Positions 1 through 64,000 of a stretch of 64,000 nucleotides of DNA are shown piece after piece; the stretch's first letter is position 1, and each line of letters starts with the position of its first letter. Both the position numbers and the translations under genes were made by a program. The notes under the pieces were generated by a model. The model was not told the origin of the DNA and made no database searches. It saw only the letters and a program-made list of their open reading frames with translations. Location: NCBI RefSeq assembly GCF_000001735.4, contig NC_003070.9:17965971-18029970 (forward strand). The letters are read 5' to 3'. This DNA comes from Arabidopsis thaliana (Eukaryota; Streptophyta; Magnoliopsida; Brassicales; Brassicaceae).

Positions 1-103
1 GAGCTTCTCTAGATCCAGACTCGCCGTTGAAGGCCATTGAAATCTCCCATCACATTTCTCTATCGTCTTCTTCCTTTTGAGTTTTCCGACGACCTCTCCA
101 AAA

Positions 104-3100
104 ATGGCGACACCATACAGTAATATTCTCCTTATAATATATATTCATCCTCGTCTGAATCGCACAAAAATCGAATCTTTTTTGCTTTTGTTCTTTGTCT
201 TTTTCTCCTCCATTACTTTATCAAAATCATGATCATGAAAATTTCTAAATTTTAAAACTTTTTTGTTGGCCCTCTTTCAGAAATCAATTTATTATTGATG
301 TAGACTAATCACGTTTTGAATGCTAGAAAAAAAAAAATTCTCGAATAAATTATATTGTGGTGTAGAAAAAGTAGGTGTCTCTTCATTGTTTCCAAAGTGT
401 ATGAGAGTGTCTCATTCTTGTTTTGGTTATATACAATTGGAACAGAGGAAGAGAGAGATATCCAGAAAAGCTACTGGATGGAGCATTCTAGTGATTTGAC
501 TGTTGAAGCTATGATGCTTGACTCTAAAGCTTCTGATCTTGACAAAGAAGAACGTCCTGAGGTTTGTGAAACAGTGGTTGCTTCTTTAGTTTCTAATGAA
601 TTGAGATTAGGAATATGTGAGCTGATGTGTTGCTTTGCTATATAGGTACTCTCTTTAATCCCACCATATGAAGGGAAATCTGTGCTTGAACTTGGAGCTG
701 GTATTGGTCGTTTCACTGGTGAATTGGCTCAAAAGGCTGGTGAAGTTATCGCTCTTGACTTCATCGAAAGCGCGATTCAGAAGGTAAAACTACTTAGGTA
801 GCTAGCTGTTGTTGTGTTAAAAGTTTCTATTTTACCATTGCTTCTTTTGATTTCTTTGATGATTTTTTTCTTTGCAGAATGAAAGTGTTAATGGGCATTA
901 CAAGAACATCAAGTTTATGTGTGCTGATGTAACATCTCCAGACTTGAAAATCAAAGATGGATCTATCGACTTGATTTTCTCAAACTGGTTGCTCATGTAT
1001 CTCTCTGATAAAGAGGTAAAAACTGTTTTTCATTACTTGATTCTTGTAGTTTCTCGAATGTTTAGAGATGAAAGTCTTAATCTAGTCGATGGTGATGGTA
1101 GGTGGAACTAATGGCAGAGAGAATGATTGGATGGGTCAAGCCAGGGGGATACATTTTCTTCAGAGAATCTTGCTTCCATCAATCTGGGGACAGCAAGCGA
1201 AAGTCAAACCCCACTCACTACCGTGAACCCAGATTCTACACAAAGGTTCAATCTTTTGACTTGACTTTCATATTTCTGAAATGATCTACTTGCAAAACAT
1301 GGGTTATGCCTGAACTTTCGAGTATATATATCGTTTGAAGGATATCTAAAACTATGAGGATATTCTCTTGTTTTGTGCTATAGCATGGGAGTAATTTATA
1401 AGAATTTAAGAGGACTTCTAGAAAAGACTGCTCCAGTTGGATTAATTTCATTTTGAATGTGGTTTAGATCCAAGTTCGATAAGGCTTAAAAAGTGTGTAT
1501 ATCATCAATTTATAGATTTGAAGTCACTTTGATCCACTCTAAGCTAATGTATTGGGATTAGTTGAGTGCATTCTCTTCAATATGGGTGGGTGAAATCCAG
1601 ATAACCTAAATCTTCTGAAGTTAGAAATGTATGGTGTAAATGTAATGCAGGTTTTCCAGGAATGTCAGACACGTGATGCTTCTGGCAATTCATTTGAGCT
1701 CTCTATGGTTGGCTGCAAATGCATTGGGGCTTATGTGAAGAACAAGAAGAATCAGAATCAGGTACCAAAAAATTTCTTTATCAGATTGTTTACTTTTCAT
1801 ATTCATTTGATTTCACTGACTGACAAGGGGTAAACTTTATTCTCTATGATGGCAGATTTGCTGGATATGGCAAAAAGTCAGCGTGGAGAATGACAAGGAT
1901 TTCCAGCGTTTCTTGGACAATGTTCAATACAAGTCTAGTGGGATCTTGCGCTATGAGCGTGTCTTTGGGGAAGGATATGTGAGCACTGGTGGATTTGGTA
2001 ATTCCATTCTTACTCTTTTATCTTCATATGGACATACGTACTTGTATTGTCTGAGTGTTATCTTTATGTTCTTGTTTTCCTTAACAGAGACAACTAAAGA
2101 ATTTGTGGCGAAGATGGACCTTAAACCGGGACAGAAAGTCCTAGATGTTGGTTGTGGTATCGGTGGAGGTGACTTCTACATGGCTGAGAATTTCGATGTT
2201 CATGTTGTTGGAATCGATCTGTCGGTCAACATGATCTCTTTCGCACTGGAGCGGGCCATTGGACTCAAATGCTCAGTCGAGTTTGAAGTCGCTGATTGCA
2301 CCACCAAAACATATCCCGATAATTCCTTTGATGTCATTTACAGCCGTGACACTATTCTGCACATCCAAGTATAAGCAAAGCTACTCAATATATTATATAT
2401 ATATTTGTTCTTTCACTCTTGAAGATGGTTTTTGGTAATCATCCTCTGCACCCTTTATCTCTGTTCAGGACAAGCCAGCTCTATTCAGGACATTCTTCAA
2501 GTGGCTTAAACCAGGGGGTAAAGTTCTCATCACTGACTATTGCAGAAGTGCTGAAACTCCGTCTCCTGAATTCGCAGAGTACATAAAACAAAGAGGATAT
2601 GATCTACATGATGTTCAAGCTTACGGACAGGTTTGTGTTTTTTGTTTCTCACAAAACCTTTAATCATTTTACAAATTGAGGGACATTTCACATTTATCAT
2701 GATTCATGAAACCTTCTTCTTGTAGATGCTGAAAGACGCAGGCTTTGACGACGTTATCGCTGAGGACCGTACTGATCAGGTGACTCCCACATACATTTTA
2801 TTCACATTTCTTTAAATGCTGATTCTAACATCACCATATTTCGCAGTTTGTACAAGTCCTCAGGCGTGAATTAGAAAAAGTGGAGAAAGAAAAGGAAGAA
2901 TTCATCAGCGACTTCTCAGAAGTAAAAACATTTCTCACAACTAATTCATTTGAGCAAAACACCTGTTTGTTGTGTTCTCATATTGATCACAAAATCTTAT
3001 TATTACAGGAGGATTACAATGACATTGTTGGAGGATGGTCGGCAAAGCTTGAAAGGACTGCATCTGGTGAACAGAAATGGGGATTATTCATAGCCGACAA

Positions 3101-3107
3101 GAAGTAA
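104..3107 (+). CDS. NMT2: Phospho-base N-methyltransferase (phosphocholine synthesis)
   Basis: Cytosolic SAM-dependent methylation of phosphoethanolamine-series bases to phosphocholine, feeding phosphatidylcholine synthesis. Twelve exons fit GT-AG rules and one frame: 104-119, 446-561, 646-783, 878-1015, 1102-1245, 1651-1761, 1856-1997, 2088-2368, 2469-2630, 2726-2779, 2847-2921, 3009-3107, giving 491 codons, the usual plant family length. Two methyltransferase domains are visible, each with a SAM motif [12 protein letters not shown] near residue 56 and [11 protein letters not shown] near residue 290. The start at 104 is chosen because the tiny 16-nt exon 1 splices in frame to [10 protein letters not shown], as in paralogs; an in-frame ATG in exon 2 (479) could give a shorter protein lacking 16 residues. 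Known work on this locus (PMEAMT) reports that it methylates phosphomethylethanolamine but not phosphoethanolamine. The 5' leader is cut by the window edge, so a conserved upstream ORF known in this family cannot be assessed. Confidence 0.95.
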
Positions 3108-3424
3108 AATCCATGTTTTTATCCCAAAACTCTGGTGATTCATTTCCCTTCAATAAAACCGTTCCTTTGGAGGACAATATCTGCTTGTTTACTATCATGG
3201 AACTGCAAATCAAAAGATAAACTCATGTGTTGTTTCGATTCTTACTCGAGTCGTTGTGCCACATAAAACCTGCATTGCTTTGATTTTCCATTAAATATCT
3301 GCATAACATTCAAGGGTAATCGATGTTTTTTGTTCTTAGTGTATTCAAGAACAAAGTTACATTTATGACATGGGCTAATTGATAATGACTGGAGCAAACA
3401 GAGCAGTAAATGGCTAAGTAAAAC

Positions 3425-4110
3425 TCAACTGGTTCCATCTCTTTGTTTACGAGCTTGTGACTCCCAGAACAGTCTAACAGTGGAATAAATCAGAGAAGGC
3501 TCAGCCATTGCGCCATTACCGTAGTCTCCACAGGCCAGTTTCTTCTTGATGGGAGGAATTAGGGTGATTCCAAGTTCATCAAGCAAGACAAGGTGCCGTT
3601 CTGTGAAAGGATTGTTCCACATCAAAGTGTTCATCGCCGGTGCAACAAACAACGGTTTGCTATAATCCCATGCTCTTACTATACATGTCAATAGATTATC
3701 ACATAACCCACCAGCAATCTGCAACAACAAAAAAACAAATATGAAGCCAAATAGCTAAAATCCAGATCTAAAGCTACGTTTCCTATGATTATTAGTACCT
3801 TGGCTAATGTGTTAGCAGACAAAGGAGCAATGATCATAACATCAGCCCAGCGTCTGAGCTCGATATGAAGAACGGGATCACCAATCTTGTTCCAGCTAGA
3901 CCATTCATCTTCATCTGTATAGAGAGTCACATTCTGAGGTAGAGAAGGTTTATCAACGAAATTGAGAGATGATTTTGAAGCGACGGCTTTGACTTCAGCC
4001 CATTCTGAGAAACAATGGCAGAGATTACTGAACTTAATTGAAGCCACACTTCCACTTGCAGCTAGTAAGATACGAGGCTTCCTTGTTACTGTATCCACTT
4101 CCATATTCAT
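3425..4110 (-). CDS. HAL3B: HAL3-type 4'-phosphopantothenoylcysteine decarboxylase
   Basis: FMN-dependent decarboxylation of phosphopantothenoylcysteine to phosphopantetheine, a step of coenzyme A synthesis. Two exons, 3799-4110 and 3425-3718, joined by a GT-AG intron, encode 201 residues (the paralog HAL3A is slightly longer). Visible family marks are the flavin-binding GSVASIK region near residue 20, the catalytic histidine in VLHIELRRWAD, the PAMNTLMW substrate-binding motif, and the ACGDYGNGAM segment carrying the cysteine used in the reaction. The gene converges with NMT2 (3' ends about 300 bp apart). A probable leader intron has its donor near 4288 on the minus strand and an acceptor just upstream of the ATG. 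NMT and HAL3 also neighbour each other on chromosome 3 as I recall, consistent with an old segmental duplication. Confidence 0.93.
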
Positions 4111-4452
4111 CTTCTTCTCTATCTGAATCCAGAAGCAGGATCAAATTTTATACAAACAATCTATGAGATTCTCATTTCTCAGAGAGGAATTCAGAATCCG
4201 AACATGGATTTTAACGATCATCTTTTGTCAAATCAGAAAGGAAGCGAGAGATCAATGGATTCAAAAGTTTGTGTTAGAGACATTACCTTGTTACAGCCGA
4301 GGAAGGAGGATCTGCGAGGAACCCTAATCGGAAATCGAAATCAAATGCCGCGAGGGTCTTTAAGTTTGAAAACAAAACAGAGAAGTCGACGTCATCGCTG
4401 GTCAATCTGGTCGTTGACTAATCAAAAATGGGCCTTCCCAACAAGAAACTGA

Positions 4453-5056
4453 AACAATCCAAAAACCTTATTCTGGTTTTGTGTTCAGTAAGACTATGAC
4501 CCAGTCACACAAATACGAATGTTAATGTTTCTCAAGTCCCCCTAAATTGTTTTATTAACAATCAACTATGTTTCCCTTGCACCATAACGATTATAGATTC
4601 TAATATATAGAAAACTATCAATTATGTTTATTAGACTAGTGTCAGTTTTCAGAATAAGATTTTCAAATTAGTGAAGATATTTGACAGTTTCAGAGATATT
4701 TAGGTTTCTACTAAGCTTCTTATAACTCCAAATTCATAAACCTCAAAGGAAAAGAATGTTACAATTCTTGATAACAAAGACGTAGCAAATCAAATTCAGA
4801 AGGAAGAGTGAAAGTTTCCCCCATCTCCGAGCTACACATAGACCATTTTAACACTACTGTTTAAACCTCTTCTGGTAGCAAAATCCTAGAAACGTACAAA
4901 CAAACAACCCTAAAGTGAAAATCAAACATTAACAACCAATCAGTCTTCCTCCAAATGAATGTTTTCTCCTAATTAAATTCCCTAAAACACATACGAAGAT
5001 TTCTTTCTCGATCATCATTATCCCTTGTAGGATTCAGTCATATCAGTAGCTTTCTT
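4453..5056. other. Intergenic, HAL3B leader/promoter to AT-hook gene 3' end
   Basis: AT-rich DNA between the upstream side of HAL3B and the 3' end of the minus-strand AT-hook gene. I see no coding signal. The part near 4740-5056 is probably 3' UTR of the AT-hook gene. Confidence 0.6.
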
Positions 5057-6828
5057 TTACATTCCATCCGCTAACTTCTGGACCTCGTCAATTGCTGTTA
5101 CTGCTTGTTTCAACTTAGCTGCAGCTTCCTTCACTTTCTTTTGCTGCAACATTTTTCATTTCAGTAACTTATCATCAGATTCTTTCTTTTTAGTTGAAAT
5201 GAATCCATTTTAATTAACTAATCAAATGACCATTCAATTCCATCTTCTAGGCTATACGACATAATCTAACAATTCTGTTGACTTGCTAGTATCCTTTGTG
5301 CTCCACACAACATAATGTCTAAATCAAATTGATGCAGGGATACAGTAATGTTTACGAAAAACCATTATAGAAGCTAAGTGGGGATAGTTCACTTACTAAG
5401 AGTGCGGTTCTTTTCTTGAGATCTCCGACGTTTGCAGCTACCGGTGCCACTGAAGTGCTCTTTTGTTCATGCATAGAAAACCCGACTTTGACATAAGTAT
5501 ACACACAGTTGTATAAGCATGGTTATGTCTTACATGAACTCTTGTAGATATTGACTCAAATGAAATGATAATGACTAACCAAATAGATTTCAAGAAATAC
5601 ACCAAATCCAGATACTATACACATCTTTTCAAAATATTACGAATCATTTCAAATTCTGCAGAACCTAAAATTAACCAGATTTGAGACCACCAGAGACAAA
5701 TAACATACAACTCTAAACTTTTTCCACTATATATGCAGAACAAACAGTCAAGAACAACCGTATAATTGGTATATACCTTTTGTTAAAATTATACATTAAG
5801 CATTGTTATGTCTAACATGAACTAAACACTTGTGAAATTTATTTGGACTCAAATTACATGATAACTTCTTACCAAATAGACCAATCACTTTCACTTCCAC
5901 ATTATACAAAAAAAGATTTAATGAAATACACCAAAATCCAGATAAGATGCACATCTTTTCAAAGAAATTACGAATAATATCAGATACTTCACACTCACAA
6001 TAGACCACATTTGAGACAAATAAAGACATTACTCTGAACTTTATCTACTATATGCAGAAGAAACAGTCAAGAAGAACAATATTAAATAAGACATTTTCCC
6101 AAAATACACCAAAATCCAGATAAGATACACATTTTTCTAAAAATACGGGGAATTTCAGATACTGCAATCCTAAAAGTAGACCACATTTGAGACCAGAGTC
6201 AAATAAGACATTACCCTGAATTATTTCCACACTATACAGAACAAACAGTCAAGAACAATCATATAATTGGTATCAGACCATTTCTAAATTTCTTTTGACA
6301 TTTTGTGAATAAAGATAATGAAATTAAAGAGAAACATACCTTCCTAGTCCTGCGCACAGGCTGTGCAGCTACTTCGACAGTAGGTTTCCTTCCACGTCTC
6401 TTAGCTGGAGCCACCACAGTTTCTGCTGGAACAGTTGCAGCCGCCACGTCATCTTTCTTTGGCCTCCCTCGTTTTCTAGAACCCTCTCCAGTAGCAGTAG
6501 TAACCACAGCCGCCGTTACAGTCGACCTCTTTGCCCTACCACGTTTCTTCACAGCCGCCGCCACAGACGTAGAAGGAACAGCCTGAGCTACGTTTCTTTT
6601 CGGACGACCACTTGGTTTAGTACTCGCCTTCGCAGAAACGGCACCGATTTGGGAAGAGTCAGATTTAGCCTTTGGCGGTCGACCACGACCGCGTTTCTGA
6701 GAAGCAGTATCAGTAGCTGAGACGCCGGTGGCATCCGTTTGAGGTTTGTTGCCAGACGCATCTCCAGGTGTACCGGATCTTGGAACTTCGGAACCAGACG
6801 CGGGAGGAGTAAGAGCTGTTTTCGCCAT
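5057..6828 (-). CDS. AT-hook protein, HON5-like without the H1 globular domain
   Basis: Predicted nuclear DNA-binding protein of 212 residues with exons 6340-6828, 5397-5459 and 5057-5143, all phase 0. The first 163 residues are Ala/Ser/Thr/Pro-rich with about five basic AT-hook-type motifs (KRGRGRPPK, SGRPKRN, KKRGRAKR, RKRGRPKK, KRRGRKP), which bind the minor groove of AT-rich DNA. The C-terminal 49 residues (from STSVAPVAANVGDLKK) look like a short coiled coil. Both introns sit at the same places as the last two introns of the neighbouring HON5 (after a basic RK, then before a Gln), and the C-termini resemble each other, so the two genes probably share an origin. A leader intron is likely at 6834-7110 (donor GTACGT, acceptor CTACAG). 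Function is inferred from the hooks only. Confidence 0.9.
5513..6279. repeat. Three-copy diverged tandem repeat inside an intron
   Basis: Lies in intron 1 of the AT-hook gene (5460-6339). Unit A is about 5513-5776, unit B 5794-6087, and unit C 6099-6279 (lacking the left part). All share blocks such as AATACACCAAAATCCAGATA, ACACATCTTTTC, GACCACATTTGAGAC and AACAGTCAAGAACAA in the same order. The units are diverged by substitutions and small indels, so this is an old duplication; it explains why the intron is unusually long for this genome. Confidence 0.8.
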
Positions 6829-6833
6829 GAGAT

Positions 6834-8177
6834 CTGTAGATGCGAATCAGAAAAAAAAAAAAAAAAGAGAAAGCAAAATGTGAGAAAACGGCGGTTAATC
6901 GGAATCAAAACCCTAGCAAAAACGGACATCAACGGAGACTAGACTTAAACTAAACAACCAGAAACTCGATTTCGCTAAAACCTTAACGAAATTTCAAATG
7001 TCACAAACCTAGAATCTAGAAACGAAGACTGTAAAACACAGATTCAGGCTCTCACGCGTAGAGATTTCGTTTTGAGAAAAACTAGGGTTCGCAAATCGCA
7101 ATGTACGTACCTTGTTCAACTTAATAGAAGGATTCGCGAGATGGTAAAGGAAGCTTGAAGAATCTGGAGGAAGAAGAAAGAAATTACAAAGAGAAACTTG
7201 GCGGAGAAGAAAGATAAGAGAGATAGAGATGGTTTTCGCGGTTAGAAGAAGAAGGTCACCACCATGGGCTAGAGCTTGGAAAGAGTAGAAACGAACGACC
7301 GAGAGGTTCAGAATCAGTTGCGTCAACCGATATGGGTCCACCTTTACTCCTTGTTTTTATTTTTATTTATCAACATTTCATTTTTCTTTTTAATTCACAG
7401 ATTTTTAAAATAAATCACGAATATTAATTTTTTGGTATTATAGTATAACATGCAAATGTGGTGGTGATTTCTTTTTAACTTTTTCAAAAAAAAAAGTTGA
7501 TTTATAAAACCAAAATCGAAAAATACACTACTTTATTTCAAATTCAAAATTTTTTTGGAGAAAAGTATTGAAAACTTGTTAAAAAAGTGTTTATCGAGTA
7601 ATAAATTTAGAAATTTGGTTAAATGGTGTGTGAGTGAAGAGTAAAACCGTTCTATACCTTCTACCTAATTTCTGCAATAAGTACACTTAAAATTAAAACC
7701 GGATTTCAAATTAAAACAGAGCAACTGACATAAGCAACTTTTATTTAATGGTTTTCTAACTACATAACGTAAGAGACTTGAAGAAACCATCATAAAAAGT
7801 AGAAGTGGTCATAAAAATTACATAAGCGTTTTTGATAAACATCAACAACAACTCCTAAAAAGCCTAAGGAGACAAAATAGAATAAGAGACACAACAGTCT
7901 AAAAAAAACACGAGGGAACAAAGAACAAAGCTGCCTACACAGATATGGACGATGGAGAGAGATGGGAAGCATGAACAATGGTAACATCCTAATTCACTTT
8001 ACAGACATTACCCTACCTCTCCTTGTTGTTTGGTTAGAGACACAATCATCATCATCAGTTCATCACATTGTTCTTTTTGTTTTTCTCCTGCAAACACCCT
8101 TATAAGATTAAAAATTTCATGTAACACACAACAAGTAAACCCACCACTTGCTAGCTTTTTATGTCAAGGCTTTATCT
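6834..8177. other. Leader intron, promoter side and HON5 3' flank
   Basis: 6834-7110 is a probable leader intron of the minus-strand AT-hook gene, and about 7111-7340 its first untranslated exon and promoter. 7350-7780 is AT-rich with A and T runs and no coding signal. 7780-8177 probably contains the 3' UTR of HON5. No RNA gene or transposon end was recognised. Confidence 0.55.
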
Positions 8178-10331
8178 TTAGAACAGAGCTTCTTGCATTG
8201 CCTCTGCTTCTGTCTGTCCTTGACCCTCTGCTTCTGGTTCGGTTTCAAGGTGTTCCTCGTCTGGCAGCTGCACTTCTTCCATGTGCTTTGGCTCGTTTGT
8301 TGTCTCTGCTATCCCTTCCAGGTCCTGTATGGCTTGAACCACTGCTTGATTTCCACTTCCTCCTATCTCGGATTTCAACACAATTACAATATCCTTAGCT
8401 CTCGCTTGCTGCATAAATGAGATATCAAAACCAAGCATAAGCAATTAAGTATCAAAACCAAGGACGGACCATATTGTGTTTCTGTTCATTAGATTACTTA
8501 CAAACAACTCAAACTTCTTCTTCAGTTCTCCATAGTCACCATCTTGTCGTCCAGAAGCTCCCACTGACACCGCATTCTATGTTTATAAATGGCAATAATA
8601 TAAATGTAATTAGATAACTAACTCATCAATATAATAGACAAAGAAATTCTAGTGGACTTGGAAATACACAAACTCTTGAACTTTGACTGAATTAACTAAA
8701 TTTCTGCTTAAAACAGACAAAACTTGATAAGATGTCTGTCTCAAAAGATAAGTTCATATGTAATTCTCACACTTCAACTGAACAATTATTGGTTGCTAAA
8801 GCGAGCCACCTACCAAGTTGCTCTTGATTACCAAACAAAGAGATATCTTAGATTAATAGTACACCACAAAACCAGATTAAGTATAGGCCAAAAGCAGAGA
8901 CACGAATATAAATTAAACTCTAGAATTTATTTAGTTAGATACTCTCTAGTCTCCACACACACGCTCGAAAGAGACAATGTTGAGAATGGAAAGTGACATT
9001 TATTCACAAGACAAAAGTTCCAACTTTTATTCTCTTATCTATTTGACTAGAAATATTCAAGTTCTCTATAATCACTGTGTAATCGCAGAGACAAAAAGGA
9101 ATGATATTTTACCTTTCTGGGTCTTCCTACGGGTTTTCCAGTACGAGCAAAGCTTCTCATCGGCTTCATAGGCTTCCTGATAACACCTCCAATCTTAGGA
9201 GGCCGTCCTCTTCCTCGTTTCTTGACTGCAACCTCCTCTCCTCCACTCTCTACGTTAGTTGGTGGTGGTGGTGGTGGAGCAACAGAGGAAGCACCACCAG
9301 CGTCAACTCTCTTTGGTCTCCCTCGGCGTCTAACACCACCATTAGCAACATACGGGAACACTGAAGCTGGAGCTGAGACTACTATAGGCTTTCTCTCCCT
9401 CCCAGCAGCTCTTCCACTCGGAGGTCTACCTCTTCGTTTCACAGTCTCCACACCACCGGAAACAGAAGCAGCTGGCTTCACCGTCGGCGAAGTTCCATCT
9501 TTTCTAGGACGACCCGGCGGTCTCTTAACCGGCTGCTGTGGCTGTAACGGTAACTGTGGCGGCTGTATCTGTATCTCCTCTGGTCGAGAGACAGGTAATT
9601 CACTCTGTTCCCAGGTGAGTTTTCCATTAGTCAGAGGTTGAGGTTGAACAACATCTGGTTTAGCTTTTGGAGGTCGACCACGACCACGTTTAATAGTCTG
9701 AGGAGTAGAAGAAGCCAAAACCGGATCAGGTAAAGGTTGGTTCTCGTTGACTATGAAATCAGATCTGGGAGGTTCAAGACTAGGAGCTACACTAGTAGGA
9801 GGAGGAGGAGGAGGAGTAGAAGCAAGCTTGTAAGATTTCTTAACCATGACAAGAATCCCACTGGTCTTCAAAGTCTTGAGATGGTGTGTCAACAAAGCTC
9901 CATGAGCAGTAGGAATCCCAGTGTAAATTCTCTCTATGTACCTCGAAATAGCTTGCTTGCTTGACCCATCTGGTTCGTTTAACGCTGCAATCGCCGTGCA
10001 AATCATCTAATCAACGAAAAAAAAAAGTGAGTGGAAATTAAAAACCCTAACTTTAAAGTCAAAATGTAAGAATGAGCTAAGAAGAGCTTACGTCAGAGTA
10101 AGGAGGGTGGGAAATAGATGGATGAGGAGGAACTGGAGATGTTTGTGGCTGCTGCGGAGGAGCTGCTTGATAGAGATGGATGTTGTTTGGCGGCGCGACG
10201 GCGGTGGGTCCGGTGAAGAAGGGGTGGTTTGGAGAGGCGAAGGGGTTGGTGTTGGTGAAAGGAGGGAAAGATGTGAACTGAGGAGGAGGAGGATGATGAG
10301 GATCATTGGTTGCAGAGAGAGAAGGATCCAT
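8178..10331 (-). CDS. HON5: Linker-histone H1/H5-domain AT-hook (HMGA-type) protein
   Basis: Chromatin architectural protein. Exons 10092-10331, 9113-10006, 8502-8576 and 8178-8408, all phase 0, give 479 residues. Residues 1-70 are Pro-rich. A winged-helix linker-histone globular domain spans about residues 72-145 (from PPYSDMICTAIAALNE through KTSGILVMVKKSYKLA) and is split by intron 1. It is followed by at least five GRP-core AT-hooks: KRGRGRPPK, KRPPGRPRK, VKRRGRPPS, RRRGRPKR, KKRGRGRPPK, plus GKPVGRPRK. The C-terminus (QARAKDIV onward) is acidic and possibly helical. This combination defines the plant HMGA group; HON4 is the known paralog. The minus-strand gene is followed 1.3 kb downstream by the related AT-hook gene. 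GC-rich exon 2 produces open frames on the other strand that are not genes. Confidence 0.94.
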
Positions 10332-11665
10332 GGAGGATTTAGTGAGAGAGAAAAAATACAGAGCAAGGAAGGTGATGAGATTTTTGATTTTTAGTTTTTT
10401 TTTTTTGTTTCGGTTGTTTTAATTTTTCAGATAAAATTAAAAAAGTTTTGTGGAAGGAGAAGATAAAAAATAAAAAATAGTTAGGTTGGAGGAGAGAGAG
10501 TGTGTGTAGTAGTGTAAGAGAGAGATCGAAAATGACGACAGATGAGATAGTTAAAATCTGACCGTTGAAAGTGTATTTTGGTGCTGATTTACGACACGGA
10601 TCGATGACGTGGCGTTTTTTGCTTTTGTTATTAAAATTGAGTTTTGTGTTTCTTTCAATTTTTTTTATATGTTTTTCTGCTTCTCTATTCAAGTACCATA
10701 TTAAACTATATGTAAACATTTTTTTTCTAATTCTGAAAGTTTTTAAACATGCTTTCATTTCTTTATACTAATAAATTTCTAGAACAAGATTTTTTATACT
10801 AAATTCTCTACTTAATATCGGTTTACAAAAAAAAATGTATATTTCTAACCAATCAGTTTTTCATATTCTTTATGTTTTAACATTTACTTGGATTATATGA
10901 TGTGCACTAACACCTTCTTCATTTTCTTGATCACTATCTCACTCTAATTCAAAAAAAAGAAAAAGAAAATCTCCAACAGTTAAAAAGTGCTATTATAAAC
11001 ACGTTAATACTGTTTTAGGTAAAATAAAACTCAAATTTTAATTCACTTTTTGTTTTAAATTTTTAATAGCTAATTTTATTGACTTTTTGAAATAAGACAC
11101 TTCGTTAAGTTGCTTAACGAAATAAATTTACAACGCTAAATTTTCATCGAGATTCTTTGTTAAACTACGCAAAATGACACTAATATGATTTAAAAAAATT
11201 AAGCTCAGAAAATATATTTGAACTCCTTATTCATTTTTCAATCCATATATACATAACCAATAAAGGTAAGTTGAATTTTTTCACACCACAAACATTCAAA
11301 TTTATATTCTTTAATATAAACTTTCTAAAATAAAAAGTTTAGATTTAAATCACCATAGTCTAATTGGGTTACTCTCTCGTCATGGCTGATTTAAATTCTC
11401 TTGTATAGCCTTTTCATTTTGTGTTTCTTTCAACTTTTTGTTTTGTTATTCTAATTCTCTATTCATGTACCATAATAAATTATATATAAACAATTTTCTT
11501 ATCTAATTTTGAAAGTTTTCAAAAAAGTTTTCATTTTTTATATTTAAAATTTTTCTAGAATAAGATTTATAATTTCATTATCTACATTTATAACAAATCA
11601 TTTTTTCATATTCTTAATGTTTTAACATTTATTTGGATTATGATGAACATTAACACCATCTCATA
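10332..11665. other. HON5 promoter and AT-rich intergenic DNA
   Basis: 10332-10560 is the HON5 leader and promoter side. Beyond that the DNA is very AT-rich and holds one copy of a diverged direct repeat (about 10630-10920) whose second copy is at about 11412-11665. No gene is supported. Confidence 0.5.
10630..11665. repeat. Diverged direct repeat pair flanking AT-rich spacer
   Basis: The segment about 10630-10920 recurs at about 11412-11665 in the same orientation. Shared landmarks in order: TTTTGTGTTTCTTTCAA, TCTCTATTCA.GTACCAT, TTTTCATATTCTT.ATGTTTTAACATTTA and TTGGATTAT. Substitutions and indels are frequent, so the duplication is old; no terminal inverted repeat was found. Confidence 0.7.
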
Positions 11666-11679
11666 CTATGTCCTCGTAA

Positions 11680-11920
11680 ATGGCACTTCCTATGAAAATT
11701 GGAAGCTTTCATGGAGAATTCGACAAAAGCGATGATTTGTCTTCATATATTTTTATTCTATGTGCAGAGATTTTAAGTCAACTGATCATCAAAGTTGAAA
11801 CAAATGGTGGCATCGAGAGCATACGCATCGCTCAGTCTGTTCCTACGGTTAATCATTTCTTATTCGCCGATGATTATTTGTGTTTTTGCAAAGTTGCAAA
11901 ACAAAAACTACTGGTTACAG

Positions 11921-11955
<35 letters not shown>

Positions 11956-12480
11956 CAATTATTATAAGTGTTCAACTCAAAAGGTTAACTATGAGACATT
12001 CTTAATAATATTTGAATAAAACGCATATTCATAGAATCCTAGAGATAACAAAAATTGGAGGAGGAAACAAATATTTGAGTTTACTAGAGCAATTTGGAAG
12101 AAAACAAACGAATTATTTGAGTTTGTGCAGAATAAGCATGACATCTAAAGGGCCAAGTCTCTATTCTTCACTTGAGATTACGCTAATTGGAGATGTTCAG
12201 GGATTCTATGGACTGCTCTATTCAGCCTAACGAATGATCTTAAGTCCAAATCTCAATAACTCCAAATCATTCTGTTACATATATCCGACTTCTACCTTTT
12301 GGGATGGTTTGGCGCATCTGGAAATTGAAAAACGATATAATAATGTTTAACCATAAATATTATCAATCTCATAGGTCTACAATGTAACAATGATGTCCAC
12401 AAATGGATAAATGCCCAAGCTGACTAAAGTCAACAAATGCAACCAGGTCCACCACAACACAAAAATTTGGGCCGAATGTA
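11680..12480 (+). pseudogene. Degenerate LINE (non-LTR retrotransposon) reverse transcriptase relic
   Basis: Broken frames on the plus strand follow the order of a plant LINE reverse transcriptase. DDLSSYIFILCAEILSQLI and the catalytic FADD box (NHFLFADDYLCFCK) lie at 11725-11900. CSTQKVNYETF follows at about 11962-12000, GGGNKYLSLLEQFGRKQ at about 12055-12110, and the WRIWKLKND linker at about 12303-12340. These are conserved stations in Arabidopsis LINE polyproteins. The frame is interrupted by stops, frameshifts and a (TA)n tract at 11921, so it cannot be functional. No poly(A) tail or target duplication was identified. Confidence 0.8.
11921..11953. repeat. (TA)n/(TG)n microsatellite
   Basis: About 13 TA units followed by a few TG units, sitting inside the LINE relic; probably replaced part of its reading frame. 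Confidence 0.9.
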
Positions 12481-12599
12481 TCATTGATAGCAAGTTGAGA
12501 AACCTCTAAACAATGAATATAAGCAAGACACTACTTGGTGAACAAGTATATTACCTTTTAATAAGTAACTAAACAATATTAGCCTTAAATTCCTCAAAC

Positions 12600-12745
12600 T
12601 CAATAACCATCATTATATGTATCAGAACTCCTATAAGTATTCCCAATCCGGGTCATCTTCAAATGGAACTCTTTGGCCGTTATCTTTCCATCACCGTCAA
12701 TATCACAAAGAGCAACGATCTCTTCACTACATAAAATAGTCTAAA
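12600..12745 (-). pseudogene. C-terminal fragment of a calmodulin-like EF-hand protein
   Basis: Reading the minus strand, an open stretch ending in TGA at 12600-12602 encodes EEIVALCDIDGDGKITAKEF followed by about 20 residues. The 12-residue loop D-I-D-G-D-G-K-I-T-A-K-E has the ligand spacing of a canonical EF-hand (D1, D3, D5, I8, E12). Only one loop and the terminal helix are present; nothing upstream extends it into a full calmodulin-like protein. It looks like a gene relic, perhaps carried here by the neighbouring mobile DNA. Confidence 0.65.
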
Positions 12746-12937
12746 CCCGATGATTTTTATCTTTGGACATTCATCAGAAAAAATTCATTATCACTAGAAC
12801 ATATGTATATATAACTATCAAATATAAATTCTTACCAAAAAATAACTTTAGTTTTTAAAATATTTTGAAGAAAAAAAGAAATATATATTATTATTTTAAT
12901 GAATTTGTTATCCAAAATTAGTTTGGATCAATTTTAA

Positions 12938-13190
12938 GGGCACCTCCATCAAAAGTATCTAGAAGAGATACTTATTATTAAAATAATACAAAGTGGTGAA
13001 AAAGAAGAGAGAGAATTGAGAATCGTCTCTGTTTTCAGAAACTTTGAGAGACGTTTCTGGCCAACTCGTTTTTCAGGAATGGTTGATTTTATTTTTTAAT
13101 TAAAATTAATTTAACTGAATTCAATTAAAATAAACAATATTTTATTCATGAGAAACTTTTTTTTATTTAGAATCTACCGATGTAGATGCC
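12938..13190. mobile_element. PIF/Harbinger-type MITE
   Basis: A 253-bp AT-rich segment begins GGGCACCTCCATC and ends GATGTAGATGCC, imperfect terminal inverted repeats, flanked on both sides by TAA (12935-12937 and 13191-13193). The 3-bp TWA target duplication and the end sequence fit the PIF/Harbinger MITE class. There is no coding capacity. A similar element lies at 53715-53970. Confidence 0.65.
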
Positions 13191-13590
13191 TAACACATGT
13201 TAAGCTTATAATTTAACTTTATTAAATATCAAATCTTGATAAAATAAAAAATTACAAGAATCTATAGAAAAACAAAAAAAGATAAAGTTTGTGAATTTTA
13301 TCTAGAAAAGTTGAAAAATCTTAATAAATATATAAAAAAAATATTTTTATAAAGTATATCTTATAATTTGGGTATGTAACTATTTATATTGATTGTCTTT
13401 ACATTAAATAATCTAAAATGTTGATAGATTTTAAGGAACAATTTTTTTTGTTGGCTGCACGAGAATAAGCTGAAGCCAACGATTGGTCTACCTTCAGTTA
13501 ATGATTAAGGTTTCTGTGTCTTACTATATATATCCCTTAACAGGATGAAATGAGAAGAAACAAAAAAAAAAAAAAGCAAGAAAAGAAACA
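13191..13590. other. F-box gene upstream region
   Basis: AT-rich DNA with a TATA-like stretch (TACTATATATATCC, about 13522-13535) about 55 bp before the F-box ATG at 13591. Nothing else is recognised. Confidence 0.5.
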
Positions 13591-14845
13591 ATGGCGACGA
13601 TGATCTCTAATCTTCCAAGGGATTTGATGGAAGAGATTTTGTCTAGGGTTCCCTTGAAATCTATGCGAGCAGTGCGATTAACTTGCAAAAATTGGCACAC
13701 TTTATCCATAACCATAAGTGAGAGTTTAGCGAAGATGTACATTAGTAAAACAACAAGAGAATCAAGAGAAGGGGAGTCTACGATAATCACGTTGATGAAT
13801 TACAAACTTTGTTTAACGAGTCTCGTCGTCGACGTTGACCCATATATAGAGCACAAAGGTAAACTAACTTGCTTTAATCTTGAGCATCAAGTCAAGATAT
13901 CTCAAGTCTTTTACTATGAGGGTTTAATTTTTATGCGTATTGAAAGACGATACAATTACTACTAGGCTTGTGGTTTGGAATCCGTATTGGGGGCAAACAA
14001 GGCAGATCAAAACCCGATATTCTCACCACGCATTCTCCGGAAGGGATAGTACGTACATGTTCAATTACTCTCTCGGATACGAGAATAAGAATTCATGTCG
14101 CAGCCACAAATTATTGAGGTTTATAGATTATCATTGGAATTATCGCGGCCTACACCAATTTTTTTGGTATGAAATCTACGATTTTGACTCGGATTTATGG
14201 ACAACTCTTGATGTCACTCCACACTGGTTTATAGTTATTTCTCAAAGTGGTGTTTCCCTCAAGGGAAACACATACTGGTGTGCTAGGAAGAGGAGCGGCG
14301 GTTATAGCGATCACATTATTTGTTTTGATTTTACTAGAGAGAGATTTGGACCGCTTTTGCCTTTGCCGTTTAGCTTTATTGATCGTCATCATTCATGTGT
14401 GATTTTATCTTGTGTTAGTGAAGAGAAGCTTGCAGTTTTATTTCAGTACAAGGACCACTACTATAAAAATGTAGTTGAAATATGGATTACAGCTAAGCTT
14501 GAGGCCGAAATGGTGTCGTGGAGCAAGTTCTTGAGAATAAATACGGGGCCAATTATACACACGAGTTTCTTCATTAACGAGGAAAAGAAAGTCGCCATCG
14601 GGTTTAATGACAATCGCAAAACAATCAACATCATTGGCGAGGCGGGGTACTTTAGAGAATTGGATCTTGGAGAACATGCAGAACCATATCGTAGGCGACA
14701 TGTTTTCTCTTATGTTCCAAGTTCGGTCCAAATCAAGGAAACTGCACCAGGGAACATAAAAAAACATCAAAGCAGTATAGAAACACGTCTATTTGATCGA
14801 AACATGTTGAGACTTGTCGCATTTGAGAAGAAAGTATCCGAGTAA
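13591..14845 (+). pseudogene. F-box protein with FBA domain, frameshifted
   Basis: Substrate-receptor type gene of SCF ubiquitin ligases. Frame 1 (13591-13965) carries an N-terminal F-box (ISNLPRDLMEEILSRVPLKS, then VRLTCKNWHTL). The F-box-associated region continues only in another frame (from about 13940 to the stop at 14845), entering with KDDTITTRLVVWNPYWGQTR, which is the canonical sequence after the EGL motif. So a single-base-class indel near 13935-13945 separates the two halves; the space is too small for an intron. Together the halves would give about 410 residues, normal for the FBA family. Either this is a pseudogene in this accession or a functional allele exists elsewhere. F-box/FBA genes are fast-evolving in Arabidopsis, so decay is common. 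Confidence 0.85.
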
Positions 14846-16006
14846 CCAATATGAGGTAGATTAGCCTAATTTGTTAACAAAACAGAATATAATAAAGTCT
14901 ATATTTCTTTTTCTCAAATTTGCAAAGCCTAAATTAGTGCAAAAGGTTGTATTATATCATCTAATGACGATAGAAATAGTTTTGCTGCGGTTTCTCTAAA
15001 TCATGCAGAGCTAAACGATCTATAGTTTTAGTAGTTTGATGTTCCATTCTTGATCAACCTTAGCTTATTTGGACTACAAAAAAAAGCATGATATAAAATG
15101 GACATGTTGTCGAAGCCTACGGAGCCTAATTAAGATCTTGTTATATACGTGGACTTGGGTATTGGGTGTAGAATATCTAAAAGATAAGAAATATGAAAAA
15201 TTTTACAGAGCAATTAAGCATTGCTTTGTTGAGCGGCTTATGATGCTGAAACATGTCATAGGGGGTCTTGGTTTCTTCGGAAAAGCAGTGAAAACAATCT
15301 TGATTGCACTTTTGATTATTGACTATTGACTCGTGCATGGTTTACCTCATTTGGTGTTTTTGAGCATGAAGAAGTTCTCAAGTTTCAACCTTTGGCTACA
15401 CACAAAATTAATGCTAATAAGACCCATTTATCAGAGACTCTGTGCCGTATGGAGGTAAGCGTCTGGGTCAAGAACTATTCTATATGGGCTATATTCGGTT
15501 CATGTTAACTGAGAATTCGTATAACATATGGCCTTGTCGCCTACACTTTAGACTACTCTTAGTTTTGGTAGAGTAAGAGATGGAAAACCAAATATCATTA
15601 AGTACAAAAAGATAAACTGGTTGGTGCATTGGTGTTTAGAGATTCTTTTGAAAGGGTTCGTGTTGTAGTTAAGATGTAACCACTGGAAAAGTAAAGGCTA
15701 ATAACTCCTTGAAGTTTTCAGATTCCTAAGAAAAAATTCTTGCTGTTATACAGTTAGTCATCAACCTAAAGCCATTTCTACTTTCTAGAGGATACAAGTA
15801 ACAACTTCAAATCAGATTCTACGCCGTGTACTCAGACTCAGTGTAAGAAAACAAATATGAAACAAAATCAATGTATCAAAATATCACATTTGTGGATTCT
15901 GAAAATAGAAAAGAACAAAAAATAAATCCTCAAAACACTAATTCAGAAGAGAAGACTTTAGAGTCGATGGAAAAATTTGGAGAGAATAAAGAAACTTCTT
16001 GTCTCT
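14846..16006. other. Intergenic between F-box relic and RACK1B
   Basis: Contains several short open frames (for example 15069-15329 and 15326-15508) that I cannot match to any family. Base composition is slightly less AT-rich than true spacer, so a degraded gene or transposon is possible. The last ~170 bp are probably RACK1B 3' UTR. Confidence 0.45.
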
Positions 16007-17298
16007 CTAGTAACGACCAATACCCCAAACCCTGATAACTCCATCAGTGTATCCACTGAACAAAGTGTTTCCATCTGCACTCCAGTTCAAGCTTGTGCAG
16101 TAGATCACCTGCATTTTACATTCCACATTAGAACATATATAAACCACCTCAGACCAAAGAGTAACCAACAAATCAATATGGAATCACTTCAGACACTACA
16201 ATCTAAGAAATCAGAGACTAGAGCTAACTTAAAACCAGGTTTCTCAATCTAATGTTAGCTACTCTCTTACGTACCAATCAAATCTTGTGAACTAACTTCA
16301 CATGAGAGTATTCAGACCTTCCTTTATGAAAATCTCATCTTTTAAGGCAACGGCTAACTAATTCACAGAACTTAGAACTAGACAATTAACCATAAGATAG
16401 AGTGAGGAGAAATAGATACCTTGGTCTTGTTTCCGATTCCAGTAGAACCATCAGTCTTTTCAGCCTCAGCCTTAAGATCAACCTTCAAATCCTCAACAAC
16501 AGACTTACTCTCGAGATCCCAAATCCTAATGCTATTCTCTGTTGCTGCACACAACCAGTACCTATTGGGACTGAAGCAAAGTGAATGAATAATAGAGCCA
16601 GCTTCAAGAGAATACAACTTCTTCCCTTCAGCCAAATCCCAAAGCAAGATCACACCATCTTTGCCACCACTGGCACACAACGAACCATCAGGTGACACAG
16701 CCACAGTGTTCAAGTAACCAGAGTGACCAGCAAGAGTGTTCCTAAGCTTACAATTCTGAAGATTCCAGACCTTCACAGTTTTATCCCAAGAAGCAGATAC
16801 AATAGTTGGCACAAGAGTATTAGGACTAAACCTAACACAACTAACCCATTCCTTGTGACCATCAGCTTCAGAGATGGTATACTTACACTCACCAAGCGTG
16901 TTCCAAAGCTTAATCGTACGATCACGAGAAGCAGAGACGATCTGACGGTTATCGGTAGAGAAAGCAACAGAGAGAACATCTTTCGTGTGACCAACGAAAC
17001 GACGAGTAGATTCTCCGGTAGCGAGATCCCAGAGACGAAGCTCACCGTCCCAAGATCCGGAGAGAGCGAATTGTCCATCGGAGGAGAGAACAACGTCTTG
17101 AACGAAGTGAGAGTGACCAGTCATCCTCCGCTGAGCAACACCGTATGACTTGTCTTCCTTTGTGAGTTTCCAGAGGATGATTGATTTGTCACGCGACGAA
17201 GTTACAATCACGTCGGAGTTATCGACCGGTGTAGCAATGGCGGTGACCATATCAGTGTGGGCACACATTGTGCCTTTCAACACGAGTCCTTCAGCCAT
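16007..17298 (-). CDS. RACK1B: Receptor for activated C kinase 1 (WD40 scaffold)
   Basis: Seven-bladed WD40 propeller that sits on the 40S ribosomal subunit and acts as a signalling scaffold. Exons 16420-17298 and 16007-16108 give 326 residues. Successive repeats end in WD-type dipeptides (for example SIILWKL, ELRLWDL, TIKLWNT, TVKVWNL, VILLWDL, SIRIWDL, VIRVWGI), and the characteristic SRDKSIILW and [12 protein letters not shown] stretches are present. The start [16 protein letters not shown] matches the plant family. The single intron lies before the last blade ([20 protein letters not shown]). The promoter side carries a telo-box at 17321 and a TGGGCC site II motif at 17446, a pairing typical of translation-machinery genes. 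It diverges from PEX3, and three RACK1 paralogs are known in Arabidopsis. Confidence 0.97.
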
Positions 17299-17980
17299 GG
17301 TTCAGGGTTTGAGGTCGAGATTTAGGGTTTCGGCGACAAAAATGGGAGAGGGCAAAATGGAGGTAACGAGAAACCGAGAGTATTTATAGTTAGAGATAAT
17401 TAGGGTTCTTTGTTTTCATTTGTCAATAGTTTGGGTCTCTTCATTTGGGCCAGCATTAAGGCCCGGTATTCTACCCAACTTGGTTTCATGTTGGGACAAT
17501 TATGGAACCGAGATTTATATCTTTCTGTTTGGAACGCTTAACCAGAATTGGTATAGCTTGTTACAAGTCAATTTGATAACCACATGAGTACATGACATGA
17601 CAACTTTTTTTTCTCTCTTTTGGGCAAACCCCATGAGAACTCTACCGAGAAGTTATTGTCAAAAATTGAAATAGACTCAAAAGTCGGTTCAATTAAAGTA
17701 AACAAACCGAGTTTGGCCATTTCAACTTTTATTGTAAGAACTAAGAACACAACTTCGACTGTCCCTGTGGAAGATATAATTTTACATGTCCGAATTCCGG
17801 AGAAGAAAAAGATGAAGTGATTGATTAAATTGAAATCGATCACATCAACCATCTCTTTCTCTCGCCTGCAAAGTTATCTCCTTTTCAAACCGAACGAATC
17901 AATTCGGGAATCTTCATCTTTCTACGTGTTTTCTCAGCTATGTATCTCTGGGTTCGACTTCAGTAAAAGCTTCACCAGCC
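17299..17980. promoter_or_regulatory. Divergent RACK1B/PEX3 promoter region
   Basis: 682 bp separate the two start codons. On the RACK1B side TTTAGGGTTT (17321-17330) is a telo-box and TGGGCC at 17446-17451 plus GGCCC near 17461 are site II (TCP-type) elements. On the PEX3 side pyrimidine-rich leader sequence precedes the ATG at 17981. A 66-codon plus-strand open frame at 17620-17820 matches nothing I recognise. Confidence 0.65.
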
Positions 17981-19996
17981 ATGGATTTCGTTAGGTTCTT
18001 GTTCGCTTCATCTTTCTTTGTAATTGCTTACTGTTTTCGTGAAAATTCGAAATTTAGTGTTTTGCGTTCTCTATCTCTCTCTCTCTAGCACACTAATTCC
18101 AATTCCTTAGGAAGGGTTTTTGGTGAATAAAGTTAGGGTTTTTAATTGATTCAATACCTTGTGGAATAAATTAGGGGTTTTTGGAGGAAGCATAGAAGGA
18201 AGGTCTTGGTGACGGCTGGTTGTTTGGGAAGTGGGTATTTACTCTACAAACTATACAATTCCCATACTCGTAGGCTTGCTGATTTGGAACGAGAACTCGC
18301 TCACGAGCGTGAAAATGACGAAATCATCAAAACCCAGTTAAGTTCTGTGCTCATAAAAACTGATCCTTTAGACTTCAGTTCTTATGGATTCTCTAACGGA
18401 CCTGTCTTGTTTGTACTCTTGTTTAGAATGAAAGCACATTTCGAGAGTATTCAGATGATTGTGGATTCGACCACACTGCCTCACGCAATGCAGTTTTTGA
18501 GTATCCGTATCAGCGAGGAGATCGATGTCTCTCATGTTATGGACAGACTGAACCAAGGGAAAGGAATGCTGAGTCCACCTGAGAAACTTCAGCTCTGGGA
18601 TGAGCTCAAGATTTTGAGTATGCACTGCAGTCACCTACTCTTACTCTATCAAATTCTGTTTCTTACCTGTATATTCATGTTATTTGCCAGGTTTCACGAG
18701 GATGGTTTTGTCTCTGTGGTCTGTGACAATGCTTAGCTTATACATTAGGGTTCAAGTCAACATTTTAGGCAGACATTTGTATGTTGACACCGCTCGAGCT
18801 CTTGGCAGCTCTCATTTACTTGTAAGATAATATGCTTCCCCTCTTCTCTGTATTGGAGAATTTGCTGTTTATTAAACGATACTGCACATGTTCTTTACTG
18901 CTCTCATTTGCTCGCAAGTATGATTCAGTGTACTTTGCTTATCTCATCCCCAACAAGCTATTTCTCGGGGAAACTCACTGGTTGTTCTGTTAAGAACTTG
19001 TATAATTATGTCTCTAGTAGCTGTGTTTAATTGCGATAACGATTATGCATTTGACCTATCTGTGGACTAATACTCTGGAATCACCTATCTTTCTTTGATA
19101 TAGTTCCAGATTACCTTTTAAAGCCACGGCCGCTTGTCCTGTGATCTGCTTGCCCTGTGAGCTTTCAACAGTGTATCTATTAAATTTGTTTCTTTTTGTT
19201 TGCAGGAAGAGGTAGATCTCATTGATAGAGATGATGAACAGAAGTTTTTGTCGAGTGCTGATTTTCTTGTCACCAATGCAATGCCAAGTTTGATTTCAGA
19301 TATGCAGGGTTCAGCCGAGGAAGTCCTTAAAGGGTACATTGCAAAAATTCGTATCTAGATCGTTTATAATTTGACTATTGTTGGAAAAACTCTAATATGT
19401 TTTTGTGTGTTTAATTGCAGAAAGCAGTTAAAGGATGTAATTACCACAAGAGTTCTTCAAGAAACCGTGATGCAGATTGTAGATGTGTTTATGAGCACTG
19501 GAAGCCCACATCACTGGGTTGATTATTTAATGATGCCTCAAGACACAAAGCTTTCAAGAACCACAAGTGACTCTTCTGATGAAGCTGTGTCCAAGTTTCA
19601 TCAACTCATGGTTGAGACTCGAGAAGTACTCATCAGGTAAGTAATGTCTATCTGCTAAGATAAACACACAATTTTTCCTCTTTCTTACACTCTTGGATGA
19701 TTGTGGGGAATAAACTTATCTCTTGGTGTCTTTCTTGTTGCAGCACTGAATTCACAAATATAGTCGAAATTTCGCTCAAGTGCTTCACGGATGTGTTGGT
19801 AGAGGAAATGGAAACGCAGACTGAAGCAGGCGGTTTGGCTACAGGGAAACCATTGGCAAAGGTCTTACCACAGATTGAGAAGACAATGAATGTGATTACA
19901 GCTGAACCAAGCAAGAACCGGTTCTTACAAATCATCAGAGATCTGCCTGAAGTTAAACTCTTTTTTACTCTTTTATACGCTAATATGCCGCAATAG
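17981..19996 (+). CDS. PEX3-2: Peroxin 3 (peroxisomal membrane biogenesis)
   Basis: Docks the PEX19-membrane protein complex at the peroxisome membrane. Seven exons, 17981-17994, 18175-18336, 18427-18617, 18691-18821, 19206-19333, 19421-19636 and 19744-19996, give exactly 364 residues. The 14-nt first exon (MDFV plus two bases) splices to a basic stretch FWRKHRRK, followed by a membrane anchor at about residues 15-33 (VLVTAGCLGSGYLLYKLY), as expected for PEX3. The remainder is the helical cytosolic domain that binds PEX19. Codons are split at exon junctions 1, 2, 3, 5 and 6, and all restore sense, which supports the model. The paralog is on chromosome 3. Confidence 0.94.
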
Positions 19997-20399
19997 CAAC
20001 TTTTGTTTGTTCTCTTAGAAATTCCCCAAAGTGTTTTGCTATTTGCTTTCTTTGTAGGGGGGTCTTTTAGCTTGAAAGAAATGCAGGAATTTTCGTGTTT
20101 TGAGCTTGTAGAACCAAAGTTGATTTCATTTATTTGTTTTGATTAGAAAAGAAGAGCATTTGTTTAATAGGACACTTGGAACTTTGATTAGAAAATAAGT
20201 AAAGCAACTTGCATTTAAAGTGTCCACGATCCCTCCACTGCGTTCGTGCCTTGCACACAAGTCAACGGAACAAAGGTTGACTTTTCCAATCTATAGCTGC
20301 TACAAGCGCAAGATTTTATACACATCCGTAATTAATGAGATTACCGGAGAACAAAAGTGTAAGAGTTATCGCAGGTTGTCGGATAAAATGTATATTCAG
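19997..20399. other. PEX3 3' UTR and transporter promoter
   Basis: 403 bp between the PEX3 stop and the transporter ATG. The first part is likely 3' UTR; no other feature was identified. Confidence 0.5.
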
Positions 20400-23021
20400 A
20401 TGACAGATGGAGTTCCTCCGCCACCAGAGCAAAGTTCGTTAGACCACCGGGTTGGTCAGATCACCCTTTCATTCATTACCCATTTGTATTAATCTCATCG
20501 GCTTTACTTACGAAGACTAGTCTTGGTTTTCCATTTTTGATTACACATAGATTGACGAGCTTGAGAGACAGAAAGAGATCGATGATTGGCTTCCGATAAC
20601 TTCATCGAGAAACGCGAAATGGTGGTACTCCACGTTTCACAACGTGACTGCCATGGTTGGAGCTGGCGTCCTTGGTCTCCCTTTCTTCATGGCCCAACTC
20701 GGATGGTACACAATTTTGATTGTTTTCAACACATTATCTTTTAACTTGTTTGCTTTTGCATTTATTTGTTAAGTTTTGTTCACAGAAGTAAGAAGATATA
20801 TATTATTTTTAGTTTTCATCAAATCTTTGCAAATTTTGAACATACAAAAAGATGTAATTTGAATACATATGTAGTTTTTTAATTTCTTACTACATAAATT
20901 TACTTTTGATTTGATTAGTAATATTCGTGATATTACAAAGTCTTGTTATATATGTTAGGGGACCAGGCATAGCAGTCCTGATACTATCATGGATAATAAC
21001 ACTTTACACGTTATGGCAAATGGTGGAGATGCATGAGATGGTTCCCGGAAAACGCTTTGATCGCTATCATGAACTTGGTCAGTTCGCATTTGGCGAACGT
21101 CTTGGCCTTTATATTATCGTCCCTCAGCAAATCATTGTTGAAGTAAGCATTCCAGATTTGATAGTACAAACTATTGACATAAAATAAATGTCATACTACC
21201 ATTTTTTATATATAGTCTTGATATTGGTTACTCTTTAACAAATAAAGGTTGGAGTATGCATAGTTTATATGGTCACCGGAGGACAGTCGTTGAAGAAGTT
21301 TCACGAAATCGCCTGTCAAGATTGCTCACCGATCAGACTTTCTTTCTTCATAATGATATTTGCTTCTTCTCATTTCGTTTTATCTCATCTCCCAAACTTC
21401 AACTCCATCTCGGGTGTCTCTCTTGTTGCGGCCGTCATGTCTCTTAGGTATACTTAATAAATCTTATATTCTCATAGTTATATTTAAACATGTGCATAGT
21501 TTATGACCTGAAAACCTGATATATTGTAAATGATGAAAGTTCAAGTATGCTTCTAAAATATTTTTACATTTTTTTTCAAAAAGTGGTACATGATTCATCA
21601 TTTATGTGTGTTTTTAGTTATTCGACAATTGCGTGGACAGCAACAGCCGCAAAGGGCGTTCAAGAAGATGTTCAATATGGTTACAAATCAGGCACGACCG
21701 CGTCAACAGTCTTAAGCTTCTTTACGGGACTTGGGGGCATTGCGTTTGCATATGCAGGTCACAATGTGGTGCTTGAGATCCAAGCAACGATACCCTCTAC
21801 ACCAAGTAACCCTTCTAAAGGTCCTATGTGGAGAGGAGTGGTGGTGGCTTACGTGGTTGTGGCCTTGTGTTATTTCCCCGTTGCTTTGGTTGGCTATGGA
21901 GTTTTCGGAAACGCGGTTTTGGATAACGTGTTGATGTCGCTCGAAACGCCCGTTTGGGCCATTGCAACTGCTAACTTGTTCGTCGTTATGCATGTCATTG
22001 GTAGTTACCAGGTCAGTCCAATAATTTTTAAATCGATCCATGGAAGTTTCATTGATCAATCAATTGAGATCTATCTGATTTCTGAATGGACACATTACGG
22101 TCCAAAATTCACTTCTTAAAAGTTAGTCTAGGTTTTGAACTACATGAGACACATTGCGAAATTTTGATATCCTAAATATAAAATTTCCACTTGCACTCTT
22201 GCAGATATTCGCGATGCCGGTTTTCGACATGGTGGAGACATTTCTGGTTAAGAAACTGAATTTCAAACCCTCTACAGTTCTTCGTTTCATTGTACGAAAT
22301 GTTTATGTTGGTAAGTACGTTGGCATGTACTATATAGAGTCTGCATTATCAACTTAATTAAACAACATTCGTGTTAAAATATAATTGAAGATCTAGACTT
22401 TGTCTTGCATGATTATTAATGTATTCAAGAATATATCTGAATTAGATATTTGATTAATACTTGTAACATTTTTGTATAATGTGTGAGGACAGCTTTAACG
22501 ATGTTCATTGGGATAATGATACCGTTCTTTGGGGGCCTTCTCGCTTTCTTTGGAGGATTTGCGTTTGCTCCAACATCGTATTTTGTAAGTGTATATATTG
22601 GTTCTTAAATTTTGAACTTAACGCAGATTAATTTTCATGTATAGTAAATTTCAAATAGTGTATATATAAACTTTGTATGCTTTACAATTTGTTATGCAGC
22701 TTCCTTGCATAATGTGGCTGCTAATCTATAAACCAAAGAGGTTTAGCCTGTCGTGGTGGACGAATTGGGTAATATCTCTTTTTTTGGGTCCAAATTCGTT
22801 AATTCTTTAGAATTACATTATTTCAAATTAGTGCTTAACTTTCAAAACCGGCCTTGGACTTTAGCTTAAACAAGATAAATTTGAATTTGCTTCAAACTAA
22901 CAATGAGATTCTTATGTAACAGGTATGTATAGTGCTTGGAGTTGTTTTGATGATCTTATCATCAATAGGAGGGTTAAGGCAAATCATTATTCAGTCCAAA
23001 GATTACAGTTTCTTCTCTTGA
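20400..23021 (+). CDS. LHT-type amino acid/proton symporter
   Basis: Plasma-membrane amino acid permease of the AAAP superfamily (lysine-histidine-transporter clade); substrate not determinable from sequence. Nine exons, 20400-20450, 20551-20705, 20959-21142, 21248-21447, 21618-22011, 22205-22310, 22493-22584, 22700-22768 and 22923-23021, give 449 residues, within the family's 440-455. The N-terminus has the clade's [20 protein letters not shown] segment, then [20 protein letters not shown] (first membrane helix). About 9-11 hydrophobic segments follow, including [20 protein letters not shown] in the fifth exon, a hallmark loop. It ends in KDYSFFS. I believe this is the locus called lysine histidine transporter-like 1. 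It differs from the LHT1 consensus in having FFMAQL instead of YAMSQL in helix 1. Confidence 0.92.
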
Positions 23022-23699
23022 TTAATTTCTCCCTTCTAACACAATCTACAATAGAAAAAAATGATTTTTCTTTATCATATACATATATTATCAATTTTTC
23101 ATCATGTATTTATCCCGAATAAGAAGCTGCTAACTGCAAGTGCAAAGTCTTCTAACTCAAATTAATCGATCGAATGATGAATGATTGAATACACAGAAGG
23201 AAAAATAAACAGTTTAGAAGAAGCTACACAATAAAATATTGAAATCTCTGGTTAAGTATCTTATATTAAGATTAATATGTATATATGTGTATACAATGAT
23301 AAAGAAGAATCATAAGCTCTAAGTAAGGCTTACACTAAGACAAGAACAGAGACATAACAAGACCAATCCCACGAGCGACTCTCTTTCGACCTTACTACTC
23401 GAATATATTGCAAGAACCTACAGAGCAATATGTTAGAGAGCTGTGAAGTAACTTCTTGGCTGGGTTCTTGATTCTTCAACTGAGCCAAGAACTCGAATAA
23501 ATCATCTGCAAATCTGAAAAATTCAACCAAAATCCACCAAGCCCTCTCAACTCAGTATTTCGTCTGTAAGAACCTCCCGACTCTTTTTTTTGTGCAACCT
23601 CCCGACTCTTTCTGACAACAAACCTGAGAGATTATGAGGTTGGTAATAATCCATACCATCGCAGGTTCACTTTTCGCTTTGGTTATCTCCTATGAACCG
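23022..23699. other. Convergent 3' flanks of transporter and helicase
   Basis: Both neighbours end toward this interval. 23022-23200 is probably transporter 3' UTR and 23300-23699 helicase 3' UTR. No other feature was seen. Confidence 0.5.
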
Positions 23700-26600
23700 T
23701 TAACCCCATTTAGTTGATGCCTTGGCGTGGTTTTTACTTTTGTTCTTCTTTAAGAGCATTGACATGTGGTTAAGATCATTCAGACTTGACTTGGACTCGC
23801 CTTGTAACCACAACAAAGCCTCATGAGCTGCATCCTTCTCTGCATTTTTCTTACTACCACATGGCTTTCCCATGAAATCCAATCCATTGAAGGTAACCAT
23901 AGAGCGGAACTGGTTGTTCTTAAGCTGTCTTGTCTTGTACACAGGTGATCCGTGTCCTGCTCGGGCAAGTAATGTCTGAAGTTGGTTCTTGTTGTTTTCA
24001 CCACCGCTGTTCTGAAGCTGAGCCCCTACATCTTTTAACTTCTTTGCTGGTGTAGGGCTTAGAGCTTTCCGGCCATAGACGAATCTGCCCTCACATTGGT
24101 CCTCTGACACAAGTAATCTAATGGCAGTCATAAGTTTGTCGTATAGTTGAATATCAAGTTTTGGATTCACAAGCTGTAGAAAAGACGAGAAACAAACTTT
24201 GTCAACGAGGGTAAAAACAACAAAAGGTGTATACTAAAGACTACGGTTGGAACTGTACCTTATTCTGAATAAGTTCGTCGAGCTCTCTTTTTAACGAAAG
24301 GTATGTATATGCTAAAGTAGGTTTCATGAAAAACTCCAGATATCCTCCAAGCATTTTGAGATGACCATCCTATGGGGATCACAGAGACGACAAGATGTAA
24401 ATCAGATGTGAAAATAAGAACAACAAGGAAGGAAATTGACAAAATAGGATGTGATTATAACTTACAAATCCACCGGAAGAGATTTTATCTCCAAACAAAA
24501 GAAGAACAGAGTCAGATACAGCAGTAGAGTCTCGCAGAAACACAGAATTAACTTTCACTTTGTCGTTGAAGACTAGCCAAGGGAAGGGAATCATTGGTAC
24601 ATTGCCATTCACAGAACTCTGAAAAATACAAAAAGCAGGTGTTGGTCATCCACTAAAGATCTCTATAGGGGAGTTTGAAGACTGGTAAGCTAAAAAGATG
24701 GACTCACCGAGTATAGAAGCACTTGTCCATCTTCCATTGTCTTGAGCGTAATTGACTTTTCCTTATTCTGCGAGGGAGAATTGTTTATTGTAGGGTAAAA
24801 CTACAAAATTTAGAAGAAAAAAAAAGAGGTTGAAAGTAAATGCAAAGGTAAGGACGACTCACAACAACAGAACAGACTCCAGGGAACATGCCAGCACAAA
24901 TGATTGCGCGTACAAGATGTTCATCATGACTCAGCTTACTGCAACCTTCAATGTTATCAATCAGAGAAGCCTCCTTGAGGAGATTGAAGAATTGTTTCCG
25001 CATAGAGTCCATGGCCTTAAGAGTTTGAGAAGAGAGAAAGTTCTTCCAGCAATAGTCGTAACCAGAATGTGTTCTTTCAGCATCTTTCCAACCATTGTAT
25101 GCTCGAACCAATGTCAAATGATCACTGTAATCACGGCCAGAGAACTTGGACCTTGCTGTTTCTGCTAGCTGCAATAATAGGAATCAAGTAAATAACTAGA
25201 GGCACTTCTTGGCTTTCTGCTGACCTCCAGTCAACTGAGAGGAGCATTTCGCCAAAAGCAATATGAATGAATCACATGAATCATTCACTAATAACTTACA
25301 TCTTTTTTGTCAAATGGCATAAGGAATGGGTCTCTGACACTAAGACCAGCAACAACTGTCATTACTGGATCTAGACAGTTGAAGATAGCCCCTAAAATAA
25401 GCATTTTTCCAAGTTTAGGCTCCACAGGAAGCATTGACAGATTTTTCCCTGCATAGAGCATATTATGAGTTCCTGCCAGAACTTGAGAAAACAGATATTT
25501 AAGATAACAGAAAAATCTCCCATAGAAACACACCTAAAGGTGTTAAATTTTCATCGTCATCAAGAGCCCCAATGATTTTTAGATACTCAACAGCATTTTG
25601 GACCTGAAAACCAACATGACCATCAAGACTAAATGTTAAACCCAAAGGATAACCCAACGAGGAGAGAACAAAAAAAATGTAGCAGAAATATACCGATAAT
25701 GCTTCAGGAGGTTGCAATGCCCTGGAGAGGAACTCCGAAATGCTTCCAAGTCCTAGGCTTTTAATTTGTAAACACAGAGACTGCAACGGCGTCCTTAGAA
25801 GTTCCGGCTGCTGGTAGTCAGCAAAAGCTTCGTAGACACATCTAGGATAGAGGTGATAACATTCTCCAGGCATAACACGACCAGCTCTTCCTCTTCTCTG
25901 TAATAGAGGAAAAGAAAAGGCACAATTATATACAACTACACACGAATATAAATCAAAATTTACTTTGAGCAGTAGTCATTATGTCTATCTCTTACTTGGC
26001 GAGCAGCTGCCTTTGAAATCCAAGATGGAAGCAGACAAGGGGTATTGTTAAGCGCATCATAAGATGTTTCTTTTGCTTTCCCACAATCAATCACATATAC
26101 AACATCATTGATGGTGATACTTGTCTCAGCCATATTGGTGGCCAGTACTATTTTCCTAATTCCTTCTGGAGGTCTATCAAAAATCAGCCTCTGTAGAAAA
26201 TAAAATGAAAACATCATCATAAAAAATGACAGCAAGAGCAGAATAAGATAAATTTTAAAATTATAACATGTGTTGTACTTGTATGCATAGATAGGCAAAT
26301 AATGGACACTAGATTTACCTGCTCAGAGCTGGCCATGGATCCATGACAGGCAAGTAACAAAACTTTGTTCGGGTCTCCTAGAAGAGAATGAGCTTCAAGC
26401 TGATTCTTCAAGGAGTTTATATCGTCCCAACCGGTCATGAATACCAAAACAGCACCAGGTCTCTCTCCTTTAACGATGTGACAGAGTACATTTTCAATGA
26501 GGTTAAAGCCTATTGAATCAGGACTCCAGCATGACAAAGAATCTCTAGTACGAAAGTTGTATCCTTTGAAGTCTGCAGCTTCAAGAGCATCCTGCTCACA

Positions 26601-29199
26601 CATTCAGAAGAAGAATACTTTTACGCAAATAATCTGAGAAGATACAATGTATGTAGTGTAATATAACATAACTTCTTCTGTACCTCTACTGCAGAGGATA
26701 TTAGGGATTTTCTTTTTTTGAACTGAGCTTGTTTTTGCATCTTCCATGTCTTTTCCTCACCATAATCATCAATTTGATTATATGTTGTCAGCCTGTACCC
26801 ACTCGTCTCAAGATAATCCTCCAAGAAATGGGCTCGGACAGGGTATGTAAAACCCTGTACATGAATTTTCACTTTAGTTCAAACACTCTTCTAAATGAGT
26901 TACATTTCACCGGATATGGAGAAAGAAAAATGTTAAGCAAAAGAATCTGCGTAAGCATAAACTTACTGGGATATGCATGGCTGGTGCACCACCAAAATAA
27001 GAAGAAAAGAGCTCAGCGTTCAAAGTAGCACTCATTAAAATCAACTTTAGGTCAGGTCGACGAGGAAGAAGATCTTTCAGGACAATAAGCAGGAAATCTG
27101 ACAGAAAAGAGAAAGAGTGTGTTAATATGATACTGGCAGTTACTGATGGCATTTATTCCCTTTAGTAAATTACCAAAATTTACCTTCATTCATTCCACGT
27201 TCATGAATCTCATCAACTACGACATGAGTCACACCTTTCAGGCTACGATCCACAAGTAACCTTCTAAGTAAAACACCAGTTGTACAAAAAAGAAGACGTG
27301 TATCTCTCCCTCTCATTCCTTCAAGCCGCACTTTGTAGCCAACCTTCCAAGAGAAGAGAGTGCGAATCAACCTCCATAAGTTTTGTCACATTATAGAACT
27401 TCCACTTATGTCATAGTGTTGAAATCAGATTTGTTCATTCCAATAAATCAATATAGGTAGATTAAATATTCCAGTGTCAAAAAAATTCACAAAAACTGGT
27501 CACAGAGCGTAAAACTTACAGATTCTCCAATTTGTTCTCCACGTTCTGCAGCAACTCGTTCAGAAACAGAAATAGCCGATATTCTTCTAGGCTGGGTACA
27601 TATGATGCTGCATGTAGCTCCACGGGCAGCCTCGATCTCAGATTCTAATATGTACTGAGGAAGCTGTGTTGTTTTACCACATCCAGTTTCTCCAGAAACC
27701 ACTACGACCTGCAGGAGGCACACGAAGGCACGCAGGGTGTCAAACAGTTAGAAATTAGTTGATATATGTACATGAAGTAAATGGAAGAATTGCGGTTCAC
27801 CTGGTTTGCTGCAATGGCTTTCAGTAGTGCATCTTTCTCTTTGTAAGCAGGAAGGGTTTTGCGAAACCCTACCATTTTCTGGCCTTCTGGAGAATCCTGC
27901 CAAAGAAGACAGAGATATATTTAACTAAATATGAAGAAGGAAAATGATTGACAGCATAAATCATAACAAGGCTACAGCTTCTGAGAAACCAACCACCCAT
28001 TGCTGTTGCTTGCTCTTCAGTTGTAAGCTTCTTGGGCGGAGTATTCTTTCCCTAGCAAGACTATTTTGCATCACGGTCTCTGGTGTCTCATAGTTTCCAT
28101 AACCGTTTGCTAAACTTTCACTACTATTTTGCCTGGGCATCTCCGGAATCAATGTTTTTTTCTGATCGAGGAAAGAATGTAGATGGGCATCTACTTCGCT
28201 TTGTAGACCAAAAGGCAAAACCACCTTTTATATCCAAGACGCCATGAAAATGAACAAAGCATAAAAACATGTAAGAACCCTAACTATTTAGGAAACTTAA
28301 TTAGCCAGCTTAGCATCACTAGGTATCTCTTATAAGCTCCCTATCCCGGTAAACAAAAGGTAGACTCAAAAGCATATAAAGAACACTAAGAATCACTCAA
28401 ATACCTCTCTTTGTGGGCGTTTATCATCAAGATCAGGTCTATAATTTGGCAAAGGAGCTTTACTAATGACAACAATCTTCGAATACTGACGGCTGCAAAC
28501 AACAGAACATATCTCTATAATCTTCCAAAGAGTTAAATCAACCTCAAGGAAATACTACACTTGGTAATATAACAAAAATCTACCTGTGTAATCCCATCCT
28601 AGTTGCCAAAGCAGAGATATGATCAAAATCACGCCGATCTTTTCTCTCCCTTGAAACAACTTCTTGGTCTTCTTTGTTCCGGAGAAGCATAGTTAGTTTA
28701 AATCTCCATTGATCAATGTTATCAAGAGTCGAACCCGCCTAAAACACAATTAACAAACGTCAAAGACCTCAACTTTGACAAGTGTTGGAGAAACCACAAA
28801 ACACCCTTTAAGCCAACTTACCATTTGCTGAGACTGAGAGGACCCAACATCTCTATCCGACTCATCACTTGATTCATAGTCATTGTAAGCAATACGTCCA
28901 TAGCCAGAGTTTTGCCTCTGAAAATATGGTAAATTAGCTGCTCTCCACTCTATTCCAAGAGTCGAAGAAGAAGCATCACCACGAGCTGCTTTCACACACA
29001 AGACCCTTGACCTCTGAGAATGCGTAACCAATCCACCTGACCTCCGGCAATGAAGAGACCTTACTACAGAGGAAGGTCTCAACAACAATTTAGGGCTCCG
29101 ATGAAGCTGGATGGAATTATGTTGAATAAACATGGAGGCAGCACCGACGACGGCGTTAGGTCTGATATGTCCTCGGAAAATTGCAGAGTAAAGTTGCAT
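23700..29199 (-). CDS. DExH-box RNA helicase with C-terminal dsRNA-binding domain
   Basis: ATP-dependent RNA helicase of the DEAH/RHA-DHX36 type, probably organelle-targeted (chloroplast annotation recalled; locus DExH3). Nineteen exons (28822-29199, 28584-28738, 28405-28492, 27994-28224, 27801-27896, 27520-27708, 27184-27343, 26967-27097, 26684-26854, 26319-26591, 25996-26190, 25694-25897, 25534-25603, 25300-25448, 24863-25168, 24708-24767, 24466-24618, 24259-24369, 23700-24173) sum to 1197 residues. Motifs: I GETGCGKT near residue 321; Ia TQPRRI; II DEIH near 424; [35 protein letters not shown] near 689. HA2/OB regions follow, then a dsRBM at about 1100-1165 (ends [16 protein letters not shown]). 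An in-frame ATG at 29406 would add 69 basic, Arg/Leu/Ser-rich residues; I keep 29199, which starts MQLYSAIF. Confidence 0.93.
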
Positions 29200-29406
29200 T
29201 TTTTTCGAGATTAGAACATCTGAAGATGCTAAAAGAGTCGAACTTTCCGACCAAAGACCCGTTCTTTCTTTTGTCTCTGTTCTTCTGTGAAGTAGAACAG
29301 AAACAATGTTATGGTGGAAAGGTGAGGTTTTTGTGAGGCTGCGTAGGTGCCACAACCCTTTCAAATGACGGCCACGACGGGGAAGAAGACGCTGAGAGTT
29401 TTTCAT

Positions 29407-29977
29407 TGGGCTTCTTTCTTGGGCCGAATAGTATTATTGGGCTAACTTTTTAATTTGGTTTAGTACACAAATTTCATCTGAAAGTTTGTCAGTTTCATGT
29501 CCATTAGTCTATTTATAGATTCTATCTACAAAAGTAGAATCGGAATTAAGTTAATCATTTGGATTGACACTAACATTTTGATACAGTAAAATTGCATGTT
29601 CTTAGATTAGATATAGCATTAGGAAACAAAACAAAAATAAAACTACCAAGATCCTTTCTTTGACCTGTAGAAAAATAAACTTTTTATAGCATATTATAAA
29701 TCACAAGGGACAATATTGATCATATTACATAACGAAAGAACTTCAATTGTAAAAATTTAGAGACAAAGCCATTTCTATCATCAAGTACAAAGATTTGCAA
29801 GATTTGATAAGAAAATGGACTAATTGTGGTGCTAGTTGTGAAAATGTTTATAAATAACATTACTTACACGCGTTTCCGTTATTATAACATGCAACCATAT
29901 ATAGGCATACAAACAACATAAGTGCTTTGTTTCATGTTGTTTTCCAAGACTTTTAAAAGAAATTATAATACAAAGAA
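29407..29977. promoter_or_regulatory. Helicase promoter with three site II elements; GH3 3' flank
   Basis: TGGGCT (29407-29412), TGGGCC (29420-29425) and TGGGCT (29438-29443) cluster just upstream of the helicase, typical of housekeeping and organelle-related plant genes. From about 29740 onward the sequence is the 3' flank of the GH3 gene and is duplicated downstream of the next GH3 gene (about 32735-32975). Confidence 0.65.
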
Positions 29978-32002
29978 CTATAAGTTAAGAGGAGGAGATT
30001 TTTGGCTGTAGAATCGAGCAATAACCTTATCTTCAAGAACTGCTAAGGTTTCCGAAGAGTTGATACACATAGGTGTCTTGTATTGAGCAACCGAACCACC
30101 TTTGGAGATGAAATATTCCATGAGAGAATCAAATGTTCCTTGTTGCACCACTTTTATCTCTAGAGCTCCAATTGACCCTTCTTTACTCCTTAGTCTTTTA
30201 TAAAGAGCATCAAACGATTCCTCTAACGCATAGCAACATTCTTCCAATACATTTTCATCAAGCTCAACAACATCGTCAACATCTTTTGCTTTGAGTTCCC
30301 AGTAAAAGACGTAGTGACCTGGAAAACTGGAGATATCCGCATAACATGTGAAACCCGTCAACATTGAATTTGAAGACTCAAGAACAAGGGTCGCACTAGC
30401 CAACCCCTTTAAAATGTCCTGTTCAGTTGTTGCTTCACTATTGACGCTTAACACAATATTCTTTCTGCGTACGAATCTAAATTGAGGTGTGTTATTGTAG
30501 AATCCAGTCACCTGTAGAATATCTCCAATAAGATACCTGTGTAGACCAAAATAACTAGTAACCACGGTTTCATAATAGCACCCTAGCTTGACACCGACAA
30601 GATCAACAATGGTGTTCATATCTTCCTCATGATCAATAGGTAGAAACTCAAAGTAGGAGATATTGGGCAGAAATGTGTAGGACACATCTTGTGGTTTGGA
30701 TAAAGGATCCACATTCACCCCAAATATACTTTCAGAAGACCCATATACCATGGAAACTATAGGAAGCTTGTTGGAATAGAAGTCCAATGTTGGAATGTAT
30801 TGGGCCATTTGTCCTGTAACAATGCATTCAATAAACTTTGCTTTGGGCCAAAGTCGTGTGATGATACCTTCCCATGACTTGTGGCTGCATTCTTGTTCAA
30901 TCACATCAGCCAATTCAGGGTCAGGTCCTCCAAGAATGGCTGAGACAGCATTTTTGCAGTCAAGGTCAGTGATCCACTCACTAACATGACCTGACCGGAT
31001 ATTACTAGACAATTCCTTCCAGTAAATTTGAAGAGCATTTATTGCTTTGATTAAGGCATGAGCAAATGTTGCACTAACTCCCACAACCTTTTCTCTCTGG
31101 GAAAGCCCACATAGAAGATGACAATACACACTTTGGTTGTTGTCGGGGCACAATATGACTTGGTCGGGGCTTGTGTACTCAGAATTACATTTTGATGACC
31201 GGTTTTTGAAGTAATCGCTCATGAAATAGCTTGTAAATGATGAAGAAAGGGCTAATCCGGAGGGAGTTTTGGATTCTAATCTGTTGTAAAGAAACGCCAT
31301 TTTCTTTCCTTTCTCATCTACCTTGTCACTGAAATGTCTATAAAGTAGAATGAGATCAATCTTAGTCGTGGAAGCTAAGAAAACAAAAAACAAAATAAAT
31401 ATCTATTAATTAAATTTTGAATCAATTAATGAATAAATGATTCCACAAACGATTTTAAAATAACACGATTTTTCTTTGGATTTCTAAATCATTAAAATCT
31501 ATGAGCCAATATTTATAACTTATAATTTGTGTAGCAACGGTTAAGAAAGGACTTACTTGGAAGTAATGAGAGAGGATACAGCCAAAAGGTATCCAAGATT
31601 CTCTATGTACTTATCGTTCACTGGAAATATTTTATGTATCCCTCCTGAAGTTCCCGTGCTACACACAACCATCACCTCCAAATCAAAACTAGTACTTGAT
31701 CCATTGATTAATCATAATGATATATTTATGTACCTTTGGACGAATCTTGTAATGGTTCCACCTGAAATCACATCCGAGGGCTCTCCATTCGCAACACGTT
31801 CGATATAAGGCTTGACATCATTGTAGCTCACCACCGGTACGTTCTTCTTGAACAACTCTTTATCAGAGCTTCCATCGAGAAAACGTTTGAGATACTCTGT
31901 GTTGGCGTTAAGTGTGAGTATCTCCTTCAATACATCATCTTGTATTTGCTTTGCGTTCGTTGTTAAGACCTCCAAATCCTTGAGCTCAACGCTTAAACTC
32001 AT
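29978..32002 (-). CDS. GH3.19: GH3 family acyl-acid amido synthetase, intact
   Basis: Adenylates an acyl acid (hormone or benzoate-type substrate, not determinable here) and conjugates it to an amino acid. Exons 31734-32002, 31557-31658 and 29978-31328 give 573 residues, a full-length group III GH3. The ATP-binding motif STGTSGG opens exon 2, YGSSES is motif II, and YLIGD with the following FRFVRRKN is the third nucleotide-binding region. Introns of phase 2 split Ser and Asn codons. It is the first and only intact member of a three-gene array in the same orientation. Names GH3.18-GH3.20 are recalled for this array. Note motif III reads YLIGD rather than the more usual YRVGD. Confidence 0.9.
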
Positions 32003-32975
32003 ATTTGGTTTTGTTCTCTAGTTCTCTAGTTCACTTTAATGTATATGTTTTTTTTTTAATCTCTAGTAAAGGGCTTTTAGCGATATATAGCACTGTAAGA
32101 ATTAATGTCTAGACAAAATTCAAAATGGGACCAAACTATTTATTTTGATTTGTATAGATCAATTATTCACTCACAGAACTTAGAAATGTGTGCCAATCCA
32201 TTCGAACACTACCTCTCAAAGTAATAATTTTTGTTTGTTTGGTTAAAAACCAAACCGACAAAAAGTGTGATGGTTGATTTTTAAAATTATATCCCCTATA
32301 ATATTTTTTTTTAAGAAAGACAATGTTGCTTATGTGGCAAAACCATAATTTTCCTCATCTATTTTTTTTTTTTTTCAATTTACATTTATCTTTGTTATCA
32401 AACACTTTAATTATACTGTAGTTATTCTATTATTTTAAAATCAATAACCAAGTTAATACATTTTAGTATTGAATACACTTACCGAAATTATTTTTTTGAA
32501 TTATTAATATTTAAACTTATATATAAAACATTCCTTATGTATTGAAATAAATTATATTTTTCCATTCAATTTTTTTCTTTTCTATATAACAAAAAATTAA
32601 TTTGATTAAACTAAAATAATAAATTATATGACCTAAATTTTACACAATATTTTTTTTATAAAGATTACATATTGTTTGCATCCATTCTATTTTCTACCCT
32701 GGATTAAATTTTATTTGAATATCTTTTGTAAAAGTTTAAAGACAAAGTCATTTCTATTATCAAGTACAAATATTTGCAAGATTTGATAAGAAAATTGACA
32801 AACGGTGGTGCTAGTTGTGAAAATGTTTCTCCTATGTTTCCAAATAACATTACTTACATACATTTCCGTTATTATAACATGCAACCATCACCAATAGGCA
32901 TACAAACATCTCAAGTGCTTTGTTCATAGTTTTTCCACGACCTTTTCTTTATTCAAGCATATAGAATACAAAGCA
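32003..32975. other. Intergenic spacer of the GH3 tandem array
   Basis: Very AT-rich with poly-T runs. The right third (about 32735-32975) is a diverged copy of 29755-29977, i.e. the shared 3' flank of two tandem GH3 genes, showing that the duplication unit included downstream DNA. No gene. Confidence 0.7.
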
Positions 32976-35230
32976 CTATGAGTCAAGAGGAGGAGATTTT
33001 TCGCTAAAGAATCGAGCAAGAACCTTGTTTTCAAGAACTGCTAAGGCTTCAGAAGAGTTGATACATATGGGTGTCTTGTATTGAGCAATCGAACCTCCTT
33101 GGGAGATGAAATATTCCATGAGGGAATCGAATGTTCCTTGTTGCACAACTCTTATCTCTAGAGGTCCGATACACTCATCTTTACTCCTATTTTTTCTATA
33201 TACTTCATCAAATGACTCCTCTAATAAAGAGCAACATTTCACCATTACTTTCTCCTCAAGCTCGAAAACATCTTGAACGTCTTTAGCTTTGAGTTCCCAG
33301 TAAAAAACGTAGTGACCTGGAAATGTGGAGATATCTGCATAGCATGTGAAGCCCATCAACATTAAATCTGAAGATTCAAGAACCAGTCCCACATGATTCA
33401 ACGCCTTTAAAATGTCTTCTTCAGTTGTTGTCTCCGATCTCACGCTTAAAACCACATTCTTTCTATGTACAAATCTAAATTGAGGTGTGTTATTGTAAAA
33501 TCCAGTAACCTGTAGAATATCTCCAATAAGATATCTGTGTAGACCAAAATAATTAGTGACCACCGGTTCATAGTAGCACCCTAACTTGACGTCGACAAGA
33601 TCAACAATGCTTGCCATGTCTCCCTTGTGATCAACAGGTAGAAACTCGAAGTAGGAGATGTTCGGCGCACATGTGTAGGAGGTATCTTGTGGTTTGCATA
33701 GAGGATCCACATTCATCCCAAATGTACTTTCAGAAGACCCATATGTTGTGGAAACTATAGGCAGCTTGTTGGAATAAAACTCCAACATTGGAATGTATTG
33801 AGACATTTGTCCTGTTATAATACAATCAATATATTTGGCTTTGGGCCAAAGTCGTGTAATAATACCTTCCCAGGACTTGTGGCTGCATTCTTGTTCAATA
33901 ACATCAGCCAATATTGAATCAGGTCCTCGAAGAATGGTGGAGACAGCGTTTCTGCCCTCAAGGTCAGTGATCCACTCACTAACATGACCTGATCGGATAT
34001 TGCTACACAATTCCTTCCAGTGTTTCTCAAGAAAATCGATGGCTCGAACCAAGACAAAAGCAAAGGCTGCACCTACTCTCACAACCTCATCTCGCTGGAC
34101 AAGCCCGCATAAAAGATGACAATACAAACTCTGATTATGGTCTGGGCACAATATAATTTGGTCAGGGCTTGTGTACTCAGAATTACATTTTGATGGTCGG
34201 TTTTTGAAGTAATCGCTCATGAAGAAGAAAATACAGCAAAGACCGGTAAACCAGAGGGTGTTGCCGATGGCGGTTTAGTGCAATGAAACTCCATCGCTTT
34301 TCCTTGCTCGCCACCGCTATCAAAATGCCTATAGTCCAAAACAAAAAAGATCTTAGTTGTGGAAATTAAAGATAAAATATACAGAGTATCTTATTTATCA
34401 TTTGAGAAATCAATTAAAGAAAAGTGTTCATGTCTCAGCACCAACTTTATTTGTTGGAAGCTCTTTTACATTTTAAAGTTGATGAATATCAAAAAAATTC
34501 TTAGCATAAACAAATGAAAATGAACTTATGTAATTTACGTAATGGTAGACCAATGTAGTCATTACATATGTTATAGCTTATATATAACACTTAAGAGAAG
34601 GAAATTACTTGGACATAGCGAGAGATCGTAGAGCAATAACGTATCCCAACTTTTCAATGTACTTATCGTTCACTGGAAATACCTTTTGTTTCCCTCCTGA
34701 AGTTCCGGTGCTACACAAAACACAAAAAAAACTACTATATATGAGTACTAGCTAGAGTCATACCAAGCAAAATCAAAACTAGTTGATCCATTTTAGTTAT
34801 GTGATGATTTTACCTTCGGAGGGACATAGTGATCAGTCCACCCGAAATTATAATGAGACTACTATGTAAGAGTACTAGCTAGAGTAATAAAAAAGCAACC
34901 AACACCTTAAAAATCATCATAACTAGTTCATCCATTAATTGCCATATGAGAAATTTACCTACGGAGGAACATAGTGATAGGTCCACCAGAAATCACATCC
35001 GAGGGCTCTCCATTCGCAACACGTTCGATATAAGGCTTAACATCATCATAGGTAACCACCGGTACGTTCTTTTTGAAAAGCACTTTATCAGAGCTCCCGT
35101 GGAGGAAGCGGTGAAGATATTCAGTGTTGGCATTAAGTGTGAGTATCTCTTCCAATACGTCTTCTTGTATCTGCTTTGCATTCGATGTTAGCTCCTCCAG
35201 ATCCATCAGATTTAAACTTGGATTCATCAT
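32976..35230 (-). pseudogene. GH3.18: GH3 family gene with frameshift in exon 3
   Basis: Same three-exon layout as its neighbour: 34959-35230, 34609-34710 (STGTSGG motif), 32976-34316. Exon 3 opens in the expected frame (GGEQGKAMEF, then TPSGLPVFAVFSSS) but hits TGA at the point where homologs continue to MSDYFKNR. The continuing frame is shifted and stays open from 34220 to the stop at 32976 (414 codons). Alignment to the third GH3 copy suggests a net loss of four bases in about 34215-34245. The rest, including YGSSES and YLIGD, is intact. A gene model of about 525 residues can be made by moving a splice site, but it would drop conserved sequence. Best read as a recently damaged gene; expression data would decide. 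Confidence 0.75.
34733..34998. repeat. Partial tandem duplication of exon 1 end plus intron
   Basis: In intron 1 of the frameshifted GH3 gene, about 34733-34853 repeats 34858-34998. Both contain GAGTACTAGCTAGAGT, a CATCATAACTAGTTCATCCATT-type block (diverged), and the exon-1 3' end with its splice donor (CGGAGGaACATAGTGAT, then TCCACC.GAAAT). The result is a decoy donor site and a relic exon end inside the intron. Confidence 0.75.
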
Positions 35231-36208
35231 ATTTCAATAAATTTACTTTTTAATTTATTTGGTTTTGATCTCTCATCTCTGCTAAGGGGTTCTTTATACG
35301 GCAGTATATAACACTAAACAAACTAATTTGTATAAAGAATGTCACAACCGATTTGTTTTTATTTGCATAGATTATTACGCAAGTCAGTCAGAACTTGGAC
35401 AATCGTGCGAGTCGATTTAACAACAAAAGTAAGCTGTCAACTATTTTAATCTATTTGTATCTTAATAGATAGGAAAATGCTAATTCATTAATATTAATTA
35501 ACTCGATTTTTTCAGTCTAGTGGTTGTTCAAGACTTTCATACTTTGTCTTTTACACCAGATTTGGAGTTTAGTTCTAAAAGAATGCTACTTAATTGCTGT
35601 TTATCAATATATATTTAAGATTTTATTTTATTTTTGTTAATTTTTTGTTTTTCCAATGTATTTGTATTTTCAAATGTTTTGACAAAATGAGAAGTAATTC
35701 TCATCTCCTCATCAAATTTGTTATAACAGTTAAGAAAATACAATGTATTCATCAAACACTGATATATAAAAGAAAAAAGATTGTTACCTACACAAATTAT
35801 ATAGACATATCTAGAAGAATTTACATGCTCTCATTAGTTTTCGGAGTCAAGCTATGCAACATTTTTTCCAATAATTTGTTTTTATCATGTTTTAGATGAA
35901 TATGTAATCTGTAGGGCACGAAATAGTACAACCCACGAGACTACACATATCATCATCACATAAAACAATTTAATAGTTAATGATTTCAATTTTCAACATT
36001 TATTGAGATATGATGTGGAAAGATTATAGGGAACAAGTACAAGTTTTAATTGTTTATCTTCATATTAGTGGCTGGTATGTACAGTTTGATATTAGTTGCT
36101 GGTATGTCATTTAGTTTGACGAAAGAACAACATTTTTCTTACTATTTTTTTTCTGTTTATGTGGCAGTCCACAATTTTTCTTACTCTTTATTTTTATTTT
36201 TTTATTTT
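35231..36208. other. Intergenic DNA left of the old copia element
   Basis: AT-rich, no gene recognised. A short local duplication of a GTGGCTGGTATGT-type block occurs near 36068-36105. Confidence 0.5.
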
Positions 36209-36696
36209 TGTAAAGATCTAACTTCACTTCAATCTCACAAAAACACGAATCAACTTCAGCACTAAGAATCGAATTGATCAGAACTGAAAAAAAGTAAAAG
36301 AAAAGCTGAACACAGAGAATTTAACGAGTTCACGTTCCAAACCGGAACGCTACGTCTCGCCGGAGAAACCTCTCCGGAAATCCACTAGAACTTGGGAACT
36401 TAGTCTCTGTTACAATGCTTTCAAGCTTTCTCTCACTACACTCCTCTCTCTCTTTGATCTCAACAAACTCTTATCACGATCTAACGGAATTACAGAGAAG
36501 AAGAAGAAGAAGATATAGTTACAGAGCTCATGCGAAAAGACCAAAACGCCCTCAAGCTTGTTATGACTTTAGTCAGCTCGCCTCACGTGTTTCTCACGTG
36601 CTTCGCTTGAATCACAACAGACTTCGAACCCTCTCTTTCACCGAGAGTTTCTCCCACACTTAGACCCGAAGACTAAAATCTGAGTCACTTCTTACA
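36209..36696 (-). repeat. 3' LTR of old copia element
   Basis: 488 bp, TG...CA ends, direct repeat of 40912-41395 with extra GAA and one extra base in its A/G-rich tract. Confidence 0.93.
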
Positions 36697-36781
36697 ATTC
36701 TCCACCTTGACTCTGATTGTCTTCCTTGTCTCAACTTGTTCTAGTTCTTGGATCTCCCCTCCAGTACCTGAGATTCACCTC

Positions 36782-39700
36782 TCAGTTCTCAGTAACTCGG
36801 AGCATATGCAATGCTCCTTCAAACTTCTCCACAGGCAACACCTTAGTAAAAATGTCTACAGGATTGCACTCACTTGCAATCTTCACCACTTTAACCAGAC
36901 CTGCATTTATGATATCTCGAATGAAATGTAACCTGATATCAATATGCTTTGTCCTTTCGTGATGTACAAAGTTCTTTGCCAAAGCAGTAACACTCTCTGA
37001 ATCACAATTCACCTCCACACTCTCCTGTGAAAAACCAAGTTCTTCAGAAAAACCTCTCAGCCACAAAGCCTCTTTAACAACATCGGTTAATGCCATATAT
37101 TCTGCCTCTGTAGTAGAGATAGCTACCACCTTCTGCTGCCGTGATTTCCAATTAATGGTGTTCCCACCAATAGTGAAAACATAACCTGTGATTGACCTCC
37201 GGTTATCATAATCACCACCATAGTCAGAGTCACAGTAACCTCTTAATAAGAAGTCTTTATTCTTCCTGAAGCAAAGCTTCTTTTTCTTTGTGCCTTTCAT
37301 GTACCTCAAGACCCACTTAGCCGCTTGCCAATGATCCTTTAATGGTCTACTCATGTACGACTGATCACTTCAACTGGATAAGCAAGATCTGGCCTCGTGC
37401 CTATCATTGAATACATGATGCTTCCAACAGTGTTTGAGTAAGGTACAATCTTCATTCTGTCAAATTGTTCCTGATACTCTTTTTCAGTAGCTGCTCTGAG
37501 CTTGAAATGGATTCCTAGTGGTGTTGACACAGGTTTAGCCTGATCCATCTGACTAGATCTCAAAACTTTCTTCACATAACCTTCCTGTGATAGAGTCAAC
37601 ACACCTGCAGCTCTATCTCTAGCAATCTCCATGCCTAAAATTTTCTGAGCTTCACCTAAATCCTTCATCTCAAACTCTTTACCCAGTTACTGTTTTAACT
37701 CCATGATACTTGACTTTTCTTTAGCAGCTATCAACATGTCATCTACGTATAGGAGTAGATACCCATATGACTTATCACTTTGCTGCTTCAAGTATACACA
37801 ACTGTCATAAGCGCTCCTAGTGAAATCAATACTCTTCATAAACTCATCAAATCTCAGATTCCACTGTCTAGGAGATTGCTTTAGACCATATAGGGATCTT
37901 TTCAGTAAACATACCTTTTCAGGGTATTTCTTATCTTCAAAACCTTCAGGTTGAGCCATCAATATCTCTTCATCAAGAAATCCATGTAGGAATGCTGTTT
38001 TAACGTCCATCTGATGCAGCTCCATGTCAAACTGAGCCACCATTGAGAGCATAAACCTGATAGACACATGTTTAACAACTGGTGAGAAGATTTCATTATA
38101 ATCTACACCTTCTTTCTGTGTAAAACCTTTGGCTACCAGCCGAGCTTTAAATCTAGGTGCTTCCACTCCGGGAATACCAGCTTTCCTCGTGAAGACCCAT
38201 CTGCAACCAATGATTTTCGCATTTACTGGTTTATCTACTAAGTCCCACGTGTGGTTTTTTTCCCATGGATGACATTTGTTCTTTCATAGCTCCATTCCAT
38301 AATTCCCAATCTTGATCACTTAATGCTTCTTGATATGTCTTAGGCTCAGAACTACCCCCATCTTCTGTATTGTAGGCAAAACCAACCATATTAGACTCAT
38401 TATATCTTCTGTTCAACTTTACTGTTCTTTTCTCTCTGTCTCTTACTAGTAGGTAGTTACTGAGATCCACTTCTTCGGTAGAATTATCACTGCTGCTTCC
38501 TTCTTCTTCATGAGTTTCTGTCTGCACTTGATTCTGTTCATTAACAGTCTGTTCTTCAGTAACTCCACCTTGCTCAACGCTCTCTTGTTCTGTCATACTT
38601 TGATCTGTGATATTAGATATCAGCTGATTAGAACCTTCTCCTATGTTCTCCATGACTTCTTCATAAGAACTGTTCTGAGAATCAGTTTTAATGTCTTTGT
38701 ACATCACTTCCTCTATGAATATCACGTTTCCACTAATGACACACTTCTTTTCTTCAAGTAGCCAAACTTTATATCCTTTAACACCCTCAGGATAGCTCGT
38801 GAATATTCCCTTCTTTGCTCTAGGATTCAACTTCCCTTGATCTGCGTGTACATAAGCCAAACAACCAAACCTTCTCAATGAACTCATATCCGGTAAAGCT
38901 CCTGTTCATCTTTCTTCTGGCAGCTCAAAGTTCGTTGCAGTATAGGGAGATCGATTTATCAAATACACTGCTGTAGCAGCAGCTTCTGCCCAAAATCTCT
39001 TTTCCATACCACTTTCACTTAACATGCTGCGAACTTTATCCATTATAGTTCGATTGAGTCTCTCAGCGACACCGTTCTGTTGAGGTGTGTAAGCAACAGT
39101 CTTGTGCCTTACAATGCCTTCCTCTTTACAAAACTTCTCAAAGTAATGGTTACAGTACTCTAAGCCATTATCAGTTCTGAGTTTCTTAACCTTCTTATCA
39201 GATTGATTTTCCACCATTTTCTTCCATTCAACAAATTTCTCAAAAGCTTCATCTTTCTTCTTAAGAAAATATATCCACACTTTCCTGGAATAGTCATCAA
39301 TGAAGGAGATGAAGTATTGACAATTTCCCAAAGATGCTGGATTATGAGGAGATCCCCATAAATCTGAATGGATATAAGCTAGCTTCTCCTTTGTAATATG
39401 CTGAGCAGATGGGAAACTGACTCTATGATTTTTCCCATAAATGCAGTCTTCACAAAACCTCAACTCATGAATCACTTCCCTGTTTAAACAACCCTTCTTC
39501 ACTAATATCTCCATTCCCTTCTGACTCATATGACCAAGTCTGTTGTGCCATAACACAGTTTCATCTTTGGATTTCTCAGAGACATTTGATTCAGCTATCT
39601 CAGCTTCTCTAAGAAGTATATACAACGTTTCTCTTTTCTGTCCTTTAAGAACAGTAGAGCATCCTTTAACCACCTTGAGAATACCATCTTGAGACTTGAA

Positions 39701-40890
39701 CCAGCATCCTTTGTCTTCTAAGGTTCCTAAAGAAATTAGGTTCCTAGACATTGTTGGCATGTATCTCACTTATGTTAAAGTAATCTGTGTCCCATCAGAG
39801 TTCTTGATTCTTATGTTTCAATTCCTTTTACCTGAGACAAAGAATCATTTCCCATTTTAATATAACCAGATTTCACTTCTCTAAAATCTGAAAGTCAATC
39901 TCTCCTTGGTGTCATGTGGAATGAACAGCCTGTATCTAGAACCCATTCGTCTGCAGTATTCCCTGAAACAAAAAGATTCTCTTCTTCTGCCATTAGAACC
40001 ATTGCTGGATCATATTCAGCTTTAGCTATACTCGCTTCTCCTTTATCTGAACTTGATCCTGATCCTTTATCTTTGTTTCTTTCAAGCCATTTGAAACACT
40101 GTTTCTTAAAGTGTCCCTCCTTACCACATATCCAGCATACTCGCTTACCATCTCGAGACTTAGATCTTGATCTCCCTTTACCCTTCTTCCCTTGGTTATT
40201 GTTGGAAGATCCTTCTTGTCTTCCTCTAGCAAAATTCCCTTCTGATACAGATCGATTACTCTGTGACAACTCTCTTTCTTTGTCTCGAGCTGCAACCATC
40301 ACATCATCTAACCTCAACTTTTCTCGGCTATTACTATACTTCATGGTTTCAACTAAACCATCATATCTTGAAGGCAACGAACTTAGCAATAGAATTGCTT
40401 GAACCTCATCAGTCACCTCAATCTGCAAATGATTCAAATCAGCCACAATCTTTAAGAAATCATCAATATTCTCATCGATTTTCTTGTTTTCTTGCATCTT
40501 AAAAGTATAGAAACTTAGCTGAGTAAAGACTCTATGAGGTAGAGATCGAATCATGAACAATCGATCTAGAGTTCCCCAAGCTTCTGCTGCAGTTTGACAT
40601 AGCTCGATCTTTCTTAAGACCTTATCTGCAACATTAAGGAAGATCACATTCTTTGCTTTATCACATCGCTCAAGCCTTGCTGCATCATCTGCGTCTCGTT
40701 TCTTCCTTTTCTCCGGATCTTCTTCTTCTTCTGCAGTGAGCGGCAGAGACGATGTTCCGATGACAACATCCTTAAGTCCAATGACGCTTAGATATGCCAT
40801 AATCCTTGTCTTCCACAAGGAGAAATCTCCTGATCCATCAAAGATCGCGATCGGAGTTCCTACCATCTTAGATTCGCACTCGCTCAACAA
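36782..40890 (-). pseudogene. Broken gag-pol of old copia element
   Basis: Separate frames on the minus strand. 39895-40890 is gag with a CCHC knuckle (CWICGKEGHFKKQC) and protease DTG (VLDTGCSFHM), ending at TGA where a Trp is expected after TPRRD. 38906-39769 is integrase (IHSDLWG, RTDNGLEY, TPQQNGVAERLNRT), ending at TGA again at an expected Trp. 38231-38887 is the linker; 37687-38166 RT with YVDDML; 37351-37668 and 36782-37354 RT tail and RNase H (DSDYGGD, KHIDIRLHFIRD). At least two nonsense and several frameshift lesions are needed to explain the breaks, so it cannot move on its own. Confidence 0.9.
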
Positions 40891-40911
40891 CCGTGAGCTC
40901 TGATACCAATT

Positions 40912-41395
40912 TGTAAAGATCTAACTTCACTTCAATCTCACAGACACACGAATCAACTTCAGCACTAAGAATCGAATTGATCAGAACTGAAAGAAAGTAA
41001 AAGAAAAGCTGAACACAGAGAATTTAACGAGTTCACGTTCCAAACCGGAACGCTACGTCTCGCCGGAGAAACCTCTCCGGAAATCCACTAGAACTTGGGA
41101 ACTTAGTCTCTGTTACAATGCTTTCAAGCTTTCTCTCACTACACTCCTCTCTCTCTTTGATCTCAACAAACTCTTATCACGATCTAACGAATTACAGAGA
41201 AGAAGAAGAAGATATAGTTACAGAGCTCATGCGAAAAGACCAAAACGCCCTCAAGCTTGTTATGACTTTAGTCAGCTCGCCTCACGTGTTTCTCACGTGC
41301 TTCCCTTGAATCACAACAGACTTCGAACCCTCTCTTTCACCGATAGTTTCTCCCACACTTAGACCCGAACACTAAAATCTGAGTCACTTCTTACA
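40912..41395 (-). repeat. 5' LTR of old copia element
   Basis: 484 bp, TG...CA ends, adjacent to the initiator-tRNA primer-binding site at 40897-40908. Confidence 0.93.
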
Positions 41396-42020
41396 ATTCT
41401 ACTATATGTATTGCCCTAAAATATATTCTATTATTTTAAATAAAAAAATTATATAAAAAACATATTTTAATAATTAATAAACTTTCCAAAAATAATATTT
41501 TGAATTTCCAGAAGAGAGTTTTTAGTGTACCCGTTCTTGCATTCATCTTATCTAGTTTAAATTGGTGGTTGGTTTTCGACAAAAACAAAATTGGTGGTTG
41601 GTCTGTGCTTAGTGTGTCCATATTTAATTTATCAATCAATCAACTTATATATTTCTAAAATTAATAGAGTGGTTGGCTTGTTGTTTTGTCGTGTTTTCTG
41701 AATGAGTCGAATTAATTCAGCATTTCAATTTTATGTTATTTTATTTTTTTAAATTATATTTTTTAATTTTATTCAGTTCATATCATGATCATTAAATTAT
41801 ATTTAAATTAATTTTATCTGTTCTATATCCTGATCATGCATCATGCAAATGTTTGAAAGAAGTCTTGTATCTTTTGGTCTTCTGACCACTCAACTGCAAA
41901 ACTTCTTTTGTACCCCGAGAGTGTGGCCGCACTAGTAATGTTAAGGAGTCCAAACAGCTCTTCTTTGGATCAATCAACTCGGGAAACAATCTTCACATGA
42001 TACAGTTGATGGTATATTAT
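41396..42020. other. AT-rich spacer
   Basis: Between the copia element and the hAT-type MITE. No coding signal or RNA gene recognised. Confidence 0.5.
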
Positions 42021-42537
42021 CATTGGCGGACCTATGTACAAGAAAGGGGGTTCAACTGACCCACCATAAAATTTGATTTTTCTTTAAAAGTTTATGGCCT
42101 TAGTAATTTGAACCCACTCAATATTTGTTTTGACACCCAACTAATTACAGTTCAGTGTTTGGTTTGATTGAAAATTATAAAAAAGTCCACAATAGATAAG
42201 TTACTTATCATAAGTATTTATGTTTCTAAAATTAAAATAGTCAATAATTAACCAACGAAACCTCATTAAATCATATCCTATTGACCTAAATTAAGCCTAA
42301 TGACCTAACTATTTTTCTACTGAGTTTGAAACGTTCGTTCGCTCTTTGGTTTCAAAATTTCATCTTCATCTTAATTTACCACATGGATCAAAATATTATT
42401 CATCTCCACCATAGTAAATGCAGATTTAGATTAAGATGTGTTATAAAAGAATTTTTGTACTTTGTTTAACAGTATTTTTAAGAAGAAAAAAAATTAGTTA
42501 TGATTTGATTTTAAAAAGATTTTTGGGTCCGCCACTG
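42021..42537. mobile_element. hAT-type non-autonomous element (MITE)
   Basis: 517 bp bounded by inverted ends CATTGGCGGACC and GGTCCGCCACTG (11 of 12 matching as inverted repeats) and flanked by a perfect 8-bp direct repeat TATATTAT (42013-42020 and 42538-42545). An 8-bp target duplication is the mark of the hAT superfamily. There is no transposase frame. Confidence 0.85.
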
Positions 42538-43134
42538 TATATTATATTAATTATTATATCAAATCTAGTTAAAATGGGTTGATTAAAGTTAAGACTCTGA
42601 ATCTTTTTCCTTGTGTTTATTGGGTATTGAAAGAGGAATGAGGGAGCTAAAGAAGCTTGATAGAACAACATTTGTGGGAAATATCTCTATATTTTCTTAC
42701 AAATGTTTAGTCTTGAAAAATAATTATTTAATAATGAACAATAAATTTATGTATATAAAACAATAAAATATAAATCTATATTAAAAGTAACTAAACTTAT
42801 TTTTAATATAACTAAAAATATAGCACATTTTATAATATTAATATTAAAACTATGCAACGCGTGATACAATTTCTAGTTGCATGTAGTGCTACGTAGTCTA
42901 TCCCACCATTTCATCCAGACTATTTGCTCCCTCCGTTGTGTGCGGACTCATGCACTGGAGCTTGTTGTAGTTAGGTCGAGTTTTAGACCAAAATTTGTAC
43001 TCATAAGTGCACAATTTAGATGCTTTTGTAGTATTATCAAAGTCAAATCCACAAAAACAATAATTTTCAAAACTAAACTTAATTACAGAATCCAATACCT
43101 TGACTTCGTCGGGACTAATGTAAAACAATAATTT
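42538..43134. other. Region with unidentified minus-strand frame
   Basis: A 76-codon minus-strand frame at 42898-43128 contains a cysteine-bearing stretch (KLCTYEYKFWSKTRPNYNKL) that looks protein-like but matches no family I can name. It ends next to the truncated GH3 copy and could be the foreign DNA joined at that gene's breakpoint. Confidence 0.4.
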
Positions 43135-43908
43135 TCAGTACATGTTCTGTCTGTTGTCCACACACAATATGACTTCGTCGGGACTAATGTAACACTTTGA
43201 TGGCCGGTTCTTGAAATAATCACTCATAGCAAAGCTTGTAGATAGAGGAGCAACAGGCAAACCAGAGGGAGTTTTACTAAACGGTCTAGTATTGAGAAAC
43301 GCCATCACTTTTCCTTCCCCAATGCCATCGATGTACCTATATACCGTTAATAGAAAGATAGTTTAGGTGATGGAAGTCACACATACACTTAGTGAAAAAT
43401 TTGTAGATATATGAATATTTACTTGGATATAGTGGACGAGCATAAAGCGTGGATGAATATCATATTCTCGAAGTACTTGTTGTTCACAGGAAAGATCTTT
43501 TGTTTCCCTCCAGAAGTTCCAGAGCTATACACAAACAAAGTCACCAGCACCACAATTTTTCAATTATTAAAAAGGTTAAAAACTAACTAATCAGTTAACT
43601 ATATACTTAATTTGGCTTCTAAGATTTGACAATGTTTACCTTAGAAAGAAATTAGTAATGGTTTCTCCCGTAAAGATATTTGAAGGCTCTCCATTCGCAA
43701 CACGTTCGATATAAGGTCTCACATCATCGTAGCTCACCACTGGTACATTTTTCTTGAAAAGCTCTTTACTAGAACTTCTATGGAGAAATTGACAGAGATA
43801 TTCTGTGTTCGCATTAATTTGAAGTATCTCCTCCAACAAATCGTCTTGTACTTGCTTCACATTTGACGTCAACTCTTCTAAATCCTTGAGCTCGAATCTT
43901 AAACTCAT
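43135..43908 (-). pseudogene. Truncated GH3 gene (N-terminal third only)
   Basis: Exons 43640-43908, 43423-43524 and 43135-43336 give 190 residues and then TGA. Sequence is clearly GH3 (SSGTSGG in exon 2, AMSDYFKNRPSKC, SPDEVILC in exon 3), but it stops before the acyl-binding core and motifs II and III, about 380 residues short. At the breakpoint a 23-bp block (43101-43123 and 43170-43192) and a ~16-bp block (about 43053-43069 and 43122-43137) occur as interleaved direct repeats, evidence of a rearrangement. The product cannot be an active synthetase; locus recalled as GH3.20. Confidence 0.85.
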
Positions 43909-45314
43909 ATTTGATTTTGGATCTCTTGATTCACCTCAACGGAAGGCGTTTCATTTTCTTTTCGTTTTTATGATGTTCCATATTCAAATAGTGGAGATAA
44001 ACAAAGAAGTATTGCTCTATTTACCAGTGAGTGGGATTATTGGATATATCTTTTGGTCGGAAATGCTTTTCTATATGTTGTACAGTATAACAAGGAAAAT
44101 GAAAATAGAGACTAGATTAAGTGATTCATAGCACAGCAAACCAAATTTGATAAGTTTTTTAATTAAATTGCTGGATTAGGTAGATTATAGATTGGGTCCA
44201 CGCAGAGCACTAGCATAAAATAGTTCTGAAACAAAAATTAATTAATTCAAGTTGAAAGTATAGTTTAGCTGTATCACGTAAGTTGTTACCAATCACAAAA
44301 CCTTTATCAAAAACGTTAAAAAAAAAAGTTTACTCTCAATTTTTTTGTACAATTATTTCTAACAGGTTTGCACTATTCCGATAAAGCTAACAGCTCCAGA
44401 TAACAATTAAAAACTTGTACAGTTTTTGGTTACCAATTAGATCCATAATTTAATTTACGTTTATTTAGTTATATATGTCTTTGTTATTGATTTACAATAT
44501 ACGCGTTGATTCACTACATATTAATAATTTATTATTTGTTTATTTCATGATCGATTGATGCTCTATTGTTATTATGGATCATGCCTAGCTCCCATCTATG
44601 GATTCATTACATCTTTTTAGTTATTCCGAAAAAGAAAAAGAATAGAAAAGAGGAAGCTGTCGTTACAATGATGTCTAGCTTCCATCTACGTTCATTGATC
44701 AATACTTTCCAGCGAGTCATGCGCGCGTTAGGAGACCACCGCTCTCTCGACTTCGTTCGTTCCATTTTCGATGTCCTTTTTTCTAGATTCTATTTACCAC
44801 CGTCATGATTAAGGTAAGTGTGGTCTAGTCCCTCAATATGTTCGATGTTGTTCACTTATTGGAATTCTAATCATCTTTGTTTTGGTGGAGAGAATATAAT
44901 TAAGTTGTCAGCAAATGAAATCAATTTAAATGGTTTCTTCTGAAGGACAAAATCTCAAGGCGGGTGTGATATGGGGATAACCGGATAATCATCAATAACT
45001 CCCAACAAATTGACTTTAGAGAACGACAAAAGTAGGCAAGAAAATTATTGGATTGGCCAACAATGAGAAGATAAAAGCCATGTTGCGTACTCGAAGCTTT
45101 AAGACACGTCTGAACATCCAAGAGAATGACTCAAACACCTACGGAAGTAAAACGTTTTCTATATGTTTCTAAAATTTTTACTGCATAAACCTAAATTACT
45201 GCGAAATAATATGAGTGGTGGATTTGAGACGTTTCTATGTCAATCCTGCCGTTGCGTGCGTTTTTGTTTTTAAGCAACGTCAATTAATGCCATACAACTA
45301 TCAAAGCATAAACT
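43909..45314. other. Intergenic between GH3 relic and 2OG oxygenase
   Basis: AT-rich. A less AT-rich patch at about 44560-44815 and a short minus-strand frame at 44921-45121 look protein-like but match nothing I can name. The last ~50 bp are 3' UTR of the oxygenase. Confidence 0.45.
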
Positions 45315-47191
45315 TCATTTTTTTCGTGGAGGTTCGGCTTCACTCTCTATCCTAAACATCTCCTGCAATAAGGACACGCAAAGGTTGATTACGATGCTTA
45401 AACAAAACAACTTATAAACTTATGCAAAATCGTGTCATTTTTTTACCTTTCTTTTGACAGCAAGAATCTGGCTTTTGTTTTCTTTCTCTTCATGGACACA
45501 TTGACCGCACCAGTCTGAGAATTCCGGTTCATAAGTTTGCATCTCTCTAAACAAAGAGCTGCAATGGAAAAGCAGAAAAAAAATATGATTCAACTGTGAT
45601 CTGAAATCTTGAGGCAAGCTTCAAAGTTTCTTACTTCTGGCACCAAAGAATCATATTGGCCCGACGACCAGATGCTGTGGCTCTAGCACCATGGACGTGG
45701 CAGCCACGGTGAAGTATAGCTTGACCCGGTATATGGCAGTAATCAAAATATTCCTGCGTAAGTGAGAAATAGTTGGTTCCTTTATTACTTGAACCCTTTT
45801 GCCATTTACTGAATATAGGAATGTAACAGTACAAAGGAAGCTACTCAAAAGGACTCAAATACCTCTGGCTTTGGATCTATATCCATATGTTTATTGCATC
45901 GTGCGCCTGCGAAAAGTATTTCTCCTCCCTCACCTTGTTTACTCAAACAAACATTCAATGTTATGTCTGAATCTTCCACATGAAAGCCTGCAGATTTAAA
46001 AGATCACTGCTTAATCTTATACTAAACCAGATTAATGTTTTGCTATTAAAGAATTCACTCTGGTTTTTCTCTAGGTATCACAATTCATGTTTGCACTTCA
46101 GGAAAGTAATATCACAAGACTCACCTACGTCAGCATCCCTATCTTCACCATTTTCAATAAAAAATCCATAGTGAGAGTCAAACATTGTTCCACACACTTC
46201 AGGAAAGAATACTGCAAAACAACAGAGTTAAGTTTCGCTGTATTTTCTTAAAATAAGCTTTAACCAATAAAAGTCTTTCGAATGCATTTAAGTAAAATAT
46301 ATGTCTTGCCTTTGCAAATAGGAAAGATAAAATCATCCATGAGTTGCTTAAGCATAATATCCAGGCCAAAGTCGTCAAGTACAACACCGTATTTACTCGT
46401 GTTGTCTGGTCTCCTGATCGTGAAGTTTGTCTCATTAGCCCACTTTCTGAAATTCTCTACCTGGTTAATCAAACAGCAGAAAATGAACAAAAGTAAACCA
46501 AAGAGGTAAGAGCACGGCAGATAATAAGTGGCAAGATGATGGGTTATTGTTACCTCTAATAGCAATTTCTCAGAGAAGTCAGGCTGAAACATTTTAAAGA
46601 CAAAAACACCAGGAAACGGTTCAGAAATGATACGTCTGAAGCTTTCCTCTGTGTTTTCGCTGATCGCCTTGCGGAACGAGGGAAGCAAAAACAATTTGGG
46701 ATCAAGTTTATACAACCCCTTGAAACGTGGCTGCAAGAAAAGGAAACATTGCATAAAGAAAGTCTAAGAAAGCAAAGACGAGCAAAGGCTCCTCACCTGA
46801 TAATTGGATATTATCTCTTGCCTATAGGTCTTGCGCCGTTTAGCCTGGAACATTATATACACATGAACTATTCTGAGAAACTGTGGGTTTAAACATCAGA
46901 TTCTTATGTGTTCACAAGAAAAAAAGATAAAGACAATTCTCTGATTCGTATCAGTTTGGTGAATTTCGTAATTTCAAGTATCACTATCGCAAGAACTTGA
47001 GAAGCAAGTCAATTTCACAGATATGTTGATAGGGCCAAAAAAAAAACAGAATTAGGGTAACAAAAAAAACGAAAGAAAAATCAGAAGTTGAAAGAGCCAG
47101 TACTTGGGAACATTCTTCGCGGGAAATGTACTTCCGCAAAGTGTCTGACATGAATTTGGCCTTCTCTTCTCTCTGCGCCGTGAGCATTGCC
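45315..47191 (-). pseudogene. 2OG-Fe(II) oxygenase (ICU11/CP2-like), 5' end lost to copia insertion
   Basis: Exons 47104-47191 (truncated), 46797-46844, 46554-46730, 46310-46460, 46125-46211, 45863-45987, 45635-45753, 45447-45558 and 45315-45362 all keep frame. The TG of a copia LTR follows directly at 47192, replacing codons 1-68 present in the paralog at 57.6 kb. An ATG at 47187 could still start a 316-residue product. The jelly-roll iron site reads FHVEDSD where the paralog has YHLDDSE, so the HxD aspartate is Glu here; the distal HVHGAR histidine and RANMIL arginine region remain. Exon 4 ends in a GC donor. Family members ICU11 and CP2 are Polycomb-associated dioxygenases. Promoter is separated by over 5 kb, so I call it a 5'-truncated gene; it may yet be transcribed. 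Confidence 0.8.
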
Positions 47192-47631
47192 TGTTGAAAG
47201 TTAAACTTGATTTTGAATCAAGTTTAATTATTGGATCAATTATCCAATAATTAATTATGGTCAAATCCAAGTTCTAGAGTTTTCTCTAGAAATATCATCA
47301 TTTCCACCTCCTTAAAAGATTCTAGAAATTTTCTAGAATCATCTTCCACCTCCTTAAACATAAAAATCTAGATACTCTAATAGAATAATCTAGATAATTT
47401 GAATAATGTAATCTAGATCTTATGTAAGAACTCTCTAGACTTAGGATTAAAATATTTTAGATATTTTGTAGTTTGGAGGCTATAAATACTTCCTCCCCCT
47501 CTCAAATGTTGCAATGTTGTGAAGTTGTATTCAAGTTTAAAGCAAAGTAATAAAAGTTCTATTTCCTAAAAAACTCTCTCAAAACACTTAAACACTTTCT
47601 CCATTACCTCTAAAAGAATTTTACTCTAACA
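47192..47631 (+). repeat. 5' LTR of young copia element
   Basis: 440 bp, TG...CA; contains a TATA-like GGCTATAAATACTTCC near 47489 as probable promoter. Differs from 51708-52147 at three sites. Confidence 0.95.
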
Positions 47632-47634
47632 AAG

Positions 47635-47646
47635 TGGTATCAGAGC
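47635..47646 (+). promoter_or_regulatory. tRNA-Met primer-binding site
   Basis: TGGTATCAGAGC three bases after the LTR, complementary to the initiator tRNA-Met 3' region; repeated at 52151-52162 after the second LTR. Confidence 0.9.
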
Positions 47647-47661
47647 TTGAAGATCCTAAAG

Positions 47662-50600
47662 ATGGCGAGTAACAATGTTCCCTTCCAAGTCCCGGTGCTC
47701 ACAAAGAGCAACTATGATAATTGGAGTCTACGAATGAAGGCTATCCTAGGAGCACATGACGTGTGGGAGATAGTCGAGAAAGGTTTCATTGAACCGGAGA
47801 ATGAAGGTAGTCTTTCTCAAACTCAAAAAGATGGTTTGAGAGACTCAAGAAAGAGAGACAAGAAAGCTCTCTGTCTAATCTATCAAGGATTAGATGAAGA
47901 TACGTTCGAGAAGGTCGTTGAAGCTACGTCGGCGAAAGAAGCATGGGAGAAGCTTCGAACCTCTTACAAAGGTGCCGATCAAGTCAAGAAAGTACGTCTT
48001 CAAACTCTAAGAGGAGAATTTGAAGCACTACAAATGAAAGAAGGTGAACTTGTCTCCGATTACTTCTCAAGAGTGTTGACGGTTACTAATAACCTTAAAA
48101 GAAATGGAGAGAAGCTAGATGATGTGAGAATCATGGAGAAAGTTCTTAGATCATTGGATCTAAAATTTGAGCATATTGTCACCGTCATTGAAGAAACAAA
48201 AGATTTAGAAGCTATGACAATAGAGCAACTTCTTGGGTCATTACAAGCTTATGAAGAAAAGAAGAAGAAGAAAGAAGATATCATCGAACAAGTCCTCAAT
48301 ATGCAAATTACAAAAGAAGAAAACGGCCAAAGTTACCAAAGAAGAGGTGGTGGTCAAGTACGAGGACGAGGTCGTGGTGGATATGGAAATGGACGTGGTT
48401 GGAGGCCACATGAAGACAACACAAACCAAAGAGGTGAAAACTCATCAAGAGGTCGTGGGAAAGGACACCCAAAATCAAGATACGATAAATCAAGTGTCAA
48501 ATGCTACAATTGTGGGAAGTTTGGACATTATGCTTCTGAATGTAAAGCTCCTAGCAACAAAAAATTTGAGGAGAAGGCCAACTACGTTGAAGAAAAAATT
48601 CAAGAAGAAGACATGTTATTAATGGCTAGCTACAAGAAAGATGAACAAGAAGAGAATCATAAGTGGTACCTCGATAGTGGTGCAAGTAATCACATGTGCG
48701 GGAGAAAAAGTATGTTCGCGGAGCTTGATGAATCGGTGAGAGGAAATGTGGCTTTAGGAGATGAATCGAAGATGGAGGTAAAAGGTAAAGGAAACATTCT
48801 CATTCGATTGAAGAATGGAGATCATCAATTTATTTCCAACGTTTACTATATTCCGAGCATGAAGACAAACATCTTGAGCCTTGGACAACTCTTAGAGAAA
48901 GGTTATGATATTAGATTAAAAGATAATAACCTTTCAATAAGAGACCAAGAAAGCAATCTCATTACCAAGGTGCCAATGTCGAAAAATAGAATGTTTGTCC
49001 TCAACATTCGAAATGACATTGCACAATGTCTTAAGATGTGTTACAAAGAGGAGTCTTGGCTATGGCATCTTCGATTCGGACATCTAAATTTTGGAGGATT
49101 GGAGTTGCTTTCAAGGAAGGAAATGGTGAGAGGGCTACCTTGTATAAATCATCCAAATCAAGTGTGTGAAGGATGTCTACTTGGAAAGCAATTCAAAATG
49201 AGCTTTCCAAAGGAGTCAAGTTCAAGAGCACAAAAATCGTTGGAGCTAATACATACCGATGTGTGTGGTCCAATCAAGCCGAAATCACTTGGTAAAAGTA
49301 ATTACTTCCTTCTCTTTATTGATGATTTTTCAAGAAAAACATGGGTATATTTTTTGAAAGAAAAATCCGAGGTGTTCGAAATTTTCAAAAAGTTTAAAGC
49401 CCATGTTGAGAAGGAGAGTGGTCTTGTGATCAAAACCATGAGATCCGACCGTGGAGGAGAATTTACATCCAAGGAGTTTCTTAAGTATTGTGAAGACAAC
49501 GGCATTCGAAGACAATTAACGGTGCCAAGATCCCCTCAACAAAATGGTGTAGCGGAAAGAAAGAATAGAACAATTCTTGAGATGGCAAGGAGCATGCTCA
49601 AAAGTAAGAGACTACCAAAAGAGTTGTGGGCGGAAGCGGTCGCGTGTGCGGTTTATCTATTAAATCGATCTCCAACAAAAAGTGTCTCCGGAAAAACACC
49701 ACAAGAAGCTTGGAGCGGAAGAAAGTCCGGTGTTTCTCATTTAAGAGTCTTTGGAAGTATTGCTCATGCTCATGTACCGGATGAGAAGCGGAGCAAACTA
49801 GATGACAAAAGTGAGAAGTATATCTTCATTGGTTATGATAACAACTCCAAAGGCTACAAGCTCTATAATCCCGATACGAAGAAGACAATTATTAGTCGAA
49901 ATATAGTGTTCGATGAAGAAGGAGAATGGGATTGGAACTCAAATGAAGAAGATTATAACTTCTTTCCACATTTTGAAGAAGATGAGCCGGAGCCAACAAG
50001 AGAGGAGCCACCAAGTGAAGAGCCTACTACACCACCAACTTCACCAACAAGTTCTCAAATAGAAGAAAGTTCGAGTGAAAGGACTCCGCGTTTTAGAAGT
50101 ATACAAGAGCTCTATGAGGTAACCGAAAATCAAGAAAACCTTACCTTATTTTGTTTATTTGCGGAGTGCGAACCCATGGATTTCCAAGAAGCCATTGAAA
50201 AGAAGACTTGGAGAAATGCCATGGATGAAGAGATCAAATCAATACAAAAGAATGACACATGGGAGTTAACTTCACTTCCAAATGGACACAAGACAATTGG
50301 CGTGAAGTGGGTGTATAAAGCAAAGAAAAACTCTAAAGGAGAAGTGGAAAGATACAAAGCAAGATTGGTTGCAAAAGGTTATATTCAAAGAGCCGGAATT
50401 GACTATGACGAGGTATTTGCTCCCGTTGCTCGTCTAGAAACGGTTAGACTAATCATCTCACTAGCGGCTCAAAACAAGTGGAAGATACATCAAATGGATG
50501 TCAAGTCGGCCTTCTTAAATGGAGATCTTGAAGAAGAAGTTTACATTGAGCAACCACAAGGCTACATAGTCAAAGGTGAAGAAGACAAAGTCTTGAGGCT

Positions 50601-51720
50601 AAAAAAGGCGCTTTATGGATTAAAACAAGCCCCAAGAGCTTGGAATACTCGAATTGACAAGTATTTCAAGGAGAAAGATTTCATCAAGTGTCCATATGAG
50701 CATGCACTCTATATCAAAATTCAAAAAGAAGATATATTGATCGCATGCTTATATGTAGATGATTTGATATTCACGGGTAACAATCCAAGCATGTTCGAAG
50801 AATTCAAGAAAGAGATGACAAAGGAGTTCGAGATGACGGACATTGGATTGATGTCTTACTATCTCGGAATTGAAGTAAAACAAGAAGACAATGGAATATT
50901 CATAACTCAAGAAGGCTATGCTAAGGAGGTACTTAAGAAGTTCAAGATGGATGACTCAAATCCCGTTTGTACACCAATGGAATGCGGAATCAAACTATCA
51001 AAGAAAGAAGAAGGGGAAGGAGTGGATCCAACAACCTTTAAGAGCTTGGTTGGAAGCTTGAGATACTTAACATGCACAAGGCCCGATATTTTATATGCGG
51101 TCGGAGTTGTTAGTCGTTACATGGAGCATCCAACAACAACTCATTTCAAAGCGGCAAAAAGGATTCTTCGCTATATCAAAGGTACCGTAAACTTTGGCTT
51201 ACATTATTCAACTACTAGTGATTACAAGCTTGTTGGATATAGCGATAGCGATTGGGGTGGAGACGTAGATGACCGAAAGAGTACAAGTGGTTTTGTGTTT
51301 TACATTGGAGACACGGCTTTCACATGGATGTCGAAGAAACAACCAATTGTCGTTCTATCCACTTGTGAAGCGGAGTATGTAGCGGCTACGTCATGTGTAT
51401 GCCATGCTATTTGGTTAAGAAACCTCTTGAAGGAGTTAAGCTTACCACAAGAGGAACCAACGAAGATCTTTGTGGATAACAAGTCGGCAATAGCTTTGGC
51501 GAAGAACCCGGTCTTCCATGATCGAAGTAAACACATTGACACACGCTATCACTACATTAGAGAGTGTGTTAGCAAGAAGGACGTGCAATTGGAGTATGTG
51601 AAGACACATGATCAAGTAGCCGATATTTTTACCAAGCCTCTCAAGCGTGAAGACTTTATCAAGATGAGGAGTTTGCTTGGAGTAGCAAAATCAAGTTTAA
51701 GAGGGGGTGTTGAATGTTAA
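47662..51720 (+). CDS. Ty1/copia Gag-Pol polyprotein, intact
   Basis: Encodes the retrotransposon capsid and enzymes in a single 1352-residue frame from ATG 47662 (MASNNVPFQV), without stops. Domains in order: gag; CCHC knuckle CYNCGKFGHYASEC near residue 281; aspartic protease YLDSGASNHM near 336; integrase zinc region WHLRFGHLN near 467 and core D,D-35-E residues in HTDVCGP (~530), RSDRGGEF (~594) and PQQNGVAERKNRT (~625). Reverse transcriptase follows with YVDDLIF near 1031, then RNase H with SDSDWGGD (~1193), DNKSAIALAKNP (~1272) and KHIDTRYHYIRE. The frame runs 13 bases into the 3' LTR. All catalytic motifs are present, so the element may be autonomous unless silenced. Confidence 0.96.
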   Translation: MASNNVPFQVPVLTKSNYDNWSLRMKAILGAHDVWEIVEKGFIEPENEGSLSQTQKDGLRDSRKRDKKALCLIYQGLDEDTFEKVVEATSAKEAWEKLRTSYKGADQVKKVRLQTLRGEFEALQMKEGELVSDYFSRVLTVTNNLKRNGEKLDDVRIMEKVLRSLDLKFEHIVTVIEETKDLEAMTIEQLLGSLQAYEEKKKKKEDIIEQVLNMQITKEENGQSYQRRGGGQVRGRGRGGYGNGRGWRPHEDNTNQRGENSSRGRGKGHPKSRYDKSSVKCYNCGKFGHYASECKAPSNKKFEEKANYVEEKIQEEDMLLMASYKKDEQEENHKWYLDSGASNHMCGRKSMFAELDESVRGNVALGDESKMEVKGKGNILIRLKNGDHQFISNVYYIPSMKTNILSLGQLLEKGYDIRLKDNNLSIRDQESNLITKVPMSKNRMFVLNIRNDIAQCLKMCYKEESWLWHLRFGHLNFGGLELLSRKEMVRGLPCINHPNQVCEGCLLGKQFKMSFPKESSSRAQKSLELIHTDVCGPIKPKSLGKSNYFLLFIDDFSRKTWVYFLKEKSEVFEIFKKFKAHVEKESGLVIKTMRSDRGGEFTSKEFLKYCEDNGIRRQLTVPRSPQQNGVAERKNRTILEMARSMLKSKRLPKELWAEAVACAVYLLNRSPTKSVSGKTPQEAWSGRKSGVSHLRVFGSIAHAHVPDEKRSKLDDKSEKYIFIGYDNNSKGYKLYNPDTKKTIISRNIVFDEEGEWDWNSNEEDYNFFPHFEEDEPEPTREEPPSEEPTTPPTSPTSSQIEESSSERTPRFRSIQELYEVTENQENLTLFCLFAECEPMDFQEAIEKKTWRNAMDEEIKSIQKNDTWELTSLPNGHKTIGVKWVYKAKKNSKGEVERYKARLVAKGYIQRAGIDYDEVFAPVARLETVRLIISLAAQNKWKIHQMDVKSAFLNGDLEEEVYIEQPQGYIVKGEEDKVLRLKKALYGLKQAPRAWNTRIDKYFKEKDFIKCPYEHALYIKIQKEDILIACLYVDDLIFTGNNPSMFEEFKKEMTKEFEMTDIGLMSYYLGIEVKQEDNGIFITQEGYAKEVLKKFKMDDSNPVCTPMECGIKLSKKEEGEGVDPTTFKSLVGSLRYLTCTRPDILYAVGVVSRYMEHPTTTHFKAAKRILRYIKGTVNFGLHYSTTSDYKLVGYSDSDWGGDVDDRKSTSGFVFYIGDTAFTWMSKKQPIVVLSTCEAEYVAATSCVCHAIWLRNLLKELSLPQEEPTKIFVDNKSAIALAKNPVFHDRSKHIDTRYHYIRECVSKKDVQLEYVKTHDQVADIFTKPLKREDFIKMRSLLGVAKSSLRGGVEC

Positions 51721-52147
51721 ACTTGATTTTGAATCAAGTTTAATTATTAGATCAATTATCCAATAATTAATTATGGCCAAATCCAAGTTCTAGAGTTTTC
51801 TCTAGAAATATCATCATTTCCACCTCCTTAAAAGATTCTAGAAATTTTCTAGAATCATCTTCCACCTCCTTAAACATAAAAATCTAGATACTCTAATAGA
51901 ATAATCTAGATAATTTGAATAATGTAATCTAGATCTTATGTAAGAACTCTCTAGACTTAGGATTAAAATATTTTAGATATTTTGTAGTTTGGAGGCTATA
52001 AATACTTCCTCCCCCTCTCAAATGTTGCAATGTTGTGAAGTTGTATTCAAGTTTAAAGCAAAGTAATAAAAGTTCTATTTCCTAAAAAACTCTCTCAAAA
52101 CACTTAAACACTTTCTCCATTACCTCTAAAAGAATTTTACTCTAACA
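51708..52147 (+). repeat. Second (middle) LTR of young copia element
   Basis: 440 bp direct repeat of 47192-47631; followed by a new primer-binding site and gag start rather than by host DNA. Confidence 0.95.
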
Positions 52148-52177
52148 AAGTGGTATCAGAGCTTGAAGATCCTAAAG

Positions 52178-52471
52178 ATGGCGAGTAACAATGTTCCCTT
52201 CCAAGTCCCGGTGCTCACAAAGAGCAACTATGATAATTGGAGTCTACGAATGAAGGCTATCCTAGGAGCACATGACGTGTGGGAGATAGTCGAGAAAGGT
52301 TTCATTGAACCGGAGAATGAAGGTAGTCTTTCTCAAACTCAAAAAGATGGTTTGAGAGACTCAAGAAAGAGAGACAAGAAAGCTCTCTGTCTAATCTATC
52401 AAGGATTAGATGAAGATACGTTCGAGAAGGTCGTTGAAGCTACGTCGGCGAAAGATGGTTTGGGATTCTGA
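52178..52471 (+). pseudogene. Duplicated gag 5' fragment of copia element
   Basis: Repeats the first ~93 codons of the gag frame (MASNNVPFQV onward) after the middle LTR. It then runs into unrelated sequence (DGLGF, stop at 52469-52471), giving a 97-codon frame. Homology ends at about 52455. It is a truncated second retrotransposon unit, though the frame is probably carried as a small gene model in annotations. Confidence 0.9.
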
Positions 52472-52756
52472 TTTTGAGTTTCCGTTGCAGTTAGGGTTTT
52501 ATATTAAGAGATTTTCAGCAAGGTATTGAGTTTCTCAAATCTCAACCATGTTTTGACAAAGTCAAGTTGGGCTTTCACTAATATTAGTTATTCAGGTTTT
52601 TATGGACCAATTTGCCCTTTAACTTGAACTGTTCTTGTTCAATTACAAGAGTTCTAAATTTTTTGACTCATTAACCAATCATTACCGGTGGGTTATTAAG
52701 GGATTCTTAACATTTATCCTTAATAAAATTAAATCATTAATTGGCCTAAATCATAA
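52456..52756. other. Right flank of copia; likely displaced 2OG oxygenase promoter
   Basis: The first bases after the break (GGTTTGGGATTCTG, then TTTCCGTTGCAGTTAGGG) weakly resemble the 5' leader of the paralogous oxygenase (about 60045-60090, GATTTGGGGATTTT and TCCGTTGAAGTTTAGGG). They may be the original leader and promoter of the interrupted gene. Confidence 0.45.
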
Positions 52757-52959
52757 GAGGTGCTCTTATGTAAGAGCCAAAATAATATATGAAGAGACGT
52801 ATACGTGTCACCGTAAGGGATTTAGAAGAAATTTTGAGGGATTTAGAAGAAATTTTGAGAACAAATAATAGAGAAAGAAGTTTAATATTTACCACTCCAA
52901 CCAATAAAACCTTGCCACGTCACCACCACAATTAACTAAGAGCAACTTAAGAGCACCTC
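52757..52959. mobile_element. PIF/Harbinger-type MITE
   Basis: 203 bp bounded by perfect 12-bp inverted ends GAGGTGCTCTTA and TAAGAGCACCTC and flanked by TAA on both sides (52754-52756 and 52960-52962). No coding capacity. Confidence 0.7.
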
Positions 52960-53714
52960 TAAGCTAAGAGGGCCTCTAAGTTTCATTCATCATTAAATAT
53001 TAAATTTTATTGTTTTATTAACTTAAGAAACTTCTAAAATCCTCCCTCACGAAGATGCTCTTATATTTGGGAAAAAAAACAAAAAAAATTTTTTTGCAAA
53101 AATATTAGCTTAGATTTCAAGTACTAATTTTTTGCAAAATCTCAGTAACTAATTTTCTTGAAGATCACCCAATTAAGATTTTAGATTGTTGAATTTAAAG
53201 TTGGTTTAACGGTTTTTGATTTTCAATTTTCACTCATCCAAGCCTCGTTAGGAGTTGAGAGTTTACGAGGAGCTTACCGCTTCGCAGCGGCAAACAGAAG
53301 GAGATGAGGATGTTGCAGTCAAACACTATCACACAATTGGAGATTGACGCCATAATGCTTGAAGTAAGTTACATTTAACGTAAATGTTCACTCTCATATT
53401 TGTTTATAAAGTAAAAATTTAGTATGCATGCTTTGTTCTCATCTTTATAGTATCTTATAGTAAATACCCTTCGTTGTGATCTTAAGAGTATACTTAAACA
53501 AACACGTACTTTATAGGACTCTCCAAGTTTGAGTATATAATATGTAAATGGCCAAAACACGTTGGTGAAATTATGTATATTCGTAATTAAATACACAAAT
53601 TGGATTGTGATTTTCACAAATTGATTTAGTGGCACTTTGCCAAACCATGCAAATAAAATTTGGTCTTCCGCTCTGGCCCATAATTAACCTTTTTACATTT
53701 TTCTAGGAGACTTA

Positions 53715-53970
53715 GAGCATTTCCATCAATAGTCTCTCACATGGTTTCTCTTCCACTAAAAAATATAAAATAATAATAAAGTAGGAGAGAGAATAAGAAA
53801 AGTTTCTCTGCAGAGAAACCATGAGATACTCTTCTTACCACATGTCATATTTTAACAGGTTAAATAATTATTTTCAGAATAATTATTTAAATAAATAATA
53901 ATATTATATGATAATGATTAAAAAACAATATATTGAGATACTCCTACCAATTCTACCGATGAAGATGGCC
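53715..53970. mobile_element. PIF/Harbinger-type MITE
   Basis: 256 bp beginning GAGCATTTCCATCAATAG and ending TACCGATGAAGATGGCC, imperfect inverted ends, flanked by TTA on both sides (53712-53714 and 53971-53973). Ends and length resemble the element at 12938-13190. Confidence 0.65.
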
Positions 53971-54197
53971 TTATGTTTTTGTTTTTCACTGAGTAAGATA
54001 AAAATTGTCAATACACGCGATTTATCACCGCGTTTCAACCACGCGTAATATTGCCGTGCAATTTTGGCCCATTTTATCAGCCCAAAACATGTTACGAACT
54101 GAATATTTAAATTAATTTTTAAACGTTTTCGATCATTTCAAATATTTCATCTCTAATTTAGTTTCAATTAAAATTTTGAAATATATTTGTTGTTTCT

Positions 54198-54924
54198 AAA
54201 TACAGGTTATTGGTCGATCTTCTTCTTGAGAAAGCTCTAGGAAGAAAATCCTCACAGACCAAGAGTTTTTCAAAGAGAGAAGAAGAAACCTGCTGAGGTC
54301 TCTTGTCGCCGATTAGGGAACATCTCCGTACGCTCTTATTTGGATCCCTGGGCGTGCATTTTATTCTCAGCTGCCAGAATGACTCTTAGTAAGAGCATTT
54401 CCTTGGGTGACCTGATCTTGATCTGCATCTTGTTCGTTCTTGCTGTGGCTGTCATCATCTTCTGCCTTTGGAAGCGTAAATCTCCTCCATCCTTGCCTGC
54501 TCAGGTGTCTGCATATGAGGTGGCCATGACGCCTCTTGACTCACGATCTCCCTGGTCTACTCCTGCTCAGCCGGACTTCTCTCCAACAGCCTCGAGTTAT
54601 TACTCGGTAGGAATACGCACCCCATCACCTTATACTGGGTGCTTCACGCCAGCTCGAATCAACTTAACCTAGTCGATTTTTCTAGAGGTATCTATAGGTA
54701 CATAGTAAGAAAGTAGTAGAGAATTTAGAATTTAGAGTTAAGAAAGCATTAGAGAATTCAGAAATTAGAATCTGGTAACTATTTCTCGTTCAGTATTTAA
54801 TTATGTTGTACCAAAACCCCAACTTATGTTTTGTATTTTGTTATGTTCATTCTAAGTTGTGGAAACTTATCATGAAAGTTTAATGTGCAAAGTTTGGCAA
54901 AAAAAAAAAATACAGGTTATTGGT
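54198..54924 (+). mobile_element. Retroposed gene copy with poly(A) and target duplication
   Basis: Direct repeats AAATACAGGTTATTGGT at 54198-54214 and 54908-54924 flank a segment ending in 12 A residues (54899-54910), exactly before the right repeat. Inside lies an intronless leader, a 97-codon frame (54379-54672) and a ~220-bp 3' UTR. This is the layout of LINE-mediated retroposition of an mRNA. Confidence 0.85.
54379..54672 (+). CDS. Small single-pass membrane protein, retrogene
   Basis: A 97-residue protein from ATG 54379. Residues ~9-31 form one strongly hydrophobic helix (GDLILICILFVLAVAVIIFC) followed by the basic stop-transfer KRK, then a Ser/Pro/Thr-rich tail (PLDSRSPWSTPAQPDFSPTA). 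No enzyme motif or known domain is visible; I do not recognise the family. The start is the first ATG in the transcript-like segment; the in-frame codons upstream lack an ATG. It sits inside a poly(A)-tailed, repeat-flanked segment without introns, so it should have an intron-containing or older parent elsewhere. An open frame of full length suggests either recent insertion or function. Confidence 0.7.
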   Translation: MTLSKSISLGDLILICILFVLAVAVIIFCLWKRKSPPSLPAQVSAYEVAMTPLDSRSPWSTPAQPDFSPTASSYYSVGIRTPSPYTGCFTPARINLT

Positions 54925-55595
54925 TTTCGCTATCGCTAGTACCATCTCTTTTAAATATTTAAACCAGAATAATTTTAATCTCTACGACACTCATGGAGAT
55001 GCAGTTCCAATGAGTCAGAGTTGATGGTGAAAATTTACATGTATTAGATGATCACCCGCGCTATGCCGCGAGTTTTTTTGTTTTTTCTTTTGTTTTTTTT
55101 TATTTTTTTTATTTGATATTATAATTTTATAAATGTAATTTTTAAGTATTAAATCATCTATTCATCCAATGAGTAACTACTTTTAATGTCACAGTTTTTT
55201 CTAATAATATTCTCAACAATGCATTACTTACAATTTTCAAACAATCATTTGTCAGTTTTGAATTATAGACACGTCGTAAACTAATTTTGTAGATGTTAAT
55301 GTTAGGATTATAGAAACCTCGCGAATTTAATGATGAAACTCCCACTGTGATATATTATATAAATAATTAAAAATTGTAAAAGAATAATCTACTTAAACTA
55401 TTAGCTTATCCACTATACTATTTCTTTTAACAGAACGAACCGATTTAGTATCAAGTTTGTAGCATCAAGCTTCAAGAATCCTAAATTGCATTGAGGATCG
55501 TTTCTCAATGCCTTTAAAAACAGAGTAATAATCATGAACAAACAAAAAGACCTAAGAAAAACAGAGCAAACAGATTTAGTATCAAGTTGGTAGCA
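54925..55595. other. AT-rich spacer with GC-rich hairpin
   Basis: No gene. Around 55047-55070 ACCCGCGCTATGCCGCG is a GC-rich near-palindrome in an AT-rich surround, followed by T-rich sequence. It resembles the short hairpins found at ends of plant Helitrons, but no matching end was located. Confidence 0.4.
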
Positions 55596-56330
55596 TCAAG
55601 CTTTACGTTTTTCTAAGAGGAAAGACGTTCGACTTTTTTGAGTAGACCTTCGTTCTCGACTTCTTTGAGTAGACCTTCGTATTCTTTCAGGAATAGACAC
55701 TCCATTCAACAGGTGTAAAAGATCCCCGGTAATAATCCCATGCCTAGTGGCTAGCCAATCCACACACGCTTCTTCTTTTGTTTCAGCCCAAACAACGATT
55801 TTCAAGGTAGGAGAAACCATTGATCCAGCAGGTCCAAGCTCGGTAGTGTAAGCTCTACTCATTCCATGTCGACGTTGTAGAACATACTAGAGAGGGTATT
55901 TGTTCGTTTTCTGGTAAAGATCAACATTATAGTTCAGAGAATCAGAAATGTAAATTAGAAAATGTCGAATGTTACCAGACTTCTCCAACGAGGTCATCAA
56001 TTCACCATAGTCACCATCGGATGTTGTAAGTAACATCGTGCCTTTTCTACAAGTCTCAGCCCATGCCTTAATCTGGGTTATGATCTCCTCATCAGCTACT
56101 TGTTTCTCTTCTGGCTTTCCCATAGAGTTTATTACAACTCCCTCATTCGTAAGCTTTTGCCAAAGGCTTTTGATAATCTTTTAGGAATGTTATGAGATCT
56201 AAAATGGGGGCCACAAAATTTTCAGTAAACTCCCTGGGAGGCTTCAGGCCTTTGATGTATATCACTGAATAGAGCTCCACTGCTTTATCATACGCAGAAG
56301 CCGCCATCTCTTGCTCAGTTGCTCTCTCCC
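55596..56330 (-). pseudogene. Broken minus-strand gene, possibly NYN-like nuclease domain
   Basis: Three protein-like minus-strand stretches lie in series. About 56150-56313 begins MAASAYDKAVELYSVIYIKG and ends at a stop. 55887-56123 begins MGKPEEKQVADEEI with a core KGTMLLTTSDGDYGELMTSL. 55596-55862 begins MSRAYTTELGPAGS. The middle stretch resembles the D-rich strand of NYN/limkain-type domains (a WA..., then LL.SGDxDF pattern), a weak match made by eye. Stops and frame changes separate the pieces; a multi-exon gene cannot be excluded. I cannot assign a function. Confidence 0.4.
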
Positions 56331-57619
56331 TTTTCTTCTCTCTCCGTTCTCACTTTTTCGCGTTTTCTGAAAAAGAAAAGTTTTTGACCTAGTTTGGATT
56401 TATGCTGAAAATAATGGGGCCTCGCCACTAAACTATTATTATTATTATCTATTCATAAATATGTGAAAACATTAAAATTGAGAAAACTAATAAAATAATT
56501 TTATAAATTAAAAAAATATAAGAAAAAATTAAAATTAATATTATTAAAATCAAATATATAAATTAAATAACAAATGTACCATTAACCTATGAAATATAAT
56601 ATGTAAAGTTTACATTAATTATTTAATAGACAAATGTTAAATGCTAAAGTAATGATTTGTCACTCATATGGAGAAAGTTAGTCAACTTTCATATATATAT
56701 ATATATGATTTGGTATTATGCTCAAGATCGATAATGCCGGTGGTTTTTGTATAGACTGTACAATTTTCGACTTTATCTTGGACCTTAATATGCGATAGAG
56801 ACTCCTCTTATATCTTCAAACTAGTATTATTGCTCTTGCTATGCAATGGAGGAGCATATGCAAGTGTTATAAATTTAATGATTTTGTTTTTGTTTAACTG
56901 AATTCTTTTTCTTTGGAATTTTGTTTTTGTTTTCGGTTTGAGATCTCAATTTTTGTTCGGTATCTGAAATTCTCTTTTGTTTGTCTGAATTTCCTTTTAT
57001 AATAAAATCCTAATTTAAAAATAAAATTAAAAACCAAATAATATGATTTGAACCTAGGTTCATTCCTATTTTTAACTATCTTGATGGAGCATATTTTTAT
57101 AAATCAGGAGCCCTAAAAGTTTTATATATTCCTGAGACATGAGGCAAATGCCTTTTTCATTTTTAACTATATTTTTTTGTAACATTTCATTTTAACATTA
57201 CATTCCAACCGAAACAAATACAGTCCATTGCAAAGCCAAATTGATTTTTTTGTTAGATTAAAAAGTTATATCTTTTGTTAAAGGTTATTATTTACTAAAT
57301 AATTTTTCTTTTGTTAATTTAAATAGTTAAAATGAAATGTTGGAAAATAGTGAATTCAACTGTCTTTTTTTTTGGGTCAAAGAATTCAACCATCTTGAAA
57401 CCAAAAATCGAGAAAAAAGAAATAGCAATCAGGTCTATATTATATGATTCCTTTTGGACAAGTGAGTTTTATGTACATAGTAGTGTGAGAGACGAGAAGA
57501 TTCAAGATACATCAAATGATTCTACAGATACTCAGTTTCTCAAGTAAAGAGTCAAAAAAAGGTCAAGGCATATACTTCAGGGCTTCACCAATTGTAAGCT
57601 ATATGTTATGTATGTTTCA
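56331..57619. other. AT-rich intergenic DNA
   Basis: Contains A/T-only stretches (56440-56640), a short (AT)n run near 56695, and no supported gene or transposon end. Confidence 0.55.
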
Positions 57620-59990
57620 TCATGCTTTGCCTCCAGTCGCAATTCGAATCATCCCCTGCAATAAGGACCCCCACAGGTTCATAACCATACTCAAACCAAA
57701 CATCTTATAAACTTGTGCATCATCATGTCTTCTTTTTTTAATAACCTTTCTTTTGGCATCAAGACTCTGGCTTTCCTTTTCTTTCTTTTCATGGGCGCAT
57801 TCATTGCACCACTCTGGGAAATCTTTCTCATATTTTTCCATCTCTCTAAACAAAGAGCTGCAATGGAAAAGAAGAGTAAAATGTGATTCAATTGTCATCT
57901 GAAATCCTGAGGCAAGCTTCAAAAATTGCTTACTTTCTGCAACAAAGAATCATATTGGCCCGAGAACAAGATGGTGTGTTGGCTCTGGGACCATGGCGGT
58001 GGCGGCCACGATGAAGTATAGCTTGACCCGGTGAATGACAGTAATGAAAAACTTCCTGCTTCAGTGAGAAATAGTTGTTTCCTTCATTAACATTTTGCCA
58101 TATACGAAATATTGGCATGTAATAGGACAAAAAATCTCATCAAAAGGTCTCACATACCTCTGGCTTTACGTCTGTTCGCTTATGTCTCAAGCATCGTGTG
58201 CCTATGAAAGATATTTCCCCTCCCTCAAATTGTTTCCTCACACAAACATTCAATGTTATTTCCGAATCATCTAAATGATAGCCTGCAGATTTAAAAGATA
58301 ATTAATGCACTAGTCACTGAGAATAATAAAAAGAAGCATCCACTGCCCAAACAAAGATAGTCACTAGTGGTCTGCCCGGACGTTTTTCCCAGACATATAT
58401 AAGAACTTTAATCCATCATCCATCATGTAACTATTCTGTTTCCTCTCTTCCTAAAGATGGAGACATTCATACTTTTTCCCAACTAACAGTAACATAGACA
58501 CACTTCAAAAAAAGACCATTCAATCACCAGGACTTTGATCAAAATATTTATGTTTGCTACTAAAGAATTTACTTTGGTTTTCTCTAAGCAGCTTAAGTAT
58601 CACAGAATATTCTTGCAATCCAGGAAAGATTGTACGGTCCTATGAGAATTTTTGCAGAATCGTTGCAGCAAAGTAAAAGCAGAAAATCAAAGGGACTCAC
58701 CTAATGGAGGATCCCTATCTTCACCATTTTCAATATAATATCCATGGTGAGAGTCAAACATTGCTCCACACTCTTCAGGGAAGAATACTGCAAGACAACA
58801 GAGTGAGTTTAGTGTTATTCAATAGGCTTAACCAATAAAAGTCTTTCTAAGTAAAAAATATGCCTTGCCTTTGCAAATAGGAAAGAGAAATTCCTCCATG
58901 AGTTGCTGAAGCATGATATCCAGGCCAAAGTCGACAAACGCAACACCGTATTTACTCATGTGGTACGGTCTCCTGATTGGGAAATTTGTCTCATGAACCC
59001 ACTTTCCGATATTTTCTACCTGATGAATCAAACAGCAGCAAATGAATTAAACAAAGAGGTATTAGGATAAGTGGCAAGATGATGGGTTACCTCTACTATC
59101 AATTTCTGAATGAAGTCAGGCTGAAACATTTGAAAGACAAGAACACCAGGAAACGGTTCAGAAATGATACGTCTGAAGCTTTCCTTTGTGTTTTCGCTGA
59201 TCGCCTTTCGGAAAGAGGGAAGCAGAAACAATTCGGGATCAAAATTATACAACTCCCTAGAAAGTGGCTGCAGAAAAGGAAACATTTCAAACTTTGGCAT
59301 GAAGAAATTTAAGAAAAACAAAACAAAACACGAGCAAAGGCATCTCATCTCACCTGATAATTAGATTTTATCTTCTGCCAATAGTTCTTGCACCATTTAG
59401 CCTGTAACATTATAAAAACGTGAAACTATTCTGAGAACCTAACCAGATTCTACGTGTTCACAAGAAAAAGCTAAAGACCATTCTATGATCGTATCAGAGT
59501 TTCTGCAATTTCAAGAAACTAACAAGAATCACTATCCCAAGAACTTTAGAAGCAATTCCAATTTCACAGATATGTTCACAAGACGAAGCTAAAGATCGTT
59601 CCCTAATTCGTGTCAATTTGATGACAGAAAGAAACTAACATGAATCACATCCGAATTCGATTAAACAAAATTGGGATCAAAACGAATTGAAAGAGCAATT
59701 ACTTTGGAACATTCGTCGCGGGAAATGTACTTGCGCAAAATGTCAGACATGAATTTGGCCTTCTCTTCTCTAGTCGCCGTGAGCATTTCCGGCGGCAAGT
59801 ACTTCTCTAGCGAGCTTAACATGGCAGAGCTATATTCCAGTTCCAGATCTCCGTAGTTATCAGAAATGTGCTCCATGTTAGGAAACGGACTCAGCCTCGC
59901 GATAGCCTTCTCCTCTGTAGTCGCCGCTGCAGTAGTCACCGGTGGTTGAGAATCTCCACCTGCGACTGTTTCGTCACCGTCCAACGCCAT
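57620..59990 (-). CDS. 2OG-Fe(II) oxygenase (ICU11/CP2-like), full length
   Basis: Predicted 2-oxoglutarate- and Fe(II)-dependent dioxygenase; the family includes ICU11 and CUPULIFORMIS2, which work with Polycomb repression. Exons 59703-59990, 59354-59401, 59091-59267, 58869-59019, 58701-58787, 58158-58282, 57934-58055 and 57620-57857 give 411 residues. The iron site is visible: HLD in GYHLDDSE (HxD) and the distal His in LHRGRHRHGPRAN, with RANMIL giving the 2OG-binding Arg candidate. Exon 4 ends with a GC donor (AAAG|GCAAGG). The 3' end is uncertain: the paralog splices out an intron where this model reads through, so a shorter tail (RK joined to GMIRIATGGKA) is possible. Two GGCCCA (site II) motifs lie at 60174-60192. 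Confidence 0.88.
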
Positions 59991-60855
59991 CTCTTGCCGA
60001 TCCCTTCAAGAAAAGAGATCAAAGTCGAAGTTTCTTTAACCGCTCTCTCGATTTGGGGATTTTGTGGTGTCCGTTGAAGTTTAGGGATTTGTCACTAATT
60101 TCCCTCCGAGAATTTATTGGCTTTTTGTGTCATCGGCGCGTTTCGAACACGTCGTATGGTGGTATGGATTCTCGGCCCATTATAAAGGCCCAAAAATGCT
60201 TTGAACCGGTTACTTAAAATTATCGGTACTTTCCGGTTGAGATTCCTTTTTATATTTCCCGGTTATTAGCGACCAAGATTTTTTTTTTTTTGTTAAAGAA
60301 CTAGCGACCAAGAGTCCAAGATCATGAAACTATAGAGAACTAAAATGATATAGAATTCTTTTTATGGCTGGTTTACGCTAAAGATGTGCCCATGAATGAA
60401 ATCTATAATTTATCAACAATCCATAATGCGTTATGTTAAAAAAAATATATATGTGATTCAGGCTTCTCCAATGTGTATTATGCTATGCATGTTCACGACA
60501 CCGCAAAAACACTCTACTTGAGTGATATGGAAATAAGTATTTATCTATATTATATATGATATTTCTTAAAGAGTACTTAATTATGTGTTTTTGTATATAT
60601 TTCAAATGTCTAGCTAGGGATGCGTATAATGGTATATAATACATGCTAATGCCCAAATATAACATGAACTGATGAACCTATGCAAACCCGAGAAACAAAA
60701 ACTTGATTATTGGAAGAAAGAAGTCACTTTTCTCACACCAAAACAAGAAAATATAAAAGATAATAAACATATATATATATATATATATATATATAAAGAC
60801 ATATCATCGTGTATAAGTAAGATACGTGAGTATGTAATATGTAGAGAGAAATAGA
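59991..60855. promoter_or_regulatory. 2OG oxygenase promoter and spacer
   Basis: Leader and promoter of the minus-strand oxygenase, with inverted TGGGCC motifs at 60174-60179 and 60187-60192. From 60280 on it is AT-rich spacer with an (AT)n run at 60769-60795. Confidence 0.6.
60769..60795. repeat. (AT)n microsatellite
   Basis: About 13 AT units, 70 bp from the end of the miR157d hairpin. Confidence 0.9.
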
Positions 60856-60859
60856 GAAA

Positions 60860-61045
60860 GAAAGGTGATGACAGAAGCATAGAGAGCACATAGGAATAGA
60901 GATGCAGATAGTCTTCTAGCTCTTCTATCTTTCTTTCTTTTTTTATATCAACTTTGAGGTTAAAGTATGAAATACAATTAGAAACACATATCTGTGTCTG
61001 TTTTGCATAGCATCCTTAGTGCTCTCTATCTTCTGTCAGCAACCA
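60860..61045 (-). ncRNA. MIR157D: miR157d precursor hairpin
   Basis: The minus strand carries TGACAGAAGATAGAGAGCAC at 61038-61019, identical to mature miR157, on the 5' arm. Its partner GTGCTCTCTATGCTTCTGTC lies at 60889-60870 on the 3' arm, pairing with one bulged base, and about 130 nt of loop lie between. The arrangement (mature on the 5' arm, star on the 3' arm) is that of the miR156/157 family. miR157 cleaves SPL transcription factor mRNAs and controls juvenile-to-adult phase change. A TATA-like ACTATATATA at 61111-61120 upstream on the minus strand is a plausible promoter element. Confidence 0.93.
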
Positions 61046-63305
61046 CACTATCACCCTCCACTATACATACAGCATTCTTGCGGTTTGATATATAATATGT
61101 GAGGATAGAGACTATATATAGAGAGAGGGCGGTGAAGAGTAAATGGTGTAATGGAAAGTGGTGTGTATATATAGGAAAGATTTGAGACCACGTTTCTACT
61201 TAAAAGGAATGAAATCGATAACCACTAAAGGAATGACATACCAAGTCACTGACTATTTCTTCATGTACTTTCCTCCACACAAAAATACACAACACACTTC
61301 GAGAGGTACCAATGTACGTACCATATCAATAATGTCACTTACCCAACAAACCCTAAAAAAAGTTTATATGAACTGTCAACTGTATATGGTACTGAAAAGC
61401 TTTTACGGTGAATATTTATAATCATGTTCAGTATTTCTAATCTCTTAAGTCATTAGGAGGTAAAAAGTTTTTCTTTGCACTATTTAATATAATCTTACGT
61501 AGCATGTAATATTTGTGAATACATTGCACAACACTTTTTTGATCCCACTACCAATCTATAAAATAAATTTATATCAGAGTTAGAATTTCATTTATCCAAA
61601 GAGTAATTGTTAAAATGTATACGTTGAAGAAGAATTGATCCTAACCTAAGTTAAAAACAGATACCACAACACTAACTCATAGTGTTTGTGTGTTTGTGGG
61701 TATATAAGGTTTTGAATCATTGAACTAAGTGGCTAAGATGTAGTTCGTGGGTACATGAATAGTACGACTAGTAGTAGTTAACTGCACCCTAAGAGCATGA
61801 CGACAACATTTAACTGGTGGCTTCCCACCATGATGAAATAATGAAAATACATGTAAACAAGGCTTTTCTACATATATCTATAACTAAATTAATATTTAAT
61901 GGGTTTTAATTGGAGGAAGAAAAATGAAATAAATATGAATCTCAAAAACGAAACCCTATACACGTGATTGGTATAGTACATGTAGAAATGGCTTCTTACG
62001 TACGTACAAGGGCAAGCAATAACATTGATGAGGAACAAGTCAAAGCGACTTCTTCAGCTTAATATTGGGATATCAATCTCATGTATCATGTGATGAACGC
62101 ATCATTGTATCTGATTTTTGAAATGAAATCAGAGTACACCATTTGATGCACATGGGAACGACAAAAAGAGAGAGAACTTTATACATGTGTTTTGATCCTT
62201 ACATATTTTCATGATTTATACTATTTATATTTGTCTTTGAGACACGTTTCGAGTATGTATTGAGTAATTGATTGGATGGTTTGGAAAGATGTGGTTTTGT
62301 ACAAAAATATGTGGCAGGCTTCGAATCATATTATTATCTCTCTATTCATTTAATAATTTTAAAAAGGAAGGTTACATTCTTTTTTTTTGTGAAAAATCTA
62401 AGATTCTAACGTAAATGATGTAAAAATGAGTTTTATAGATAGTTTTTAATCTATGTTGGGAAAATACTCAATTCTTATTTCGTGTGATTAAGATAATAAT
62501 GAAACAACTAGGAACACAAGTCAAACTCTTTTGTATGTAAGGATAGAATGTAAAATATATAAAGTTATCTAATTAATGTGAGAGCTAACTCTTTTATTGC
62601 TTCATTTTTAGATTGATGATGTATTGATATTACAATTGCCACCATATATTCCTATTTATCTTAGTAGTGGAGAGATGTTATATTTTTTCTAGAGTATGCA
62701 CCTTTTTTTTGGGGAAATTTTAGAATACTCTTTAATCCTTATCATTTTTCTAGATAGTTCTAGAAAAAAATTGTTCTCTGCCTCTGAGCCTTATATAGAT
62801 TAGTTAATGAACTCATTTGTCTTAACTCTTAACAATTTAAAAAAACTTGGTTTTTTTCTTCGTTGTCGAATTGTCTTCACTCTTTTGTTTAATTCTTGGG
62901 CTTTAATTTGGACCGACTAAACTAGACTCTTTAATTGGGCGCTAATGAAGAAAGATATCCTACAACTCTCTCTTTCCGACTTAGCCAGCTGGAATTGTTT
63001 CGATGCCAGTTAATTGACAACAATTTTGATGGGTAACACCTTGGTCGTAATGTTTGACCAGTTCTTGTCGTGTACGTCATGCACCATTCTTAATCCATCC
63101 TCCGTAAACACATGCTAAAAGACTCAAATCTGATTAGCTAGCTAATTTTTTCAAATCATGCAATATCAAATGCAATCAAAAGGCCTTATATAACAACTAT
63201 TAGAATTCGTTAGAAGATTGATATGTCATAAAATCATAATCGTAAAATAAACAGTGTATTGGTCGCAAAGTTGTAGACGACAAAGAAATAGTTGGTGACA
63301 CAAAG
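61046..63305. other. MIR157d upstream region and AT-rich intergenic DNA
   Basis: 61046-61180 is the likely MIR157d promoter and leader, with TATA-like runs at 61111 and 61162. The rest is AT-rich; I found no coding sequence, RNA gene or transposon ends. Confidence 0.5.
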
Positions 63306-63322
63306 TTTTTTTTTTTTTTTTT
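63306..63322. repeat. Poly(T) tract
   Basis: Seventeen T residues before GAATACCAGAAGG; on the minus strand a poly(A), possibly the 3' tail of a retroposon fragment inserted in minus orientation. Confidence 0.6.
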
Positions 63323-63432
63323 GAATACCAGAAGGTTTTGGGCCGAAACCCGTAATCCCTTTAGGTGACGAGAAGTTATATACGATAAAAAAAGTGTCTT
63401 GCTGGTGTTATTTTTAGAAGATCAGGGAGGGG

Positions 63433-63669
63433 TTGGTCACGACAACATTCAAAATTTTAATGACAAAATATGAGTATGACTTGTTAAAACGGTATACTCA
63501 CATCCGTTCAGTTCAATTTCGCTTGCGTTCTTGTAATATAGTAGCTCATTGTCTAGCAAAATATGATTGTAATCATTCTGATTTCTATTATGTATTTGTC
63601 GATCCACCTAGATGGCTAAATGAACTCTTACGTAATGATTTGATTAAACAATACTATATTACTTTTTGA
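63433..63669 (+). pseudogene. LINE RNase H domain tail relic
   Basis: A 78-codon plus-strand frame ends VRLRSCNIVAHCLAKY-type sequence, then VDPPRWLNELLRNDL and a stop. This is the typical C-terminus (RNase H-like helix, then PPxWLxxLL tail) of Arabidopsis LINE-encoded proteins. The reverse transcriptase is absent, so it is a fragment. Confidence 0.7.
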
Positions 63670-64000
63670 CGGATAAAAACCTTGTTAAAATAGTACTTTT
63701 AATAGCCGTATTTCCGTTAATTGTGACCCAATTTCTCTTAGATAGTTATTTATGATTTATAACTACTTCGATTTTAGCATATCACACAATTTTTATGAAA
63801 ATGTCATGTCTATTTCCAACATTAATAACATGATCAGAAACGGCGACATATATGAACACTAAGGAATTGTGAAGTGATTCTAAACATTTGTGCATAAACT
63901 ACAAGCCAAGATTTAGGTCCTAAGATTATATCAAATATTATAAAGTACATTCTTATTTTTGGTTTGTACCCTCGATCGATCTCTGTCCACAAATGGATAG
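63670..64000. other. AT-rich right edge
   Basis: No feature recognised. Confidence 0.4.

Follow-up and report, generated by a model that had tools for sequence, protein, structure and literature searches.

We identified an insert flanked by two copies of AAATACAGGTTATTGGT that is very probably an L1-type retrocopy of an mRNA whose donor has been lost or has diverged, that is, an orphan retrocopy. It lies in the window, the 64,000-nucleotide stretch of the Col-0-like Arabidopsis thaliana genome that was analysed (C1:17965971-18029970), and the genome searched comprises 119,662,809 bases on 7 contigs. An exact target-site duplication (TSD), a run of 12 A and a transcript-like segment together form the signature of target-primed reverse transcription of the L1 type, and the retroposition reading is therefore well supported. 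A first, sequence-only reading of this DNA had proposed a LINE-mediated origin, and this proposal gains strong support from the exact TSD, the poly(A), the transcript anatomy, the change in GC content at the left border and the lack of long terminal repeats (LTRs) or inverted repeats. On this reading, the insert is a clean L1-type retrocopy, of a kind that is already known, and unusual in its perfect scars and its missing parent. The features are collected in Table 1.

Table 1. Features of the insert and of the host DNA upstream of it (positions in the window).
Feature	Position	Strand	Evidence
Three CGCG cores, host DNA upstream of the insert	54016..54045	+	script
TATA-like site, host DNA, candidate captured promoter	54182..54189	+	script
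Left TSD, AAATACAGGTTATTGGT	54198..54214	+	direct reading, repeat search, genome search
5' leader (164 nt) of the copied mRNA, without ATG, GC 0.46 overall	54215..54378	+	
97-codon frame with stop	54379..54672	+	ORF list, script
3' UTR (226 nt) of the copied mRNA, GC 0.29	54673..54898	+	
Decayed 31-nt tandem duplication within the 3' UTR, 27/31 identical	54706..54769	+	
Poly(A), 12 A, the final 3 common to the right TSD	54899..54910	+	direct reading, scan
Right TSD, same as left	54908..54924	+	direct reading, repeat search, genome search

The 17-bp duplication noticed in the sequence-only reading is exact in both copies, which match at 17/17 bases by direct reading and by script. They are the only exact copies of AAATACAGGTTATTGGT detected in the 119.7 Mb genome; with one mismatch allowed, four genomic places are found (the two exact copies here and two elsewhere with one mismatch), and the reversed-pattern control for this search gave one place. 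When 53900-55300 was shuffled 1,000 times with dinucleotides preserved, no shuffle gave a direct repeat of 17 nt with starts at least 100 nt apart; the longest reached 16 nt, once. Within the same 53900-55300 interval, a repeat search with a minimum of 12 nt returned two families of direct repeats, the TSD and the tandem duplication of the 3' UTR. Neither LTRs nor terminal inverted repeats of at least 12 nt bracket the insert, and for want of the latter a DNA transposon was rejected. The A-run, described earlier as lying right against the right repeat, is present and slightly overlaps it: its last three A (54908-54910) are common to the run and the right TSD, as target priming predicts, which gives a tail of 9 to 12 A according to how the shared A are allotted. 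At the left border, GC content steps from 0.18 (54155-54214, 60 nt) to 0.38 in the first 60 nt of the leader, and it climbs to 0.60 within the insert. The right border has no such step because the 3' UTR is AT-rich and the flank likewise.

Additionally, we scanned the window and 65 loci from this genome (206,104 bases; mostly ~3 kb, some overlapping the window), on both strands, for runs of at least nine A followed by a repeat, 14 nt or longer, of upstream sequence 150-7000 nt away, matches with more than 70% of one base having been discarded beforehand, uncounted. The scan returned the insert at 54198-54924, in the window and in seven overlapping loci, and one 14-nt match consisting of A and T only (L040). 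Could the locus instead be a small native gene, never retroposed, whose repeat and A-run arose by coincidence or by local repair duplication? Such a gene would fit the failure to locate a parent in the genome, and a TATA-like site stands 33 nt before the first base of the insert, at ordinary-promoter spacing; this site is weak evidence, since such a site precedes 140 of the 1,894 AT-rich positions sampled at a distance of 22-40 nt. However, the repeat was not reproduced by shuffling, has no further exact match genome-wide, and coincides with both the poly(A) end and the left composition step, and we hold a native origin to be very improbable.

Retroposition by L1-type machinery thus remains our preferred reading. 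TSDs of L1-type insertions are roughly 7-20 bp long, and the 17 bp observed here fall inside this range; the 3' poly(A) at the right duplication and the lack of LTRs or terminal inverted repeats likewise agree with the type. L1-type targets are TT/AAAA-like, and the target here, CT/AAAT, differs from this at 2/6 bases. We propose that a polyadenylated mRNA of ~684 nt would have been reverse-copied into the site by L1-type LINE proteins acting in trans. The lower strand would have been nicked at TTTCT^AAATAC, and the freed 3' end in TTT would have served as primer on the poly(A) tail; the 17-bp duplication would stem from a second cut, 17 nt further along. The donor locus would since have been lost, or have diverged past recognition, while the retrocopy retains an uninterrupted frame of 97 codons that would encode a small membrane protein with one pass. 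Any expression would come from the upstream host DNA, with its TATA-like site and CGCG cluster.

The internal 97-codon frame, reported earlier as intact, is so, and it opens at the first ATG of the insert (context CAGAATGA). Retroposition of a non-coding transcript, or of one whose frame arose by chance, with the 97 codons not translated into a protein, is an improbable variant of our reading. In its favour, a 97-codon frame from any ATG of the strand was matched in 21/2,000 shuffles, the predicted protein has no Pfam family above the curated cut-off, and a PDB search at E up to 1 gave it no relative. Against it, 97 codons from the first ATG were matched in 6/2,000 shuffles only, and the true frame's codon score was attained by 0/1,000; this score is slightly negative (-0.022) and its reference is just four frames from the window, the three other readings tried scoring -0.157 to -0.275, all below the true frame. 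Moreover, 8 of the 11 prolines in the tail of the protein (residues 34-97, 64 residues) follow S or T, giving eight S/T-P motifs, a pattern found in 26/20,000 shuffles. The protein also has a single strong hydrophobic helix (approximately residues 12-30, mean Kyte-Doolittle value 3.59), with KRK after it at 32-34. Judging from these features of the sequence, the product would be a one-pass membrane protein with a cytosolic tail accessible to proline-directed kinases. The Pfam search gave three matches, all under the curated cut-off: the best was Adeno_E3_14_5 (E 0.067, 14.1 bits vs a cut-off of 28.7) and the remaining two were transmembrane segments, which makes it probable that the first is a match of this type too. 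In the 3' UTR, the tandem repeat, at 4 differences in 31, may be older than the insertion; these numbers are too small for a test.

No parent gene was found in the assembly, at the DNA or the protein level. With E up to 0.001 for the whole insert, and up to 10 both for the leader with the first 82 nt of the coding sequence and for the 3' UTR, each search of the assembly returned only the query itself. A protein search of the genome returned the locus itself and one match on contig C5 with three stops (E 0.108; 0.079 for the tail alone). We rejected the C5 match as a decayed parent: identity is 29%, it was absent from tblastn at E 10 in the genome-sized setting, and at the DNA level just 21- and 27-nt matches link it to the insert (E 0.92 and 0.26), as by chance. 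The DNA search used for the insert recovered dispersed repeats from the flanking DNA down to 63-70% identity, and a parent at 70% identity or more should therefore have surfaced, within a search of one assembly, possibly missing sequence, in which only the best candidates were scored. A search for a paralogous empty site gave none: the immediate flanks, 53974-54214 and approximately 54908-55028, had no other match among the matches listed. The insert matched no tRNA or Rfam family (ARAGORN being run with the bacterial code), and a SINE origin is argued against by its single copy.

The sequence-only reading had called the locus a retrogene and had regarded the absence of a parent as grounds for abandoning that view. 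With protein, leader and 3' UTR all lacking a parent within this assembly, there is no gene against which intron loss could be shown, and the strict sense of the word, a copy processed from a known gene with introns, falls; retroposition itself stands, because parents can be lost. The failure to find the donor in the reference assembly makes the insert an orphan retrocopy. Alternatively, the copied mRNA could have been foreign to the genome, from another species or a virus, in line with the lack of genomic relatives for every piece tried and with a viral family, Adeno_E3_14_5, being the best of the three sub-threshold Pfam matches. We consider this extremely improbable: that match is probably of the transmembrane type, like the other two, and among 38 pattern matches in viral contigs tblastn confirmed no relative, in a search that reaches close relatives only. 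Loss of the donor is the simpler explanation, and we retain it.

How old the orphan retrocopy is can be bounded only loosely. Mutation rates of 7e-9 and 4e-9 changes per site per year, applied to 46 unchanged sites, give 95% upper bounds of 9.3 My and 16.3 My, respectively. The description of the insert as recent-looking is thus weak, as the 46 unchanged sites permit an age of up to ~9 My. With this upper bound, an insertion specific to A. thaliana is not proven.

L1-like retrocopies have been described in Arabidopsis, and the mechanism is thus already known (Zhu et al., 2016; PMC4838847). Like these, our insert has poly(A) and a TSD and lacks flanking LTRs. The reference-genome set treated in that text has parents of >95% identity, and three of its ten copies carry L1-like marks, one of these with a TSD. 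In this one, R_AT4G31900.1, the 15-bp TSD contains one mismatch and the 22-bp poly(A) contains two changes, whereas the marks here are perfect and no parent was found. Readable preservation of both marks had been called uncommon beforehand, which agrees with the one in ten young reference retrocopies for which the text describes poly(A) and a near-perfect TSD (PMC4838847). Orphan retrogenes and retrogene replacement are known in animals, as in a human set (Ciomborowska 2013, as cited in PMC5803294) and in amphioxus SYCP1 (PMC5803294). Amphioxus SYCP1 resembles our case in that a single-exon copy is present and its parent is missing from the genome; its multi-exon ancestor is known from relatives, whereas our search covered the A. 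thaliana genome alone. Genes specific to the Brassicaceae lineage, which are enriched in abiotic stress response (PMC3049755), are comparable in that the insert gene is small and single-copy. According to the same source, eight lineage-specific genes fit retrotransposition, judged by alignments with other genes of A. thaliana that span intron-exon boundaries, an approach that a parentless copy, unlike those eight, escapes. As they are described, the methods of both studies require a relative in the genome, and copies that outlive their parent are therefore missed (PMC4838847; PMC3049755). A search that starts from the scars, poly(A) and TSD around an open reading frame, would reveal parentless retrocopies and could give an origin to some of the lineage-specific genes whose origin is unknown.

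The retrocopy may have captured a promoter. The scars set the exact boundary between the copied RNA and the host DNA that may hold the promoter, which makes promoter capture directly testable. If expressed, the gene would have its transcription start near the left repeat. The upstream CGCG cores lie at 54016, 54029 and 54042, against a density of 0.55 per kb in the window; one is CGCGTT, given as the rapid stress response element, and two match the CAMTA consensus taken from the same source (PMC10417383). Having been noticed post hoc, this cluster is put forward purely as a hypothetical stress-response input. By gene order, the 97-codon gene is probably AT1G48720. Other candidates for that name are three minus-strand frames at 55.6-56.3 kb of 54 to 88 aa. 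These frames (55596-56307; 88, 78 and 54 aa) are candidate pieces of one gene and had no Pfam match at E 0.001. At1g48720 is listed at rank 47 in the top 50 stress-response predictions from 11,193 unannotated genes, with an estimated precision of 0.578 (PMC2213690); this ranking is the output of a classifier in an expression study, not an assay. Retrogene replacement with promoter capture is a tentative and rather unlikely extension of our reading: the retrocopy would be the sole survivor of a gene whose intron-bearing parent vanished in the A. thaliana lineage, and would have come to respond to stress because its landing site was just downstream of a TATA and a CAMTA-type (CGCGTT) cluster already in place, not far from the heat-activated ONSEN. 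ONSEN sequence on the same strand as the insert stops at ~52455, 1.7 kb upstream of the retrocopy, and read-through from it is therefore a rival source of any heat response.

The ONSEN-type copia element itself spans 47192-52455, contains one open 1368-aa frame and fits AT1G48710. A 439-nt LTR query from it (47192-47630) gave eight pairs that are full-length and at element spacing, of which C1 carries four, C3 three and C5 one. It also matched single copies, partial copies and, at one place on C1, a third LTR. The end repeat is 748 nt long (47192-47939 vs 51708-52455, with 3 mismatches), and on the right it extends past the LTR into sequence of the primer site and early gag, resembling a truncated second copy placed in tandem. 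OGFOD2-like (2OG oxygenase) genes at 46260-46763 and 59028-59360 bracket both ONSEN and the retrocopy. These two fit AT1G48700 and AT1G48740, which are given as homologues in PMC6161759. Further upstream, a second copia-type element, present as several separate frames, occupies 36782-40920 on the minus strand, with integrase domains in one scanned frame. Closer to the insert, dispersed repeats lie on either side. That on the left (53708-53973) has its longest other copies at C2:5606130 (94%), C1:4326431 (87%) and C3:5328551 (76%), and the stretch on the right (55029-55420) has many dispersed genomic matches, the best other one being 85% over 210 nt at C5:13877322.
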